This document shows positions 1 through 64,000 of a DNA stretch of 64,000 bases, in pieces. Under the pieces are notes generated by a model. The model saw nothing but the letters and a program-made list of their open reading frames with translations, had not been told where the DNA came from and did not search any database. Source of the stretch: an uncultured Myxococcales bacterium (GTDB taxonomy: Bacteria > Myxococcota_A > UBA9042); NCBI GenBank assembly GCA_903842345.1, contig CAIMLR010000042.1, forward strand, positions 156,857 to 220,856. The letters are read 5' to 3'. The stretch's first letter is position 1. Each line of letters begins with the position of its first letter. Both the position numbers and the translations under genes were made by a program.

Positions 1-83
1 CGTCATCGACGCGGCTTGCGGCGGCGCGGTGCGATCGCGAAGTTCAAGACGGGTCCAGGCCATGTGCCTCCGACGACTCATTC

Positions 84-116
84 GCCGCTGCGTGACCGCG
101 TGAGTAACGCAGCGGC
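84..116. repeat. Perfect 10-bp inverted repeat, 13-base loop
   Basis: GCCGCTGCGT at 84-93 is exactly complementary to ACGCAGCGGC at 107-116. No T-run follows on either strand, so this is not a standard intrinsic terminator. It could be an end-of-transcript hairpin for a gene left of the window, or a protein-binding dyad upstream of the 171-199 promoter. Confidence 0.4.
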
Positions 117-170
117 CGGTTCTGCGCAAGGGTTGCGGCGGTTTACGTCAACGGTCGCCATCCCGTTCGT

Positions 171-199
171 TTGACACCAGCCCCGGCGCGACTTATCTT
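171..199 (+). promoter_or_regulatory. Sigma-70-type promoter for the RNase E leader
   Basis: A perfect -35 (TTGACA, 171-176) is followed after exactly 17 bases by TATCTT (194-199), a 4/6 match to the -10 consensus. The predicted start is near 206, which leaves about 870 untranslated bases before the RNase E start codon. It is one of the best-formed promoters in the window. Confidence 0.55.
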
Positions 200-1076
200 G
201 ACAGGGCCCTCAGGGTGACCACGTGGGGTTACAGTTCAGCGCTTGGCCATGGAGCCACGACCGCGAACGTCGACCCGCAGTGCTGTCTGGAAAATGCTGG
301 ACGTCTGGAAGGAGCGGATTGGCCCAAGGCCGATACGCCCTCTGGAACGAGCTGAGCTGTCCAAACCAAGCACGGCAGTCCCGCAAACGTCACCTGAGCG
401 CGGAGCGTTGCCGTTGAACGCTGCTGAGGCAGCGATCGAGAAGCAAAGTGACGCGCGGGCGCTGCCGGTTCAAAGTGGACCAGCGCGCCAACCGGCCCGT
501 GAACGCGGCTTCCTTACCGAAGCTGGCGCCCGCGGATGAGGCACGGACGAGTGAGCAGGCTTCCCCTTTAGGGCAGCCGACCGACCGCCAGCCCTGGCAC
601 TCATGCCAGCATCTGGCCCCAGCGGAGGAGTTCCGGCTGCACGGCAAGCCGATGGCACACCAAGTTTGGCCCGCGTGTTAGTACGCCGCCCTTCTGTGAC
701 CGTCCCTTGTTGTTGCCAGGCTGAACTCGCCGCGTGAGCGTAGAGCGACATCGCGATGTTTCGAACGACCACTGCAACTTCGGTAACCTGCGCCCCCGCA
801 TCTGGCGGTTGGGCGTGGCACCGAGCCGATTGCCGACCAGACACGGCGTGCCATGCATACGCACAACGTCGGTCGACCGCATCGCGCTTTTCAGCAGTGT
901 TATCAGAAACATCCCGTTCATCCGCTCCAGCGCCTGCTCTTTCGATCCTGCCGATGCAACCCCAGTCCCACGGTCGCGCAGGCTAACTACAGCCGCTTAT
1001 CGCGCCGTTTTGGACTGATCGCGCTGCCGTTCCCCGGGCTCATGCCGGGTGGAATGGCCGCATCGGAGTGTGAATT

Positions 1077-3824
1077 ATGGCTACATCAACGACGGGTTCC
1101 GTCACCAAGCGAATGCTGATCAGCGTCGACCGTGACGAGGCCCGCGCGGCGGTTGTCGAAGACAATCAGCTTGTGCACCTGGAAATCGAACCGGCAAACC
1201 GCAACACCTGCAAGGGCAACATCTACCGGGCCGTCGTGGCGCGCGTGGAACCTTCGCTGCAGTCGGCGTTTGTCGACTTTGGCAACGACAAGCAGGGCTT
1301 CCTGCCGGTTGGCGAAATCCATCCGAAGCTGCGCGGCGGCAACCACGACAAGCGCGCGCCGATCCAGGAACTGCTCAAGGCGCGCACCGAGATCATGGTG
1401 CAAGTCGTGCGCGATGAGATCGGCCAGAAAGGCGCGACGCTCTCGACCTTCATCAGCCTGCCGGGCCGTTATCTGGTGCTGATTCCGGAGAGCGACAACG
1501 AAAAGGCCGGCGTCTCGCGCAAGCTGAGCGACGAAGCGCGCGATCGCGTGAAGAAGCTGACGGAGACGATGAAGGTGCCGGAAGGCTTTGGCCTCATCGT
1601 GCGGACGGCGGGCGACACGGCGACGGAGCTGGAGCTGGTCAAGGACCTGACGTACCTGACGCGGCAGTGGGAGCACATCACCGCGAAGTACGACGAAGGC
1701 AAGGGCCCGCAGTTGTTGTACGCCGAGCGCAGCCTGCCGGTGCGCTTTGTGCGCGACTACTTCACCAAGGACATCGAGGAAGTCGTCATTGACGACGACG
1801 CGACGCTGCATGAAGTCGGCGAGTTCCTCCAGGTGCTGATGCCGCGCGGTCTTGCCGCGGTGGTGCGGTACGCGGGCGACATGCCGCTGTTTGCGCGGTA
1901 CGGCGTGGAAGGCAAGGTCGAGGACGTGTTTGCGCGTCAGGTGTTCCTGCCGTCGGGCGGCTCGATCGTCATCGACCAGACCGAAGCGATGGTGTCGATC
2001 GACGTCAACTCCGGCCGCATGAAGGAAAAGGACATTGAGGAGACGGCGCGCGCGACGAACATCGAAGCGGCGCAGGAAATCGCCCGCCAGATGATTCTGC
2101 GCGACATGGGCGGCCTCATCGTCATCGACTTCATCGACATGCGCGAAAAGAAGTACGTCCGCGAAGTCGAAATGGCGATCAAGGACGCGTTCAAGAACGA
2201 CAAGGCGCGCACCAAGCTCGGCCACATCAGCGAATTCGGCTTGCTGGAAATGAGCCGCCAGCGCATCAAGTCGTCGGTGAACAAGGGCACGTTCGACAGC
2301 TGCCCGCACTGCAGCGGCATCGGCCGGATCCGCTCGATGGAGAGCGTCGGCGCGTCCGTGCTGCGGCGCATCTACGACACGGTGGCCAAGAAGGACACCG
2401 CGACCCAGAAGCGCGTGCGCGCCGTGATGGCGATGGTTCCGCCGGCGGCCGCTCGCTACCTGCTGAATTCGCGGCGCCAGGAGCTGTACGTGCTGGAAAA
2501 GCAGTACCACCTGACGATCGAAATCGTGCCGGTGGACGGCCTCTGTGCGTCGCAAGTCGTGCTGGAACACCTGGAAGAGATCCCGACCGAGACGTCCGAT
2601 GAGCGCGGCGATCGCCAGCGCCTGCTGCGGGTGACGCAGGAGCTCGATCTGGTGCGCAACCAGCTGATCAAGCGCGAAGAGGCGCGGGTCACGCTGGAAA
2701 CGACGGCGGCGCGGCGTTCGGCGAAGGTCGATTACGCGGAGATCTACGCCAAGGTGCGTGAGACGACGGGTCCGGCGGAAACGGCGGAGAAGGCCAAAGT
2801 CGAAGCGACGCAGAAAGCTGCCGAGGTGGTGCGCGCACCGGCCGCGGAAGTGGAAACGTGGCTGGAAGAGGCGCCGGCGCCCAAGACGTTCTGGTCGGAG
2901 ATCAAGAGCTTCCTTGGTTTCGCCGAGCCGACTCCGCCGCCGCGTGCCAATGTGACCAAGAGCGCGCCGACCGCGGCTGCTTCGGCCATGCCGAGCGAGA
3001 GCCCGCGGCCGCCGCGTGAACACCGCGAGCCGCGTGAACCGCGCGAAAACCGCGAGCCGCGGCCGCAGATCGATGCCGCCGCGCCGCAGTTGGACGGCCG
3101 TGACGGTCCGCGCGATCAGGAGCGTGGCGAACGCGATCGCGATGGTCGGCGTCGCCGCCGTGGCCGTGGTGATCGGCCGGAAGGTCAGCGTTCGGAAGGC
3201 ACGCGTCCAGAAGGTCAGCGCGCCGAGCGCCCCGAGGGTCAGCGTATGGAAGGCCAGCGCTCGCTGAGCGCGATTCAGGAGCAGGTCGCCATTGCGGATG
3301 CCCGCGATGAGGAAGAAGTCCGCACGGATGCGACGGAAACGGCGAATGCTGCCGGCGCCGCGACGATTCCCGGCACGGATGGCCAAGCGCCGCGAGAGGG
3401 TGGTCAACGCCGCCGTCGCCGTCGCCGTCGTTCGGGTCGCGATGCCGCGGGCAACCAGCTGCCGCAAAATGAAGACGGCACGTCGGGCGATGAAGGCGAC
3501 GAGGGCATGGAAGCCGGTGGCGACGATGCGGGCGGCGACGACCTGTCGGTGGCCAGCGGCGAAGAGGGCACGGAGCCGGCACTGACCGAAACGGACGTGG
3601 AAGCGCCCGCGGGTGGTCCGGAAGACGTGGCTGCGGAAGCGGCAGTTGAAGCGGCGGCGGAGCCGGCCGAAGAAGCCGTGGACGTGTCAGCGGCCATCGC
3701 CGAGGAAATCGAGCGCCTGCGCGAAGCCACGGGTACGCCCGCGCCCGAGCCGGAGCCGACGCCTGCGGTTGAACCGCCGTCTGCCAAGAACCGCTTTGTG
3801 GTCGACCTCCGGTCGGGTCGTTAA
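1077..3824 (+). CDS. rne: Ribonuclease E/G family endoribonuclease
   Basis: 915 residues. Single-strand-specific endonuclease of mRNA decay and rRNA/tRNA processing. An S1 RNA-binding domain lies at about residues 45-125. The DNase I-like catalytic core has SIDVNSGR around 307-314 and a second acidic motif VIDFIDM around 349-355. The zinc-link CPHC is at 409-412, so the tetramerising cysteines of the family are present. After about residue 600 the chain becomes low-complexity: first Arg/Glu/Pro-rich (about 660-800, many RR and RP runs), then acidic, as in scaffold tails of RNase E that bind RNA and partner proteins. The ATG has GGAG at 1065-1068, and the weak hairpin CCCGG/CCGGG (1033-1049) sits just upstream. 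RNase E rather than RNase G is suggested by the tail; the tail's partners cannot be read from sequence. Confidence 0.93.
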   Translation: MATSTTGSVTKRMLISVDRDEARAAVVEDNQLVHLEIEPANRNTCKGNIYRAVVARVEPSLQSAFVDFGNDKQGFLPVGEIHPKLRGGNHDKRAPIQELLKARTEIMVQVVRDEIGQKGATLSTFISLPGRYLVLIPESDNEKAGVSRKLSDEARDRVKKLTETMKVPEGFGLIVRTAGDTATELELVKDLTYLTRQWEHITAKYDEGKGPQLLYAERSLPVRFVRDYFTKDIEEVVIDDDATLHEVGEFLQVLMPRGLAAVVRYAGDMPLFARYGVEGKVEDVFARQVFLPSGGSIVIDQTEAMVSIDVNSGRMKEKDIEETARATNIEAAQEIARQMILRDMGGLIVIDFIDMREKKYVREVEMAIKDAFKNDKARTKLGHISEFGLLEMSRQRIKSSVNKGTFDSCPHCSGIGRIRSMESVGASVLRRIYDTVAKKDTATQKRVRAVMAMVPPAAARYLLNSRRQELYVLEKQYHLTIEIVPVDGLCASQVVLEHLEEIPTETSDERGDRQRLLRVTQELDLVRNQLIKREEARVTLETTAARRSAKVDYAEIYAKVRETTGPAETAEKAKVEATQKAAEVVRAPAAEVETWLEEAPAPKTFWSEIKSFLGFAEPTPPPRANVTKSAPTAAASAMPSESPRPPREHREPREPRENREPRPQIDAAAPQLDGRDGPRDQERGERDRDGRRRRRGRGDRPEGQRSEGTRPEGQRAERPEGQRMEGQRSLSAIQEQVAIADARDEEEVRTDATETANAAGAATIPGTDGQAPREGGQRRRRRRRRSGRDAAGNQLPQNEDGTSGDEGDEGMEAGGDDAGGDDLSVASGEEGTEPALTETDVEAPAGGPEDVAAEAAVEAAAEPAEEAVDVSAAIAEEIERLREATGTPAPEPEPTPAVEPPSAKNRFVVDLRSGR

Positions 3825-3842
3825 GCGGCAAAAGAGGCTCGG

Positions 3843-5288
3843 ATGGCCGTTGCGGATCCGCATGCTGAGTTGCCCAAGCCGATTGCGGTGGACGCTGACG
3901 CGCCCGTCGTGCTCATCGTCGACGACGACGCGGCCAACCTCCAGAGCGTGCAGAAGATTCTGCAGCGTGAAGGGTGGCCGACGCTCGCCGTCGCCGATGG
4001 TCGCGAGGCCCTTGCGGCGCTGCGGCGGGAACGCGTGGCGGTGCTCGTCACGGATTTGATGATGCCCGGCGTCGATGGCCTGGAACTGCTGCGCGCTGTG
4101 CAGCGGACCACGCCATCGACGGCGGTCGTCGTCATGACGGCCTACGGCACGGTGGAAACCGCCGTGGAATCGATGAAAGCCGGTGCCTACGATTTTGTGA
4201 CAAAGCCGCTGCGGCGCGCCGAGCTTGTCCGATCCGTCGGCCGCGCTCTGGAACGTTCGCGGCTGCACTGGGAAAATACCGCGCTGCGCGAGGAACTGGC
4301 GCTCGCCGGCCAGCGGCGCGACATCGTCGGTCACAGTCCGGCGGTGCGACGCGCGATCGACCTGTTGGGCCAAGTGGCGCCCGCGCGCACGACCGTCCTG
4401 CTGCAAGGCGAGAGCGGCACGGGCAAAGAGGTGTTCGCCCGCGCACTGCACCGGCTGAGCGGTCGCACGGGGCAGTTTGTCGCGGTGAACTGCGCGGCGA
4501 TTCCAGAATCGCTCGTTGAATCCGAGCTTTTTGGCCACGAGCGCGGCGCGTTTACCGGCGCCATTGCCCGCACGGATGGCCGCTTTCAACAGGCGGACAC
4601 CGGGACGCTGCTGCTGGATGAAGTGGGCGAGCTGCCGTTGGGAATGCAGGCCAAGCTTTTGCGGGCGTTGCAGGAATCCGAGGTGCAGCGCGTCGGCTCA
4701 GCGCAGTCGCAGCGCGTGGACGTGCGCGTCGTGGCGGCGACCAATCGCGATTTGGAGGCGGAAGTGCAAGCCGGCCGTTTCCGCGCCGACCTGTTCTACC
4801 GCCTGCACGTCATCGCCATTGAACTGCCGCCGTTGCGCGCGCGCGGCGAGGACATCCCGGGCCTCGCGATGCACTTCCTGCGGCGTTTCGCGGTGCAAAA
4901 TGGCAAGGCCGTGACCGCGATCGCCCCGGACGCGATGGCCGCGCTCCAAGCGTGGACGTGGCCCGGCAACGTGCGCGAACTCGAGAATGCGATGGAGCGC
5001 GCCGTGGTGCTGGCGCGCACGGAAATCATCACGCTGGCGGAGTTGCCCGAGCGGATCGCGCGGGTCGAAATCGAAGGGCCGAGCCGGGTCCTGCACATCG
5101 CCGTCGGCACGCCGCTGGAAGAAGTGGAGCGGTTGCTGATCACCGAGACGCTCCGCCTGACGGGAGGCGACAAACGGCGCGCGGCCGGGCTGCTGGGCAT
5201 GGCGGTCCGCACACTGTACCGTCGCCTCGACGAATTCGGCGGGACGCGCACCGACGACGACACTTCAGACGAAACCACGGAGTCCTGA
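3843..5288 (+). CDS. NtrC-family sigma-54-dependent response regulator
   Basis: 481 residues with the full three-domain layout. The receiver domain (about 22-135) has its phospho-acceptor at Asp71 in VTDLMMP. The AAA+ ATPase has Walker A GESGTGKE (189-196), the sigma-54 contact loop GAFTGA (235-240), Walker B LLLDE (256-260) and WPGNVREL (373-380). A Fis-type helix-turn-helix is at about 428-463. It should activate RNA polymerase-sigma-54 at -24/-12 promoters after phosphorylation. No histidine kinase is adjacent, so its partner is encoded elsewhere. It starts 18 bp after the RNase E stop with AGAGG six bases upstream of its ATG, and its TGA directly abuts the next ATG, so it is probably co-transcribed with both neighbours. 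Its targets are unknown. Confidence 0.93.
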   Translation: MAVADPHAELPKPIAVDADAPVVLIVDDDAANLQSVQKILQREGWPTLAVADGREALAALRRERVAVLVTDLMMPGVDGLELLRAVQRTTPSTAVVVMTAYGTVETAVESMKAGAYDFVTKPLRRAELVRSVGRALERSRLHWENTALREELALAGQRRDIVGHSPAVRRAIDLLGQVAPARTTVLLQGESGTGKEVFARALHRLSGRTGQFVAVNCAAIPESLVESELFGHERGAFTGAIARTDGRFQQADTGTLLLDEVGELPLGMQAKLLRALQESEVQRVGSAQSQRVDVRVVAATNRDLEAEVQAGRFRADLFYRLHVIAIELPPLRARGEDIPGLAMHFLRRFAVQNGKAVTAIAPDAMAALQAWTWPGNVRELENAMERAVVLARTEIITLAELPERIARVEIEGPSRVLHIAVGTPLEEVERLLITETLRLTGGDKRRAAGLLGMAVRTLYRRLDEFGGTRTDDDTSDETTES

Positions 5289-6845
5289 ATGCGACACACG
5301 CCCAAACAGGTGCAGCTTCCCGCCGCGCAAGGCGTCGGCCCTTGGCTGGACCACCTTGGTCGGCCGCTGACCCAGCCGCTGCTGCCGTCGCTGGAAGTGC
5401 GCGCGGATGACGCGGTGCTCGCGGCGCTGGATGAGGCGATGCGCTTTGCCGATGGCAGCCGCATCGCCGCGGAGATCATCGACTGGCACGCGCGCGGGCG
5501 GCGGACGGACGTGCTCGCGGGCGCATTGGCCGCGTGGGTGGCGAATCGGCCGGGCGGCATGCTGGATCCGGCGTGGCTGGCTCTCGCCGACGCGCTGCGC
5601 GCAGCGAGCGACTTTGACCCGGCGCGCGCGGCGTTGCCGTGGCTGGTGGCGGCGACGGTTGCGGCTGAGCGCTTGGGCGGGCGGTCTGTGCTGACCCCCG
5701 CGACGGCGGCAGGCGACGGAACTGCGGCTGAGCTTGCGGCGCACGTGGCGGCGCGGCGCGGCGCTGCGGCGGAATCCAGCGTGGCAGCGGCGATTGCCGC
5801 AGGTCGACCGCTGGCGGAAATCGAGCATGACTTGCTGACGTTGGCGGCGGCCAATCCCGGCGATGGCGGCGTGACGGTCCTGGCGGTCACGCGCTTGGCC
5901 GACCTGCGCGCGGCTGCCGGTGAAGCCGCCGTTGCAGCCATCCTGCCGCGCTTTGCCCGCGCATTGGCGGAACGGCCGGAGCACCTGGCCTACACGCGCC
6001 ATCACGCCGCGCGGATTGCCGCGGTCGCCGGGCGCTTTGCCGCGATGACGGCGGCGGAGAATCCGGAAAAGGGCAAGGCATTTGCTGAGCCAAAATTCCG
6101 CCCGCACGTGCTCGATGGCAAAGGCGACGCGCCCTACCGCGCTTCCGTCAAAGCGCTGGAGTTCGGCGTGCCGCATGACGTCCTCGCGCAATCCCTCTCG
6201 CTCGCGGCGTCTGAACGGCTGCTGCGGTTCGATCCGCGCTGGCAAAACGACGAGTCCGTCGTCGAAGATCGCGCCGATGCGATGCAACTCCTGATCCTCA
6301 CCTCGGCCGTGCGCCGCCTGCGCGCCGATCTGACGGCTGAGCAGTGGCTGCCGCTGTACCTGTTTGCCGTCGGCCTCGTGCACGCTTCCGCCGCGCTCGA
6401 TGCGCCAGAGCGCGATCGCTTGGCCCTGCCGGATCCGGCGCAGTTGCACCAGACGTGGGACCATGGCCCGGAAATCGCCAAGATTGTCGCGGCGATGCAC
6501 AAGCACGACGGCGAGCGGGCGATTGCGGTCCTGCGCGCGTATTTCCTGCTGGCGCTGCCGGAACAGCCCTTGTGCGCCCAACTGCTGGAGGCGGCGCTGA
6601 GCGATGTGGCGCCGCAGGCCATTGACGCAGCGCGCGCGATCGTCCTGATGACGGCGGCGGTGGACGAATTCCAGGCGCTGGCGGCGCATCCGCACCGGGA
6701 AACGCCGCTGTGTGCCGCACTGCGGGCGCTTTCCGCTGAGCCGACGGGCCGACGGACCGCGACGCTCGGCTCTTCCGCAATCGCCGCACGCACCGGCGCG
6801 CTGGCGCCGCGGCACCTTGTCGAGTCCGGCCCGACGTTGGCGTAG
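5289..6845 (+). CDS. Unknown helical protein, co-transcribed with NtrC-type regulator
   Basis: 518 residues, no recognised family. The ATG follows the stop of the sigma-54 activator without a gap. The protein is rich in Ala, Leu and Arg and appears almost wholly alpha-helical. It has no signal peptide and no membrane segment. The C-terminal half has scattered His-Ala helices (for example MHKHDGERA around 400) and a WxHxxxxA-like pattern that faintly recalls the helical part of questin-oxidase-like proteins, but I would not assign that. The frame is supported by consistent GC-rich third positions and by tight packing between genes. Function unknown; the position suggests a link to the upstream regulator. 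Confidence 0.75.
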   Translation: MRHTPKQVQLPAAQGVGPWLDHLGRPLTQPLLPSLEVRADDAVLAALDEAMRFADGSRIAAEIIDWHARGRRTDVLAGALAAWVANRPGGMLDPAWLALADALRAASDFDPARAALPWLVAATVAAERLGGRSVLTPATAAGDGTAAELAAHVAARRGAAAESSVAAAIAAGRPLAEIEHDLLTLAAANPGDGGVTVLAVTRLADLRAAAGEAAVAAILPRFARALAERPEHLAYTRHHAARIAAVAGRFAAMTAAENPEKGKAFAEPKFRPHVLDGKGDAPYRASVKALEFGVPHDVLAQSLSLAASERLLRFDPRWQNDESVVEDRADAMQLLILTSAVRRLRADLTAEQWLPLYLFAVGLVHASAALDAPERDRLALPDPAQLHQTWDHGPEIAKIVAAMHKHDGERAIAVLRAYFLLALPEQPLCAQLLEAALSDVAPQAIDAARAIVLMTAAVDEFQALAAHPHRETPLCAALRALSAEPTGRRTATLGSSAIAARTGALAPRHLVESGPTLA

Positions 6846-6869
6846 GAGCCCGCCAGTACCAAAGTCCGC

Positions 6870-6899
6870 TTGCACATTGCACCCTTGTGCGCCTATACT
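6870..6899 (+). promoter_or_regulatory. Candidate promoter for lipoprotein at 6987
   Basis: TATACT (6894-6899, 5/6 match to -10) lies 18 bases downstream of TTGCAC (6870-6875, TTG core only). Predicted start is about 6906, giving a leader of about 80 bases. It sits in the only sizeable gap after the 5289-6845 gene. Confidence 0.45.
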
Positions 6900-6986
6900 C
6901 CCGCGCCCGATCGGCAAAGTGCGCGTGTGGACGTCCTGCCGCCGCAACGAATCTATCCTTTGGAATCGCCCCAAGAAGAGGCTCAT

Positions 6987-8987
6987 ATGTTCAAGAATCG
7001 CTGGAATTCCACGGTTATCGCTGTGTTGACGACGTCCGCGCTGCTGGCCTCCGCCGGCTGCAAGAAAGACGAGCCCAAGAAGGCCGAAGCGCCCGCGACT
7101 GCCGCCGCCCAGAAGCCGGAAGCGCCTGCCGCGCCGCCGCCCGCGCCTGAGCTGCCGGACGTTGAACTGGTCGCCGGCGATGGTGTTGTCGGTTGGGTGT
7201 CCCTGGCGAGCTACGACGCCGCGCTGAACGCCGCCGACGCGCTGGCGAGCAAGCTGCAGTTGACGGCGCCGGGCGGTTCCGTCAAGGCCATCGTCACGGA
7301 AAACTTCACAACGATTCTGGCCGCCTACGGCATCACCGGCACCGATTGGCTGGACAAGACCAAGCCGATTCACCTGGGCTACCAGGATGAAGCGACGCCC
7401 GGGGCTCCGGGCGCGGAAGCGGTGCCGCCGAATCCGGCGCTCGGCACGTTCATCGTGTTGCACGTCACCGACAAGACCAAGGCGATCGGCGCGATGGCCG
7501 CCGCCAAGAAGGGCGCGGAAGCGGAAGGCCACGAGGCGATGATCGACGTGCAGGGCACGAAGGTCTACGTCGACTTCCTCGGCGACAAGACCATGGTGCT
7601 GACGCCCAAGGATCGCTTTGCCAAGGTCAAAGGCTTCATCGAGCGCCTCGACAAGATCACCGTGCCGGGCAGCATCTACCTCGGCATTTCGGTCGAGGAC
7701 CTGACCAAGACGCGCGGCAAGGAGATCGAGCAGGTCCTGTCGATGGTTGAGCAGGGTTCGGCGCCGGGCATGGCCGGTCAGCCGGCGGGGCAGGCCCAGC
7801 TGTTCGCGGGCTACGCCAAGAAGCTGCGCGCGCTCACGACCGAGCTGACGCGCCTTGAAGTCATCGTCAGCGCTGATGCCGACAACACCAAGGCGGAATT
7901 CCGCCTGACCGCCAAGGAAGGCAGCAAGACTGGCAAGCAGTTCGCGAGCACCAAGCACCACACGCCCACCGCGATCACCAACCTGCTGCCCGCGTCGAGC
8001 TGGCTGAGCATGTCGGCGAGCATCGATCCGGCGTCGCAGATTGAAGGTCTGGACGAAAACCTCGCGATGTTGAAGGACATCCTGAAGCTCGATGACGCGG
8101 CGTACAAGGCGTTCCTTGTGGACGTGACGACCGTTGCCAAGCTGGAAGACGGCCTGAGCGCGTTCGCGCTGTACCAGGACGGCGCGTCGCCGCTGGGCCT
8201 GCTGGTTGGCGTCGGCGCGACCGACGGTCCGCAGGTGCTGACGCTGACCAAGAAGATCATCTCGGGCGTGCTGACCAAGCTGATCAACGAGCAGGAAGCG
8301 GCCGACAAGGCTGCGGCTGGCGGCGCTGACAAGCCGGCCGATCCGCAGATGGCCATCGTCAAGAAGGCGGTTGCGGAGATGAAGCTGGAGCCGATCGTCG
8401 CGGCGTTTGGCCCGATGCTGAAAGAGAAGGGCGTGACGCTGACGCTGGGCGCGGCGCAGGACGGCGACACGAACTGCGACACGCTGGACGTTGGTTTTGA
8501 CTGGACCAAGCTGGCGACCGGTGAAGAAGGCGCGACGGCCAAGGCGCTCGCGGGCGACAAGACGGCGCTGGTGCTGTGCACGAGCAAGACCAAGCTGGCC
8601 CTGGCGGTCGGTCCGGGCGCGCTCGAGCAGGGCAAGCGCTTCGCCGCAGGCAAAGTTGGCGGTCTGGCGGATGCGCCGGTCTACAAGGCGTCGACCGAGA
8701 AAGTCGCCGGTGCTTGGGGCGTGATGTACGCCAATCCCGGCATCGCGATGGCCGCGTTCAAGACCGCGTTCCCGCAGGTTCCGGCGCTGCCGACGGACCG
8801 CGGCGTCGTCGCGGTCTGCCAGAATCGCATCAAGTCCTGGGGCTGCGAGCTGAACGTGCCCGTCACGCTGATCGCCGCCGCCAAGGCCGCTGCGATGCCG
8901 GCTCCGGCCGCTGCGCCGGGTGCGCCCGCTCCGGGCCCGCTGGGTGCGCCGCAAGCGCCGGCTCCGGCCGCTGCCCCGACCAAGTAA
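6987..8987 (+). CDS. Exported lipoprotein of unknown function
   Basis: 666 residues from the ATG at 6987, chosen because AAGAAGAGG lies just upstream (6972-6980) and because the following residues form a signal peptide ending in ASAGC (Cys25). An Ala/Pro/Lys tether follows to about residue 55. The mature domain repeats a pattern in which WVSLASYDAAL-type strands are followed by long helices, and later segments such as AVGPGALEQGKRFAAGK look similar. This vaguely recalls DUF3352-type periplasmic proteins, but I see no catalytic motif. The C-terminus (last 35 residues) is another Ala/Pro-rich tail. Probably anchored to the inner or outer membrane facing the periplasm. Confidence 0.8.
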   Translation: MFKNRWNSTVIAVLTTSALLASAGCKKDEPKKAEAPATAAAQKPEAPAAPPPAPELPDVELVAGDGVVGWVSLASYDAALNAADALASKLQLTAPGGSVKAIVTENFTTILAAYGITGTDWLDKTKPIHLGYQDEATPGAPGAEAVPPNPALGTFIVLHVTDKTKAIGAMAAAKKGAEAEGHEAMIDVQGTKVYVDFLGDKTMVLTPKDRFAKVKGFIERLDKITVPGSIYLGISVEDLTKTRGKEIEQVLSMVEQGSAPGMAGQPAGQAQLFAGYAKKLRALTTELTRLEVIVSADADNTKAEFRLTAKEGSKTGKQFASTKHHTPTAITNLLPASSWLSMSASIDPASQIEGLDENLAMLKDILKLDDAAYKAFLVDVTTVAKLEDGLSAFALYQDGASPLGLLVGVGATDGPQVLTLTKKIISGVLTKLINEQEAADKAAAGGADKPADPQMAIVKKAVAEMKLEPIVAAFGPMLKEKGVTLTLGAAQDGDTNCDTLDVGFDWTKLATGEEGATAKALAGDKTALVLCTSKTKLALAVGPGALEQGKRFAAGKVGGLADAPVYKASTEKVAGAWGVMYANPGIAMAAFKTAFPQVPALPTDRGVVAVCQNRIKSWGCELNVPVTLIAAAKAAAMPAPAAAPGAPAPGPLGAPQAPAPAAAPTK

Positions 8988-9018
8988 CTGCAAGCTTCCG
9001 CAAGCCGCGCAAAACCGC

Positions 9019-9024
9019 TACGCT
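9019..9024 (+). promoter_or_regulatory. Possible -10 element (TACGCT) before the vWA lipoprotein
   Basis: TACGCT preceded by ACCGC. The same hexamer occurs at promoter-like distance before two other lipoprotein genes (44290-44295 and 56674-56679). Here the matching -35 is poor (TTCCGC at 8996-9001, 17 bases upstream), so support is limited. Confidence 0.25.
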
Positions 9025-9062
9025 CTGATGCGTCGCGTTGCGCGGCTGCGGAAAGCCTTGTC

Positions 9063-10796
9063 ATGCCCTCATTTGCCTCCTTTTGCGCGCGTTTGACCGC
9101 GCTCGGTCTCGCGCTCGCAACCGTCGCTTGCAGCCAAGCTGCCACCGCGCCCGACACCAGCGCGCTCGACGTGGCCGCTGACGCTGCAACTGACCTCGCC
9201 GACGCCGACACGCTGACGGACGCGATCGCCGACATCGCGGCGGACGCCAGCAGCGTTGCCGACACCGCTGATGCTGCCTTGGACGCCGCTGGCACGGACG
9301 CTACGGCTGACGCCGATGCCGCCGACGATGCCGCGGAAGTCGTCAGTTGCACGCCCGGCACGCAGACCTGCCAAGGCATCAAGCTCGCCACGTGCCTCGG
9401 TGGCGGCGACGGCTACTCGGTGTCGGCGTGCTTCCCCGGCACCGCGTGCTTCAACGGCGCGTGCAAAGCCGTCGGCGCCAACCTCATCATCGCGTTTGAC
9501 ACCTCTGGCTCGATGTCCACGGACGTGACAAACAAGGCCGGCGTCAAGAACTGCGCCAGCTACGACCCGTGGCCGAAGTGCGAATACGACGCCACCAAGT
9601 ACCCCAACGGCTGCACGCGCATCGGCGTCTCCAAGGGCGTGTTCAAGCAAGCGCTGGCCAAGCTGGACGACCAGGTCACGCACCTCGCGCTGTTCAAGTT
9701 CCCGCAGACGGTGGACAACGTCGGCTCCAAGTCGTGCGACAGCGGCTCCTACAGCGGCCAGGACACCGTCAGCGGCGACAACGGCGAGCAAGGCGTGGAC
9801 AGCACGACCAGCTGGTTCAACAAGAATTTTGGCGAAGTGCTGGCCGTGCCCTACCCGGGCGTGAGCGGCTTCAACAGCAAGGCCGCGATCGGCAAATGGA
9901 TGGACGGCACGGAGAGCCAGCCCAGCGACCCGGAGTTGCGCGCGGATGGCGGCACGCCGCTTGGCAAGACGCTGTTCTACGTCGGTGAATACCTGCGCAA
10001 CAAGGTCATCGTCGACGGCAAGAAGTGCAGCGCGGACGCCGACTGCGGCAGCGTCAACTACTTGTGCCAGAACGGCGCCTGCCTCGACCCGGCGCGTTCG
10101 TGCCGCGACACGGTCGTCGTGCTCTTTACCGACGGCGGGGAATCGTCGAGCAACACGTATTTTGGCCCGTGGGTGCAGGCCAAGCGCCTTTCCACTGGCC
10201 TTGGCTGCGTGACGGATAGCGACTGCGTCGGCGGCGCCACGTGCCAGCAGGTGTTCCAATGCAGCAAGACCGGCACCGGCTGGACCGGCTCCAAGGAGTC
10301 CGTCGACGACAAGCCGTGCGGCATCGACGCCGACTGCGGCGTCGGCGGCAAGTGCGCGAGCCACCAGCAGTGCCAGGCCAAGACCGATCCCACCGGCCTC
10401 GCCTATTTCTGCAGCGACGGTGCCGCGCCCTGCGACCCGCTGCTGTCCGCGCACTGCAACTCCACCGATCCGCAAAAACTCTGCAAGCCCGATCCCACGT
10501 CTGGCCTCTACTGCCCCGCCTACTGCGTGCGCGACCCGCGACCCGGCATCTCCGCCATCGCCACCTCCGCCAGCAACAACGTGCTGCGCTCGCCCGACGG
10601 CAAGGCGTTTGGCGTGCGCCTGTACATCGTCGACATCGGCTCCACGTCCGATGCCGACATCATCAACTCCTGGCATCTGGCAATGAGCGGCGGCGGCCAC
10701 CTGTTGGGCGTTGACGCGGGCGACCCCGCAGCCTTTCTTGGAGTTCTGGACAAGGCGTTTGACTGGAAGAACAAAAAAGTCTGCGGCGCACCCTGA
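9063..10796 (+). CDS. von Willebrand factor A-domain lipoprotein
   Basis: 577 residues. The signal peptide ends in ATVAC (Cys23). Residues about 31-92 are a low-complexity tether made almost only of Ala, Asp and Thr. A short Cys-rich module follows (about 96-134, four to six Cys), then a vWA domain starting at about residue 140 with an intact MIDAS motif DTSGS (146-150) and a later FTDGG strand. Pairs of Cys within and after the vWA fold (for example SADCG/CQNGAC) indicate extracytoplasmic disulfides. vWA domains bind protein ligands through a metal ion; the ligand is not evident. The likely site is the outer-membrane surface or periplasm. ATG chosen with GGAAAG upstream. Confidence 0.85.
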   Translation: MPSFASFCARLTALGLALATVACSQAATAPDTSALDVAADAATDLADADTLTDAIADIAADASSVADTADAALDAAGTDATADADAADDAAEVVSCTPGTQTCQGIKLATCLGGGDGYSVSACFPGTACFNGACKAVGANLIIAFDTSGSMSTDVTNKAGVKNCASYDPWPKCEYDATKYPNGCTRIGVSKGVFKQALAKLDDQVTHLALFKFPQTVDNVGSKSCDSGSYSGQDTVSGDNGEQGVDSTTSWFNKNFGEVLAVPYPGVSGFNSKAAIGKWMDGTESQPSDPELRADGGTPLGKTLFYVGEYLRNKVIVDGKKCSADADCGSVNYLCQNGACLDPARSCRDTVVVLFTDGGESSSNTYFGPWVQAKRLSTGLGCVTDSDCVGGATCQQVFQCSKTGTGWTGSKESVDDKPCGIDADCGVGGKCASHQQCQAKTDPTGLAYFCSDGAAPCDPLLSAHCNSTDPQKLCKPDPTSGLYCPAYCVRDPRPGISAIATSASNNVLRSPDGKAFGVRLYIVDIGSTSDADIINSWHLAMSGGGHLLGVDAGDPAAFLGVLDKAFDWKNKKVCGAP

Positions 10797-10880
10797 ACCT
10801 GCTGCACACCAGACTGGCATGGCGAGCCTGCATCACAGGCGGCGCATCTTGAACTTCGGTCAGCGTGTGTAGAGGGCCCG

Positions 10881-11831
10881 ATGCTCACCCCTGAGATACC
10901 CGACTTGCTCGCCGTCGCTGATCGCTATCTGGCGCACAGCCCCTTCGACCCCTTTCGCCACTACCCCGCGCTCCCCGCTGATCCGCCGCTGTGGCAGGGC
11001 TATTGGCGACAGCGCCTCATGCAGCTGGCCACCGACCCGCACGTGCACTTCCTGACGCACGACGCGGTGATCCTCGCGGTGCGCGACTCGAGCTGGGATC
11101 GCAGCCATTTTGGCTTTGGCATGGCGACGATCCAGGTCCTGCTGGCGGCGGATGTGCCCGACCTGCAGCAGCAACTCGCGGTCCTGCTGCTTGAAGCCCG
11201 GGCGCTGCTGCACGACAAGCAGGTGCGGTTTGTCTCGACGCGCGTCAACGGCGATCAGTTGCCGGTGCTGCATGCGCTGGAGGACGCGGGTTTTCGCTAC
11301 ATGGACAACGTCATTTGGCCAGTAGCGACGACGGTGGACCTGCCCGACGATCCGGACCCACGGGTCCGCGTGATGAATGCCCGTGATTTGCCGCGCGTGG
11401 TCGAGCTCGCCCAGCGCTGGGCCTATCCGCGCGGGCATCTCTACTGCAACACCGGATTTGCCAAGCGCGATGTCGACTCGATGTACGGACGATGGCTGGA
11501 GACGGCGTGGCAGAACCAGACGCCGCTGGCGGTGATCGAGGAGGAGGGCCATGTGCAGGGCTTCTTCCAGTTCAGCGTCGAGCCCGAGGGCCAGACGCCG
11601 CTCGGCTACCGCTACGGCCACATGCGGCTGCTGGTGCTCAATGGCGAAATGCGCGGCCGCGGCATGGGCCACGCGCTCTTTCACGGCGCGATGGTGTTGA
11701 TGAAGCGGATGGGCGCGAGCCACATCGATTCCGGCTATTCGACCAAGAACCACGTCTCCGCGCGCGTGCACGCCCGCAACGGCTTTGCATCGGCGCACGA
11801 GGAAGTCACGCTGCACCTCTGGCTGGGCTGA
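10881..11831 (+). CDS. GNAT-family N-acetyltransferase
   Basis: 316 residues. The C-terminal third carries the acetyl-CoA loop RGRGMG (around 256-261, the family R/Q-x-x-G-x-G/A motif), followed by SGYSTKNHVSARVHARNGF, the usual 'N..A...Y.k.GF' end of GNAT folds. The N-terminal half, about 150 residues, looks like a second, degenerate GNAT lobe, as in the sugar N-acetyltransferases of the WecD type. The adjacent minus-strand cluster contains a glycosyltransferase and asparagine synthase, but this gene is convergent with it, so the substrate cannot be inferred from context. AGAGGG lies just before the ATG. It ends only 3 bp from the stop of the opposing ROK-like gene. Confidence 0.85.
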   Translation: MLTPEIPDLLAVADRYLAHSPFDPFRHYPALPADPPLWQGYWRQRLMQLATDPHVHFLTHDAVILAVRDSSWDRSHFGFGMATIQVLLAADVPDLQQQLAVLLLEARALLHDKQVRFVSTRVNGDQLPVLHALEDAGFRYMDNVIWPVATTVDLPDDPDPRVRVMNARDLPRVVELAQRWAYPRGHLYCNTGFAKRDVDSMYGRWLETAWQNQTPLAVIEEEGHVQGFFQFSVEPEGQTPLGYRYGHMRLLVLNGEMRGRGMGHALFHGAMVLMKRMGASHIDSGYSTKNHVSARVHARNGFASAHEEVTLHLWLG

Positions 11832-11834
11832 CCG

Positions 11835-12710
11835 TCAACGCGCCGCAGCCACCGCGCCGACGAAAAAACCATCCTCGCCCGGATCAGCCGGCGTGAACTG
11901 CGGCGCCCGCGGACCGCAAATCTGCCGCACCGCCGCTTCCGCTGAAGGCGCCAGCACCTGCCACAGCTCGGGATGCCGCGTCCGGACGCGCACTTCAACC
12001 ACGCCAAAGGCCTCCTGCAGCCGCGCCGCCGCGACGCCGATCGCCCAACCGGCGCGGTCCGTCAGCACGTGGGTCGGGCCGATTCCGGCGCGCTGCATCT
12101 CGGCGAGGTGGGCGCTCATGATGGTCTGCCGGTCAATCGCGCTGGGCTGCTCCAGCGACATCTCAAAATCGCGGGAAAGCTCCTGCAGCGCGGTCTCGCT
12201 CGCGTAGGCGTGGAGGCACCCGCGCCCGCCGCACGCGCACTTGAGGCCGTTCACGTCCACGTTCAGATGGCCGAGGTCAAGGCGCAGCGGCGCAAACGCT
12301 TGGCCCGCAATCACGACGCCGCCCGCCATGCCAACGTCCAGGGCGAAGACGCCGAGAGGGCCGTGGCACGGGACGCGCTGCCATTCGCCCAGCGCCAACG
12401 CCGCACCGGACGGCAGCCAGGAGGTCGGCAACGCGGCGTGCTGGCCAATCGCGGCGATGAGCGCGGCAAAGTCGCCGGGATCCGCCGTGCCCAACCGCTG
12501 GCCGTGCCGCCAGACGCCGGCCAGTCCGCGCACTTCACCCGGCGCGCGCTCCACGAGCACCGCGACGTCAGCCGCCAGCTGCGCCGCATCGGGTTGGACG
12601 CCGTGTTCGCGCCGCCGCATGTCGATGACCCGGCCGCCCTGCACCGTCGCCAGCACCGTCCGGCCCGCCCGCACGTCGATCGCCAAGTGGAGCGGCTGGG
12701 CGTCAGTCAC
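11835..12710 (-). CDS. ROK-family protein, probably not an active kinase
   Basis: 291 residues from a GTG that overlaps the 3' end of asnB by 8 bp. The ROK signature GH...CACGGRGCLH (around 140-160) includes the three zinc-binding Cys. Two key features are altered. The N-terminal phosphate loop that normally reads DIGGT is here DVRAGRT, and the Glu ending the signature (GCLE) is His. ROK proteins are sugar kinases or sugar-responsive repressors; no helix-turn-helix is present here. I infer a sugar-binding or regulatory role connected with the upstream asparagine synthase and glycosyltransferase. Active kinase function is doubtful. Confidence 0.72.
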   Translation of the reverse strand: MTDAQPLHLAIDVRAGRTVLATVQGGRVIDMRRREHGVQPDAAQLAADVAVLVERAPGEVRGLAGVWRHGQRLGTADPGDFAALIAAIGQHAALPTSWLPSGAALALGEWQRVPCHGPLGVFALDVGMAGGVVIAGQAFAPLRLDLGHLNVDVNGLKCACGGRGCLHAYASETALQELSRDFEMSLEQPSAIDRQTIMSAHLAEMQRAGIGPTHVLTDRAGWAIGVAAARLQEAFGVVEVRVRTRHPELWQVLAPSAEAAVRQICGPRAPQFTPADPGEDGFFVGAVAAAR

Positions 12711-14697
12711 GCTGCGCCTCCGGCAAGCGGTCCGTCCAATTGGTCAGGCACAGCAGCGCCCAGAGCGGCTTGCGGTGATCCGCGCGGCCCTCCAGGTGCT
12801 CCTGGAGCAGCTGTTGCACGCCGGGGGCATTGAGGTACGGCAGCTTCGCCAGCCGCGACGGCGCCAGCGCATCGGTCAGATAGCCGCGCAGCGGACCACG
12901 CAGCCACTGGCCAATCGGCACGGCAAAGCCGCGCTTGGGACGCCGGACAATTTCAGGCGGCAGCTGTTTCTCCGCAAGGATGCGCAAAATCCGCTTGGTT
13001 TCGCGACCGCGCAGCTTCATCCGCGTCGGCAAGGCGTGCGCCAACTCCACAACCGCCGGATCGAGCAGCGGCGCGCGGACTTCCAGGCTGTTGAGCATCG
13101 ACGCGCGGTCAACCTTCTGCAGGACGCCGTCCCCGAGGTAGAAGCGCGCGTACAGGCCCGCGAGCGCGTCCATGTCGTCCCGTCCAGCCGCGCGCCATTG
13201 CCGCCAGACGTCCTGAACTTGCGCAACAAGCTGCGGATCGTGGTGACCGGCCATGGCGCTCGCCCGCGGCTGTTGCAGGGCATGCAGCGCGTCCGCCGAC
13301 AGCAACTGCGGCAGGGCTTGGGTCGCCACGCCGCCGATCCACGTCACGTGGCGCATGCCGTCGACATGGCCAAGACCGCTGACAAACCGCTTGATCTGGA
13401 AGTCCAGGGACATGTAGCCGTGCGACGTGGGCAGACGCCGCGCCACGGCTTGCAGCACGCCGTGCGCCTTGGAAATGCCCAGCCAGTCGCACAGGCGACC
13501 GACGTCGTGGGCAAAAAACGTCGGATAGCCGAGGAACCATTCGTCGCCGCCATCGCCGCCCAGCGCCACCGTCACGCGCTCGCGGGCAAAGTTGGCGAGG
13601 AACCACGTCGGCAGGATCGACGGATCCGCCAGCGGCTGGTCCATCTTGCTCAGCAGCTGCGGCAGCGCGGCCAACGCCGTCTCCGGCGTCAGGATCCGCT
13701 CATGGTGGCGCGTGCCCAGGAATTGCGCGACGGTGCGGGCGTGGCTGGACTCGTCAAAGCGCTTGTCGGCGAAGCCAATCGAGAACGTGTCCAAATCGCC
13801 CGGACGACGCAGCCGTGCCGCGTACGCCGCCACCAGCGAGGAGTCGATACCGCCCGACAGGAAAATCCCCAGCGGCACGTCCGCCATCAGCCGCCGGTCG
13901 ACCGCCGCGTGCAGCCGCGTGTCCAGTTCGTGGAGCATCTCCGCGTCGCTCAAGTGCGCGAGCCGTTCGTCCGCGCGCGTTGGCCCAACGTACGTGTCGA
14001 CGTGCAGCGTCGGCGCCGCGTTTTCCGGCACGCGCCACCGCCAGAATTGCCCCGGTTCCAGCGTGTGCACATTTTGCAGCATGCTCCGCGGGCTCGTGAC
14101 GTAGTCAAACGTGAAGAGCGACGCCAGCCCGTGCAGATCGACCTCCGGCGGCACCGCCGGATGCGCAGCGACCGCCGACAGCTCGGAGCCGAACACCAGC
14201 GTCCGCCCGCCATCCAGCACGCCGACGAACAGCGGCTTCTTGCCATGGCGATCGCGCGCCAGCAGCAACTCGCGGCGGTTCTGGTCCCAAATCGCCACGT
14301 CGAACATGCCGTTCAAGCGCGGCAGCAGCGCTTCCTGCCACTGCTCCCAGCCGTGCAACAGGACTTCCGTGTCGCTGTGATTGGCAAAGACGTGGCCCGC
14401 CGCTTGCAGCTCGCGGCGCAGTTCCAGATGGTTGTAGATCTCGCCGTTGAAAACGATCCACACCGAGCCGTCCTCGTTGGTCATCGGCTGATGGCCGCCG
14501 GCCAGATCGATGATCGACAGTCGGCGAAAACCCAACGCCGCACCGCCGTGGCGTTCGATGTCGTTGGGCAGGTCGAGGAAGTTGCCGGCGTCGTCCGGAC
14601 CGCGGTGGGTCAGGCGGTCGCGCATGCGCGTCAGCACGCGATCAGCGTCGGTAAAGCGCGAAGGCAGGGTCGAGACCCACCCGGCGATGCCGCACAT
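12703..14697 (-). CDS. asnB: Asparagine synthase (glutamine-hydrolysing)
   Basis: 664 residues. The N-terminal class II glutamine amidotransferase begins MCGIAGW with Cys2 as nucleophile, followed by RGPDDAG and NGEIYNH. The C-terminal synthase domain has the pyrophosphate loop SGGIDSS at 281-287. The length is typical of the long AsnB type often found in surface-polysaccharide clusters, where the enzyme can amidate sugars instead of aspartate. The gene starts 3 bp after the stop of the glycosyltransferase gene and overlaps the ROK-like gene. It therefore belongs to an operon running 16185 to 11835. Whether it makes asparagine or modifies a glycan cannot be decided here. Confidence 0.92.
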   Translation of the reverse strand: MCGIAGWVSTLPSRFTDADRVLTRMRDRLTHRGPDDAGNFLDLPNDIERHGGAALGFRRLSIIDLAGGHQPMTNEDGSVWIVFNGEIYNHLELRRELQAAGHVFANHSDTEVLLHGWEQWQEALLPRLNGMFDVAIWDQNRRELLLARDRHGKKPLFVGVLDGGRTLVFGSELSAVAAHPAVPPEVDLHGLASLFTFDYVTSPRSMLQNVHTLEPGQFWRWRVPENAAPTLHVDTYVGPTRADERLAHLSDAEMLHELDTRLHAAVDRRLMADVPLGIFLSGGIDSSLVAAYAARLRRPGDLDTFSIGFADKRFDESSHARTVAQFLGTRHHERILTPETALAALPQLLSKMDQPLADPSILPTWFLANFARERVTVALGGDGGDEWFLGYPTFFAHDVGRLCDWLGISKAHGVLQAVARRLPTSHGYMSLDFQIKRFVSGLGHVDGMRHVTWIGGVATQALPQLLSADALHALQQPRASAMAGHHDPQLVAQVQDVWRQWRAAGRDDMDALAGLYARFYLGDGVLQKVDRASMLNSLEVRAPLLDPAVVELAHALPTRMKLRGRETKRILRILAEKQLPPEIVRRPKRGFAVPIGQWLRGPLRGYLTDALAPSRLAKLPYLNAPGVQQLLQEHLEGRADHRKPLWALLCLTNWTDRLPEAQRD

Positions 14698-14700
14698 GGG

Positions 14701-15702
14701 CTAACGCCCCCGCTGACGGTCAGATGCCGGCGCGGCAATGTTCAGGCGCTCGCGGACGAAGTACGTCGGCTTGCCCTGACTCTCGTAGTAGGTGCGCATG
14801 TTCAGTTCCGCCAGCAGGCCAAAAAGCAGGAACTGCAGGCCGGCGATCGCAAAGAAGATGCCGACAAGAAACAGCGGCTGATCCTTGACGAAGACGTGGT
14901 TGACGACGCGGTTGACGAGCGTCGCCGCCATCGCCAGGCCGGCCACGCCAAAGCTGGCGAAGCTGAACCGGCCAAAGAAGTAGATCGGCTTTGTCGCGTA
15001 AGCAGCGAGAAAATACACCGTCACCAGGTCGAGAATCACCCGGAACGTCTTGGACAACGTGTACTTGGACACACCCCAGCGGCGCGGATGGTGCGCGACG
15101 GCGAGCTCCGTGATGCGACCGCCCGCGAGATGCGCGAAGACCGGCAAGAAGCGGTGCATCTCGCCATAGAGTCGCACGTCCTGCAAAATGTCGCGGCGAA
15201 TCGCCTTCAGCGTGCAGCCGTAGTCGTGCAGCACCACGCCGGTCACCCGGCCGATGATGCGATTGGCGATGCGCGACGGCAGCGTCTTGGTCCAGAACGC
15301 ATCCTGGCGTTTCTGCCGCCAGCCCGCGACGACGTCGTAGCCTTCGTCCAGCTTCGCCAGCATCCGCGGAATGTCTTTGGGATCGTTCTGCAAATCTGCG
15401 TCGATCGGGAAGACGATCGCACCTTGCGCGTGCTCAAAACCCGCGGCCATCGCCGCCGTTTGGCCAAAATTGCGGCGAAACTGCAGGACCTTCACGCGCG
15501 GATCGACCGCCAATTCGCGCAGCAAGGCGAACGAGCGATCCTTGCTGCCATCATCCACATAGATGATTTCAAAGGCGATTTTTAGCGGTTCCAGCGTTTC
15601 CAGGAGCGCCGCGTGCATCGCCGCGAGGCTCTCGTCTTCGTTGTAAACCGGCACGACCATGGACAGGTCGAGCGTGGCGGCGGGGTGCGTCAGGTCAGTC
15701 AT
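14701..15702 (-). CDS. GT2 glycosyltransferase, polyprenyl-phosphate type, with C-terminal membrane segments
   Basis: 333 residues from the ATG at 15702. A TTG at 15741 would add 13 residues and cannot be excluded. The N-terminus gives the GT-A nucleotide-sugar fold: VVPVYNEDESL, then VDDGSKD and the DxD-like FPIDADLQNDP around 100-110. Two hydrophobic helices lie near the C-terminus (about 225-245 and 260-290), as in GtrB/ArnC/DPM1-type enzymes. Those enzymes move a sugar from UDP, GDP or dTDP to a polyprenyl phosphate on the cytoplasmic face of the inner membrane. Neighbours are asnB downstream and a small membrane protein upstream, suggesting a surface-glycan or lipid-modification pathway. 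Confidence 0.88.
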   Translation of the reverse strand: MTDLTHPAATLDLSMVVPVYNEDESLAAMHAALLETLEPLKIAFEIIYVDDGSKDRSFALLRELAVDPRVKVLQFRRNFGQTAAMAAGFEHAQGAIVFPIDADLQNDPKDIPRMLAKLDEGYDVVAGWRQKRQDAFWTKTLPSRIANRIIGRVTGVVLHDYGCTLKAIRRDILQDVRLYGEMHRFLPVFAHLAGGRITELAVAHHPRRWGVSKYTLSKTFRVILDLVTVYFLAAYATKPIYFFGRFSFASFGVAGLAMAATLVNRVVNHVFVKDQPLFLVGIFFAIAGLQFLLFGLLAELNMRTYYESQGKPTYFVRERLNIAAPASDRQRGR

Positions 15703-15741
15703 CAGGCGCAGGAGCGTAGCAGGCGAGCGCCGCTGACTCAA

Positions 15742-16185
15742 CTACGGCAGCAGCGACCGGCCGACGAGGCGGAACGGCCACGGAATCGCCGCGAACACGA
15801 ACGCCAGCGACGCGGTGAAGGCGAAGAACGCGTTGCGGTGCTTGGTCGCGTCCGTCCCCGCGCGCTTGGCGATGCCGTAGCCCGCGTGCATCGCGCCCAG
15901 CGCCAACAGCATGAAAGTCGGATGCTCAATCGTGAAGAACCGCAGGATCGGGTCGTGCATCGCCGCAGCCATGTCGCCGCGCGCCTGCTGGACCAGCGAG
16001 CTCGTCAGCCAGACGACGGCGCCGATCAGGAACTGCACGTCCATGGCGATCAGGTAGATCAGGTTCGCGCGCTTGTGCAGCGGCGTCCACGGCTGACCGC
16101 GCCAGGCCCGGAAGGCCAGACCGGTCGCGGCCAGACCGCCAAAAAGGACGAGCCAGCGCAGAATTGAATGCAGGGTCAGGATCAT
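15742..16185 (-). CDS. Small four-helix membrane protein
   Basis: 147 residues from the ATG at 16185 (GAGG seven bases upstream). Four hydrophobic helices can be drawn: residues 2-24, 42-65, 88-107 and 120-140. The motif LHSILRW near the start and the conserved-looking FTIEHP before the third helix resemble a family seen in Bacteroidetes and often labelled cytochrome b-like. I have no proof of haem binding, though His residues are in plausible places. The stop is followed directly by the glycosyltransferase region, so it is the first gene of that operon. Confidence 0.7.
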   Translation of the reverse strand: MILTLHSILRWLVLFGGLAATGLAFRAWRGQPWTPLHKRANLIYLIAMDVQFLIGAVVWLTSSLVQQARGDMAAAMHDPILRFFTIEHPTFMLLALGAMHAGYGIAKRAGTDATKHRNAFFAFTASLAFVFAAIPWPFRLVGRSLLP

Positions 16186-16222
16186 CGGAGCCTCAGGCTG
16201 CCAACGGCGCAGCGCGACGCGG

Positions 16223-16250
16223 AGCATAGTGTTGATTGCCAGCAGGACAA
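16223..16250 (-). promoter_or_regulatory. Candidate promoter for the membrane protein-GT2-asnB-ROK operon
   Basis: On the minus strand TTGTCC (16250-16245) and TATGCT (16228-16223) are separated by 16 bases; each matches 4/6 of consensus. The predicted start is near 16215, about 30 bases before the first gene. Confidence 0.4.
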
Positions 16251-16360
16251 GTCCCCGGCGGCAATCCGGCGAAACCACGCGCGATCACGGCCGCATCTTG
16301 GCAAGCCTGCGCGTTTGGGTCAGGCTGCGCCGCGGCGCCCAACGCCTCACGGAACCGATC

Positions 16361-17182
16361 ATGACGCTGCCAACTTTTGAGCATCTCCTCGTGACGCTGG
16401 ACGACCAGGTCGCCACGATTTCCCTCAACCGCCCCAAGCGCGCCAACGCGCTGCACCTGGAGCTCTGGTTTGAGCTGAAGGCGGCTTTTGAGTGGCTGGA
16501 CGGCGAATCGACCGCCCGCGTCGGCGTGATCACCGGTCAGGGCAATCACTTCTGCGCGGGCATCGACCTCGGGCTCTTCATGGGCCTGCAGGAGCAAATC
16601 CAGGATCCGTGCCACGGCCGCATGGCCGACAAAGTGCGCGGCTTCATCCTCAAGCTGCAGGATTGCCTGACCGCGATTGAACGCTGCCGCAAGCCGGTCA
16701 TTGCGGCGATCCACGGCTCCTGCATTGGCGGCGCGCTGGACCTGATCGCCGCGTGCGATTTGCGCTATTGCTCGGCGGACGCGCGCTTTTCGCTCAAGGA
16801 ACTGGACCTCGGCCTCGTGGCGGACGTCGGCGTGCTGCAGCGGCTGCCGCGGATTATCGGCGATGGCCGCACGCGCGAATTGGCGTTCACGGCGCGCGAG
16901 TTCTACGGTCCGGAGGCGCTGCAAATGGGTCTGGTGAGCCAGTGCCTGCCCGACAAGGACGCGATGCTGGCGGTGGCGCAAGGCGTCGCCCAGTCGATCG
17001 CGCTGAAGTCGCCGCTGACGGTGCGTGGGCTGAAGGAGAACCTCAACTTCTCGCGCGACCATTCCGTGGAAGACGGCCTGAAATACGTGGCGAGCTGGAA
17101 CGCGTCGATGCTGCTGTCTGAGGACCTGATGACCGCGGCGATGGCGATGATGACCAAGGACACGGCGACGTTTCGCGATTGA
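16361..17182 (+). CDS. Enoyl-CoA hydratase/isomerase family, dienoyl-CoA isomerase-like
   Basis: 273 residues from the ATG at 16361. Crotonase fold: ISLNRPKRANAL near the start, the oxyanion-hole segments GNHFCAGIDL and HGSCIGGALDL, and then KELDLGLVADVGVLQRLP. That last stretch closely follows the active-site region of delta-3,5-delta-2,4-dienoyl-CoA isomerase (ECH1), keeping both the Glu and the Asp that distinguish isomerase from hydratase. It would shift double bonds during beta-oxidation of odd-numbered unsaturated fatty acids. No other fatty-acid gene is adjacent. The gene is divergent from the membrane protein and convergent with recX, with a 9-bp gap. Confidence 0.88.
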   Translation: MTLPTFEHLLVTLDDQVATISLNRPKRANALHLELWFELKAAFEWLDGESTARVGVITGQGNHFCAGIDLGLFMGLQEQIQDPCHGRMADKVRGFILKLQDCLTAIERCRKPVIAAIHGSCIGGALDLIAACDLRYCSADARFSLKELDLGLVADVGVLQRLPRIIGDGRTRELAFTAREFYGPEALQMGLVSQCLPDKDAMLAVAQGVAQSIALKSPLTVRGLKENLNFSRDHSVEDGLKYVASWNASMLLSEDLMTAAMAMMTKDTATFRD

Positions 17183-17191
17183 CGCGACCGA

Positions 17192-17767
17192 CTACGGCAG
17201 GTCCAGCTCGTCCGGATCCAGATCGACGATCTTGAACGCGACCGACGGCGGAAAGCCCGCGCGCGCGAGCACGCCCGCATCCTTCATCCGCCGTTCCTTG
17301 CGATCCTCCGGCAGCCGGTACGGCCCCAAGCGCCGCCGCCGCGCCAGCTGCAGCGCCGCTTCCCATTCCACCTTGCGCGGGTCGCCCAGATCCGCCAGCG
17401 CGCCGCGAATATCGGCTTGCTGGATGCCCTTCTGCTGCAGACGATACGCCACGACGCGCGGCGCCACACCGCGCTGCGCCAGGCTCTGTGCGGCATTCTG
17501 GGCGTAACGCGCGTCGTCCAGCGCGCCGGCCCGAAGAAACTCCGCGACGATGGCGTCAACCTCCGCCTGCCAGCCTTGCGTCACATCGCGCTCCTCGGCG
17601 TGCGCGCGCGCGGCCTTGTCGATGTGGCGTTTCAGCACGCGCCGCAGGTTGCTGGACGGCCCGCCAAAACGGCTGACGTAATCCTCCGCGATCTGCCGCA
17701 ACCGCACCCGCGTCATCGGCGGCGGCGGGCGTTTGGGCTTGCGAATCTCGTCGTCCGCGTAGCTCAT
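17192..17767 (-). CDS. recX: RecX-family regulatory protein
   Basis: 191 residues. The three tandem three-helix RecX repeats are visible: GALDDARYAQNAAQSLAQRG in the middle, RVVAYRLQQKGI after it, and RRMKDAGVLARAGFPPSVAFKIV at the C-terminus. RecX normally blocks extension of RecA filaments. The start ATG shares an ATGA overlap with the stop of the Cys-rich lipoprotein gene (17764-17767), which is an unusual partner, since recX usually follows recA. No recA is in the window. The pairing may be translational coupling without functional meaning. Confidence 0.88.
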   Translation of the reverse strand: MSYADDEIRKPKRPPPPMTRVRLRQIAEDYVSRFGGPSSNLRRVLKRHIDKAARAHAEERDVTQGWQAEVDAIVAEFLRAGALDDARYAQNAAQSLAQRGVAPRVVAYRLQQKGIQQADIRGALADLGDPRKVEWEAALQLARRRRLGPYRLPEDRKERRMKDAGVLARAGFPPSVAFKIVDLDPDELDLP

Positions 17768-20409
17768 GGCTGGGGCGTCGCGTACACGGCGTCAACGAGG
17801 TAGAACTCGCACGCGGGCGGCTGCGTGCCGCTGGCCGACGGGCCGTTGTACAGCCGGATGCCGGTCAAGCCCGTCGCATCGCCGCTGTAGAGCGTGACCT
17901 TGGTGTTCTTGGTCGTGCTGTGGTTCTTGACCACGGGCGCCGTCAGCTCGCCGCTCGCCGTCAGCAAGTGATACTTCGCCACGGTGTTGTAGGTCGCCAT
18001 GGCCGGCGTGCACTCCTCGGAATTGGCGGGAATGCCCGGCGGGATCGCCGCCTCAATCTTGTAGTTGCCGATCAGCGGCTTGGGAAAGTTCCAGTCGACG
18101 TAGGCGCTCTGCTCCCAGTCGGCACGCATGACGATCATGCCGTTGACGCCAAAAGTCGGAAAGCGATTGAAGCAGCCAGTGTCCGCCTTGGCAGTGTTGG
18201 TGCAGTGCGTGATGTTGTAGGCGGAGAAGCCATTTTCCGGGTTGCAGCTGTAGCACGCCCAGCTCGAGCACGACTGGAAGTAGTCGACCGTCGGCTCCTT
18301 GGTGCAGCCGTCAATCGTCTGAGCGGTCTGCGCCTCGCAGGTGCCAAAGCCATTGCACAGGCCGGTCGGGCACGCGGTTTTGATCGGGTACGGATCCATG
18401 TAGCAACTGCCCAGGCTGCACTTGCCGTCGCCGCAGGTCGTGTTGAGCGAAGTGCAGTCCTTGGCCGCGCCGGACTTGCAGGTTCCGCCGGAGCAAACGT
18501 CGTTCAGCGTGCACGCGTCGCCGTCGTCGCAGCTGGCGGAGTTGTTGATCGACGCGCAGCCGCTGATCGGATTGCACGATTCCGTCGTGCACGGATTGCC
18601 GTCGTCGGCGCAATTGAGCGGCGCGCCGCCCACGCACACGCCGCCGGAGCACGTGTCCGTTTGCGTGCAAACGCTGCCATCGGTGCACGGCAGGGCGTTG
18701 TTGGTGTGCACGCAGCCCAACGTCGGATCGCACACGTCGTCCGTGCACAGGTTCTGGTCGCTGGCGCACGGCGGGCTTTGCGCGCCCACGCACGCGCCGC
18801 CGGAGCAGACGTCGCTGTCGGTGCAGGCGTTGCCGTCATTGCACGCGCCATTTTGCGGCGTGTGGGCGCAGCCGGTCAGCTTCTCGCAGGAATCCGCGGT
18901 GCACGGATTCAAGTCGTCGCAGTTCAGCTGCGCGCCGCCATTGCAGACGCCGGTGGTGCACGTTTCGCCATAGGTGCAGGCATCGCCGTCCTCGCAAACG
19001 CCGGTGCTGATTGTGTGCTTGCAGCCGCCCGCCACGTCGCAGGAATCCAGCGTGCACAGGTCGGCGTCCGTGCAGTCCACGGTCACGCCCGCCTTGCAGA
19101 CGCCGTCCTTGCACGCGTCGTTGCTGCTGCAGGCGTTGCCGTCGTCGCAGTTGAGCGCGTTGAACGTCGTGTTGCAGTTGCCGGTCTTGGAATCGCAGGT
19201 CTGGTCCGTGCAGCTGTTGCCATCGTCGCAGTTGTTGGTCTTGCCGGCGTTGCACACGCCGCCCGCGCAGTAGTCTCCCGTCGTGCAGATCTTGCCGTCG
19301 TCGCAGCCCGCCGAGTTGTTGGCGAACACGCAGCCGCCGCTCGGGTCGCATGTGTCGTCCGTGCACGGGTTGCCGTCGCTGCAGGTCTTGGCCGCGCCGG
19401 GCTTGCACACGCCGTTCTGGCAGGTGTCGTTGGCGGTGCATTCCGTGTTGTCGGCGTTGCACGGCGAGCCATCCAGCACGTTGTGCGTGCACGTGCCGGC
19501 GATCGCGTCGCACAGGTCCTGTGTGCAGCCGTTCTGATCGTCGCAGGCTGCGTTGTCGGTCTGGCCGTCGCAATCGTCGTCCTTGCCGTTGCAGACTTCC
19601 TTGCCGGGCTTGCCGCTGCACGGCTCCAGACCTTTGTCGGTGCAATGGCGCAAGCCGCCGCACGTCGCGCCGGTCGTGGCATCGGCCACCCAGCACGCCG
19701 TCGTCAGTTCCATGACCGTCGCGCGCGGCGAGCAGCCACACGCGCTGGCCGCCGCGCCGACGCCCGCGCCATGCCAGCACTGCTTGCGGGTCGCGCCGTC
19801 GACCGTCTTGCCGTCGCCGCAGGTGTAGCCCGTCGGGCAATCGGCCGCACTTGCGCAGTCCACGCCGCAGAAATGGCCCGCGTCGCCGTAGTCGAGACAC
19901 GCAGCCTGCTTGCCAACGCCCGGACTGTCGCAATCCGAGTTGGTGCTGCACGGATCGCAGAGCCAGCCCCATTTGGGCACGCAAATGGTGGAGATGTCGC
20001 CGCCGCCCGTGTTCACGCCCGCGCAGGCAAAGCCCTCGGGGCACAGGTCAAAACACTTGGCGGCGCAGATGTGGCCGGTGGGCGTGTCAATGCAGAGGCC
20101 GCCGTCGCAGTCCGCGTTTTCCTTGCACGGGCACCACGCGGCGCCGGTCGCAGCGCAGGTGTTTGTGCCGTCAGCGCTGAGTTGCGACGCATCGGCGGCC
20201 GCGTCCGAGGCGAGGAAATCAGCGGCGGAAACGTCCTTGGCGTCCGGGAACGCGGCAAACAGGTCGTCGCCCGCGCCGTTGACGGCATCCAACGCCTCAC
20301 CGCTCGCGGTCGGGGCATCGCTGCAACCGGCTGCCGTGAGGCAAAAGAGCAGAGCCGGAACAAGCACACGACCGAAGAACGGCGTGGAACGGGGACAATC
20401 AGCGATCAC
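17764..20409 (-). CDS. Cys-rich repeat lipoprotein with a C-terminal beta domain
   Basis: About 881 residues from the GTG at 20409, chosen because GAGG lies six bases upstream and the signal peptide ends in AAGC about 29 residues in; a GTG at 20421 is the alternative. After a short Asp/Ala tether come Cys-pair modules, a CNGKDDDCDG motif of the type found in MopE-like proteins, then 14 Cys-rich units (see repeat entry), and a final Cys-poor domain of about 170 residues with alternating strands. The protein must sit outside the cytoplasm, where its roughly 100 Cys can form disulfides. Such proteins are common in Myxococcota; adhesion or surface structure is a guess. It overlaps recX by 4 bp. 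Confidence 0.85.
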   Translation of the reverse strand: MIADCPRSTPFFGRVLVPALLFCLTAAGCSDAPTASGEALDAVNGAGDDLFAAFPDAKDVSAADFLASDAAADASQLSADGTNTCAATGAAWCPCKENADCDGGLCIDTPTGHICAAKCFDLCPEGFACAGVNTGGGDISTICVPKWGWLCDPCSTNSDCDSPGVGKQAACLDYGDAGHFCGVDCASAADCPTGYTCGDGKTVDGATRKQCWHGAGVGAAASACGCSPRATVMELTTACWVADATTGATCGGLRHCTDKGLEPCSGKPGKEVCNGKDDDCDGQTDNAACDDQNGCTQDLCDAIAGTCTHNVLDGSPCNADNTECTANDTCQNGVCKPGAAKTCSDGNPCTDDTCDPSGGCVFANNSAGCDDGKICTTGDYCAGGVCNAGKTNNCDDGNSCTDQTCDSKTGNCNTTFNALNCDDGNACSSNDACKDGVCKAGVTVDCTDADLCTLDSCDVAGGCKHTISTGVCEDGDACTYGETCTTGVCNGGAQLNCDDLNPCTADSCEKLTGCAHTPQNGACNDGNACTDSDVCSGGACVGAQSPPCASDQNLCTDDVCDPTLGCVHTNNALPCTDGSVCTQTDTCSGGVCVGGAPLNCADDGNPCTTESCNPISGCASINNSASCDDGDACTLNDVCSGGTCKSGAAKDCTSLNTTCGDGKCSLGSCYMDPYPIKTACPTGLCNGFGTCEAQTAQTIDGCTKEPTVDYFQSCSSWACYSCNPENGFSAYNITHCTNTAKADTGCFNRFPTFGVNGMIVMRADWEQSAYVDWNFPKPLIGNYKIEAAIPPGIPANSEECTPAMATYNTVAKYHLLTASGELTAPVVKNHSTTKNTKVTLYSGDATGLTGIRLYNGPSASGTQPPACEFYLVDAVYATPQP
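18454..19545 (-). repeat. Seven alternating pairs of Cys-rich protein repeats
   Basis: Within the lipoprotein, two unit types of about 26-28 residues alternate seven times. Type A follows CDDGNxCTxDxCDxxxGC and usually ends a few residues after a His or Asn. Type B follows CxDGxxCTxxDxCxxGxC and ends in a Gly/Ala-rich loop. Every unit starts with Cys-Asp-rich residues that look suited to calcium binding. The DNA copies have diverged, so this is a protein-level repeat, not a recent tandem duplication. Confidence 0.8.
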
Positions 20410-20489
20410 TGCGGGCCTCACGAGACATCGATTGGCCCAGCATGATACCGGTTCGGCGAAGGCCAATGCAACAGATCGGCAACACACAG

Positions 20490-21299
20490 CTATCGGCGGT
20501 GGTCTTCAGGCCCCACCGCCGCCTCGGGACGCTGGAGCAGCAGAAAGACTTCGCGGTTGCCCATCGGTCCGCTGAGCTCGCTCTCCGCCGTCGCCAGCAG
20601 CGTCAGGCCCAGATCGCGGGCGGCGTCCTGCACGGATTTCACCGCCTGCCAGCGCGCGCCATCGTCCGCCACCACGCCACCGGCCGGCACCAGACTGGCC
20701 GGCAGCTCAAACTGCGGCTTGACCAGCACCAGCAAATGACCGCCGGTCCGCACCAGGCCAACGAGCACGGGCAGCACCGCGCGCGCGCCGATGAAGCTCA
20801 CGTCCATCACCAGCAGGTCGGCGAGCCACGGCATTTGCGCGCGGGTCATCGCGCGGGCGTGGGTGCGCTCCACCACGGTGACGCGCGGATCGCGGCGGAG
20901 TTTGTCCGCCAACAGGCCGTGGCCCACGTCGATGGCGACGACATGGGCGGCGCCGCGTTGCAGCAGGCAATCGGTGAAACCGCCGGTCGAGGCGCCCACA
21001 TCGGCGCAGTTCAGCCCGGTTACGTCCAGCCCCATGTGCCGCAGCGCGCCGTCCAGCTTGATGCCGCCGCGCGACACAAACGGCATCGGCGGACCGCCAA
21101 TCAGCCGCACCGGCGCGTCCAACGGCACCAGCGTCCCCGGCTTGTCCACCTTGCGTTCGCCGACCATGACCTTGCCGGCCATCACCAGACCCGCGGATTC
21201 CCGCAGATCGCCGCACAGGCCGGCGTGCACCAGCCGCTCGTCCAGTCGCTCAGTGCGCACCTTCTGGCTCACGACAATCCCGCTGTCTGTGTCGAACAT
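20490..21299 (-). CDS. tlyA: TlyA-family rRNA 2'-O-methyltransferase
   Basis: 269 residues from the ATG at 21299, which has GGAGG with 5-base spacing; a GTG four codons upstream overlaps that site and is less likely. The N-terminal S4 RNA-binding domain reads RLDERLVHAGL...SAGLVMAGKV. The FtsJ-like methyltransferase has SRGGIKLDGAL, the SAM loop DVGASTGGFTDCLLQRGA, DVSFI and VKPQFE. TlyA enzymes methylate the 2'-OH of C1409 in 16S rRNA and, in some bacteria, C1920 in 23S rRNA, which sets sensitivity to capreomycin. It lies 75 bp downstream of xseB, as is common in many genomes. Confidence 0.92.
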   Translation of the reverse strand: MFDTDSGIVVSQKVRTERLDERLVHAGLCGDLRESAGLVMAGKVMVGERKVDKPGTLVPLDAPVRLIGGPPMPFVSRGGIKLDGALRHMGLDVTGLNCADVGASTGGFTDCLLQRGAAHVVAIDVGHGLLADKLRRDPRVTVVERTHARAMTRAQMPWLADLLVMDVSFIGARAVLPVLVGLVRTGGHLLVLVKPQFELPASLVPAGGVVADDGARWQAVKSVQDAARDLGLTLLATAESELSGPMGNREVFLLLQRPEAAVGPEDHRR

Positions 21300-21374
21300 G
21301 CTGTCCTCCACGTCAGGTCGCAGTTGCGCAACCTGTTACGTGGGGTGCCGGGTTCTGATGAAAAGTTCAACGCG

Positions 21375-21647
21375 CTACGCCGGCTCGTCGAGCGGCTTCA
21401 ATTCCGGCTTGTCCGGGGAGCCAGCGATCTGCTCCAGCCGGTGCTCGGCGGCGTCGAGGATCGCCGCGGCTTTGCGCGAAATCGCCATGCCGGTGTCAAA
21501 CGCCGCGAGGCTGTCTTCCAGCGAGAGCTGGCCTGACTCCAACTGCGCCACCAGCTTGTCCAGCTGATCGACAAGCTTCTCAAACGACGCGGGCGGTTCG
21601 GCCGAGGTCACTTCTGGCTGGGGAAACAGGTCGGGAGTCTTGGCCAT
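21375..21647 (-). CDS. xseB: Exodeoxyribonuclease VII small subunit
   Basis: 90 residues. The hallmark of XseB is seen: FEKLVDQLDKLVAQLESGQLSLEDSL followed by a second helix with E-rich spacing (quoted here in part as LEDSLAAFDTGM). It binds the XseA large subunit to form the nuclease that degrades single-stranded DNA. xseA is not in the window. GAGG precedes the ATG by six bases. The gene is followed by tlyA, its usual neighbour. Confidence 0.92.
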   Translation of the reverse strand: MAKTPDLFPQPEVTSAEPPASFEKLVDQLDKLVAQLESGQLSLEDSLAAFDTGMAISRKAAAILDAAEHRLEQIAGSPDKPELKPLDEPA

Positions 21648-21719
21648 GGCTGCCTCACACGTTGCGGGCCGCGTTGTAGCAGGTTGCCTGTCCGGTGGCT
21701 AGATTGCTGGCTTGCCGCG

Positions 21720-23105
21720 CTACCGCAACCGCAGCACCTCGCCCCAGACGCCGGGCACCAGGCGCACGCCGCGGCCGTCGATCACCCACGTTGGCGCATG
21801 CCACAGCAGGCCCGGACGCGGCGGCAGCGTCCATTGTCCGGGATGCCAGAGCCAGATTCGGCCGTCCCAATACCACGCGCCAGCCAGCCACACCGCGTCT
21901 GGCAGCGGCGGCGGCGGCGCAACCTCAACCTGAACAAGCGGCGGCGGTGCGGGCGCGACAATCGTGGCCTGTGCCACCAGGTCCTGCTGCGGCACGCGCC
22001 ACCAGCCGCCCAACCAGAACCAGGCAAATCCGGTCCACTGCCAGTAGCCCGCCACCCACTCCGCGTGCAAGGACGGCTGCGGGGGCGGCATCTCCGTCTG
22101 CGCCACCGGCGGCGGCCCTTCGGGCGGGCGTGGCTGGGGCGCAGTCACCACCGGCGCAGCGCCGACGATCGGCACCGCCGCCTGCGCCCGCGGGTGCGGC
22201 GCGTTCCACGACGCGACATACGCGTCATAGCCGCCCTTGCCCCAACAATCCTCGTCGGCGTGGTGGGCATTGCAGCGCTCCTGCCGCGCCTGGTATGCGC
22301 GATTCGCCTCCTCCTGCTGCCGCTTCGCGTCCGCTTCCGCCTCACGGCGCGCCTTGTGCAGATAGGCGATGTACTCCGCCTCGGGCACCGTCGGCTCGGC
22401 CACTTCGTGGACCCACTGCAGCGTCGCGCCGTCCCAGTCATTGGGCTCGTCGGACCACAGCGTGACCTCCAGCACGGCGTCCGGCGCGATTTGCGGCGTG
22501 CCAATCAGGTCCACGCTCGGCCACGTGAACGACGCGAGGCGGAAGTTGCCGCTGCCTTCCGCGAGCGACTCGCCGGGGTTCAGCGCGACCAACTGGGCGG
22601 CGACCACGGGCTGGGGCGCGGCCGGCAAAGGCGGCGGTACGGGCGTTGCGGGCGTCGGCACGGCATACGGCGGCGGCGGCGGTTGCCAGGCCAACGGCGG
22701 CGGCTGCCATGGCGGCGGCGGCTCCACCGGAATCTGGGGCGGCGGCGCGATCGGTTCCGGGGCAATCGCGGCCGGCCTCTCCACGCAGCGCTGGTTATCC
22801 GGCTTCTGGTCGCCTTGCAGCGACGCGTACGTCCCATTTTGCACAACGTGCTGGGTGGCAAACTGGCCCTCCGAGACGCGCCTGCCGTCCAGCTTGATCG
22901 TGTAGCGCCCAACCACCGCATGCGGGGCAAAACCGCCGATGGCCAGCTTTTCGCCCCAGCGCGCGCCTTTCAAATGCAGGGAGAGCGTGAACGGCCCTTG
23001 GCCACACGGCGCGGAGAAGCCATACGCCAAGGCGGCGTCCTGGCGGTACTGCAGGGCGGGCGCGCAAGCGGTGGCAAGCAGAAGGACGAGAATCAGATGG
23101 CGCAT
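21720..23105 (-). CDS. Proline-rich lipoprotein with YXWGXW-like repeats
   Basis: 461 residues from the ATG at 23105 (GGAG six bases upstream). The signal peptide ends in LLATAC, giving an acylated Cys at about residue 14. Segment 100-170 is rich in Pro and Trp (runs of PPP and WQPPP). The middle has a charged coiled segment with many Arg, Glu and Ala (around 260-310). The C-terminal 120 residues hold repeats such as WVAGYWQWTG and WLAGAWYWDG, the YXWGXW type of outer-membrane-associated lipoproteins. Function is unknown; structural or binding roles at the cell surface are likely. Confidence 0.78.
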   Translation of the reverse strand: MRHLILVLLLATACAPALQYRQDAALAYGFSAPCGQGPFTLSLHLKGARWGEKLAIGGFAPHAVVGRYTIKLDGRRVSEGQFATQHVVQNGTYASLQGDQKPDNQRCVERPAAIAPEPIAPPPQIPVEPPPPWQPPPLAWQPPPPPYAVPTPATPVPPPLPAAPQPVVAAQLVALNPGESLAEGSGNFRLASFTWPSVDLIGTPQIAPDAVLEVTLWSDEPNDWDGATLQWVHEVAEPTVPEAEYIAYLHKARREAEADAKRQQEEANRAYQARQERCNAHHADEDCWGKGGYDAYVASWNAPHPRAQAAVPIVGAAPVVTAPQPRPPEGPPPVAQTEMPPPQPSLHAEWVAGYWQWTGFAWFWLGGWWRVPQQDLVAQATIVAPAPPPLVQVEVAPPPPLPDAVWLAGAWYWDGRIWLWHPGQWTLPPRPGLLWHAPTWVIDGRGVRLVPGVWGEVLRLR

Positions 23106-23156
23106 GGACAGCTCCGGGGTAGCTGCCTGACTCAACGGCTGGCGCCCGCGGACAAT

Positions 23157-23705
23157 TCAGCGACGCGCGGACGGTTCATCCAACTTGCGAATCGCGGCAT
23201 CCAGCGCCGCGCGCACGACCGGATCGGCCTCCCGGGCACGCCGCTGTACCGCCAGCGCGCGGGTCTGCGGCCGATCGGCGCAGTAGCCCAGGCCCCGTGC
23301 GGTCGCGGCGCGCACGGCTGCGGACGGATCGGCCAACAGCAGCGCCACCGTCGACGCCGTTCCCGACGGATGGCGGCGCGCCGGACCCGCGAGCCACGCC
23401 AGCGCGGCGGTCGCCCGCAGATTGTCATCGCGCAGGGTGAGCAGCTTGCGCATGCGGGTCTCAGCCGGCGCATCGTCCAGCAGGCTCAATAGCCCAATGG
23501 CGCGACTGCGCACGAAAAGCACCTCGTGACCGTCCCGCACGACCTGATCCAGCAAGTCCACCGTCCGCGATCCGCCAGCGCGCTGGACTTGCGCGGGCGT
23601 CGGCGCGGAATCCAGCGCTTGCAACCAGTTGCGCAGCGCGACGGGCACTTCAGCGGCATGCACCGGCCAAGCAAGAAGCAGGCAAATCAGCATCCAAACG
23701 CGCAC
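23157..23705 (-). CDS. Exported HEAT-like repeat protein
   Basis: 182 residues from a GTG at 23705, chosen because a perfect AGGAGG (23716-23711) lies 5 bases upstream; a longer frame starting at 23768 lacks this. The signal peptide is VRVWMLICLLLAWPVHA. The rest is paired helices such as VLFVRSRAIGLLSLL and AVRAATARGLGYCA, typical of HEAT or Armadillo-like repeats used for protein binding. It is 47 bp downstream of the metallopeptidase gene and on the same strand, so probably co-expressed with it. Confidence 0.75.
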   Translation of the reverse strand: MRVWMLICLLLAWPVHAAEVPVALRNWLQALDSAPTPAQVQRAGGSRTVDLLDQVVRDGHEVLFVRSRAIGLLSLLDDAPAETRMRKLLTLRDDNLRATAALAWLAGPARRHPSGTASTVALLLADPSAAVRAATARGLGYCADRPQTRALAVQRRAREADPVVRAALDAAIRKLDEPSARR

Positions 23706-23752
23706 GGCAACCTCCTGGTTGCATGGTGCGGCAACGCCGCGCGGGTGTCGAG

Positions 23753-24934
23753 TCATGGCCTCACCCACGGCCCGCCCAGCGCCACCGCGGCCTGCTGGGC
23801 GGTCAACTGGAGGCGCGCCGGGTCGGGCGCGTAGTACATCAGGTTGTCCGGCGTCGGCGCGGTGTCTGGCAAACGATCTTCAATCGCCGTCTCGCCCTGG
23901 GCGTGCGCCTCCACGACGTGGAACAAACCGAGGCAGTGACCGATCTCATGGGCCATGACCACGCCGAGGATGTCCGGCGCGTCGTATTTCAGCGCCAAGG
24001 CGATCCCCGTCCGCGGCCCGCCCATGGCAAACGGCGTCGGCAGCCCCGCTGTGAAGCCCGCCGCCGGCACCAGGCCGCTGCTGGTCTGCAGATCCACCGA
24101 CTCCAGCAGGAAGATCGGCAGGCCCGGCGGCTGGCCCGCCGTAAGCCGCAGCAACGCCGCGAGCTGGCTATCCGCGCCGTCGTCGTGCGTCACGCTCAGC
24201 GCTTTGGCCGGCACGTCAAAGTAGCGCACGGTTCCCACGTGAATGCCGGCTGGCCCCCACGCTTGCTCCACCACCTGCAGCGCGTCGCGCACGCGTGGGT
24301 GATCGGGCGCAGTCGCCGCCGTGATCCCGCGCGCGCCCGTCAGGCACAGGTTCAGGTCGATCGCCCCCGCCGCGATGTCCGGCTTGTGCAGCAGGTCGAT
24401 TTGCACGTCCAGCGTCGTCGCCGTCGGTTGGCGCGCCTCCGTCTGCGGGTCGTAGTCAAAGGCAAAAGCCAGCAGCCGCCAGGCGCCGGGCGTCACGGCA
24501 ATTTGCGGCGCGTTTGGAACCAGGAAAGCCGCTTGCCACGCGGACGCCCGCGCGCGCTCCTGGCCACCGAGGTACAGCCACGGCTGATCGGCGGACTTCA
24601 GCCAATTGCCCGGCACGAGGGCCGCGTCGGGTGCCACAAGTTCAGCGAGCTGCAGCACGTGACCCGCCGGCGACGCGAGCTGAATCTGGAGCGCCGTGGT
24701 GCCCTCAGGCACGGTGAACGCCACCGCTTCGCTCCAGCCGATGGCCGAGGTCTTGGCCTGGACGGGCGGCAGGGTCACCCGCCAAACGTCTTCGCCCCAG
24801 ATGAATGCATCGCTGCTGTCGATTGTCGCATCCTCGGGGGCAGAAAATGGCGGCACTTCAGCGACATGGCAGCCGGCGCAAAAAAATGTCAGACAAAGTG
24901 CCACGACCGGAAATAGACGCCGCGGGTCGTGCAT
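23753..24934 (-). CDS. Metzincin-like metallopeptidase lipoprotein
   Basis: 393 residues from the ATG at 24934. The signal peptide ends in FCAGC (Cys22). The zinc site HEIGHCLGLFH (HExxHxxGxxH) lies near residue 325, followed about 35 residues later by NLMYY, which fits the Met-turn of metzincins (matrixin or pappalysin-like). The N-terminal 250 residues look like a beta-sandwich with Trp and Pro, perhaps a substrate-binding or carbohydrate-like domain. The protein would cleave proteins outside the cytoplasm. Substrates are unknown. Confidence 0.8.
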   Translation of the reverse strand: MHDPRRLFPVVALCLTFFCAGCHVAEVPPFSAPEDATIDSSDAFIWGEDVWRVTLPPVQAKTSAIGWSEAVAFTVPEGTTALQIQLASPAGHVLQLAELVAPDAALVPGNWLKSADQPWLYLGGQERARASAWQAAFLVPNAPQIAVTPGAWRLLAFAFDYDPQTEARQPTATTLDVQIDLLHKPDIAAGAIDLNLCLTGARGITAATAPDHPRVRDALQVVEQAWGPAGIHVGTVRYFDVPAKALSVTHDDGADSQLAALLRLTAGQPPGLPIFLLESVDLQTSSGLVPAAGFTAGLPTPFAMGGPRTGIALALKYDAPDILGVVMAHEIGHCLGLFHVVEAHAQGETAIEDRLPDTAPTPDNLMYYAPDPARLQLTAQQAAVALGGPWVRP

Positions 24935-24999
24935 TGTAGCTGTGTGCCCGCCGCGATGTTCCTCCCCACATCGCGTTTGAAGGGCAGATAGATTGCGAC

Positions 25000-25047
25000 T
25001 GCCTGGGTCGGGTCCCGACCCTCCCCCAAAAAAGCCCGGCCCAGGCA
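25000..25047. repeat. Nested inverted repeats upstream of amtB
   Basis: Inner arms GGGTCGGG (25005-25012) and CCCGACCC (25014-25021) form a near-closed palindrome around one T. Outer arms TGCCTGGG (25000-25007) and CCCAGGCA (25040-25047) are also exact. The two pairings share bases and compete, as in switch-like leaders. There is no T-run after the hairpin on the plus strand. It could be a protein site or RNA structure if transcription starts upstream. Confidence 0.4.
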
Positions 25048-25127
25048 GGCCGCGATCGCCCGAAGACCCCAAGGCCTTGGCCGACATGCCAGTGCACGCG
25101 CCGCGTTGATCCCCCGCGGCGTGTGTC

Positions 25128-25142
25128 TGGCGTGGTTGCTGC
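25128..25142 (+). promoter_or_regulatory. Weak sigma-54-like site before amtB
   Basis: TGGC (25128-25131) and TGC (25140-25142) place GG and GC 10 bases apart, as in -24/-12 promoters, but only the core positions match. Ammonium transporter genes are often sigma-54-dependent, and an NtrC-type activator is in the window, so the site is noted with low weight. Confidence 0.2.
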
Positions 25143-25299
25143 CTGTCGATGTTGCCGTCCATTGCCCTCCACCCCGATCGTCAACTTTCCTGCAACGAAC
25201 GCAAGTTCACCCTTGCGCCGCGCCAATCGGTCCGGTACACGGAGAGTGACGCATCGCGTTATTGACACATTTTTGAAACAAACCACACCCGCCAAGACC

Positions 25300-26667
25300 A
25301 TGACGACCGACACGCAAGTCAACAAAACCAAACCGCTTCTCGCCTTCATCGGATTTGCCGCAATCGCCATCTGGGCGGCCATGACGCCGCCTGCGGGACC
25401 CAGCGGCGGCGCGGCCAAGCTCGATTCCGGCGACACCGCGTGGATGCTCACGGCCAGCGCGCTGGTGCTCCTGATGACGCCCGGTCTGTCCTTTTTCTAC
25501 GGCGGCATGGTGCGCGGCAAGAACGTGCTCTCCACGATGCTGCAGAGCTTCATCGCCATGGGCGTCGTCAGCGTGCTCTGGGTGGTCGTGGGCTTCTCGC
25601 TGGCGTTTGGCGATTCAATCGGCGGCGTGATCGGCAATCCGCTGACGTTCCTGATGATGCGCGGCGTGGACGGCGATCCGCACGCGACGCTGTCACCCAC
25701 CTTCCCGCTCGCGCTCTTCGCCATCTTCCAGCTGAAATTCGCCATCATCACGCCCGCACTCATCACCGGCAGCTTCGCCGAGCGCGTGCGCTTCTCCAGC
25801 TACATCTGGTTCATCGCGCTGTTCACGCTCCTGATCTACTGCCCATTGGCGCACATGACGTGGCATCCGGACGGCTTGCTGCACAAATACGGCGTCCTGG
25901 ATTTTGCCGGCGGCACCGTCGTCCACATGTCAGCAGGCTTGGCGGCGCTCGTCGGCGCGCTCGTGCTGGGACCGCGACAGGATCTGCGGCACGGCGAGCA
26001 GCACAGCCCCGCGCATATCCCCTTTGTGCTGCTCGGCACCGGAATGCTGTGGTTTGGCTGGTTTGGCTTCAACGCCGGCTCCGCGCTGGGCGCCAACACC
26101 GTCGCAGTCCACGCCTTCCTCACAACGAACACCGCGTCCGCCTCGGCGATGATCGCCTGGTTGCTTGTGGACGGCCTGCGCGGCGGCAAAGCCACGGCCA
26201 TGGGCGCGTGCATCGGCGCGGTCGTCGGCCTGGTCGCGATCACGCCCGCAGCCGGCTACGTGAGCACGGGGTCCAGCATCTTCATCGGGGCCTTTGCGTC
26301 GGTCGTTTCCAACCTCGCTGTGCACTGGAAAACGCGCGCCGGCGTCGACGACACACTCGACGTTTTTCCCTGCCACGGCGTCGGCGGCATCATCGGAATG
26401 ATCCTGACGGGCGTCATGGCCGACAAAACGGTGAACGCTGGCGGCGAGAACGGTCTCCTGCACGGCAATCCGACGCTGTTTGTCCATCACATGGTGGCGC
26501 TGGTCGCGGTCGCGATCGGCGTGATGGTGGGCAGCTGGCTGATCTTCAAGGCCGTCGACGCGCTCTCACCGCTGCGCGTTTCACCGGAACAGGAAGCCAT
26601 TGGTTTGGACCTCAGCCAACACGGCGAGTCGATTCTCGACGCCGATCCCGTCCAGACCGCGGTGTAG
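25300..26667 (+). CDS. amtB: Ammonium transporter (Amt/AmtB)
   Basis: 455 residues, about 11-12 transmembrane helices. Typical Amt stretches are present: WMLTASALVLLMTPGLSFFYGG with the family's MTPGLSFFYGG motif, a DFAGGTVVHMSAG helix carrying the first pore His, and FPCHGVGGIIG carrying the second. The first 45 residues include a hydrophobic helix before the core. It conducts ammonia across the inner membrane. The start ATG at 25300 is preferred over upstream codons, although the Shine-Dalgarno sequence is weak. No glnK lies next to it, which is unusual since PII proteins normally gate AmtB. Confidence 0.95.
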   Translation: MTTDTQVNKTKPLLAFIGFAAIAIWAAMTPPAGPSGGAAKLDSGDTAWMLTASALVLLMTPGLSFFYGGMVRGKNVLSTMLQSFIAMGVVSVLWVVVGFSLAFGDSIGGVIGNPLTFLMMRGVDGDPHATLSPTFPLALFAIFQLKFAIITPALITGSFAERVRFSSYIWFIALFTLLIYCPLAHMTWHPDGLLHKYGVLDFAGGTVVHMSAGLAALVGALVLGPRQDLRHGEQHSPAHIPFVLLGTGMLWFGWFGFNAGSALGANTVAVHAFLTTNTASASAMIAWLLVDGLRGGKATAMGACIGAVVGLVAITPAAGYVSTGSSIFIGAFASVVSNLAVHWKTRAGVDDTLDVFPCHGVGGIIGMILTGVMADKTVNAGGENGLLHGNPTLFVHHMVALVAVAIGVMVGSWLIFKAVDALSPLRVSPEQEAIGLDLSQHGESILDADPVQTAV

Positions 26668-26721
26668 CGGCGTCGCAGCTCGCGGATTCACCCGCCAAGT
26701 TCCCGTGGTGGATCGCGGAGC

Positions 26722-26750
26722 TTGTGCCCGCTTGCCGCGTGCGCTAAACC
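26722..26750 (+). promoter_or_regulatory. Weak promoter placing the start at the ATG of 26759
   Basis: TTGTGC (26722-26727), 17 bases, then TAAACC (26745-26750). The -10 is only 3/6. The ATG at 26759 is 8 bases beyond it and lacks a Shine-Dalgarno sequence, which would fit a leaderless mRNA. Confidence 0.25.
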
Positions 26751-26758
26751 GTGCCGCC

Positions 26759-27337
26759 ATGCAGCGCTGGCTCCCCCTCATTGCCGTCTTCTTCGTCGCC
26801 CAACCGGCGTTCGCGCGGGACTACGACCGCAATGACGTCGCCGAGCGCGAAATCGCCGTCGGCTTTGGCCTGTCGCCCATGGACATCGACACGCGCGCGC
26901 CGATCTACTGCACCGACGCACCGAGCAAGACCTGCGAAGCCAACGTGCAGCGGGCCAACGTCCTGGCGATTCGCGGCACTGCCCGGCGGCACATTCGGCA
27001 TTTTTACATGGCGCTGGAAGCGGAGCTGGGTGCGACCTTGCCAGCGGGCGATTTTCCGGCGCATCCGTGGCTGGCGGGCGGCGGCGCGGTCGGCCTGGAG
27101 TCAGCCAACAACGCCTGGGATGCGTGGCGCGGCTATGCTGAAATCGGCGTGCTCGCGATTTGGGCCAATACGCGTCTGGCCGAAGCCCTTGCCTTCACGG
27201 GCGAGGCCGGCATCCGTTTCCAGACGAGCACCGCGGATCGCCCGCACACCCTGCTGAACCTCGGATTGCGCGGCATGTACAACTTCAGCTACGTCGGCGT
27301 CATGGGCTTTGCTGGCGTCGGCTGGACGTTCGACTGA
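26759..27337 (+). CDS. Exported barrel-like protein of unknown function
   Basis: 192 residues. The signal peptide (MQRWLPLIAVFFVAQPAFA) is followed by RDYDRNDV. Amphipathic strands with a final FAGVGWTF suggest a small beta-barrel or outer-membrane domain ending in an aromatic residue. Two Cys near residues 55-63 may form a disulfide. No family recognised. It is the first gene of a plus-strand envelope cluster that continues to 31863. Confidence 0.68.
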   Translation: MQRWLPLIAVFFVAQPAFARDYDRNDVAEREIAVGFGLSPMDIDTRAPIYCTDAPSKTCEANVQRANVLAIRGTARRHIRHFYMALEAELGATLPAGDFPAHPWLAGGGAVGLESANNAWDAWRGYAEIGVLAIWANTRLAEALAFTGEAGIRFQTSTADRPHTLLNLGLRGMYNFSYVGVMGFAGVGWTFD

Positions 27338-27343
27338 CCGACG

Positions 27344-27372
27344 GTGACAGCCGCGCGTTCACGCTGTACATT
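27344..27372 (+). promoter_or_regulatory. Promoter next to the start codon at 27380 (leaderless candidate)
   Basis: GTGACA (27344-27349, 5/6) and TACATT (27367-27372, 4/6) are 17 bases apart. The ATG at 27380 begins 7 bases after the -10, where transcription should start, and no Shine-Dalgarno sequence precedes it. Confidence 0.45.
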
Positions 27373-27379
27373 GCCGACC

Positions 27380-27772
27380 ATGCGTCGGCGCGGCTTCCTG
27401 CAGTGCATTACCGTCTCTACGATCGCCGCGGTGCTCCCGTGGCGGGCGCTATCGGGCTGGGCAATCGACGGTGAAGCGGCCGCGCCCGGTGCGCGCCTGC
27501 TCGTGCGTCTGGCCGCGCACGTGCCCTTGGGGGCCTCGCTCGCGATCGAATTGCAGCACAAGCGCCAGGATGGCAGCCAGATCGCGTCCCGCCATGCGGA
27601 ACAGCCCGTGTCCGCCGGTCAGAAGCTGGAGCTGGTGACGCCCTACCCGTACAGCGATCTGGTCGCCGGCACGTACGAAGTGGCGCTCACGTTGCGCGAC
27701 GAGCGGGGCCACCTGCTGGATCGCCACGTTGCCGGCAGCTACGCGATCCGCCGCTTCCGGTTCAGCGCATGA
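27380..27772 (+). CDS. Small exported protein with twin-Arg-like signal
   Basis: 130 residues from the ATG at 27380. The N-terminus MRRRGFLQCITVSTIAAVLP resembles a twin-arginine signal (RRxFL), with a hydrophobic core ending near GWA. The mature part is a single beta-sandwich-like domain (strands such as LVRLAAHVPLGASLAIEL, KLELVTPYPY, TYEVALTLRD) reminiscent of a small binding domain. It overlaps the next gene by ATGA, so the two are translated together. Confidence 0.68.
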   Translation: MRRRGFLQCITVSTIAAVLPWRALSGWAIDGEAAAPGARLLVRLAAHVPLGASLAIELQHKRQDGSQIASRHAEQPVSAGQKLELVTPYPYSDLVAGTYEVALTLRDERGHLLDRHVAGSYAIRRFRFSA

Positions 27773-29499
27773 AACACGCCGCCCTCCGCGCGCCGCTGGC
27801 CCTCCTGCTGCTGATCATCGCGCCGTTGCCGCTGCTGACGGCGGCGGAGTCTGCACCGCTGGCCGACGCCGCGGCCGTCCCGCCGGTGGAGCTGCCGCAA
27901 GCGCGGATTGACGCGATCGATGCCAGCCAATGGCCCAAGCTGCGCGTGCTGGCCACCGTGCTGGACGCGACGGGCCGGCCCATTCCGCCCAAGGCGCTCA
28001 AGAAGCTGGCGGTCGTCGACGCGAAGAAGCCGTCCGCCGCGCCGCTGGTGCTGTTTCGTCAGGGCAAGCCAGACGAAGCGCAGAAGGACGCCAAGCTGCA
28101 GACGCGCGACAAAGCGGGTGTGCCGCTGGCGGCGATGGTCGTTGTCTCGGGCTATCAGCACGAATCGCTGCGGAACGGCACGTTGGGGCCGCGGCTGCGC
28201 GACGCGCTCAGCGCCGGATGGAAGCAGTTCGCGGCGGGCGACCGCGTCAACGCGCTGTGGTACGGCGATCGGCTGTACCGTGCCCATGCGCTCAAAGGCC
28301 ACACGGGGGCACTGGACGACGTGGAGAGCCGCCAGGAGCTCTGCCAAACTGCGTTGGCGGAGGCGCGCGCCGGCGTGGAATTGTCCCTGAGCGCGGGCGA
28401 CGTCAACAACAAGGACAATCCGCTGCCGCCGCCCGGCACCTGGCTCTGCGGTCTGCAGGACGACGCCAAGCGCGTCGGCGCGCAGGTCAAGGCCGCGACG
28501 TTCAAGGGCCATTTTCCACGGCTCTTCGCCCTGGGCGCACCGTTCTACGACGTCAAACGCTACTGCGCGCCGCCGCCGGAAGAGCTGGAGGGATTTGGCC
28601 TGTTTGAGGCCGGGAACGCCAACCGCCAGCAGGAGGCCCGCGATCGCGACACCAGCGCGGGCAAGCCCCTGGCCTTTGCGACGTCCGCTTTTGACGAGGC
28701 GATCGCCACGCTGCTTGTGGACACGCGGCCCGGCGAAGAGCCGGTCATCGTGCTGGTGAGCGATGGCCGCGACGGGTATTTCCGCGAGCTGGAACTGTGC
28801 GAGGCGCACCCGCCCAAGACATGCCAGGGCATCGCGGACAAGCAGCAGCTCAAGACCTGCATCGGCGCCTTCCTCGACCAGCGCGTCGCGGCGTCGCAGG
28901 CGGAGTTCAAGGCCCGCGCCACGCACTGGCTGGGCGTCCTGCGCGCCGCGGGGATCCGCGTCTTCGCGGTGGGTCTGGGCGCGATCGGTCGGGATTTTGA
29001 GTTGGACCGGCTGCGTCTCCTGGCGGAGCGCTCGGGCGGCACGTGGCGGCTCGCGGCAACCGAGGACACGATTGGCCAGGAAGTCCTGGCGACGATGGCC
29101 GAACTGTCGGGCCAGCTCGTGCTCGATTTCCAGCAGCCCCAGGAGGATGGCGCCGATCGTCCCGCCGCGCTGAGCCTTGCGCTCGACGTGGAAGTGGACC
29201 CGGCGCAGGCGCGCGTGAAGGTGCGCATGGCGGACGGGCGCATCGGCGACGCGCGGACGAAGCTGCGCTCAGCGGCGCGGCAAGTGGCGATCGCACCCGC
29301 GCCGACCCGCAGCGCGCTGATGGAGCGGGCGGTGCGCGGCAAGATCGCGCAGTTGCAGGACGCGCTCGGCTACCGGACGTATTTGGCGCTTTGTTGGGTG
29401 CTCGCGATCGTCGGCAGCATCATGGCGCTGGGCCTCGTCGCGCTGATTGGCCTGAAACTGCTGCGGCGGCTGCGCAAGCCCGCGGCGAAGGGGCCCTGA
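27769..29499 (+). CDS. vWA-like membrane-anchored exported protein
   Basis: 576 residues. Signal peptide (1-26). The central region has the strand and helix order of a von Willebrand A domain: an AAMVVVSGYQHES strand, a long helix with AGDRVNALWYGD, then EPVIVLVSDGRDG and AGIRVFAVGLGAIG. The metal-binding DxSxS motif is replaced by SGYQHES, so the metal site is probably lost. The C-terminus has one membrane helix (about 540-562) followed by a short Arg/Lys-rich tail, so the domain faces the periplasm. It overlaps the upstream small exported protein by 4 bp and precedes the amidase by 3 bp. Confidence 0.75.
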   Translation: MKHAALRAPLALLLLIIAPLPLLTAAESAPLADAAAVPPVELPQARIDAIDASQWPKLRVLATVLDATGRPIPPKALKKLAVVDAKKPSAAPLVLFRQGKPDEAQKDAKLQTRDKAGVPLAAMVVVSGYQHESLRNGTLGPRLRDALSAGWKQFAAGDRVNALWYGDRLYRAHALKGHTGALDDVESRQELCQTALAEARAGVELSLSAGDVNNKDNPLPPPGTWLCGLQDDAKRVGAQVKAATFKGHFPRLFALGAPFYDVKRYCAPPPEELEGFGLFEAGNANRQQEARDRDTSAGKPLAFATSAFDEAIATLLVDTRPGEEPVIVLVSDGRDGYFRELELCEAHPPKTCQGIADKQQLKTCIGAFLDQRVAASQAEFKARATHWLGVLRAAGIRVFAVGLGAIGRDFELDRLRLLAERSGGTWRLAATEDTIGQEVLATMAELSGQLVLDFQQPQEDGADRPAALSLALDVEVDPAQARVKVRMADGRIGDARTKLRSAARQVAIAPAPTRSALMERAVRGKIAQLQDALGYRTYLALCWVLAIVGSIMALGLVALIGLKLLRRLRKPAAKGP

Positions 29500-29502
29500 G
29501 CC

Positions 29503-31863
29503 GTGGCGCAGATGCTCGATCCCAAGCTGGAAACGCCGCCCGGCGCGCTGACCACGCCGTTGGCCAGCGATTGCCGCAATCCCAAGGCGCACGGCACGAT
29601 CGTGGTGGCTGGCCAGCGGATTGAGCTGGAAGGCCAGTGCGTCGTCACGTTCCTGGACGATCCGGAATGGGATTTTTCCCGACTGGGCGAGCCGCCGACG
29701 CGGCCCGGCAAGTACGTCGAGACGCGTCACGTGGAAGGCGAAACGCGGCGTGAGGTCCAGACGCTGCCGGACGCGCAGGAAGTCGTGGACATGGTGGTGC
29801 TGCACAGCGACATCACCAGCGACTCGCGATCGTGCTTCCAGATCCTCAAGATGCGCGGCTTTTCCACGCATTTCATGATCGACTGGGACGGCACAATCTA
29901 CCAGGGCACGGACGTCGCGCGCATGGCGATTCACGCCGCGAGTCCGGATTTCCGCAAGAACGTCAATAACTTCTCCATTGGCATCGACGTCAATTGCCTC
30001 CAAGTCAACCACGCCGGAGGCAAGCCGCCCGCGGCCGGTTCGCAGGGCGAGCGGCGGATGTCCGAGACGATCGAGATCAACACCGTGCCATGGCAGAGCT
30101 GGGGCTACACGGATGCCCAGTACCGCGCGCTGATTGCGCTGCTGAAGAAGCTCGCGTCCCTGCTGCCCAAGCTCAAGCTGATGGCCCCGCTGGCGGAGGA
30201 CAACGCGCCGATCTGGTCGGTCGTGGAGAAGTACAACCCGGACATTGGGCTGTACGGCCACCTGCACCTGACGGCGGAGAAGTTTGATCCGGGGCCGGGC
30301 TTTGATTGGCACCGGCTGATCTACGGCCTGACGGAGGAGACCAACCACTTTCCGATCGCGCTGACCGATCCCAAGAGCAAGAAAGAAGTGGAGCTGGCAG
30401 GTCTGCAGGGCGACGCCGAGGTCGAGGCGGCCGCGCGCGTGTATTTCCAGCACACGGAGCTGGCGGGCAAGGGCGGCTACTACCCGATTGGGCTGAGCGG
30501 CCAATGGCATGGCGGCGTGCACCTGTTTGCGGCGCGCGGGACGGAAGTGCGGGCGATGACCGATGGCGTTGTGGTGGCGGCGCGGAACGCCGAGCCAGGT
30601 CCGCTGGGAAGCGCCAACTTTGTGCTGCTGCGCCATGAAGTGCTGTTCGGCGATCCCAAGGACGAACGGCGCTTCATCTTCTACTCGCTGTACATGCACC
30701 TCCTGCATTTCGACCCGGAGCGGGACGCTTCTGACGCCGAGAAAAAGGGCCAGAAGCGCGCGGATGAGGCAACGGCGCCCGAGTGGCTGACGCTGGCCAA
30801 GCAAGTCGTGACCGGCAAGGAAGGCGACGGCGACGCGGCGGTGGCCAAGCCGAAGAAGCCGCAAAAAGCCGGCGAAAGCGACGAGGACGAGGACGACACG
30901 CCAAAGAAGGAGCAGCCGCTGCTGCCGGCGATCGGCGAAGGAATCGACGCGCTGCGGCGCGGTGAAGTGGCGCTGCTGCCGGTGGATGGCCCGACCGCGC
31001 GGCGCGTGGCGGCGGGCACGGTGATCGGCCGCGTGGGGGAGACGGGTGACGAGGACGATCTGGAGCCGGTGCTGCACCTGGAGATTTTTGCCAACAGCCA
31101 GTGGCGCAACATTGTCGATCTCCTGGGCGTGCACGGCCGGTTTTGGTACGACGTGGAGGCGGACAACGACGACAACCTGATTGTCGATTCCGAGAGCCTC
31201 CTGCGGCAGGTGCTGCCCACGGTGGACCGCAAGCCCACCAAGCCGGACCCGACGTTCCTGCGCGCGGGGCGGCGCGTGCGGCCGGACGACATCGAGACGT
31301 TCTACCGCGAGCCCGACGATCCGGAGCTGCGCGACCGGCTGCGGCTGGCGATTACGCGGCACGTGTCCGAATGGTCCGACCAGGTCGATTGGCTGAAGCT
31401 GCTGGCGAGCGCGCAGAACTGGGACGACAAGGCCAAGCAGCTGCGCGATCTGCTGGAGGCCGACGGCGCGATGCGCAATGCGCTGTTCTCGCGGCAGATC
31501 GCCCGGCAACTGCCGTTTGTCTGGCTGACGCAGGACGTTGCCAAGCACATCGGCGTGCTGGGCGAGCCGTGGGATGGTGTGCTGGACCACTTTCACCCGA
31601 TTCACTTTCTGATTTGGCTGACTTTCCACAGCAACACGCGCGCCCGCGAGCTGGCCAAGGGCAAGTCCAAGAAGGAGATCGCCCGGGATCGCGCGCAGGC
31701 GGCGAAGAAGACGGAAGCGGCGCGGCTGGCGGGCGAATGGGAAGATGATCGCGGCGGCGACGAAGGGCCGACCGCGCTGGATGAGGTGGGCAATCCCGCG
31801 CAGATTCTGGAAGAGCTGTGGGAAGCGCCGACGCAGCCGGGCGAATGGAAGCGCGGCGACTGA
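29503..31863 (+). CDS. N-acetylmuramoyl-L-alanine amidase fused to a degenerate LytM-like domain
   Basis: 786 residues from a GTG; an ATG at 29512 is possible. No signal peptide. The Amidase_2 domain spans about 90-275: VVLHSD (His101), HFMIDWDGTIYQ, a GHLHL His pair around 253-255 and DPGPGF (Asp262) match the zinc ligands. A second domain (about 325-540) follows the M23/LytM pattern WHGGVHLFAARGTEV...DGVVVAA...YMHL, interrupted by a Lys/Glu-rich insert (about 410-480), and resumes at VLHLEIF. The family Asp in HxxxD is His340, and the first His of the final HxH is absent. The C-terminal 200 residues are helical and include HFHPIHFL, a stretch that recalls C-termini of secreted cell-wall effectors. 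It cleaves peptide stems from peptidoglycan; how it leaves the cytoplasm is unclear. Confidence 0.82.
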   Translation: MAQMLDPKLETPPGALTTPLASDCRNPKAHGTIVVAGQRIELEGQCVVTFLDDPEWDFSRLGEPPTRPGKYVETRHVEGETRREVQTLPDAQEVVDMVVLHSDITSDSRSCFQILKMRGFSTHFMIDWDGTIYQGTDVARMAIHAASPDFRKNVNNFSIGIDVNCLQVNHAGGKPPAAGSQGERRMSETIEINTVPWQSWGYTDAQYRALIALLKKLASLLPKLKLMAPLAEDNAPIWSVVEKYNPDIGLYGHLHLTAEKFDPGPGFDWHRLIYGLTEETNHFPIALTDPKSKKEVELAGLQGDAEVEAAARVYFQHTELAGKGGYYPIGLSGQWHGGVHLFAARGTEVRAMTDGVVVAARNAEPGPLGSANFVLLRHEVLFGDPKDERRFIFYSLYMHLLHFDPERDASDAEKKGQKRADEATAPEWLTLAKQVVTGKEGDGDAAVAKPKKPQKAGESDEDEDDTPKKEQPLLPAIGEGIDALRRGEVALLPVDGPTARRVAAGTVIGRVGETGDEDDLEPVLHLEIFANSQWRNIVDLLGVHGRFWYDVEADNDDNLIVDSESLLRQVLPTVDRKPTKPDPTFLRAGRRVRPDDIETFYREPDDPELRDRLRLAITRHVSEWSDQVDWLKLLASAQNWDDKAKQLRDLLEADGAMRNALFSRQIARQLPFVWLTQDVAKHIGVLGEPWDGVLDHFHPIHFLIWLTFHSNTRARELAKGKSKKEIARDRAQAAKKTEAARLAGEWEDDRGGDEGPTALDEVGNPAQILEELWEAPTQPGEWKRGD

Positions 31864-31870
31864 GGTCAGC

Positions 31871-32755
31871 TCAGTTGTCTTCCGCGGCCGGCAGGACGAA
31901 GCCGACGCCCAGCGCGATGATGGTCTCCGACGGGCGCGCGACGTTCATGGCGGCGCTCAGGTCAAGCGAGAACGTCGGGACGCGCCACGAGACGCCCAGC
32001 GAGACGAAATGCCGCGTGGGGTCGAGCGGCACGGTCTTGTCGTACGCGTAGCCGCCGCGGACCTGGAAGCCCTCGTCGCCGGGTTGGACGCCGACGCCAA
32101 AGCGATACGCCTGGCCGGAATTGCTGTCGAGTCCCCACGCCGCATCGCCATCGACGAGCACGTGCTCGTTGATCCAGCCGACGCCGGCGGCGGCGCGTCG
32201 CGGCGTCTCGACCTCGTCCACCCGCACGGCGTTGCGCAGCACGAGGCCAGCGCGAAAACCCGAGAGCGCGGCGCCAACGCCGATGTCCGTGCCGAAGCCT
32301 TCCAAGTGCTGGCCGGTCTTCATCACGTCGCCTGTCATGTACCGCCCGGAAGCGCCGACCATCACGCGGCCCGCATCGGATTCCGCGGCGGCGGCGAGGC
32401 CAAAACGCAAGTCGTGGAGGCCGCGCTGCGGTGCGTCGATGCCCCAATTGACGTCGTAGCTGTAGCCAAGGCCGGCGGTCAGGCCCCAGCTCGATGTGCC
32501 GTCAACGCCGCCGACGCTGAGCGAGGAGGCGCCGGCCTCCGGATTGCGGGTCCCGCCGAAGTCGACGGTCTGGCGCTTGACCATCGCCATGTTGGCCGGG
32601 TTGGCGTAGAGCGCGACGGTGCCGACGCCCGTGGCCACGACCGCATCGCCCTGACCGAGGGAAAAAGCGCCCGCACCCGGCGGCCGATAGGGGCCAAAAC
32701 CGCAACACAGGAGCCAAATTGCCAGAAGCGCAAGGTGCGCGAAGTACTGGGTCAC
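31871..32755 (-). CDS. Outer-membrane beta-barrel protein, PorV/FadL-like
   Basis: 294 residues from a GTG that overlaps the stop of the MlaC gene (GTGA). A short signal peptide is followed by GQGDAVVATGVGTVALYANPANMA, here quoted in part as VALYANPANMA, which is the start pattern of PorV/OMPP1-type barrels. Alternating strands continue to a terminal LGVGFVLP. These barrels carry lipids or hydrophobic compounds, or serve in secretion. Together with MlaC and TolC it suggests lipid movement across the envelope. Confidence 0.78.
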   Translation of the reverse strand: MTQYFAHLALLAIWLLCCGFGPYRPPGAGAFSLGQGDAVVATGVGTVALYANPANMAMVKRQTVDFGGTRNPEAGASSLSVGGVDGTSSWGLTAGLGYSYDVNWGIDAPQRGLHDLRFGLAAAAESDAGRVMVGASGRYMTGDVMKTGQHLEGFGTDIGVGAALSGFRAGLVLRNAVRVDEVETPRRAAAGVGWINEHVLVDGDAAWGLDSNSGQAYRFGVGVQPGDEGFQVRGGYAYDKTVPLDPTRHFVSLGVSWRVPTFSLDLSAAMNVARPSETIIALGVGFVLPAAEDN

Positions 32756-33447
32756 ACCTTCTTCTCAGCGGCTTTCTTCATGCGCGTCATCAGCCCCGGC
32801 CAGCCTTCCTTGTCCAGGATGTTCTTGAACGACCGGCGGTACGTCTGCACTTGGCTCGCCTCGTCGACGACGATGTCATAGACCACCCACTTCCCCTGCG
32901 ACGGCCGCAGCGCGTACTGCACTTCCGCGCTCGTCTTGCCGACCGTGATCGTGCTGGTGACCTGCACGCGGTCGTCCGGCAGCTGCTTGGGCGCCGCGCC
33001 GTACTGGATGTCGATCGCCTGGCCCGGCTTGAACCGCTTCACGTACGTGTTCTGCACCATGCGCGTCAGGTAGCCGAGGAACTCCGCTTTCTGCGCCGCA
33101 TCGATCTCCGTCCACTTCTGCCCCAGCGCCAGCCGCGCCATCTCGGGATAGTCGACGATCGTCTTGAGCTCCTCGCCGATCTTCGCGTGCAGCGCGTCCA
33201 GCGTTGGTGAATCCTTGCTCAGCGCGTTCATGCGCCCGTACAGGCTCTCCACAAACTTCTGCGGCGCCTGCGTCGGCTTGACTTCCGGCTGGGCGTGACC
33301 GCGGTCCGGCGGCACGGCCTTCAGTTCTTCGCGCGATGGCACCGTCGCCGGCTCGGGCGCCTTTGGCTTCTTGGCCTTCGCGAACGCCGGCGGGGCGAGG
33401 AGGAAAACCGCCAGGAACATCGCTTGCACTGTCTTGCCGTTCATCAT
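32752..33447 (-). CDS. mlaC: MlaC/Ttg2D-family phospholipid-binding protein
   Basis: 231 residues from the ATG at 33447 (GGAAG six bases upstream; ATG at 33444 is equally possible). After a signal peptide and a Lys/Pro tether come KFVESLYGRMNALSKDS, VDYPEMARLALGQKW, FLGYLTRMVQNTYVKRF and the Tyr-rich C-terminal part with WVVYDIVVDEASQVQTYR. These define the MlaC family, periplasmic carriers of phospholipid between inner and outer membranes. The ABC parts (MlaE, F, D) are absent here. Instead it lies between TolC and an outer-membrane barrel. Confidence 0.92.
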   Translation of the reverse strand: MMNGKTVQAMFLAVFLLAPPAFAKAKKPKAPEPATVPSREELKAVPPDRGHAQPEVKPTQAPQKFVESLYGRMNALSKDSPTLDALHAKIGEELKTIVDYPEMARLALGQKWTEIDAAQKAEFLGYLTRMVQNTYVKRFKPGQAIDIQYGAAPKQLPDDRVQVTSTITVGKTSAEVQYALRPSQGKWVVYDIVVDEASQVQTYRRSFKNILDKEGWPGLMTRMKKAAEKKV

Positions 33448-33504
33448 GTTCATCTTCCGGCGCTCCGGCGCCACTGGGCTACAACGCCTGAGCGTCGCGA
33501 TCAT

Positions 33505-34935
33505 TCACTTGGCCGGCTCGCAGAGGATCGGCGGCTCCCTCACCTGCGTCACATCCATGCCCACAGCCCGCGACAGCGCCGCCACCGCGACGTTGTAATT
33601 GTACACCGCGTCGAGCCACGTCAGCCGCCGCCGGTAGTACGCCTCGATCGCCCGCAGGACCTCATTGTAGTCGCTCTCAAAGCCGTCGTCGTAGGTCTGC
33701 ATTGTCGCGTTCAGCCAGCCTTGCGCTGACGTCTTGGCTTTTTCGTGCACGTCGACCATCGCGCGCCAATCGATCATCTCCCGGTACAGTTGCCGGACGT
33801 CCATCCGCGTCTTCTCGCGTTCACCCTGCTCGGCCAATTGCGCCTGATCGGCCTGCACCTTGGCTTGGTCGATCTGCGCGAGGAGTCGGCCGATATCGAG
33901 GCTCCAGCGCAGGGCGATGCCGCCGCCAAAATCCACGCCGCTGCCGGGAATGGCGCCGAGCGACCCGGTCGTCACCGCGCCGTTTTGCGAGGGCGCGTAG
34001 GTGCCCGCGACCTTGGCGATGAGGCCGATGTCCGGCAACGTGTTGTTCCTCGCCAGCGAAACCTGCTCCACGCGCGCCGCGACGCCATGGCGATACGCCA
34101 GCAATTTTGGCGCATTGGCCAGCGCGAGCGCCTCGTATGCCGCGACCGGCAGCGTGGCGAATTCCAGCGGCTTGAACCCGACGATGTCCGCCACCACATC
34201 GACTTCAGTCGTCTCCGCCATCGCCATGCGCAGGCCATCCAGGGCCTGTTGCTTGCTGCGCTCGGCTTGCCGGATCTTGTCTTCAAAGTCCGCGTAATAA
34301 ATGTTGATTTTCATCAAGTCATTCTGATTGAACTTGTCGTCAGCGGTGTCCCGCATCCGCTCCTGGCGATCCTTCTCCTCCAGAAAGCGCTTCTTGCCGT
34401 CGCGGATCATGTCATCCATCTGCGCCACGACGACGAGCCCCCACCACGCGCGGGCGATCTGGTACCGCATCTCATCGGCGGCGATCCGGTTGGTGGCCTG
34501 ACCGATCTCCACACCTTGCGCCGCCAGCCGCTTGAGCGCGGCAATCTTGCCAAAGGTCCAAATCGGCTGCACGAGGGATGCCTGGCCAAGGAGCAGCGGC
34601 TTCCACGTGCCACCCAGGTCGTAATCGGTAAAGTACGCGCCGGTCGTGCCGGGCGTCAGGCTGGGAATCGCCGCACCAAAGCCGGTCATCTCCAGCTTGG
34701 GATACTGCGTCGACTTGGCCTCGCGCTGCATCGCTTCATACAGTTCCAAGCTCTTGCCGGCAGCCGCAATGAGCGGCGAACGGTCCAGCGCGCGCCGGAC
34801 ACACTGCTCATACGTGCAGCGCAGCACTTGCTGGCCGTCCGCAGTCGCGCTGACCTCAGCGGGCAGCAGCGGCGGCACAACCTGCGCCGAAACCGGCGCG
34901 GCAACGAACAACAAGAGCAGCAGCAACATGCGCAT
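33505..34935 (-). CDS. TolC-family outer-membrane efflux protein
   Basis: 476 residues. The signal peptide is MRMLLLLLLFVAAPVSA. The two halves each contain long coiled helices: CVRRALDRSPLIAAAGKSLEL, ALKRLAAQGVEIGQATNRIA, then ALALANAPKLLAYRHGVAARVEQVSLARNN and QIDQAKVQADQAQLAEQGEREKTR (each quoted here only to locate the TolC repeats). The trimer forms a tunnel from periplasm to outside. No RND or MFP partner is in the operon; its neighbours are MlaC and a flavoprotein. The gene begins 3 bp after the flavoprotein stop. Confidence 0.9.
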   Translation of the reverse strand: MRMLLLLLLFVAAPVSAQVVPPLLPAEVSATADGQQVLRCTYEQCVRRALDRSPLIAAAGKSLELYEAMQREAKSTQYPKLEMTGFGAAIPSLTPGTTGAYFTDYDLGGTWKPLLLGQASLVQPIWTFGKIAALKRLAAQGVEIGQATNRIAADEMRYQIARAWWGLVVVAQMDDMIRDGKKRFLEEKDRQERMRDTADDKFNQNDLMKINIYYADFEDKIRQAERSKQQALDGLRMAMAETTEVDVVADIVGFKPLEFATLPVAAYEALALANAPKLLAYRHGVAARVEQVSLARNNTLPDIGLIAKVAGTYAPSQNGAVTTGSLGAIPGSGVDFGGGIALRWSLDIGRLLAQIDQAKVQADQAQLAEQGEREKTRMDVRQLYREMIDWRAMVDVHEKAKTSAQGWLNATMQTYDDGFESDYNEVLRAIEAYYRRRLTWLDAVYNYNVAVAALSRAVGMDVTQVREPPILCEPAK

Positions 34936-34938
34936 GGT

Positions 34939-36429
34939 TCAGAATCCCGACTTGAGCGGCACGCGATCGGTCGCTTGGGCAAACAGGTTGAGCGCCGCAA
35001 CGTACGGGCCATCATGGCCGAGGCCGCAGAAAGAAGCGTCGCCGCCCACCAGAATATTCCGGTAGCCGGTCGTCGTCGCCACCGGGCTCGTGCCCAAGGT
35101 GTGCGGAATCGCCTCGCCGTAGCACGGCTGCAGCTCGGTCGGGTCAATGTCCTCGTCGCCGTCATCTTCCTTCAGCCACGGCGTGTGCCGCGCGAGCAGG
35201 TGCTCGGAAAGGAACGGAATCGTCTCTTCCACCCGCCGCTGCAGCTTGTCCAACAGCGCCGTTGCCGATCGCGCACCGCCTGACGTCGCATGGATCGGCA
35301 CGCGCATCGCCGCCGTGATCAGCCGGACTTCGCGATCGTCCGTGCCCGCGGCCGTGTCGATGTCGCGCGCCATGTGGATGCAATTGTCCTCTTCCAGCGG
35401 CTGGGACGGATCGCTGATCGCAAACACGTGCTTGGCCATCGCCTCCGGGATCGCGCGCGCCCGCACCACAAAATTGCCAACCAGCGTGTAGTAGACCGGC
35501 TGCAGCGTGTGAATCTGATGATGGAATTCCTCGTTCTGCTGTTCCTGCGGAATCAGCTGGAAGAACCGCTTGGGATCCATGTTGCACACCAGCAGATCGC
35601 AGCCGATGACCTGGCGGCGATCGCGCAGCGTCACGCTCGTCGCCTTGCCGCGGGTGATGTCGATCTGCGCGACCATGTCCTTGGGCTTGAAATCGCCCGC
35701 GGCGCCGATCAAGCCGAGGAACATCTGCCGCAGCGCGTTGGGACCGTGGTCAAACGACGCGGTGCCTTTGCACAGCTCGGTCACCGCGCGCACGAACGTC
35801 GCAGGATACGGCCGCGCGGGCAGCATGCCCGAGGTGAAGCGGAACGGCGCGTTCATGAAGGCGCGGAACGGGTGGCCGTGGACAAAGCGGATGAGCGGAT
35901 CCTCGATGGCCCACTCGTCGTCCAGGAACGGAAAACGCTTGACCAGACGGCGGAATTGGAACGTCTCGACGACGCCGGTCGGCGGCAGATTGGGCCGCAG
36001 CTTGAGCACTTCCTCCACGTCGGCGTCGATCTCCGCCACGCGCTTGAAGAAGTAGCTGATCTCGTCTTCCACGCCGGGAAATTCGCGCTTGAGCTCGCGC
36101 TCGAACAGCTTGGCGTTGGTGGAGACGTTGATGCGCGCCTTGGGCAGCACGACCTGGAACGCCGGATCGAGGGGCTTGGGCAGATTGCGCAGTTCCAGGC
36201 CAAGGCTCAGCTCGTCAAACACGCGCTTGATCGGCGGGCTCGACAGGCCGTGGGGCATCTCAATGCGCCGGCACATCGTGTAGCCCTGATGCTCGTACAG
36301 CACGCCTTGGCTGCCCTGGCCAATGACGAGCACGCGATAGCCGCGCTTGGCGCAGAGCGCACCAAAGACAAGCCCGGCCAAATCCGTGCCGATGATGACA
36401 ATCTGGTAATGCGAGGTCGTGACAGCCAA
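34939..36429 (-). CDS. FAD-dependent oxidoreductase, phytoene-desaturase-like
   Basis: About 496 residues from a proposed TTG at 36429 with AGGA upstream. Earlier in-frame starts exist up to 36525, but the dinucleotide-binding fold starts right after. QIVIIGTDLAGLVFG replaces the usual GxGxxG by GTDLAG. A C-terminal motif with NILVGGDASFCGLGHDGP closes the FAD site as in carotenoid desaturases and related retinol saturases. It would oxidise a lipid or isoprenoid substrate, but no carotenoid genes are nearby. It heads the flavoprotein-TolC-MlaC-barrel operon, pointing to a lipid that is modified and exported. Confidence 0.82.
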   Translation of the reverse strand: MAVTTSHYQIVIIGTDLAGLVFGALCAKRGYRVLVIGQGSQGVLYEHQGYTMCRRIEMPHGLSSPPIKRVFDELSLGLELRNLPKPLDPAFQVVLPKARINVSTNAKLFERELKREFPGVEDEISYFFKRVAEIDADVEEVLKLRPNLPPTGVVETFQFRRLVKRFPFLDDEWAIEDPLIRFVHGHPFRAFMNAPFRFTSGMLPARPYPATFVRAVTELCKGTASFDHGPNALRQMFLGLIGAAGDFKPKDMVAQIDITRGKATSVTLRDRRQVIGCDLLVCNMDPKRFFQLIPQEQQNEEFHHQIHTLQPVYYTLVGNFVVRARAIPEAMAKHVFAISDPSQPLEEDNCIHMARDIDTAAGTDDREVRLITAAMRVPIHATSGGARSATALLDKLQRRVEETIPFLSEHLLARHTPWLKEDDGDEDIDPTELQPCYGEAIPHTLGTSPVATTTGYRNILVGGDASFCGLGHDGPYVAALNLFAQATDRVPLKSGF

Positions 36430-36539
36430 GCCGATATCCTGCGAGCGCACGCGCGGGCACGCGTTGGGCCGCAAGCGTACCGCAGGATGACGGCGCGCGC
36501 GAGTTGGCGACGGGTTCCTCGGCAAAACGCCGGAACGAA

Positions 36540-36568
36540 TTGACCAGACGCGGCGTGCAAGGTAGCGT
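36540..36568 (+). promoter_or_regulatory. Promoter for the zinc-ribbon/TPR protein
   Basis: TTGACC (36540-36545, 5/6) and TAGCGT (36563-36568) are 17 bases apart. Predicted start about 36575, giving a leader of about 25 bases before the GTG at 36600. Confidence 0.45.
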
Positions 36569-36599
36569 CTTATTGCCCAAATGGGCCCGTGGAGTGCGC

Positions 36600-39500
36600 G
36601 TGAACGTCCGTTGTCCGAACTGCAGCGCAGTCTTTCCCGTGAGCGCGACGGCCCCAGGCGAATCGCAGCAGGTCGAGTGCCCGCTGTGCTTGCTGCGCTT
36701 TCAGCCCAACAACGAGACGACGATCAGCTTGCCGGAGATGCCGGCGCAGCTCCGGGGCACGGCCGCGCCATCCCCGGAAGACGAATTTGAAAGTTTTGGC
36801 GCGCCCGCCGCCAGCAACACGCGGGCCTTTGGCCAAGCGCCGAACGCGGCCGCCGGTCGCCCGTTTGGTGCCGCCGCGGGGGACGGACGCACCACGACGT
36901 TTCCGCCCGCCGCGCCGCCGGTTGCGCCCGTTGCCACACCACCGGTGGCGCCGTCGCCCTTCGCCCCTCCGCCGGGTCCTATCGGCGGCTTCTCCGACGA
37001 CACCATCGATTTTGAAGCCCTTCTCGGCGATACGCTTGCGCCCGTCGGCCCACCCGCAGGCGAGTCTTCCCCGTTTGGCCGGATCGCGGCGCCGCGTTCG
37101 GGCAACACCGAATTCATCCACGATCCTTTTGGTCCTGCGACGACCGTTCAGCCGGCGGGATCCTCGCCGTTTGCCGCGGCCAAGCCAGCCACGAGTTTGT
37201 CGAGCTTTGACGCGCCCCTCCAGCGATCGACCGCGCCAGCGGGAGGCCTGAACCTCGACGAACTGGATGCGCTGAGCGTCGCGCCCGCCTTGCCCTTGGA
37301 CGATCTCGGCGGCGATCAAGGGTTTGGCGGTTTCGGCAGCTTCGACGACCACCAGGCCACGACGACGCCGGTCGCCGCGGTCAGCTCAAGTATCGGCGAT
37401 GACGACGGTTTTGCCGGTTTTGCCGGACTCGACTCGATGATGGATGCGCGCCACGCGGGGCGCAACGCGGACAGCGTGATCGTCGCGGTGACGGACGGGG
37501 CTTCAGCGCCAACGCGCGCCGCCGGACAGCGGCCTCAGTCCAAGTCGCGCGGCAAGGCGGCCAGTGGCACCGACATCCGCCAGTACCTGCAGCGGGCGCT
37601 CACCGCCGTGGTCCTGCTCGGGTTGGTGATCGCGTTGATCGGCGCGGGCTTTGAAGTCGCTGGTTTTGGCTGGTTTGGCCGACGCCTCTGGGCCAAGGCG
37701 GACCCGGGCGCGAACCAGGCCGTCAAATCCGCCAAGCTCGCCGCCGCGGCGCTGGAGCCGCCAGTCCCGCTGTGGGACACGCGCCTCAGCTACGAGTCAG
37801 AGATCCGCCGCCTGGAGCTGTTGGCCAAGCGCTCGCCGCGCGACAAGAAGATCGCCCAGGAGCTCGTCGATCGCTACCTGGACCTGTACGAGCGTTTTCC
37901 GCTGCGCTTTGCCGACACGCCTGGCGCCAAGACCGGCCTGGAAGCCGCGCTGAAGCTCGTGCCCGCGCCGGTCCGGCTCGACGTGATCAAGACGATCGCG
38001 GCGGGCACCAAGCTGGAGGACGACAAGCTGGCGGCGTTGGCCGCGGGCTCGCCCGACGATCAGGCGGTGGCGGTGCGACTGGCGCTGCTCGTGTTGGAGC
38101 GCAAGACGACGGTGGAAGTGCTGTCCAAGCCCGGCGCGACCGGCGGCGGTGAAATGGACGCGGTGCGCCTTGCGCTGAAGGACGCGCCGGAGCTGACGGA
38201 ACTCCGCAAGCGCATGGCCGCGATCGTGCTCGCTGCGAAGGATCAGCCCAACCTCGCCAAGTTCAAGGTGCTGCAAGCGCAATTGGCGGATCGCGCGGGC
38301 GCGTTTGCCGAGGTGCTGCCGCTGCTCGCGGACATCGTCGCAAAAGCGGACGACAACGCCGAAGCCCGCGTGCTGGTGGCGTCGGCGCACCTGGAAACCG
38401 GCAACCTGAATGGCGCGGAAGGCCTCCTGCGCGACGCGCTCGACATCGCCGAGACGCAGAAACAGCCACAGGACAAACGCGCGGCGCAGCTTGTGATGGC
38501 GCGCCTGGCAGCCAAGCGCGGCGATCGCGACAAGCTCGTGGCCGCGCTCCAGGCCGCCGTGGACCTGCTGCCGAGCGATGAAATGACCATCGTGCGGCTG
38601 GGTCGCCTGCTGGTGGCGGAGAAACGCGCCGATGACGCCCGCAAGGTGCTGAGCGCCGCCAAGCTCGCGGGGATGCGGTCGATCGCGTTTGAAGTCGCGC
38701 TTGTGGAATTCTGGCTGTACATCAACCGCAATGAAGACGCGCTCGAGGAGTTGAGCGAGGCCGGCAAGCTGTACCCGGAGTCGCTGGATCTGCTGTTCCT
38801 GCGCGCGCAAGTCGAGGACAAATCCGCGCACTTTGCCACGGCGCGCGATCTGCTGGCGCAAGTCATCCAGCGCGATCCCAAGCACTTGCGGGCGATTCTG
38901 CGGCTGGGCGAGCTGCTGGCGACGGCGGAGAAGCACGATGAAGCGCTGGCGACGCTGCAGGCGGGGCGCAAGGCCGTGGGCGACGATGAGGCGCTGCTCA
39001 AGCTGATGGTCGAAGAGCTGGTGGCGTTGAAGCGCGATGCGGAAGCCCGCGAGATCGCCGCGCGGCTGCTTGAAATTGCGCCCGACAACCGCGCTTACCT
39101 GTTGCGAGCGGCGCAGTTGGACCTGCGGCTGGGCCAAGTGGATCGCGGTCTGGGCTACCTGCGCAAACTGCGCGACATGCGGATGCTGGATCGGGACGCC
39201 GCCTACCAGATGGGCTTGGCGCTGGCGTCCAAGGGCAAAGCGGAGGAAGGCGCACAGACAGTCCTGCCCTTTGCTGAACAGGCGGAATCGGACGTGGAGT
39301 TGAACGTGCTGGCGGGACGCCTGTTGCTGGACAGCCACGACCCGGACCGGGCGGCGACGGCGTTGCAGCGCGCGGTGACGGCGGCGAACGGCAAAAGCGC
39401 CGAGGCGTTCTTCCAGTTTGGCCGCCTGGCGTTCGCGCGCGGCGAGAATGAAGCGGGCATCAACCGGATCAAGCAGGCGATCGGCGCGGAGCCGACGTTC

Positions 39501-40115
39501 TGGCAGTACCGCCTCACGCTCGCGCAGACGCTGTTTGACGCCAAAAAACCGACGAACGCCCGCGAATTGGCGCTCAAGGAGCTGGAGTCAATCGTGTCGG
39601 GCGCGAGCGCCTTCAAGGGCGCGGGGCATCCCGTGACGGAGATGCACACGGTCTACAGCCTGCTGGCGCGCCACTACAGCGACCAGCACCGGTATCCGCA
39701 GGCGGCGCAGTATTGGCGCAAGGTCGTGGACTTGCAGCCGGACGACATCGACGCGCTGACGTCACTGGGCGAGGCGCTGTACCAAGCGGCGAGCCCCGAA
39801 GCCCTGGGCGTGCTGAAGCAGGTGGTCAAGCGCAAGCCGAACGACGCGCGCGCGGCGCTGTACCTCGGCCTTGGCGAATTGAACCTTGGCCACTCCGCTG
39901 ACGCGTTGCACTGGCTGGAAATTGCGACGACCGGCAACACTGAGGAGACCGCGGAGGCGTGGTACCACATTGCGCTGATCAAGCGCGAACGCGCTGAAAC
40001 GATGCCGGCACTCAAGGCCGTGGAAGAATATTTGAAGCGCGCGCCCAAGGATGCGACCTACCGCAGCGACGCGCTCACGCTCCGTGCGGCCTTGCGGGCC
40101 AACGCCCAACACTGA
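36600..40115 (+). CDS. Zinc-ribbon, single-pass membrane, TPR-repeat protein
   Basis: 1171 residues from a GTG at 36600, supported by GGAG five bases upstream. An MJ0042-type zinc ribbon has CPNC at 5-8 and CPLC at 27-30. A low-complexity Pro/Ala/Phe-rich stretch (45-320) carries several FGGFGSF-like and DDLGG segments. A membrane helix lies at about 330-353. The remaining 800 residues are helix pairs with TPR spacing (for example LVASAHLETGNLNGAEGLL and ALYLGLGELNLGHSADALHWLEIA). The ribbon and linker are on the cytoplasmic side, and the TPR part is probably periplasmic. Myxobacterial motility and polarity proteins share this layout, but the similarity is too general for a name. Confidence 0.8.
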   Translation: MNVRCPNCSAVFPVSATAPGESQQVECPLCLLRFQPNNETTISLPEMPAQLRGTAAPSPEDEFESFGAPAASNTRAFGQAPNAAAGRPFGAAAGDGRTTTFPPAAPPVAPVATPPVAPSPFAPPPGPIGGFSDDTIDFEALLGDTLAPVGPPAGESSPFGRIAAPRSGNTEFIHDPFGPATTVQPAGSSPFAAAKPATSLSSFDAPLQRSTAPAGGLNLDELDALSVAPALPLDDLGGDQGFGGFGSFDDHQATTTPVAAVSSSIGDDDGFAGFAGLDSMMDARHAGRNADSVIVAVTDGASAPTRAAGQRPQSKSRGKAASGTDIRQYLQRALTAVVLLGLVIALIGAGFEVAGFGWFGRRLWAKADPGANQAVKSAKLAAAALEPPVPLWDTRLSYESEIRRLELLAKRSPRDKKIAQELVDRYLDLYERFPLRFADTPGAKTGLEAALKLVPAPVRLDVIKTIAAGTKLEDDKLAALAAGSPDDQAVAVRLALLVLERKTTVEVLSKPGATGGGEMDAVRLALKDAPELTELRKRMAAIVLAAKDQPNLAKFKVLQAQLADRAGAFAEVLPLLADIVAKADDNAEARVLVASAHLETGNLNGAEGLLRDALDIAETQKQPQDKRAAQLVMARLAAKRGDRDKLVAALQAAVDLLPSDEMTIVRLGRLLVAEKRADDARKVLSAAKLAGMRSIAFEVALVEFWLYINRNEDALEELSEAGKLYPESLDLLFLRAQVEDKSAHFATARDLLAQVIQRDPKHLRAILRLGELLATAEKHDEALATLQAGRKAVGDDEALLKLMVEELVALKRDAEAREIAARLLEIAPDNRAYLLRAAQLDLRLGQVDRGLGYLRKLRDMRMLDRDAAYQMGLALASKGKAEEGAQTVLPFAEQAESDVELNVLAGRLLLDSHDPDRAATALQRAVTAANGKSAEAFFQFGRLAFARGENEAGINRIKQAIGAEPTFWQYRLTLAQTLFDAKKPTNARELALKELESIVSGASAFKGAGHPVTEMHTVYSLLARHYSDQHRYPQAAQYWRKVVDLQPDDIDALTSLGEALYQAASPEALGVLKQVVKRKPNDARAALYLGLGELNLGHSADALHWLEIATTGNTEETAEAWYHIALIKRERAETMPALKAVEEYLKRAPKDATYRSDALTLRAALRANAQH

Positions 40116-40118
40116 CGC

Positions 40119-41867
40119 TCAGCCGATATCACCAAGCAGGGTGTGCAGCGCGATGCCGCGGAGCTTGGCGAGCGGATACGGCTCCTTCGCTTCCGTGGCG
40201 ACCCGCTCCTGCAGCGCGCCGAGCAGGGGATGCTCCAGCTTGGCGAGCGCGGCCCGATGGCGGGCGGCAACCGCGGCGTCCGGCACATGCGCCGCAACGC
40301 GTGACGCCCACATGTGCAATCGGCCCCGGGGAAACGGCGACGGCTCAGCGACAACGCCGCGTTCGAACAACCGCAACGCGCCGGTCAGGTCGCCGCGGCG
40401 CAGTGCCACCGCGCCGGCCAGCAACTGCAGCGTCGGCTCGTCCGGCAGCGTTTCAGCCGCGATCGACACGTGCTCGTGGACCAGCGTGAGGTCGCCGCCC
40501 TGCGCCTCCAGTTGCGTCGCGCGGAGGTAGTGGCGATAGGCGACCTTGGCGTCGCCGGCGTCAAAGCGGGACGGCTTGGCGTGGCGCACCGCGGGCTGGA
40601 GCGACCGCTCTTCCACGCCCACCGGCGCGGACCAATCCCACGGCACGGCAAGCACAGCGCCGCGACCGCTGGGGCAGCGACCGACCGACAGGTGCAGCAT
40701 CTGCTGCTGCGGATCCACGACTACGGACTGGACGCTCGTCGACTGCGCCACGACGCCGCCCGCGAGGCGTTCCAGCTCCGGCATGTCAGCGTCGCGGCCG
40801 TCGCCCAGCCAGCCAAACAGCGACGCGACGTCAAACGACTCGCCAGCGACCGCTTCGCGCGCCGCCGTTTCCAGACGCTTCTTGCGGCTGTGCGTGTGCC
40901 ACGACCAGCCCGGGGACGGCGCCAGTTCGCGCTCCCGCAGCGCCTCGTCCAGATAGTGGTTGGTACAGGCGCGCCACGGCTCATCGCCATCGGGGCCGGT
41001 CACCGCCACGCCGCTGGCATGGCACTCGACAACCACGCCGCGCTGCTCCGCGCCCGAGGAAATCGCCAGGCCCCAGGTCGACGCAACCGGCCGTTCGCGG
41101 GCGATCGCCTCCGCATCCGCCAGCGTCTCCGCCCGGCGCGCGATGTCGTGGCAGAGGTCGACGATCGCCGCCCCGGAAAACGCCACGTCGCGGTGCAGCC
41201 GCGTGTGCGCCGTCACCGTCAGGCCCGATTCATTCCACGCCGTGATGCCCGGCACGTCGGCGCCGCGCGAAGTAGCAAATGCGTAGCGCTGGCCTTTGTC
41301 CGGCGTACAAAAGACGACCGCGGGCGCCATGTCCCACACGCCCACGCCGGGAAAATCGAAGTTCCGCGCGTGCAGCAGCCGCCCGTCTTCCGTCGCTGGC
41401 CCCCACGCCATCAGCGTCGAACACGCCGGCACCGCGCGCTGCGCCCACGGGTCGGCAAACGGCCCCAGCATGTGCCGTCCGGCCAGCCCGACGGCGTTCT
41501 GGAACACGTCCATCGCCAGCACGTGCCGCGCCTCCCGCGCATTCTGCCCCGCAGCACGCATGAACGCGTCCGTGCGCGCCCGCAGGTCCGCGGGCCGATG
41601 CCGCTCCAGCCGCGCCGCCAGCAGATCCAACAGCGGCTTCACCACCCGCGGCCAATGCCGCTCCACCGGCCGCAGCGCGCTGCCGCGCAGCATCTGCTCG
41701 ACCATGTTCGGATAGTACGCCGCCGTCGCGTGCCAGCCGCCGATCTGCTGGAGGAGGCGGCCGTGTTGCGCGCCCATCTCGCTCTGCGTCCCGCGCAGGT
41801 GAATCACCGCCAGCGGCAGCGGCGGAGTCTGGGTATCGAGCGCGGAGAGGGCGTCTTGCTGGCTCAT
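40119..41867 (-). CDS. C45-type acyltransferase/amidohydrolase (Ntn fold)
   Basis: 582 residues from the ATG at 41867 with AGGTC upstream. The N-terminal 140 residues are helical (GTQSEMGAQHGRLL). PACSTLMAWG follows, in which Cys149 is the expected nucleophile released by self-cleavage. Then come GRLLHARNFDFP, AWNESGLTVTAHT and NHY motifs typical of the acyl-CoA:6-aminopenicillanate acyltransferase (C45) family. The last 130 residues are TPR-like helices (EPTLQLLAGAVALRRGDL), an extra domain. The enzyme would hydrolyse or transfer acyl groups from amides; the substrate is unknown. It is 27 bp downstream of a TetR regulator and is likely its target. Confidence 0.82.
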   Translation of the reverse strand: MSQQDALSALDTQTPPLPLAVIHLRGTQSEMGAQHGRLLQQIGGWHATAAYYPNMVEQMLRGSALRPVERHWPRVVKPLLDLLAARLERHRPADLRARTDAFMRAAGQNAREARHVLAMDVFQNAVGLAGRHMLGPFADPWAQRAVPACSTLMAWGPATEDGRLLHARNFDFPGVGVWDMAPAVVFCTPDKGQRYAFATSRGADVPGITAWNESGLTVTAHTRLHRDVAFSGAAIVDLCHDIARRAETLADAEAIARERPVASTWGLAISSGAEQRGVVVECHASGVAVTGPDGDEPWRACTNHYLDEALRERELAPSPGWSWHTHSRKKRLETAAREAVAGESFDVASLFGWLGDGRDADMPELERLAGGVVAQSTSVQSVVVDPQQQMLHLSVGRCPSGRGAVLAVPWDWSAPVGVEERSLQPAVRHAKPSRFDAGDAKVAYRHYLRATQLEAQGGDLTLVHEHVSIAAETLPDEPTLQLLAGAVALRRGDLTGALRLFERGVVAEPSPFPRGRLHMWASRVAAHVPDAAVAARHRAALAKLEHPLLGALQERVATEAKEPYPLAKLRGIALHTLLGDIG

Positions 41868-41894
41868 CGGGGACCTCATGTACGGAGAAGTGCG

Positions 41895-42494
41895 CTATGG
41901 CGCGGGCGATTTCAGCGGCAGCAACACCTGCGCAATGAACAGTTCCAGGATCGGCCGCGGATCGAGGCCGCGGCTGATGCGCTCGACGAGGCAGCCATCG
42001 ACGACGGCCACGCACAAATCCAGCATCGCTTCAGGCTGGCACGGCCGGACGCGACCATCCCGGACGGCGTCGAGCAACAGCGCGATCGCGAACTGCCGCA
42101 CGGGCTCGACGAGATCGCGGGCGCGATCCAGCACGTCCTGCGCCGCGTCCGGCCGACCCACAGCCCAGAACTGCAGCAACAGGCCGATCAGCTGCGGATC
42201 CGCCTCGTAGAACGCGAGCGTGGCCCGCATCCACGTCGCCAGCGCGTCAATCGGATGGTCATCGGCGTCCAGTTGCTGCAGGACGTAGGCGCGCTGATCC
42301 GCGAGCACGGCGTTCAGCACGGCATCAAACAACTCACCGAGATCCTTGAAATAGTAGTAGAGCGCCGGACGCTTCATCCCCAGCGCGAGCGCCACTTCAC
42401 TCATCGTCGTGCCGACAACGCCACGCTGGCGAAGCGCGGCAAATGCGGCGAGCGCGAGCTCAGTCTTACGGTGCGGATCGGGCTTGCGCGCCAT
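41895..42494 (-). CDS. TetR/AcrR-family transcriptional repressor
   Basis: 199 residues from the ATG at 42494 (GGGAG six bases upstream). The N-terminal helix-turn-helix reads TTMSEVALALGMKRPALYYYF (quoted to the limit of the motif core, residues about 28-47). The rest is the all-helical ligand and dimer domain ending in LFIAQVLLPL. The promoter region directly upstream contains two identical 13-bp palindromes (42520-42532, 42546-42558), so it is very likely auto-repressed, together with the downstream C45-type enzyme. Confidence 0.9.
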   Translation of the reverse strand: MARKPDPHRKTELALAAFAALRQRGVVGTTMSEVALALGMKRPALYYYFKDLGELFDAVLNAVLADQRAYVLQQLDADDHPIDALATWMRATLAFYEADPQLIGLLLQFWAVGRPDAAQDVLDRARDLVEPVRQFAIALLLDAVRDGRVRPCQPEAMLDLCVAVVDGCLVERISRGLDPRPILELFIAQVLLPLKSPAP

Positions 42495-42519
42495 GAGGAC
42501 TCCCGGCCAGGCCATTGCC

Positions 42520-42532
42520 TGACAGGTTGTCA
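42520..42532. promoter_or_regulatory. TetR operator O1 (13-bp palindrome)
   Basis: TGACAGGTTGTCA, an inverted repeat TGACA/TGTCA around three bases, identical to the copy at 42546-42558. Its edge at 42532 touches the -10 hexamer, so binding would cover the start of transcription. Confidence 0.65.
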
Positions 42533-42559
42533 GCTTATGGTGATCTGACAGGTTGTCAA
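42532..42559 (-). promoter_or_regulatory. Promoter of the tetR-acyltransferase operon
   Basis: On the minus strand a perfect -35 TTGACA (42559-42554) and TAAGCT (42537-42532) are 16 bases apart. The -35 lies inside operator O2 and the -10 touches O1, a geometry in which the bound repressor blocks polymerase. Confidence 0.6.
42546..42558. promoter_or_regulatory. TetR operator O2 (13-bp palindrome)
   Basis: Second exact copy of TGACAGGTTGTCA, centre-to-centre distance 26 bp from O1. It overlaps the -35 of the tetR promoter. Confidence 0.65.
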
Positions 42560-42581
42560 GGAATGAATCAGCCGGATGCCG

Positions 42582-43649
42582 TCAGGTCGGCAGGATGAGC
42601 ATCGCGTCGCCGTAGGAGTAGAACCGGTAACCGCGCGCCACGGCTTCCGCATACGCCGCGAGGATGCGGGCGCGGCCGGCAAAGCAGCTCACCAGGACCA
42701 GCAGGCTGGATTGCGGCAGGTGGAAATTGGTCATCAGGCCATCGACGATTTGGAAGCGGTGACCGGGCAGGATCGTCAGGTCGGCGTCAAACCGCCCCGG
42801 CGCGATGACGCCATTGCCAAGGATCGCGGCGGCCTCGAGCGTCCGCGTCGTCGTCGTGCCCACTGCGATGATCGCGCGGCCTTGCGCACGGGCCCGCGCG
42901 ATCGCGGCTGCGGTCTCCGGGGAAATCTCCGCGCGCTCCGGCAGCACACGGTGCTGGTGCAGGTCGGGATCGCGCACTGGCAGGAACGTGCCCGGGCCCA
43001 CGTGCAGCGTGACGCGCGCGAGTTCCACGCCCGCTTCAGCCAGCTGCGCCAGCACTTCCGCTGAGAGGTGCAGCCCCGCGGTCGGCGCAGCCACGGCGCC
43101 CGGCGTGTTGGCAAAGGTCGACTGGTAGCGCGGCCGGTCCAGATCCGGCTGCTCCTTGCCGCCGCGAATGTAGGGCGGCAGCGGCACGTGGCCGCACTGC
43201 GCCAGCAGCGTCGCCAGATCCGCGAAGCCCGCGAGATCAACGCGCACGAGTCCCTGGCCCAGCACGGCGGTGATCGTCGCCTGCCCGCCGCCATCGAGGT
43301 CCAGCATCTGGCCGACCCTGAACGCCTTGCTCGACCGCGCCATCGCTTCGTGGCCCAGCAGATCGGCGCCCGGCGTGCCAAAAGGCCGCGTCAGGAGCAG
43401 CTCAACACGCCCGCCGGAAGCCTTCTGGCCCAGCAAGCGCGCAGGCACGACCCGCGTGTCATTGACCACAAGCAGCGCGTTGTGCGGCAGCAGCGCCGGC
43501 AAATCCGCCACGGTCTGATGGCCGAGCGGCGCCTCCGGGGAACCGAGCACCAACAGCCGCGCCGCGTGACGCGGTTCAATCGGCGTCTGGGCGATGGCCG
43601 AGTCCGGCAGCTCAAAATCGTAGACGTGCAGGTCAAAAGCGTCGATCAC
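42582..43649 (-). CDS. queA: S-adenosylmethionine:tRNA ribosyltransferase-isomerase
   Basis: 355 residues from a GTG at 43649 with GAGGT upstream. The family motifs are present: YDFELPDSAIAQTP at the start, VVNDTRVVPARL, TPGAVAAPTAGLHL, VTLHVGPGTF, GTTTTRTLE and TNFHLPQSSLL. QueA makes epoxyqueuosine from preQ1 in the wobble base of tRNAs for Asn, Asp, His and Tyr. It overlaps rsmD by GTGA, so the two RNA-modification genes are coupled. Confidence 0.95.
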   Translation of the reverse strand: MIDAFDLHVYDFELPDSAIAQTPIEPRHAARLLVLGSPEAPLGHQTVADLPALLPHNALLVVNDTRVVPARLLGQKASGGRVELLLTRPFGTPGADLLGHEAMARSSKAFRVGQMLDLDGGGQATITAVLGQGLVRVDLAGFADLATLLAQCGHVPLPPYIRGGKEQPDLDRPRYQSTFANTPGAVAAPTAGLHLSAEVLAQLAEAGVELARVTLHVGPGTFLPVRDPDLHQHRVLPERAEISPETAAAIARARAQGRAIIAVGTTTTRTLEAAAILGNGVIAPGRFDADLTILPGHRFQIVDGLMTNFHLPQSSLLVLVSCFAGRARILAAYAEAVARGYRFYSYGDAMLILPT

Positions 43650-44200
43650 GCAGCGACCTCTGGCCACTGCAGGCGATCCAGCCAGCCGCCGCCGTAGCGG
43701 CGCTGCGTCACGTGCGTCCAACCGATCCGCTGCGCTTCCGTCAGGCCCTCGCGGCTCTCGACGAACACCTGCGCGCCGGAATTCAACACGTCAGGCAGCG
43801 CGGCGAGGATCGTCTCATACAGCCCGGCGTCGTACGGCGGATCAACGTAGACCAGATCAAAGCGTTGGCCATCGGCCGCCAGCTGCGTCAGCTGCTTGAT
43901 CGCGTCGCCGGGAACGACCGTCAATTGGCTGTCCAGCCGCACGTGCTTGGCATTGGCGCGCATGGCTTCCAGCGCCACGGGATCGCTCTCAATCGCCACC
44001 GCCGTACTCGCGCCGCGCGACAGCCATTCCAGCGCCACGGCGCCCGTACCCGCGCACACGTCCAGCACGCGCTCGCCGCTCAGAAAGCCGCCCAGCATGC
44101 TCATGACCGCGCCGCGCAGTTTGTCCGACGTCGGCCGCACGTCAGTGCCCGGAGGCGCTTGGAGTTTCATGCCTCGACGGCTGCCAGCGATAATGCGCAC
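43646..44200 (-). CDS. rsmD: 16S rRNA (guanine966-N2)-methyltransferase
   Basis: 184 residues from a GTG at 44200 with AAGGA seven bases upstream. The start VRIIAGSRRG is the usual RsmD beginning. The Rossmann SAM site reads LDVCAGTGAVALEWLSRG, and the catalytic motif VDPPYDAG is intact. It methylates G966 in 16S rRNA. It heads the pair with queA. Confidence 0.93.
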   Translation of the reverse strand: MRIIAGSRRGMKLQAPPGTDVRPTSDKLRGAVMSMLGGFLSGERVLDVCAGTGAVALEWLSRGASTAVAIESDPVALEAMRANAKHVRLDSQLTVVPGDAIKQLTQLAADGQRFDLVYVDPPYDAGLYETILAALPDVLNSGAQVFVESREGLTEAQRIGWTHVTQRRYGGGWLDRLQWPEVAA

Positions 44201-44267
44201 GCGATGTTCCTTGTGAAGAGGCGCCCGGAGGCGCAGGGGCCGCACAAGGTGCCACAGTTGGCGGGGG

Positions 44268-44295
44268 TTGCAAGCCTGCCGGGGTCCGCTACGCT
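44268..44295 (+). promoter_or_regulatory. Candidate promoter for lipoprotein at 44312
   Basis: TTGCAA (44268-44273), 16 bases, TACGCT (44290-44295). The predicted start is about 44302, which leaves only the Shine-Dalgarno sequence GGAGG (44302-44306) and a very short leader. Confidence 0.4.
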
Positions 44296-44311
44296 GCGCG
44301 CGGAGGTTCTT

Positions 44312-45247
44312 GTGACGCTTTGGCCGCTGTTGTCCTTGGTCTTGCTCGTGGCGTGCGGTCGTTCGCAGCCGGAAAGCGCGCCACCGCCAACGTCCGCGCG
44401 GGCGACGGAGCCAGCGGACGCCCAGCGGATGCGGGCGGCAGCGGTGACCATCCATTTCGCCAATGGCACGTGGACGCCCGGGGACGTGCAGGTCGGTCTC
44501 GATCGCCTGCAAGTTGCTGCGGTTTTTGGCGACATCGAGCGCGGTGACGTCGGCGTGCTTGCCGATCTCGTCGGGCGGACGTCAGCCGGGCTGCCGGCGC
44601 CGGAGTTGGATACCTGCGTGCGGCTGGCCGATCCGGCTCACAACCTCGGTCCGCGGCCGGGCGCGCCGCCGGTGGCCTACATGCAGCTGCTGGACGTCGG
44701 CAACGTGGAACTGCGCGCAGGCAAACAGGTCCTGCCGTTGCGCGTGCAGATGGTGCCCAACCTGTTCGAGGCGACGCGCGGCGTGCGCTACGACGTCGAA
44801 CAGGACATGAGCCGCGGCTGGCTCGCCGCCGGAACGCTGCACGTCGTGGCGACGGGCGGCGATGGGGTGCCGCCGTTTGACGTGGCGATCGAGGTGCCGC
44901 GACCGGTGCGGGTGACGTGGGTGGGCAGCCATCCGGTCCGCGGCGCGCAGGTGCCCGCCCCGCCTGCCGATGAGGACCTTTCGCTGCGCTGGGGTTCCGT
45001 CGACGGCGCGGCGGATCTTGACCTGCTGCTCGGCGCGGACGTGCCCGCTGGTCTCGGCTGGCTGCACTGTCGGCTGAAGGACGACGGCGAGTTCACGGTG
45101 CCCAAGTCGCTCGTGGCGCTGCTGCCGCCACACAGCGCGGAACGGCCGTGGCTGGCGCGCCTGTCGCGGTCGCGCGAAGTCCCGATGCCAGTCTTTGAGG
45201 CGCTGCCGCTGCGTCTTGAGCTGAGTGATTCCGCCTGGCTGCAGTAG
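44312..45247 (+). CDS. Lipoprotein of unknown function
   Basis: 311 residues from a GTG at 44312, five bases after GGAGG. The signal peptide VTLWPLLSLVLLVAC gives lipidated Cys15. A Pro/Ala/Thr-rich linker leads to beta-rich repeats: VTIHFANGTWTPGDVQV, YMQLLDVGNVEL and LHVVATGGDGVPPFDVAIEVP (each given in part). The C-terminal segment has WGSVDGAADLDLLLGADVP. It looks like two or three immunoglobulin-like or beta-sandwich domains. No known family. It opens divergently from rsmD-queA and ends 6 bp from the opposing J-domain gene. Confidence 0.75.
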   Translation: MTLWPLLSLVLLVACGRSQPESAPPPTSARATEPADAQRMRAAAVTIHFANGTWTPGDVQVGLDRLQVAAVFGDIERGDVGVLADLVGRTSAGLPAPELDTCVRLADPAHNLGPRPGAPPVAYMQLLDVGNVELRAGKQVLPLRVQMVPNLFEATRGVRYDVEQDMSRGWLAAGTLHVVATGGDGVPPFDVAIEVPRPVRVTWVGSHPVRGAQVPAPPADEDLSLRWGSVDGAADLDLLLGADVPAGLGWLHCRLKDDGEFTVPKSLVALLPPHSAERPWLARLSRSREVPMPVFEALPLRLELSDSAWLQ

Positions 45248-45253
45248 CCCAGG

Positions 45254-46651
45254 CTACTTCTTGTCGCCGCCGAACAGCTTCTCCATCCAGCTCTGCTCTT
45301 TGGGAAGCGCGACTTTCTTGGCCGTCACGGGATTGGCCGATGGCGTCGGACGGCCGCCCAGCGGAATCGCGGTCTTGGACGAGCGCCGCGCCTTCATCGT
45401 TCGTTCCTTGTGTTCCAGTTCCTGCATCTCAGAGAGATTGGAGCGGCGCTGCTCCATCAGGCGCTTTTCCCGCGCCGCGTCAATGTGATTCGGCTGCAGT
45501 TCCAGGCACGCCGCGAGGTTGCTCATCACGTGCCGCAACTCACCGTGCAGCTTGTGCCACACCGCCAGGTAGTACGCTGCTTGGGCGTGAAACGGCGTCT
45601 TGGCGTACTGCGTCGCGACTTCATTCCACATCGCCTTGGGACGCTCAATGCGGTCGATTTCCGCGTTGGCGTTGTTGTTGAAAATCGCCCAGCCGAGCAT
45701 GACCTTGCAGTCCGCAGCCTCCAGCTTCGTCAACAGCGGCAGCGCGAGGTCAAGCGCCTCCTGCGCACCGGCCCAGTCGCGGCGATTCAACTGCTGCCGA
45801 CCGCTGTGCAAATAGATGCGTGCGACTTCCTCGTTGGGCGGCGGCTCCAGTCCACGCAGGCTCGACACGGCGCGCGTCTGCATGCTCGATGACGTCGCCG
45901 GCCCGATCGCCGACTGGCCGCCCGGCGTCGGCCGCTGGAATTGCCCGGTGCTGCCCAGCTGGGTCGGGATCTGCGCCGTTTGCCGCTGAAACTGGCCCGT
46001 GCTGCCGATTGGAGTCGTACCGCCGACCGACGCGCCGCTCGAAGGCTGGAGCGACTGCCCCGTGATGGCGGGATTCGCCGACGCGATCGGCTGTGGCCCG
46101 GATCTTGGACCGCGGCTGAAGGGATTGCTGCCGCTGAGCGTGCTCGACACCATCGGGCGGTTCATGGCGCCCGGCGCCGTCGGGCCCTGCGAGGTCGGCA
46201 CCGGGCGCGCCGGCGCGATCGGCGGCCGTCCCGTCACCAGGTCCACCGCGTGCGGCTGAGGTCCGGTCGGCCGCAGCGGCACGCCAATCTGGGAGGTCGC
46301 CCGGCTGTTCGCCTGCATCTGCGCCACAACGGCGTCCGAGCGCTCCATCGCGGCATGCAGCATCGCCTGCATGTAGGCGCCGCGCTTGGCCGGATCGCCG
46401 AGCGTGGCGTTGGCCGCCGTGATCGCCTGAAACGCGAGCGTGGCTTGGGAACGCAGCTGCGGATTGCCGCTGAACAGCGGGTTGTCCGGATGGACCATCT
46501 TGGCGAGGCGAAAATACGCGTCCCGAATCTGCAAAGGCTCAGCGTTGCGCGGCAGTTGCAGCAGCGTAAAATGATCAGCCTTGGCGGCGATCGCGGCGAG
46601 GAGCTGATTTACGACCGCAATCGGGTCCTTGGGGGGCGGCGAACTCGTCAT
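45254..46651 (-). CDS. J-domain-like protein with repeat linker and TPR-like C-terminus
   Basis: 465 residues from the ATG at 46651. Residues about 25-95 form a J-like domain with an intact HPD (KMVHPDNP), so it may stimulate an Hsp70. The middle (about 130-270) is a Pro/Gly/Ser/Gln-rich linker with two copies of GSTGQFQR and many Ser/Thr-Pro-like sites. The C-terminal half is helical with TPR-like spacing ([20 protein letters not shown]) and ends [11 protein letters not shown]. Myxobacteria carry many J-domain proteins with extra domains; its client is not known. It is divergent from purM. Confidence 0.78.
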
Positions 46652-46695
46652 GTCACCCGCAGTGGCGGTCGAATCGGGGGCTGACCGCGAGTGGT

Positions 46696-46724
46696 ACATT
46701 AGTGTGACAACTGTCATGTGGCAA
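46696..46724 (-). promoter_or_regulatory. Candidate promoter and operator of the J-domain gene
   Basis: On the minus strand TTGCCA (46724-46719, 5/6) and TAATGT (46701-46696) are 17 bases apart. The spacer contains TGACAACTGTCA (46705-46716), a palindrome with the same half-site TGACA as the TetR operators but with 2 rather than 3 central bases. Confidence 0.35.
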
Positions 46725-46779
46725 TCGGCAAGTGCAGCGTCCGGGAGAATTTGTTGGCGGTTTTTGTCGGCGGCGGCGG

Positions 46780-46808
46780 TTGACCCAAGTGCGGGCTTGC
46801 GATACTCG
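46780..46808 (+). promoter_or_regulatory. Candidate promoter for purM
   Basis: TTGACC (46780-46785, 5/6), 17 bases, TACTCG (46803-46808); an overlapping -10 GATACT (46801-46806) is also possible. The start codon lies about 22 bases downstream, with AGAGGAG as Shine-Dalgarno sequence. Confidence 0.4.
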
Positions 46809-46829
46809 GCAGCGTCAGAGGAGTACCCC

Positions 46830-47873
46830 GTGACCAAGAAGCCGTTGACCTATGCAGAAGCTGGTGTGGACATCGACCGCGGCGACGCGTTCATTGACCG
46901 GATTGCGCCGTTTGGCAAAGCCACCCACCGCCCCGGCGTGATGGGCGGAATCGGCGGATTCGGCGGGCTGTTCGCGCTCGGCGACCGCTACAAGGATCCC
47001 GTTCTCGTGTCGGGCACGGACGGCGTTGGCACCAAGCTGAAGCTCGCCTTCCTGACCAACCGCCACACCACAGTCGGCATCGATCTCGTCGCCATGTGCG
47101 TGAACGATGTCCTCTGCTCCGGCGCTGAACCGCTGTTCTTCCTGGACTACTTCGCCACCGGCAAGCTGGAACTCGACGTCGCCGCGGCGGTCGTCGGCGG
47201 GATCGCGACGGGCTGCCAGCAGGCCGGCTGTGCCTTGCTTGGCGGGGAAACTGCTGAATTGCCGGGCTTCTACGCCGATGGCGAGTACGATCTCGCTGGC
47301 TTCGCGGTGGCGGCCGTCGAGAAGGCCGCGATCCTGGACGGCAAGGGCGTCCAACCGGGCGACGTGATCATCGGCCTGCCCTCGAGCGGCCTGCATTCCA
47401 ACGGCTTCTCCCTGGCGCGCAAGGCGCTGCTGGAAGTGCGTGGCCTGGATCTCTTTGGCCCGTCGGTGGGCGGCAAGCACGCCGATCTCGCCGCGGAGAT
47501 GCTGGAGCCGACGCAGATCTACGTGAAGCCGGTGCTGGATTTGCTGGCGCACGAGCCAGTCCGCGCGCTGGCGCACATCACGGGCGGTGGGCTGCCGGGC
47601 AACGTGCCGCGCTCCCTGCCCGCGGGGACGCGCGCGGTTTTGCACCGCGACAAATGGCAGGAGCCGGCGATCTTTCAGGCCATCCGCGAGGCGGGCGTGG
47701 AAGATTTGGAGATGCAGCGGACTTTCAATCTGGGTCTCGGCATGATCGCGGTGCTGCCGGCGGATCGCGTCGCGGCGAGCCTCGCGCTGCTGGCGGGTCA
47801 CGGCATCGCGGCGACGGTCGTCGGCGAGATCGTCGCGGCGGATTTGGCCGAAGCGGATTGCATCGTCATCTGA
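46830..47873 (+). CDS. purM: Phosphoribosylformylglycinamidine cyclo-ligase
   Basis: 347 residues from a GTG at 46830. Typical AIR synthetase motifs are visible: [56 protein letters not shown] and [11 protein letters not shown]. It closes the ring of FGAM to aminoimidazole ribotide in purine synthesis. No other pur gene is nearby. It is followed 30 bp later by exported coiled-coil proteins with no evident link to purines. Confidence 0.95.
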
Positions 47874-47903
47874 GCCCTGCGCCACAACATCGCGAGGAAC
47901 GAA

Positions 47904-48905
47904 ATGCTGGGTTTTTTGATGCGCACGGCGCTGGTGACTGCGGTACTGGTGGCGCCGCTTTCGGCGTATGCCGGCAAGCCCAAAGGCAAACCCGTGGCGA
48001 GCCCAGAAGCGGCGGCGCCGACGGCGCTCACGCGTCTCAAGGCCGCGGTGGACAAGACCTGTGGCGTCGTCGACCAATTCATCCGCGACGTGAAGGCTGC
48101 GGGCGATGACACGCAGCGGCTGACCGACATCGGCCGGCGCTTCCAGACGCAGATGCAGGCGACGGAAGTGGAGATGGAAGCCTTGCAGAAAGTGATGGAC
48201 GTCGCGCAGCGGGCGGCGGGCGAGGACTACGGCCGCGACAAGCTGGGGCCGCGGATCGAGGCGATGCAGGCGGCGCTGGAGCTGGTGGCGCAGGCGGTGG
48301 AGGGTGAAGGCGAGGACGACAAGCCGTCGCCCAGCGACCATGCCCCCGCGGCGGAGCGCTTTCGCGCCGAGATCGCCAAAGCGGTGACGGACGCCGAGGC
48401 GCTGCAGCAGCTGGCGCGCGGCGCTGGACATGACGCCGCCAAGCGCGAGGAAGTGCGGCAGCGGATGGCCGCGATTGGCAGCCAACGCAACGCTGCGTAT
48501 CAGGCGGTGCGGCAGGAAACGGCGATCGGCAATCCGCGGCGGCTGTTCAAGGAATCGGCCAAGATGCTGGAGCCGAAACTGCAGCGCGTCGAGCGCCTCT
48601 TGCGGCTGGCGCTGCTGCCCCAGTGCCCGGCGTTTGAAGAGGAAAAGCTGACGGTCGCGGAGATGGCCGCCGACGCGCGGCGGCTTGTCGATGAGCTGGC
48701 GCAGGTCAACGACGCGGCCGGTCTCGAGGCGCTGAAGGGCCGTTTCGCCCATGCCGTCGCGGGGCTGGATACGCTGGGGTGGCAGAAGCTGGCCGCGGAT
48801 GAACGGCAAGAGTTGGCGGCGCTGGTGACGGAATCCGTGTCCGTGGCGACCGACCAGTTCATGGAACGCGCCGACGCGCTGCAGCAAAAGTTCGCCGCGC
48901 CTTAG
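47904..48905 (+). CDS. Exported coiled-coil protein, paralogue 1
   Basis: 333 residues. GAGGA lies five bases before the ATG. Signal peptide 1-23 (ending SAYA). The mature protein is nearly all helix, rich in Ala, Glu and Arg, with heptad-like spacing (RFQTQMQATEVEMEALQKV and AGHDAAKREEVRQRMAAI). It shares segments in the same order with the next gene, including the pattern R-V/A-E-R-L-L-R-L/M. Function unknown; periplasmic. Confidence 0.72.
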   Translation: MLGFLMRTALVTAVLVAPLSAYAGKPKGKPVASPEAAAPTALTRLKAAVDKTCGVVDQFIRDVKAAGDDTQRLTDIGRRFQTQMQATEVEMEALQKVMDVAQRAAGEDYGRDKLGPRIEAMQAALELVAQAVEGEGEDDKPSPSDHAPAAERFRAEIAKAVTDAEALQQLARGAGHDAAKREEVRQRMAAIGSQRNAAYQAVRQETAIGNPRRLFKESAKMLEPKLQRVERLLRLALLPQCPAFEEEKLTVAEMAADARRLVDELAQVNDAAGLEALKGRFAHAVAGLDTLGWQKLAADERQELAALVTESVSVATDQFMERADALQQKFAAP

Positions 48906-48971
48906 TCAAAAAAGCCAAGACAGGTCAGAGATTCTGGCCCAGGCCCTTCGTCGCGGCCAAAGGATTCCGAC

Positions 48972-49943
48972 GTGAAGCTGACTCCCCTCCTCGCCGCCGT
49001 GTGCCTCCTGCTGCCCCTGCCCGCGCGCGCGAAGCCGCCCGCCGAGGCGCCCGCGCACGCGCCCGACTCCGCCAACCTGCGACGCGCGAAGGCGACCGTC
49101 GACAAACTGACCAACCGGCTGACAACGATGGTCAAGCAGGCCGAGGCGCCCGGCGCGGACGTGGCGAAAGTGCAGGCGCTCGTTGCCGAATTCCAGACCC
49201 ACGTGACCGCCCAGCGGCAGGAATCCGACGCGGTGGAAAAGCTGCTCAATGAGGACGAGAAGGCCCAGGTCGGCCGGTACATTGCCGAAAAAGTGACGCC
49301 GCTGCTGGCGCGGTTTGAGGCCGTCTACAAGCGCGTGCAGAACGAGGCGGACCCGCATCGGGAGGATCGGCAGAAGGCGCTGCTGGCCAGCGTGGAGGCG
49401 CTCGGTCAGGAGGCGGAAGCGGTGGTGCTCGCGGCCAAGGACGCGGGCAAGGATGCGGCGAAGCGCGCCGCCATCGTGGAAAAATTGGAGAAGCTGGAGG
49501 TGACGCAGCACACGCTGTACCACGCCGGCATCGCGGAAGTGCAGGCGGCGGCCGGCCGGGAACAGTGGGAGAGCCTGTTTGCCGGGCAAGTGGAGCGGCC
49601 GATCCTGCGCGCGGAACGGCTGCTGCGCATGGGCTTGCAGGCCGCGAGCGCGGAATACCAGAAGGCGCTCAAGCAGATGGCGGACCTGACCAAGCAAACG
49701 GACGCGCTGCATGGCGAATGGCACGCCGCGCAGGATTGGGCGGCGCTCAAGGTGCTGCAGGAACGCGAGACGACGCTGCAGGCCGCCGTGCAGAGCCTCG
49801 CCCAGGGCTGGCGGCTGCTGCCGGCGGATGAAGCGCTGGAGCTCGACGCCGTGGCGCGCGAGTCGCTGGTGCCGGCGGTGGAGCGGATGACCCAGGATTC
49901 CGTGGAAGCGCGCAAGCGCGTGCCGGCCGAGCCGACCAAGTAG
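48972..49943 (+). CDS. Exported coiled-coil protein, paralogue 2
   Basis: 323 residues from a GTG at 48972 with AAAGGA upstream. Signal peptide 1-20 (ending ARA). Like its upstream neighbour it is helical and charged. Shared segments in order include R(R)AKATVDK versus RLKAAVDK, EFQTHVTAQ versus RFQTQMQAT, AGKDAAKRA versus AGHDAAKRE and AERLLRMGL versus VERLLRLAL. The pair is therefore a tandem duplication that has diverged strongly. Role unknown. Confidence 0.72.
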   Translation: MKLTPLLAAVCLLLPLPARAKPPAEAPAHAPDSANLRRAKATVDKLTNRLTTMVKQAEAPGADVAKVQALVAEFQTHVTAQRQESDAVEKLLNEDEKAQVGRYIAEKVTPLLARFEAVYKRVQNEADPHREDRQKALLASVEALGQEAEAVVLAAKDAGKDAAKRAAIVEKLEKLEVTQHTLYHAGIAEVQAAAGREQWESLFAGQVERPILRAERLLRMGLQAASAEYQKALKQMADLTKQTDALHGEWHAAQDWAALKVLQERETTLQAAVQSLAQGWRLLPADEALELDAVARESLVPAVERMTQDSVEARKRVPAEPTK

Positions 49944-50055
49944 CCGACGCGGCCGGCGACACGCTGTGCTCGGCAGTGCAGGCGACCTCCGCTGCGGTTG
50001 TCAAATGCAGCATGTCGGACCGACGAACTTTGCCATCGGCCGCAGGTCAGCCTGG

Positions 50056-50232
50056 CTAGATCTCGACCATGTCAAAGTCTTCCTTGGCTGAACCACAATC
50101 GGGACAGCACCAGTCGCCGGGGATATCCGCCCAGCGCGTGCCGGGCGCGATACCTTCGTCGGGCAAACCAGCCGCTTCGCTGTACTCAAAACCGCAGACA
50201 ATGCAGCGGAACGTCTTGAAATCATCAGCCAT
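50056..50232 (-). CDS. Rubredoxin
   Basis: 58 residues read directly from the minus strand. The iron site is formed by CIVC (Cys10, Cys13) and CCPDCG (Cys43 and Cys46 as ligands), with [20 protein letters not shown] and DIPGDW in between, the standard rubredoxin plan. It carries one Fe(Cys)4 and passes electrons. Its ATG overlaps the TAA of the rubrerythrin gene by one base (TAATG), and GGAGG lies seven bases upstream inside that gene. It is the probable electron donor of the rubrerythrin for peroxide reduction. Confidence 0.93.
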
Positions 50233-50726
50233 TACTTCACCTCCAAGCCAGCCAGGGCATCGCGGTAATGGCCCGCATGCCGTTCTTCAATCCGCGCCAG
50301 CGCGGCAAAACGCCGCTCGGCCTTCTTCACGATCCCTTGATTCAGGTGCGCGGCAAACGCCTCCGCGTGCTCCTGCGACTCCGCAATCTGCGCGTCGATT
50401 TCCGCCAGCGCCGGCGCATTGCCCTCAGCCTCCGCTTCCCGGCGGAACTGTGGGTACATCTCCGTGTACTCGTGCGTCTCGCCGGCGATCGCCAGCTTCA
50501 GGCACGCGGCGGGAGTCAGCTTCTGCTCGCTGAGCAGCAACTCCAGATGCCCCCACGCGTGCTGCACCTCCTGATCCGCCGTCGCCTCAAAAAGCTTGGC
50601 CGTCGCCTCGTCGCCCGCCTGCCGACAAAGTTTGGCAAAATAGCGGTACTTGATGTGCGCCATCGACTCGCCGGCCAGCGCCGACTCCAAATTCTGCCGC
50701 GTTCGCTGCTGTTGTTCCTGCATCAT
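50232..50726 (-). CDS. Rubrerythrin (lacking its own rubredoxin domain)
   Basis: 164 residues with GGAGGAG before the ATG. The four-helix ferritin-like fold carries the di-iron ligands: Glu20 ([11 protein letters not shown]), Glu53 and His56 (DQEVQH), Glu83 and Glu86 (GETHEY) and Glu119/His120 (ESQEH). Classical rubrerythrin has a C-terminal rubredoxin; here that is a separate gene immediately downstream. The enzyme reduces hydrogen peroxide to water. An OxyR operator lies just upstream of its promoter. Confidence 0.92.
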
Positions 50727-50775
50727 GAACTCCTCCTCCGGGTGTTGTTGCCAGCGTCATGCCGGCGTTGAGAGA

Positions 50776-50804
50776 AGAATAGGTGGCAATTTGCGATAAG
50801 GAAA
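50776..50804 (-). promoter_or_regulatory. Activator-dependent promoter of rubrerythrin-rubredoxin
   Basis: On the minus strand TATTCT (50781-50776, 4/6) is preceded after 17 bases by TTTCCT (50804-50799), a poor -35. A weak -35 with the OxyR site directly abutting it (from 50805) is what an OxyR-activated promoter should look like. Predicted start near 50769, leader about 43 bases. Confidence 0.45.
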
Positions 50805-50841
50805 ATGGATTGTTTCTATGCCGGCGATAGGTCGCGCCTAT
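50805..50841. promoter_or_regulatory. OxyR operator, four half-sites
   Basis: The order is ATGG-7-CTAT-7-ATAG-7-CTAT at 50805, 50816, 50827 and 50838. The OxyR consensus is ATAG-7-CTAT-7-ATAG-7-CTAT, so 15 of 16 core bases match, and the T at the sixth position of both halves is also kept. It overlaps the oxyR stop codon and lies upstream of the rubrerythrin promoter. Confidence 0.7.
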
Positions 50842-51764
50842 GGACGATGTGCCGAGGGCATCCGCCCGCGCACGAGCGCATGGTCCAGGGCTTGTTGCAG
50901 CAATTCCAGCACCTTGGTGCGCGCCGACGCCCGGCGCCACGCCAGCAGGACGCGGCGATGTTGGATCGGCGCCAGCGGTCGCAGCACCAGATGCTGATGG
51001 TCGCCTTGCGACACCGCCGTCGCGGGCAGCACGGTCACGCCCACACCCGCCATCACCATGTGGCGAATCGTCGTCAGCGAGCTGTTGCGCAGCGCGTGGA
51101 CAAGCGCCGAGTCCGTCTGGACCTCCCGGTTCAGGTCCGGGCAGGCTTGGAGCACCTGATCGCGAAAACAGTTGCCGGGCGTCAGCAGCAGCACCGTCTC
51201 GCGCATCAGCATCTCCGGCGTGACGACGTCGACATCCGCCCACGCGTGGCCCAACGGCGCGGCGGCGACCAGCGTTTCCTCGTACAGCGGCTGCGTCGCG
51301 ATCCCGGGCTCGGCGAACGGCTCAGCGACGACGATCGCGTCGAGTTCGCCGTTGTTCAGGCGCTCGACGAGCTGCGCCGTCAGGCCTTCTTGCATCAGCA
51401 GTGGCAAATGCGGCGCGAGCGCCTGGATTTCCGGGACCCAGTGCGGCAGCAGATAGGGACAAATCGTGTAAATGAGTCCGAGGCCAAACGGCACCACCAG
51501 CGGATCCTGGGCGGCCTGCGCGAGCTTGTGCACCTCACCCGCGGCATCCAGCACGCGCTGCGCCTGGGCGACGATCGCGTGGCCAAGCGGCGTCACGGTC
51601 ACCGTCGGCGTGTCGCGGTCAAAGAGCACGACGCCGAGTTCATCCTCCAACTTGCGCACCGCCGCGGACAACGCGGGCTGGCTGACAAAACACGCCTTCG
51701 CCGCGCGACCAAAGTGCCGCTCGTGGGCAACCGTGACGATGTATTTGAGTTCCTGCAGCGTCAT
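50838..51764 (-). CDS. oxyR: OxyR hydrogen-peroxide sensor (LysR family)
   Basis: 308 residues from the ATG at 51764, selected because the LysR start MTLQELKYIVTVA follows and GAGG lies upstream. The helix-turn-helix is at about 18-45 (FGRAAKACFVSQPALSAAV). The sensor domain has Cys199 in TPGNCFRD and Cys208 nine residues later, the two redox cysteines of E. coli OxyR at identical numbers and spacing. Oxidation by peroxide forms their disulfide and changes DNA binding. Its own operator-like site is at its 3' end, in front of rubrerythrin, so this is a compact sensor-effector module. Confidence 0.93.
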   Translation of the reverse strand: MTLQELKYIVTVAHERHFGRAAKACFVSQPALSAAVRKLEDELGVVLFDRDTPTVTVTPLGHAIVAQAQRVLDAAGEVHKLAQAAQDPLVVPFGLGLIYTICPYLLPHWVPEIQALAPHLPLLMQEGLTAQLVERLNNGELDAIVVAEPFAEPGIATQPLYEETLVAAAPLGHAWADVDVVTPEMLMRETVLLLTPGNCFRDQVLQACPDLNREVQTDSALVHALRNSSLTTIRHMVMAGVGVTVLPATAVSQGDHQHLVLRPLAPIQHRRVLLAWRRASARTKVLELLQQALDHALVRGRMPSAHRP

Positions 51765-51836
51765 CTCGACCTCACTCGGCAAGGTCGACGGCGGCGCTGA
51801 AGTTGTCAAGGACCGCGGCGGGCGCGTCGCGAATTC

Positions 51837-51845
51837 TGGTAAAGT
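51837..51845 (+). promoter_or_regulatory. Extended -10 candidate for the kinase operon
   Basis: TGGTAAAGT contains TAAAGT (51840-51845, 4/6) with the TGn extension directly before it. No fair -35 is present at 16-18 bases. Predicted start about 51852, leader about 72 bases. Confidence 0.3.
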
Positions 51846-51923
51846 GGCCGCGATCTTGCGGCCCGTCCACTCGCGGGGTAAGTTCGTGCAGCTGTCGCGG
51901 CGGCTAGTCTTGCAGGTGGACCC

Positions 51924-52406
51924 ATGCCCAGGCGCTTTCCGTCCGATACGAAGCACAAACCGGGCGCCGCGTCGGCCGCGGAACCGCTGATTGACGCGGA
52001 AGAGACGACGCACCGCTATTCCAGCCATGCGCTGGCTGAGATCCGCTCCGCCATCGCGCAGGCGCAAGCCGGGGCGGAGACCGCCGCGCCCGTTGCGGCG
52101 CCCTCGGGGCGAATGCCATCTGAGGCGGTACCCAGTTGGTCGCCTGAACTGCCGCCAATGGCCGCAACGGAAGCGCCCGGTACGACGGAAGTCACGCAGC
52201 GCTATGCGGATCGCAGCGTTGCGGGCATTCGCGCCGCGATTGCAGCCGCGCGCGAAGCGGAAGCCGGAGCGCCCACGGCGCGTGCCGCCGCGCGTTTTGC
52301 CGCCGACGAGGCGCCGGTCGTGAAAGTGCCATCCATGATTCTGGACCCGCGAACCGGAACCTTGCCGGAAGACGCCGATCGCGACGACAAGCCGGGGCCG
52401 GAATGA
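51924..52406 (+). CDS. Small protein with two T-x-R-Y repeats, first gene of a kinase operon
   Basis: 160 residues, no recognised family, no signal peptide. Two repeats 62 residues apart share T-x-R-Y-x5-A-x-I-R-x-A-I-A-x-A: residues 29-47 (THRYSSHALAEIRSAIAQA) and 91-109 (TQRYADRSVAGIRAAIAAA). Each is preceded by Glu/Thr-rich residues (EETT, TTEV) and separated by Pro/Ser/Glu-rich disordered linker. The stop overlaps the start of the kinase gene by ATGA, so the two are translated together. I infer a partner or substrate of the kinase, with the Thr near each repeat as possible phosphosites; nothing proves this. Confidence 0.72.
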   Translation: MPRRFPSDTKHKPGAASAAEPLIDAEETTHRYSSHALAEIRSAIAQAQAGAETAAPVAAPSGRMPSEAVPSWSPELPPMAATEAPGTTEVTQRYADRSVAGIRAAIAAAREAEAGAPTARAAARFAADEAPVVKVPSMILDPRTGTLPEDADRDDKPGPE

Positions 52407-53878
52407 AGCAGTGTCCCGTGTGCCAAGCCACCTATCCGGACGAGCAGCGGTATTGCGGCCAGGACGGCAACGTTCTCGTCGATTTTGAACCCGTCGATCC
52501 CCTGATCGGCGTCGTCGTCGGCGGCAGCTACCGCCTGCGCAAGCACCTCGGCACGGGCGGTTTTGGCACGGTCTACCTCGCGACGCATGAACGCCTGCCG
52601 ATGATGGTCGCGGTCAAGCTGCTCAATCCCGGGCGCACGGTCGACCCGTCCATGGTCTCGCGTTTCCGGCTGGAAGTGGAAGCTGAGGCGCTGCTGACGC
52701 ACCCGAACATCGTGCGCGTTCTCGATCACGGCCAGGATCCCGTTGCCGGGTTCTTCATCGTCATGGAGCACCTGAACGGCCGCGATCTGGCCAAGTTGCT
52801 CGACGCCAAGCAACACCTTGGCGTGCTTGAAATCTTCGCGCTCGTGGAGCAAACGGCGTCCGCGCTCGACGCCGCGCACAAGGCCGGCATCGTGCACCGC
52901 GACGTCAAAGCCGAGAACCTGTTCCTCGTCGATGATCGCACGCGGCCCGAAGGCTTCCTGCTCAAGGTGCTCGATTTTGGCCTCGCCAAGCTCACGCGCA
53001 ACGCCGTGACGCCGCACGGCCAGACGGTGCGGGCGCTTGCCCACCGCAGCAGCGCACAGCGGACTTTTGGCAGCCCGGCGACGATGGCGCCTGAAGTCGC
53101 GACGGCCGGCCACATCGATCACCGCGCCGACATCTACAGCCTGGGCGCGGTCGTGTTTGAGCTGCTGACCGGCCACATCCTGTTTGAGGCCAAGACGCTG
53201 GACGAGATGTTGTTCAGCATCGTCAACAAGCCCGCGGTCGTACCGTCGGTGATGCAGGGCGGGGAGTGGGTGCCGGCGGCGCTTGACGAAGTCGTGCTGT
53301 CGATGCTGCAGAAGAACCCGCTGAACCGGCCGCAAACGATGGCGGAAGTGCGGCGACTGTTTGAGAAAGCGCGGCCTGAGGCGGAAATCGCGTGGTCGGA
53401 ATGGTTCCTGCCGGGAGGGCTGGCTGGCACGGCCTCGCCGCGGCGGCGGGTGTCGGCGACCGCGCTGGGGCAGCCCGTGCAAGTGACGGTGCGACGCGAG
53501 CGGCCGCTGGTGCTGACGATCGACGACGACCGCGTGATGCGCGGGCTGGTGCGGACGCTCGTGGTGTCGACCGGCTGCGACTGCGAGGCGCTCGAAAGCG
53601 GGGAAGCGGCGCTGGACTGGCTGCGGCGCAACCCGCCGCCGGATGCGCTGATCTGCGACGTGCTGATGCCCGGCATGGACGGCCTGACGCTCGTCGACAC
53701 GGCGCGCGCCAACGGTTTTCAGGGGCCGGTGGTCTTCTGTTCCAGCGTCGTTTCAGCCCGGCTACGCCTGGAGACGGCCGGGATGGGCCGCGCGTGGTGC
53801 TTGGACAAGGCCATGGAAATGCACAAAATTCCTGAAACTTTGCGGATCGCCGGTGTAGCGCCGCCATCCGGAGCGTGA
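52403..53878 (+). CDS. Ser/Thr protein kinase with N-terminal zinc ribbon and C-terminal receiver domain
   Basis: 491 residues. A zinc-ribbon-like start has CPVC (4-7) and Cys18 followed by DGNVL. The Hanks-type kinase domain is complete: glycine loop GTGGFGTV (50-57), AVK Lys72, HRDVKAEN (165-172), DFG (191-193) and MAPE (228-231). After a short linker, a response-regulator receiver occupies about 367-485 with acidic Asp374/375, phospho-acceptor Asp419 in CDVLMPGMDG and Lys469. A Ser/Thr kinase ending in a receiver is a rare fusion that could be switched by a histidine kinase. The next gene encodes such a kinase with Hpt, 4 bp away. Confidence 0.92.
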   Translation: MKQCPVCQATYPDEQRYCGQDGNVLVDFEPVDPLIGVVVGGSYRLRKHLGTGGFGTVYLATHERLPMMVAVKLLNPGRTVDPSMVSRFRLEVEAEALLTHPNIVRVLDHGQDPVAGFFIVMEHLNGRDLAKLLDAKQHLGVLEIFALVEQTASALDAAHKAGIVHRDVKAENLFLVDDRTRPEGFLLKVLDFGLAKLTRNAVTPHGQTVRALAHRSSAQRTFGSPATMAPEVATAGHIDHRADIYSLGAVVFELLTGHILFEAKTLDEMLFSIVNKPAVVPSVMQGGEWVPAALDEVVLSMLQKNPLNRPQTMAEVRRLFEKARPEAEIAWSEWFLPGGLAGTASPRRRVSATALGQPVQVTVRRERPLVLTIDDDRVMRGLVRTLVVSTGCDCEALESGEAALDWLRRNPPPDALICDVLMPGMDGLTLVDTARANGFQGPVVFCSSVVSARLRLETAGMGRAWCLDKAMEMHKIPETLRIAGVAPPSGA

Positions 53879-53882
53879 AGCG

Positions 53883-55835
53883 ATGGCGCAGACGCAGCGG
53901 CGGTGGATTCCCGAGGCGATTTGGCGCAAGTTGCCCCTGCTGTTCGCCGTCGCCTATGGCGCGGGCTTCAAGCTGCTCTACCGCACGCTGGGTCCGGGGA
54001 CCGAGAGCCTGGCGACCGTTGTCGTGCTGCTGGCGGCCAGTCAGGGCGGCCTGCTCGCCGGCTTGGGCGTCGCCGCGGCTTGCGTGGCGCTGCACACGGT
54101 CGTCGGTTCGCTCCAGCTCGGGATTCCCTGGTCCGCGTGGCTGCAAGGCGGTCAGCTTGCCACCGCGATGGGACTGCTGCTTGTCGGCGCCGTCGTTGGC
54201 CGGCTGCGCGACTTGCGCGTGCAGTTGGACGCGGAGATCGCGGCGCGCAAGGACTCGGAAATCCAGCTGCGCGCCGCCCAGGAAGTCGCAGAGACCGCCA
54301 ATCGCGCCAAGGGCGAATTCCTCGCGCGCATGAGCCACGAAATTCGCACGCCGATGCATGGCGTGCTGGGCGTGACGCAAGTACTGTTGGAGACGCCACT
54401 GTCACCAGATCAACGGCAATACGTTGACATGATTCAGGGATCTGGCGAACTGCTGCTGGCGATCATCAACGACATCCTCGATTTTTCCAAGATTGAAGCC
54501 GGCAAGATGGAGCTGGAGGAAAGCGAGTTTGAGCTGCTCCCGGTGCTCCGCGAGTCGCTCGAGCTGGTGGCGATGACGGCGCGGCAAAAAGGCCTGGAAG
54601 TCGCGCTTGACGTGCCCGCGGAGTTGCCGCCGTGGCTGGTGGGCGACGCCGTGCGGCTGCGGCAGGTCCTCATCAACCTGCTGGGCAACGCGACCAAGTT
54701 CACGGAGCGCGGGAGCATCGTCCTGCGGGCGCGGACTGCGGCGGGGACGCCGGGCCACGTGCGGCTGCGCCTGGAAGTGCAGGATACCGGTATCGGCATT
54801 GAGCCGGCGATCCTCGGCAAGGCGTTCGAGCCGTTCACGCAAGCCGACGCCTCCACGACGCGGGTCTATGGCGGGACCGGGCTGGGACTGGCGATCAGCA
54901 GCCAGCTCGTCGCGCTGATGGGCGGGCGTCTACAGTGCCAGAGCGAGCCGGAGCGCGGCAGCACGTTCTTCTTTGAGGTTGAACTGGCGGTACCCGAGGC
55001 CGCGCCGCTCAACAACGCGCCGCCTTCGAACCTGCCGCCGACGGAAACAGTGGCCGGGCGCGTGTTGGTGGCCGAGGACAACCGCATCAATCAGGTCATC
55101 ACGACGCGGCTGCTGGAAACGCTGGGCGTGAGCGTCGATGTGGTCGCGGACGGCGCGGCGGCGGTGCTGGCGGTGCAGCGCACGCACTACGACGTCGTGC
55201 TGCTGGATTGCCAGATGCCCGTGCTGGACGGCTACGCTGCGGCGGCACAGATTCGCGCGGCGGAGGCGCCGGGGCGGCACTTGCCGATGCTGGCGTTGAC
55301 GGCGTCCGTCCTGGCGGAGGACCACGAGCGGGCGCGCGCGGCGGGCGTGGACGCCGTGCTCGTCAAGCCGCTGCGGGCCGATGACCTGCGTCAAGCGGTG
55401 CTGCGCTACCTGCCGCGGGTGCGGCGCATCAGCCAGGCGATCCAGCTGCCGATTCCGTCGACGGAACTGCCCGTGCTGGAAGTGGCCACGTTGGCGGACC
55501 TGAAGCGCGCTGGCGGCTTGCAGACCGTGCATGCCGTCGTGGCGATCTTTGCGGAGGCGGCCGCGCAAACGCGCGCGGAGCTGGGGGCGGCGTCGCGCGA
55601 TCGGGAGGCGCTGGCGCTGCTGGCCCACCGCCAGCGCGGGACCGCGGCCTGTGTCGGCGCGCGGCGGCTGGCGGCGAGCCTCTCGCAGCTGGAGACCATC
55701 GCGCGGTCGGCGACGGATGGGGAAATCGACGCCGCGCTGACCCGCGTGGACCGCGAAACGGAAGCGGCGCTGCGGGTGCTGGCGCGCTACCGGAACGCGG
55801 ATTCAGCGGCCTTTGTCGCCAGCCCGGTACACTGA
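53883..55835 (+). CDS. Hybrid sensor histidine kinase with receiver and Hpt domains
   Basis: 650 residues. Three to four membrane helices lie in the first 108 residues with no large periplasmic loop, so sensing is probably within the membrane. A coiled helix (109-145) leads to the HisKA domain with His152 in MSHEIRTP and a HATPase with N-box LLGNATKF, DTGIGI and GTGLGL. A receiver follows (about 393-510, Asp442 in DCQMPVLDG), then an Hpt-like domain with His582 in AHRQRGTAACVGA. The usual Lys of the Hpt motif (HxLKG) is Arg here. The chain His-Asp-His is complete, so phosphate could flow on to another receiver, for instance that of the adjacent Ser/Thr kinase. Confidence 0.92.
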   Translation: MAQTQRRWIPEAIWRKLPLLFAVAYGAGFKLLYRTLGPGTESLATVVVLLAASQGGLLAGLGVAAACVALHTVVGSLQLGIPWSAWLQGGQLATAMGLLLVGAVVGRLRDLRVQLDAEIAARKDSEIQLRAAQEVAETANRAKGEFLARMSHEIRTPMHGVLGVTQVLLETPLSPDQRQYVDMIQGSGELLLAIINDILDFSKIEAGKMELEESEFELLPVLRESLELVAMTARQKGLEVALDVPAELPPWLVGDAVRLRQVLINLLGNATKFTERGSIVLRARTAAGTPGHVRLRLEVQDTGIGIEPAILGKAFEPFTQADASTTRVYGGTGLGLAISSQLVALMGGRLQCQSEPERGSTFFFEVELAVPEAAPLNNAPPSNLPPTETVAGRVLVAEDNRINQVITTRLLETLGVSVDVVADGAAAVLAVQRTHYDVVLLDCQMPVLDGYAAAAQIRAAEAPGRHLPMLALTASVLAEDHERARAAGVDAVLVKPLRADDLRQAVLRYLPRVRRISQAIQLPIPSTELPVLEVATLADLKRAGGLQTVHAVVAIFAEAAAQTRAELGAASRDREALALLAHRQRGTAACVGARRLAASLSQLETIARSATDGEIDAALTRVDRETEAALRVLARYRNADSAAFVASPVH

Positions 55836-55854
55836 GCGCGGGCGTTCGCGAACC

Positions 55855-56445
55855 TTACTGCGCCTTGCCGGCGACGTGGATCTTCAGCACCACGCCTTCG
55901 CGGATGAGGTCGTCTTCCTTGCCGGCGTACGAGATACCGAAATCCTTGCGGTTGATCGTGAACTCGGCGTCGCCCTTCACATCCTTGCCGGCCAACGTCA
56001 CGGTCGCCGGGAACTCGACCTGCTTGGTCACGCCGTGCAAGGTCAGGTTGCCGGTGATCTTCACGCCGCCGCCGTCCGCCTTGATCGACGAGGACTTGAA
56101 CGCCGCGGTCGCGAACTTGGCGACGTCAAAGAAGTCCGGGCTCTTCAGGTGTTCCAGCAGCTTGGGCGTCCAGGCGTTGGCGGTGGCGACGTCCACTTCA
56201 ACGGAGTCGGTCTGCACAGTGAATTCGAGCTTGCCACCGACGGCCTTGCCGTCCTTCAGCTCAACGTGGCCATTCCACGTCTTGAAGTTGCCGACGTGCT
56301 GGCCGGTCACCTTGCTGCCGACAAAACCGATGGTGCCGGTCAGCGGAATCGCGGCCGCGGCGGGCTTGGCCTTGTCAGCGGCAAAAGCGGTGAACGGTGC
56401 GGCCGCGACGGCAAACGAGAGAACGAGGGAAGCAAAAGTACGCAT
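55855..56445 (-). CDS. YceI-family exported lipid-binding protein
   Basis: 196 residues from the ATG at 56445 with GGAG upstream. Signal peptide ending TAFA. The mature part has the YceI lipocalin-like pattern: GTIGFVGSKVTG, NGHVELKDGK, LKSPDFFDVAKFATAAF, GNLTLHGVTKQVEFP and FTINRKDFGI. YceI proteins bind polyprenoid or fatty molecules in the periplasm. The gene is divergent from the amylase-like gene across a 274-bp gap and ends 19 bp from the stop of the histidine kinase. Confidence 0.92.
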   Translation of the reverse strand: MRTFASLVLSFAVAAAPFTAFAADKAKPAAAAIPLTGTIGFVGSKVTGQHVGNFKTWNGHVELKDGKAVGGKLEFTVQTDSVEVDVATANAWTPKLLEHLKSPDFFDVAKFATAAFKSSSIKADGGGVKITGNLTLHGVTKQVEFPATVTLAGKDVKGDAEFTINRKDFGISYAGKEDDLIREGVVLKIHVAGKAQ

Positions 56446-56571
56446 TGTAAACTCCAAGGTTGGCCAAGGGCCGGGAACTGGATGGGCGCCAGCGAAACCC
56501 ACACTGGGTGCCGGCTCGATTAAAGTAGCGCCCAGCCGCGAGAGGCACAATACCGATTCCATAGACAACAC

Positions 56572-56596
56572 TGTTCACGTGTGGAGACAATGAACA
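56572..56596. repeat. Inverted repeat between yceI and the amylase-like gene
   Basis: TGTTCA (56572-56577) and TGAACA (56591-56596), 13 bases apart, in a divergent promoter region. It could be a regulator site; the length of the arms is too short to be sure. Confidence 0.25.
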
Positions 56597-56651
56597 ACAC
56601 TTGCCCGGGAATGGAACGGCGAATCCGCCATGACCCAAGCCGTCCCGGGAG

Positions 56652-56679
56652 TTGATTCAGCGGCGCAACCGAGTACGCT
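56652..56679 (+). promoter_or_regulatory. Candidate promoter for the amylase-like lipoprotein
   Basis: TTGATT (56652-56657), 16 bases, TACGCT (56674-56679). Predicted start about 56686, 34 bases before the ATG. Confidence 0.4.
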
Positions 56680-56719
56680 GGCGGGCGCGCGATCAGCGGT
56701 TTTGCGCCTACGGAGTGCC

Positions 56720-58933
56720 ATGTTCGCATCGCGTCGTCATCTGCTCCTGGCCGGTCTGTGCGGGATGTTGGCGTGCGCGCCGCAGCAAAGCGAGGACGTG
56801 GCCGATGCCGCCGCTGACGCCAGCGCCGACGCCGAAGGCCTGGATTTTGGCGCCGGCAAGGACGCGCCCGACGTTGCGCCTGTGGATGTTGTGGACGCCG
56901 TGCAACCGGCGGATGCGGATGCAGCTGCAGATGCCGCAACCGACGCGGTCGTCGACGTGCTGACCGATGCCGGCGCTGATGCAGATGCGCTTGTGGATGC
57001 CGTCAGTGACGCCGCAGTCGTCGATGTTGCGCCCGACAGCGGACCGGACAGTGGAACCGACGCGATTGCCGATGTGACAAGCGCGGACTGCGGCGCGGCG
57101 CCCCAGCTCTGCACCACGCCGTTTGCATACACGGGCGACGGCTCAGAGGCGAGCGTCGAATTGCGCGGCAGCTTCAACGGCTGGAAGACCGGCATCCCGC
57201 TGACCGCGAGCGGCACGGACTGGAGCGTCAACGCGGACATGCCCTACGGCCAGAGCGTCGAGTACAAGTTCCATGTGCAGAAGCTGGGCGGCGGCGACGC
57301 CTGGCTCGCCGATCCGACCAACCCGCAGAAAGTGACGGACAGCACCGGGAACACCAATTCCCTGCTGGCGGCGCAGACGTGTGACCCGTGGGTCTGCGGC
57401 AAACTGCAGACCGTGTGCGGCATCGACGCCAAGCCCACGGCCTTCGACTGGCACGACGGCGTCATGTATTTCGTCTTCGTCGACCGGTTCCTGGACGGCG
57501 ACACCAGCAACAACGGCAGCGTCACCGGCGTCGCGCCGATCGCGGGCTGGAATGGCGGCGACTGGGCCGGCGTCACGCAGAAAATCAACGCAGGCTACTT
57601 CACCGACCTCGGCGTCAACGTCCTGTGGCTGACCGTGCCGCTCGATCCGACCGACGCGCTGGAACTCGGCGACGACGGCCAGAAGTACTCCGGTTATCAC
57701 GGCTACTGGCCGCGCGATCGCGACAAGCCCAACGGTCATTTTGGCACGATGGCGGAGCTGCAGGCGCTCGTGCAAGCCGCGCACGTCATGGGCATCCAAA
57801 TCGTCCTCGACTACGCGATGAATCATGTGCACACAAGCTCGCCGGTGTGGCAGCAGCACCAGAGCGACGGCTGGTTCCACGGCCTCTCCGTCCAGGGCCA
57901 AAACTGCACGTGCGGCGCAAGCGTCTGTCCGTGGGACGGCCCGTCGGGTCTGTATTGCTGGTTCACAACCTACCTGCCGGACTTCAATTTTCTCAACACG
58001 GACGCGCGCAAAGCCTCGATTGACAATGTGATTTGGTGGCTCCAGCAATCGGGCGCGGACGGCTTGCGATTGGACGCGATCAAGCACGTGGAAGGCGCGT
58101 GGCTGACCGACCTGCGCGCGCGGCTGCTGACGGACGTGGAACCGCTGCGGCAGCAGCACATCTGGCTGGTGGGCGAGACGTTCTCTGGCGATCAAACGTT
58201 CGTGAAGTCGTTTGTCGACCCGTGCACCAAGCTGGACGGTCAATTCGACTTCGCCGAACGGGCGACGCTGGACAGCACCGTGCTGCTGCGTCAGGGCAAG
58301 ATGACCGATCTGGAGAAATTCCTCGACGGCAACGACGGGTTCTTTGGCGCGGACGCGATCATGTCCACGTTCACCGGCAACCACGACCTCCCGCGCACCA
58401 TCCACATGGCGGAAGACACGCCGATCTGGGCGGACGTCTGGGCCAACGGCAAAGACAAGGCGTGGACCAACCAGCCCGGGCAGCCCGCCGGCACGAGCGC
58501 GTACGAGCGCATGAGCGTGGCGATGGCCGTACTGATGACCAACCGCGGCGTGCCGCTCATCTACTACGGCGACGAGGTCGGCATGGCGGGCGCGGGCGAC
58601 CCCGACAATCGCCGGCCCATGCAGTGGAGCGCCTACAACGCCGGGCAGAACCTGCTGCTGACGCGGATGAAGGCGCTGGGGCAGGCGCGGAAGAATCATG
58701 TGGCGCTGCGCAAGGGCACGCGCAAGACGCTGTGGATTACGCCGGAGGCGTGGCTCTACCAGATGACGACGGCGGCCGACACGGTCGTCGTGGCGATCAA
58801 CCGCAGTGACGCGCCGGTAAGCCTCGGCGGGCTGCCGACTGGCACGTGGCAGGACCTGCTGGGCGGCGCGGACGTGACGGCGCCCAACGTGGCGATCCCG
58901 CCGCGCGGGGTCAGGGTGCTGGTGAAGAAGTAG
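56720..58933 (+). CDS. GH13 alpha-amylase-family lipoprotein with CBM48
   Basis: 737 residues from the ATG at 56720 (GGAG upstream). The signal peptide ends in MLAC (Cys19). An Asp/Ala/Val tether of about 95 residues follows (about 26-120). A CBM48-like domain comes next (about 140-215, with LRGSFNGW and EYKFHV). The catalytic barrel holds DYAMNHVH, GLRLDAIKH with nucleophile Asp452, VGETF with acid Glu486 and TGNHDLPR with Asp556, so all three active-site residues are present. A small beta domain closes the chain. It would cleave alpha-glucans at the cell surface. Its last 23 bases overlap the opposing membrane-protein gene. Confidence 0.92.
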   Translation: MFASRRHLLLAGLCGMLACAPQQSEDVADAAADASADAEGLDFGAGKDAPDVAPVDVVDAVQPADADAAADAATDAVVDVLTDAGADADALVDAVSDAAVVDVAPDSGPDSGTDAIADVTSADCGAAPQLCTTPFAYTGDGSEASVELRGSFNGWKTGIPLTASGTDWSVNADMPYGQSVEYKFHVQKLGGGDAWLADPTNPQKVTDSTGNTNSLLAAQTCDPWVCGKLQTVCGIDAKPTAFDWHDGVMYFVFVDRFLDGDTSNNGSVTGVAPIAGWNGGDWAGVTQKINAGYFTDLGVNVLWLTVPLDPTDALELGDDGQKYSGYHGYWPRDRDKPNGHFGTMAELQALVQAAHVMGIQIVLDYAMNHVHTSSPVWQQHQSDGWFHGLSVQGQNCTCGASVCPWDGPSGLYCWFTTYLPDFNFLNTDARKASIDNVIWWLQQSGADGLRLDAIKHVEGAWLTDLRARLLTDVEPLRQQHIWLVGETFSGDQTFVKSFVDPCTKLDGQFDFAERATLDSTVLLRQGKMTDLEKFLDGNDGFFGADAIMSTFTGNHDLPRTIHMAEDTPIWADVWANGKDKAWTNQPGQPAGTSAYERMSVAMAVLMTNRGVPLIYYGDEVGMAGAGDPDNRRPMQWSAYNAGQNLLLTRMKALGQARKNHVALRKGTRKTLWITPEAWLYQMTTAADTVVVAINRSDAPVSLGGLPTGTWQDLLGGADVTAPNVAIPPRGVRVLVKK

Positions 58934-60425
58934 CCGGCGCCTTGGGCTTCCAAATCCACTCCGGGCGCACCTGCCAGCCGGACTTTTTGCGCAACAACTG
59001 CGGCGGCAAATCAAACTGCTCCACGCGGTCGTAGGCGTCCGCCAGGCCGATCTGCAGCAGCGTGAACCCGCGCGTCGTTTTGCTGGACGTGATGATCGTC
59101 GGCCACGCGTGGCGGGCAAGCGCGGCGCGCACGGCGATCGGCCCCAACGGCAGCGGGCAGCCTGGGTGGATCAGGTCCCACAGGGCAATCAGCGGCAGGC
59201 TCGGCTTCTTGCCCGCTTGCGCCGGAACCCATGGAAATTCTGGCATGAAAACGTCACCGTCCAGCGCAGCGACAAGCTTGACCAACTGCGCGTGCGCGGC
59301 GCGATCCTGCGGATCAGGCGCGAATCTGCCCACGTCCCACAGGCCCGCGGCGGTCTGGACGAGCAGGAACAGCGTCGCGATCGGCGCGAGCCAAAGATGC
59401 AGACGCGGGCGCTGGTTCGCGGCCGCGAGCGCCGTGTTGAGCAGCAGGCCAACGCCCAGCGTCGCCGCCCAGAAGCCGGGAATCATCACGTTGACCGCGC
59501 CGCCAAAGTGCGCGCGCATCACGCCCGCGACAAGCACGACCGTCGCGAGCACCGCAGGCCAGTAGGCATCCGCGAGCCGCAAACGCCGCGCCAGCCACAC
59601 CGCCAAGCCGAGCGCGAGGACGTAAGCGACTGGCGCCGAACGGAAAATTTCCAGCGGTGCTTCCGTGAAAAAGCGATGCCAGAGCATGGGGTGCGACGCC
59701 GGGACCGCGAGGATGTACGTCAGGTAGTAGCCGTGGGAAATGACCTGCTGCCACACAACAAACGCCAGCGCTGGCAGCGCCGCCCAGAGGGTGAAGTGAA
59801 GAGCCGGCCGCCAGCCGCGCGCCAGCAGGAGCCAGAGCGCGATCGGCAGGCCGAGCAGCGCGGCGTTCTGCTTGGTGGCAAAGGCCGCGCAGAGGAGCAG
59901 CCCGCCCACCGCGCGCTGCCACGGCTTGTCCTGCCGCGCCGCCAGCAACGCCCAAGTGGTCAAACCGAGGCTCAGCCCGTCGTTGCGGACGACGTCAAAA
60001 TAGCCGCCGGCGTCGTCGTAGCAGCTCAGGAACACCGCAACGGTGCCGAGCGCGATGCCCCAGGGCGCGCGACTTTGCCGCAGGACGATCACCATCGCCG
60101 CCGCCGCCGCCATGCCGCAGAGCGAAACTGCGCGGCCCACGGCGTAGGACGGCTCGCCCAGCCAGCTCAGCAGCAGCGGGTACAACGGCTGGTAGATGTA
60201 CGGAATGAACGTCTCCGACGGTGGCACGTAGAGCCCGAGGCCGTGGCGCAAACGGTCGACGTGCACGAGCATGCCGCCTTCCATCCACTCCAAATCAGCG
60301 GGAAAGTCCAAGCGCGCGGCGACGGTGGCGGCCAGGTTGGTGGCGCTCAGGACCAGCGCGCTGACGCCGAGCAGGACGCTGGCCAGCGTGAGCAGGCGTG
60401 GCCATTTCGCGGCGTTGTCGGTCAT
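58911..60425 (-). CDS. Multi-pass membrane protein, possible GT-C glycosyltransferase
   Basis: 504 residues from the ATG at 60425. Around ten to twelve membrane helices; the first (LLTLASVLLGVSALVLSA) is followed by a loop with DLEWMEGGMLVHVDRL. That acidic Asp-Leu-Glu in the first outer loop is reminiscent of GT-C enzymes (PMT/ArnT type), which carry an acidic residue there. The C-terminal 130 residues form a soluble domain with DGDVFMPEFPW. Substrate unknown. It ends inside the amylase gene, in convergent overlap of 23 bp. Confidence 0.72.
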   Translation of the reverse strand: MTDNAAKWPRLLTLASVLLGVSALVLSATNLAATVAARLDFPADLEWMEGGMLVHVDRLRHGLGLYVPPSETFIPYIYQPLYPLLLSWLGEPSYAVGRAVSLCGMAAAAAMVIVLRQSRAPWGIALGTVAVFLSCYDDAGGYFDVVRNDGLSLGLTTWALLAARQDKPWQRAVGGLLLCAAFATKQNAALLGLPIALWLLLARGWRPALHFTLWAALPALAFVVWQQVISHGYYLTYILAVPASHPMLWHRFFTEAPLEIFRSAPVAYVLALGLAVWLARRLRLADAYWPAVLATVVLVAGVMRAHFGGAVNVMIPGFWAATLGVGLLLNTALAAANQRPRLHLWLAPIATLFLLVQTAAGLWDVGRFAPDPQDRAAHAQLVKLVAALDGDVFMPEFPWVPAQAGKKPSLPLIALWDLIHPGCPLPLGPIAVRAALARHAWPTIITSSKTTRGFTLLQIGLADAYDRVEQFDLPPQLLRKKSGWQVRPEWIWKPKAPATSSPAP

Positions 60426-60572
60426 GGTTGGGCGGACTCGGGGACGGCGACGCGCCCGCAGGCAAGTCTGACTGCCAGCGGAATCCCCGTCAAGCGCGGC
60501 TTTTCCACGCAAATTCAGAAGCTTGATGCGGTGCGGTCGGCCATCGAACTGCGCGCCCCTGTGCGCGTGACC

Positions 60573-60602
60573 TTGCGGTTCCGCACCGGTCTTTGCCACA
60601 AT
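60573..60602 (+). promoter_or_regulatory. Candidate promoter for proline iminopeptidase
   Basis: TTGCGG (60573-60578), 18 bases, CACAAT (60597-60602, 4/6). Predicted start near 60609, about 25 bases before the ATG, which has AGGAG upstream. Confidence 0.35.
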
Positions 60603-60633
60603 CCGCGCGCCGTTTCCCCGGCCAGGAGTCGCC

Positions 60634-61578
60634 ATGCGCAGTTTCTATCCGCCGATTGCCGCCTACGACGCCGGCCGCCTCGCGGTTTCTCCTTTGCACA
60701 CGCTGTATTACGAACAATGCGGCAATCCCCGCGGCAAGCCCGTCGTCTTCATCCACGGCGGTCCAGGCGGCGGCTGCGACGCGTGGCACCGGCAGTTCTT
60801 TGACCCAGCGCGCTATCGCATCGTGCTGTTTGACCAGCGCGGCTGCGGCCGATCCACGCCGCACGCGGAGCTGCGCGACAACACGACCTGGGACCTCGTT
60901 GAGGACATGGAAAAGCTGCGCGCCCACCTCGGCATCGGCCGCTGGCAGGTCTTTGGCGGCTCCTGGGGTTCGACGCTGGCACTTGCCTACGCCGAGGCGC
61001 ATCCCGATCACGTGACCGAGCTGGTGCTGCGCGGCATCTTCCTCATCCGGCGCGCGGAGCTGGAGTGGTTCTATCAGGAAGGCGCGAGCTGGATTTATCC
61101 GGACGCGTGGGACCAGTACCTTGCGGCGATTCCGGAGGTGGAGCGCGGCGATCTGATGGGCGCCTACTACCGCCGGCTGACACATCCGGACCGCGCGGTG
61201 CAGTTGGCGGCGGCCAAGGCGTGGAGCATCTGGGAAGGCGCGACGAGCCGGCTCTACACCGATCCCGCAATGCTGCACCACTACGCGGAGGATGACTTCG
61301 CGCTCGCGTTTGCCCGCATCGAGGCGCACTACTTCGTCAACGGCGCGTGGTTCCAGACGGACGACCAACTGCTGCGCCATGTCGACAAGATCCGGCACAT
61401 CCCGTGCGTGATCGTGCAGGGCCGCTATGACGTGGTGTGCCCGCTGCGCTCCGCGTGGGACCTCGCCAAGGCGTGGCCGGAAGCCAAGCTGGAGATCATC
61501 GCGGACGCCGGTCACTCGGCGCTGGAAGCGGGGATCGTCGACAAGCTGATCGCGGCGACCGACGCGTTTGCCGCGTAG
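60634..61578 (+). CDS. pip: Proline iminopeptidase (alpha/beta hydrolase, S33)
   Basis: 314 residues, the usual size. The oxyanion segment HGGPGGG (41-47), DQRGCGRS (67-74) and nucleophile elbow GGSWGS with Ser110 are diagnostic for the family. The catalytic Asp is in QGRYDVVCP and the His in AGHS near the C-terminus. It releases N-terminal proline from peptides in the cytoplasm. The gene stands alone between divergent and convergent neighbours. Confidence 0.95.
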   Translation: MRSFYPPIAAYDAGRLAVSPLHTLYYEQCGNPRGKPVVFIHGGPGGGCDAWHRQFFDPARYRIVLFDQRGCGRSTPHAELRDNTTWDLVEDMEKLRAHLGIGRWQVFGGSWGSTLALAYAEAHPDHVTELVLRGIFLIRRAELEWFYQEGASWIYPDAWDQYLAAIPEVERGDLMGAYYRRLTHPDRAVQLAAAKAWSIWEGATSRLYTDPAMLHHYAEDDFALAFARIEAHYFVNGAWFQTDDQLLRHVDKIRHIPCVIVQGRYDVVCPLRSAWDLAKAWPEAKLEIIADAGHSALEAGIVDKLIAATDAFAA

Positions 61579-61581
61579 GCG

Positions 61582-62604
61582 TTACTCCGGTTTGCCCTCG
61601 TCGCCTTCAATCGGCGGCAGGTCCGCCACGCTGCCGTCGACCGGCAACGTCAGCAACTCGCGGGCATACCGCTGCTCCTCCGGCGAGCCATGCGCGTACA
61701 GCTGCAGGAGCGCGTCCACCTGCGCCTCGCGCGCCCGCGCCGTCTGGCCAAAGCCGTCGATGCAGTTGGGCCGATCATCCACCGGGCACGCGATCCGGAT
61801 GTGAAAATGGTCCGCGTGCGGGCTGGAGTCCCGCGGCTGCACCAGCACGTGCATGGCGCGCTCGCGCAGGCTCTGCGGCTCGCGTTCGCGCAGCGCGTAG
61901 TCCAGCAGGCGGTTGCGCAGCGGCACGCTGACAAAAACCCACTGCACGACGACGTCCGGGTCCGTCAGCCACCGCCGCACGAGCGCCCAGTTGCGCGCAG
62001 TGTCGAATTCCCAGCGGCCCGGATCGGGTGAATCGGACAGGCCATTGTCGTCAAAGTGCACGAAGTTGGCCGGCGCGCTGTCGCTGCCATTGCGGTCAAA
62101 AGCAAAGAACAGGACGTCCGCGTCGCGCCCGGAGTTGTGGCTATGGCTCGGCGCGATGTCGCCGCCGCCTTCCTTGGACAGGTTGCCGAGCTTGAGCGTG
62201 GAATGCGGAAAGTCCGCAGCGACCGCCTGCGCGGACCGCTCCAGCAACTGCACCAACTCCACGGTCCCCCAGTAAAAGCCGCGGGATCGCGTCTGCGGCA
62301 GGATGTGCAACGCGGGCGACTCGGTCAGCGCCTGGCCACCCTGGAGATAGCCATTTTGCGCGGTGCCCATGCTGTGACTGTGGCCGCCAACCGCGCGACC
62401 AAACCGGCCAACGTAGGCCATCGGCTCGTCAACCGCCGCGAGCAAGTCGACCTGCGTGTCCTCCAGCGGCAGCGCGATGTTCACGGTCACATCGGCGGTC
62501 GGCACAACTGCGGGCACGGGTGCGGGCACGCGCTGGGGCGGCGCCGGCGGCGGGCGACACGCCAGGAGGTGCAGGCAGAGCAGGAGCGGCGCGCGGTTCT
62601 TCAC
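61582..62604 (-). CDS. MepA-like murein endopeptidase lipoprotein
   Basis: 340 residues from a GTG at 62604. Short lipoprotein signal (LLAC, Cys16) and Pro-rich linker. The M74 motifs are present: GNLSKEGGGDIAPSHSHNSG with DADV following, giving zinc ligands His154 and Asp161, and HADHFHIRI near residue 270 with the third His. These enzymes cut D-Ala-meso-DAP crosslinks of peptidoglycan without being blocked by penicillin. The C-terminal 50 residues are a helical extra. No Shine-Dalgarno sequence precedes the start; see the promoter entry. Confidence 0.9.
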   Translation of the reverse strand: MKNRAPLLLCLHLLACRPPPAPPQRVPAPVPAVVPTADVTVNIALPLEDTQVDLLAAVDEPMAYVGRFGRAVGGHSHSMGTAQNGYLQGGQALTESPALHILPQTRSRGFYWGTVELVQLLERSAQAVAADFPHSTLKLGNLSKEGGGDIAPSHSHNSGRDADVLFFAFDRNGSDSAPANFVHFDDNGLSDSPDPGRWEFDTARNWALVRRWLTDPDVVVQWVFVSVPLRNRLLDYALREREPQSLRERAMHVLVQPRDSSPHADHFHIRIACPVDDRPNCIDGFGQTARAREAQVDALLQLYAHGSPEEQRYARELLTLPVDGSVADLPPIEGDEGKPE

Positions 62605-62610
62605 CCGGCC

Positions 62611-62639
62611 ATGCTACGGCGCGGGGTGCGGCGAGGCAA
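62611..62639 (-). promoter_or_regulatory. Promoter of the MepA-like gene (leaderless candidate)
   Basis: On the minus strand TTGCCT (62639-62634) and TAGCAT (62616-62611, 4/6) are 17 bases apart. The GTG start at 62604 is 7 bases after the -10, at the expected first transcribed base. Confidence 0.4.
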
Positions 62640-62733
62640 ACGGCCGCGCTTGTGACGCCAGAATGCGCGTAGGATGACGGTGGCGTGACGGCCGCGGGCA
62701 TGCCAGCATGCGCGGCCAGTTGGGGAGGATGCG

Positions 62734-63759
62734 ATGGCCATGCGAAAGATGGGACTCGGGATGCTGGCGGTGATGGTGGGCGCGTGGGCGCTGCTGTTGG
62801 GCGGCTGCGGCCAAACCGCGACAAGCACGACCGCCGCCGACGTGAGCGCGGACGCGACCGCGGCTGTCGATGGCGAAAACGCGGATGCGGCAACCGGCGA
62901 TCCGCGCGTCGTCAAGGTCATGACCTACAACGTCATGTGCCCGTTCTGCATCAACAGCGATCACCCCGACTGGCCCCAGGACTGGGCCACACGCGTCCCG
63001 ATGGTGCGCGACACGATCGCGCGATTTGACCCGGATCTTGTCGGCGTACAGGAAACGTTCACGCCCGATCCCGCCGTCGACATGCTCGGCGACATCACGA
63101 CGACTGGCGGCGTGTACGAGAGCCTGTTCTACATCAAGCAGCCCAGCGATCCAGCGACGGCGCTCGGCGACAGCTTTGTCACCTACTCGGACGCGGCGAT
63201 CCTGTACCGCAAGGCGCGTTTTGACGTGCTCGATCACGGCGTCATCTGGCTGAGCCCCACGCCGGACATCGCGTTCTCCAACGGTTTTGCCAGCGGCGGC
63301 CAGTTTCCGCGGCTGATCTACTGGGCGCGCCTGAAGGACAAATGGGCGAATCGCACGTTCATCATGGCCAGCACGCACTTTGACAACAACACGCCGAGCC
63401 AGAAGCTGTCCGCGCCGCTGGCGTTGGCGCGTTTTGCCAAGATGGCAGTCAACGATCCGGTGATCTTTGTCGGCGATTTCAACTCGGAGCCGGCCACGGA
63501 CGCGTATGCGATCCTCAAGAATGGCGCGGACGCCGCAGGCTTCCACTTTGCCAACGCCTTTGACCTCGCCGACAAATGGCAGGTGGACAGCAACCGCACG
63601 CCCAAGCCAGACTACGACCTCGCGCAGCGCATCGACCACTTCTGGCTGGCGGGCGCGACGTTCACGGTGCCAGAGTGGCACGTGGATTTGCATGCGTATG
63701 GCGACCTGCAGATGTGGCCTTCTGACCACGATCCGATGGTTGCCTGGGTGCGCTGGTAG
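62734..63759 (+). CDS. Endonuclease/exonuclease/phosphatase-fold lipoprotein
   Basis: 341 residues. The signal peptide ends in LGGC (Cys25), and a short Ala/Asp/Thr tether follows (about 34-56). The DNase I-like fold has all main motifs: VMTYNVM, VGVQETF with the metal-binding Glu, STHFDNN, VGDFNSEP and a final SDHDPMV. Members are secreted nucleases, sphingomyelinases or phosphodiesterases; the exact substrate cannot be told. It would be anchored outside the cytoplasm. Confidence 0.88.
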   Translation: MAMRKMGLGMLAVMVGAWALLLGGCGQTATSTTAADVSADATAAVDGENADAATGDPRVVKVMTYNVMCPFCINSDHPDWPQDWATRVPMVRDTIARFDPDLVGVQETFTPDPAVDMLGDITTTGGVYESLFYIKQPSDPATALGDSFVTYSDAAILYRKARFDVLDHGVIWLSPTPDIAFSNGFASGGQFPRLIYWARLKDKWANRTFIMASTHFDNNTPSQKLSAPLALARFAKMAVNDPVIFVGDFNSEPATDAYAILKNGADAAGFHFANAFDLADKWQVDSNRTPKPDYDLAQRIDHFWLAGATFTVPEWHVDLHAYGDLQMWPSDHDPMVAWVRW

Positions 63760-63780
63760 CGATGGGCGGAGGATGACGCA

Positions 63781-64000
63781 ATGAGCGAGCTGCACGAGGA
63801 AGATCCCGCGCAGTTGATTCGCTCGCTGGCGGCGTCCCTGCGTTTTGCCCGCTGGACCGGCGCGGACGTTGTCGATCGCGCTTGGGCGCGGCCAATGCAG
63901 ATCGAGGCGCCGCCCGCGCCGCAGCCGCAACAGCCGCGACCCGAGCCCGTGCGACCGCCGCTGCCGCAAGCCGCGCGCGTCACCGCACCGCTGCCGGCGA
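63781..64000 (+). CDS. Start of a gene cut by the window end, possibly uracil-DNA glycosylase
   Basis: 73 residues are visible; the ATG is preceded by GGAGG. The start MSELHEEDPAQLIRSLAASL is followed by a long Pro/Ala/Arg-rich linker. Family 4 uracil-DNA glycosylases of deltaproteobacteria often begin with such a helix and Pro-rich linker, but the catalytic domain lies outside the window, so this is a guess. Confidence 0.55.
   Translation, partial: MSELHEEDPAQLIRSLAASLRFARWTGADVVDRAWARPMQIEAPPAPQPQQPRPEPVRPPLPQAARVTAPLPA

Follow-up and report, generated by a model that had tools for sequence, protein, structure and literature searches.

A Hanks-type kinase with its own receiver and a tripartite hybrid histidine kinase in one conserved myxobacterial operon: a probable multistep phosphorelay to Ser/Thr phosphorylation

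In Pseudomonas aeruginosa, hybrid histidine kinases signal to HptB, by which the receiver of HsbR is phosphorylated; HsbR in turn controls the phosphorylation of HsbA at Ser56 (PMC6482189). In Myxococcus xanthus, an interaction is possible between the hybrid kinase EspA and the Ser/Thr kinase PktA5, which seems to work in a complex with EspB and another Pkt kinase that may itself contact EspA (PMC4320627), and in fungi the Rim15-type kinases have a receiver domain associated with the Ser/Thr kinase (PMC8510515). The locus described here lies in a window of 64,000 nucleotides (the whole stretch of DNA that was analysed) from an uncultured myxobacterium. According to a preliminary description, it contains a set of three genes, with an ATGA overlap of 4 nt between ORF1 and STPK-REC and a gap of 4 bp between the stop codon of STPK-REC and the start of HHK. 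All of this agreed with the window sequence and the ORF coordinates, on a single strand:

51924..52406, forward strand: ORF1, 160 aa (ORF call); heads the operon in the host genus and in one sister genus
52403..53878, forward strand: STPK-REC, Ser/Thr kinase with a C-terminal receiver, 491 aa (ORF call, Pfam)
53883..55835, forward strand: HHK, hybrid histidine kinase with a membrane N-terminus and HisKA-HATPase-REC-Hpt domains, 650 aa (ORF call, Pfam, hydropathy)

The residues on which that description had built its argument, D419 and K469 of STPK-REC and H152, D442 and H582 of HHK, were also found at exactly those positions, and STPK-REC carries the sole receiver of the operon outside HHK. 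The parts of STPK-REC are the following:

52412..52465, forward strand: zinc-ribbon-like N-terminus (C4, C7, C18, D21), read from the sequence and conserved in the orthologue alignment, with a Pfam Zn_Ribbon_1 match of only E=0.14
52529..53341, forward strand: Hanks-type kinase domain, residues 43-313 (Pfam PF00069, 148.4 bits; invariant columns; PknB-like fold)
53510..53842, forward strand: receiver, residues 370-480, with D374/D375, D419, S447 and K469 (Pfam PF00072, 63.3 bits)
53657..53659, forward strand: Asp419, predicted phospho-acceptor of this receiver (position check, alignments)

The kinase motifs were complete (VAVK72, HRD165-167, DFG191-193 and P230-E231) and invariant in the alignment of close orthologues; among more distant paralogues the Arg of HRD varied, with Asp167 and Asp191 constant. 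The fold, the invariant Lys, the HRD Asp and the DFG motif are those of a Hanks-type Ser/Thr kinase, and the nearest solved structures, by sequence and by fold, were PknB/StkP kinases. Assignment as a PknB/Stk1 PASTA kinase was rejected, as the match reached 222 bits against an equivalog cut-off of 450, covered the kinase part only and came with no PASTA match.

The sequence of the receiver includes the acidic pair, phospho-Asp, Ser/Thr and Lys of a response regulator, fused to an effector. The acidic pair, D419 and K469 were kept in all 22 related STPK-RECs aligned, and position 447 was Ser or Thr among the operon copies. In distant paralogues of 34-53% identity, D374, D375, D419 and K469 were still invariant; therefore, the receiver appears to have been kept phosphorylatable. 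A degenerate receiver or a dead kinase was ruled out by the intact and conserved catalytic and phospho-acceptor residues.

The same residues bear on a reverse flow of information, in which the Ser/Thr kinase would phosphorylate HHK on Ser/Thr and tune it, with the fused receiver used for docking or dimerisation. There are known cases of bacterial Ser/Thr kinases that phosphorylate histidine kinases and response regulators (review: PMC12189002), and co-transcription is compatible with either direction, but a receiver kept only for docking should let Asp419 and Lys469 drift, which is not what the distant paralogues display. We consider this reverse flow quite unlikely.

The second partner, HHK, contains the following parts:

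53925..54206, forward strand: hydrophobic, probably membrane-spanning sensor region (hydropathy scan; lower limit set by eye)
54336..54338, forward strand: His152, predicted autophosphorylation site, in SHEIRTP (alignments)
55062..55400, forward strand: internal receiver with Asp442, codon 55206-55208 (Pfam, 76 bits; D442 invariant)
55539..55751, forward strand: Hpt domain with His582, codon 55626-55628 (Pfam, alignments, predicted fold)

In the hydropathy scan, residues 41-82 and 87-108 stood out as hydrophobic, and Pfam detected HisKA, HATPase_c, Response_reg and Hpt domains. Both this domain order and the His, Asp and His acceptors are those of tripartite hybrid histidine kinases of the ArcB/BarA type, and H152, D442 and H582 were invariant in an aligned set of 10 HHKs only 41-79% identical to that of the window. 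The best NCBIfam matches were TorS, BarA, LuxQ and ArcB; equivalence to TorS, BarA or ArcB was excluded by the NCBIfam cut-offs (418.4 vs 676.5, 389.5 vs 890 and 319.4 vs 838, respectively).

The domain around His582, previously called Hpt-like, was borderline by sequence: the protein search gave 22.5 bits against a Pfam cut-off of 24.6, the genome search 27.7 bits. Its identity was backed by the Hpt of HHK orthologues, which scored 28.1 and 51.8 bits, and by a predicted model of residues 525-650 that contained five helices (mean pLDDT 85.5). The best PDB matches of this model were Hpt proteins, including P. aeruginosa HptB and the ArcB Hpt domain, with a probability of 1.00, TM of ~0.66-0.76 and modest E-values (0.003 to 0.02). 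A spurious Hpt was ruled out by the orthologues above the cut-off together with these fold matches.

The recurrence of the gene order, which had been put forward as a check that could refute the proposal, was followed in a sample of 22 genomes of the host family; the named relatives of the host are assemblies from metagenomes that carry the labels Myxococcales, Deltaproteobacteria, Proteobacteria or Polyangia. HHK directly followed STPK-REC in 11 of the 11 genomes with a readable junction, which belong to five genera and include the window's own genome (G000-G004, the five of the host genus, and G006, G014, G015, G016, G017 and G021). The check on gene order thus did not refute the proposal. 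The contig ends inside HHK in G015 and G016, and the rest of the G016 HHK was found at the end of another contig. In every orthologue where they could be read, H152, D442, H582 and D419 were invariant.

Flanking genes were common to close relatives only, and three different contexts were seen around the pair; between g1, g7 and g8/g10 the pair was the only common element. Conservation by general synteny was therefore ruled out, since beyond the genus and close relatives nothing but the STPK-REC/HHK pair is common. This persistence despite different flanks also argues against the two genes being co-regulated neighbours that serve one response and exchange no phosphate, as does the fact that each partner holds exactly the domain needed by the other. 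Some STPK-REC paralogues lack a nearby histidine kinase, as such neighbours might, and we regard this explanation as very unlikely.

A profile search of the window's genome gave about 56 matches to Pkinase, 60 to receivers and 11 to Hpt. When the Pkinase and receiver positions were matched, two STPK-REC fusions were found, and only the operon copy was beside an Hpt protein. Therefore, the pairing is not attributable to chance among so many matches. In the stretches read around the second fusion (C30) and its orthologues there was no histidine kinase, and the same held for several other STPK-REC paralogues, in some cases because the contigs end.

In a survey of 379 genomes of the phylum with the A3 profile, in which four candidates were scored per genome under a strict threshold and STPK-RECs of independent origin would escape, 17 genomes passed. 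The match covered the kinase part only in G010 and, outside the family, in G208 and G336; 14 family genomes matched the profile, G010 (kinase-only) and G011 (cut by a contig end) among them. The survey thus placed the fusion in about 14 of the 379 genomes, namely in the host family and in G365. With matches to the A3 profile confined in this way, under the strict threshold and within the four candidates scored per genome, a general phylum-wide family of this fusion was rejected.

Some of the variant arrangements are informative about the route of the phosphate. In G004, a paralogous operon (L072) encodes a CHASE2 histidine kinase, an STPK-REC, a free Hpt of 121 aa and a free receiver of 128 aa. 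As the same parts are present here as separate genes, this split version gives independent support for the relay reading. Two further STPK-RECs come from G365, a genome outside the family: one is transcribed divergently from a PAS histidine kinase (L203), and the other has two-component genes in its vicinity (L204).

The first of the G365 loci raises a shorter route, in which His152 of HHK would phosphorylate the receiver of STPK-REC directly and the receiver-Hpt branch of HHK would serve another response regulator or act as a phosphate sink. The PAS histidine kinase has no Pfam match to a receiver or Hpt, and therefore direct transfer from HisKA to REC may suffice for the STPK-REC family; the genome also contains many other receivers. 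Against this stand the Hpt kept in every operon-type HHK long enough to read, and the histidine kinase of G004, which has no receiver of its own but shares its operon with a free receiver and a free Hpt, as a multistep relay requires. We judge direct transfer unlikely.

With the complete set of relay parts, the conserved pair and the split relative, the preferred reading is therefore that an ArcB-like phosphorelay ends at STPK-REC as its terminal response regulator. We assign a probability of about 0.7 to the operon being a dedicated multistep phosphorelay of this kind, in which STPK-REC would switch Ser/Thr phosphorylation. The membrane protein HHK would autophosphorylate at His152, and the phosphate would pass to Asp442 of its own receiver, then to His582 of its Hpt and from there, presumably, to the Hanks-type kinase, at Asp419 of its fused receiver. 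The route His152-Asp442-His582-Asp419 had been proposed at the outset; it proved anatomically complete, with invariant residues, a conserved pair and a split relative, and it is a prediction from sequence. Besides the Hpt of HHK, the genome has 10 Hpt matches, and its receivers number in the dozens; cross-wiring is therefore possible.

Phosphorylation of Asp419 would alter the receiver, most likely its self-association or the way it touches the kinase domain, to which a flexible linker joins it; the altered receiver would then switch the Ser/Thr phosphorylation of targets. In the predicted model the kinase-receiver linker (residues 346-360) is disordered, so that the model is uninformative about an allosteric contact; for the same reason, rigid coupling would be less likely than self-association of the receiver or loose docking. 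Among PknB-type kinases, activation via dimerisation and trans-phosphorylation is common. By analogy with them, a phosphorylation-dependent receiver dimer would therefore be the most plausible switch of STPK-REC. As judged from the sequences, a two-component signal probably turns the Ser/Thr kinase on or off.

The first gene, ORF1, received almost no comment in the preliminary description; it is an operon member in the closest relatives too. ORF1 gave no Pfam or NCBIfam match. Its homologues in relatives are 56-63% identical, and in the 22-genome family they occurred only in the host genus and, weakly, in G006, always upstream of STPK-REC (G001-G004 and G006). A motif search revealed a duplicated unit:

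51996..52073, forward strand: ORF1 repeat unit a (AEETTHRYSSHALAEIRSAIAQAQAG)
52182..52259, forward strand: ORF1 repeat unit b (TTEVTQRYADRSVAGIRAAIAAAREA)

The duplicated motif, in which E-[TSV]-T-x-R-Y precedes a helix-like IRxAIAxA, was present in two copies in each ORF1 homologue among the loci fetched; elsewhere in these loci neither the motif nor other ORF1-like proteins were found. Because Thr, Ser and Tyr adjoin acidic residues in the motif, ORF1 is a candidate substrate of STPK-REC, and our guess is that in the host genus it serves as a kinase substrate or adaptor. A broader scheme, which we put forward tentatively and with some doubt, would group the receiver-bearing Hanks-type kinases of the host family as 'kinase response regulators', a class with a His-Asp phosphorelay as its main input and, in one branch, ORF1 with its duplicated Thr/Tyr motifs as a dedicated substrate.

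In comparison with described systems, HHK resembles ArcB, BarA and TorS in having the HisKA-HATPase-REC-Hpt order in a membrane protein, but its partner is a kinase, unlike the DNA-binding regulator of those systems. STPK-REC shares the full catalytic motif set of the PknB/StkP group; unlike that group, it has no PASTA sensor and carries a C-terminal receiver and an N-terminal zinc-ribbon-like motif. STPK-REC and HHK are encoded by separate genes and so do not form an HstK-type Ser/Thr-His kinase fusion, although a fusion of this type (kinase-GAF-histidine kinase) adjoins an STPK-REC in L090. As in the window operon, EspA/EspC and PktA5 bring a hybrid histidine kinase and Ser/Thr kinases into one myxobacterial pathway, whereas the Hpt-to-kinase-receiver transfer proposed here is absent from the description of that pathway (PMC4320627).

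Rim15-type kinases and STPK-REC are alike in combining a receiver with a Ser/Thr kinase. Rim15-type kinases are eukaryotic, are not known to be encoded beside a hybrid kinase and have a different receiver.

A close parallel is the HptB-HsbR-HsbA pathway, which leads, as is proposed for the window operon, from an Hpt to the receiver of a protein that governs phosphorylation of a protein substrate. HsbR combines its receiver with a PP2C phosphatase and a GHKL kinase/anti-sigma domain, whereas the window operon encodes a Hanks kinase and no phosphatase, and STPK-REC had no Pfam match to PP2C or GHKL; HptB is a separate protein common to several hybrid kinases, whereas the Hpt of the window is part of the sensor HHK. 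The coupling had been called uncommon, with the caveat that HptB-HsbR-HsbA already provides a case of relay control of Ser phosphorylation, although through a GHKL and not a Hanks kinase. A search of the open-licence literature gave no description of a Hanks-kinase-receiver in bacteria that takes its phosphate from an Hpt; this is weak evidence that there is none. The apparent difference in the window operon is that a Hanks kinase carries its own receiver and is encoded together with a tripartite sensor in one conserved operon. The operon suggests a possible input route for myxobacterial Ser/Thr kinases and offers a compact two-protein system for testing directly how a phospho-receiver could control a Hanks kinase. 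Links between bacterial two-component systems and Ser/Thr kinases are usually cross-phosphorylation found after the fact; in this operon, the link looks hard-wired.

Divergently from the operon, the minus strand of the window (50232-51770) carries a gene for a LysR-type, OxyR-like regulator together with a rubrerythrin-like gene. Three congeners (G002, G003 and G004) have both genes in this position; in a further congener, G001, the stretch that was read did not contain them there. A promoter region common to the operon and these divergent oxidative-stress genes is possible.

In genus g8 of the same family, the orthologues of the hybrid histidine kinase (L059, 7391-9922; L064, 1119-3647) have the ATPase and receiver domains separated by approximately 150 additional residues, possibly a degenerate second receiver.

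The genome of the window encodes a second Ser/Thr kinase with a C-terminal receiver (contig C30; L073, 6009-7718), with HCD in place of the HRD motif; another Ser/Thr kinase lies nearby, and no histidine kinase was present in the 13 kb read. On contig C28 (L206, 2217-7175), a plain Ser/Thr kinase is located about 1 kb from a hybrid histidine kinase on the same strand.

In G004 (contig C178; L072, 5707-10097), a split phosphorelay operon consists of a CHASE2 histidine kinase, a Ser/Thr kinase-receiver protein, a free Hpt and a free receiver. In a Polyangia assembly (L090, 2767-7461), a kinase-receiver gene is adjoined by a Ser/Thr kinase-GAF-histidine kinase fusion. Outside the family, in G365 (contig C24; L203, 6659-10095), one kinase-receiver gene is divergent to a PAS histidine kinase, and the two may form a simple two-component pair with the kinase as output.
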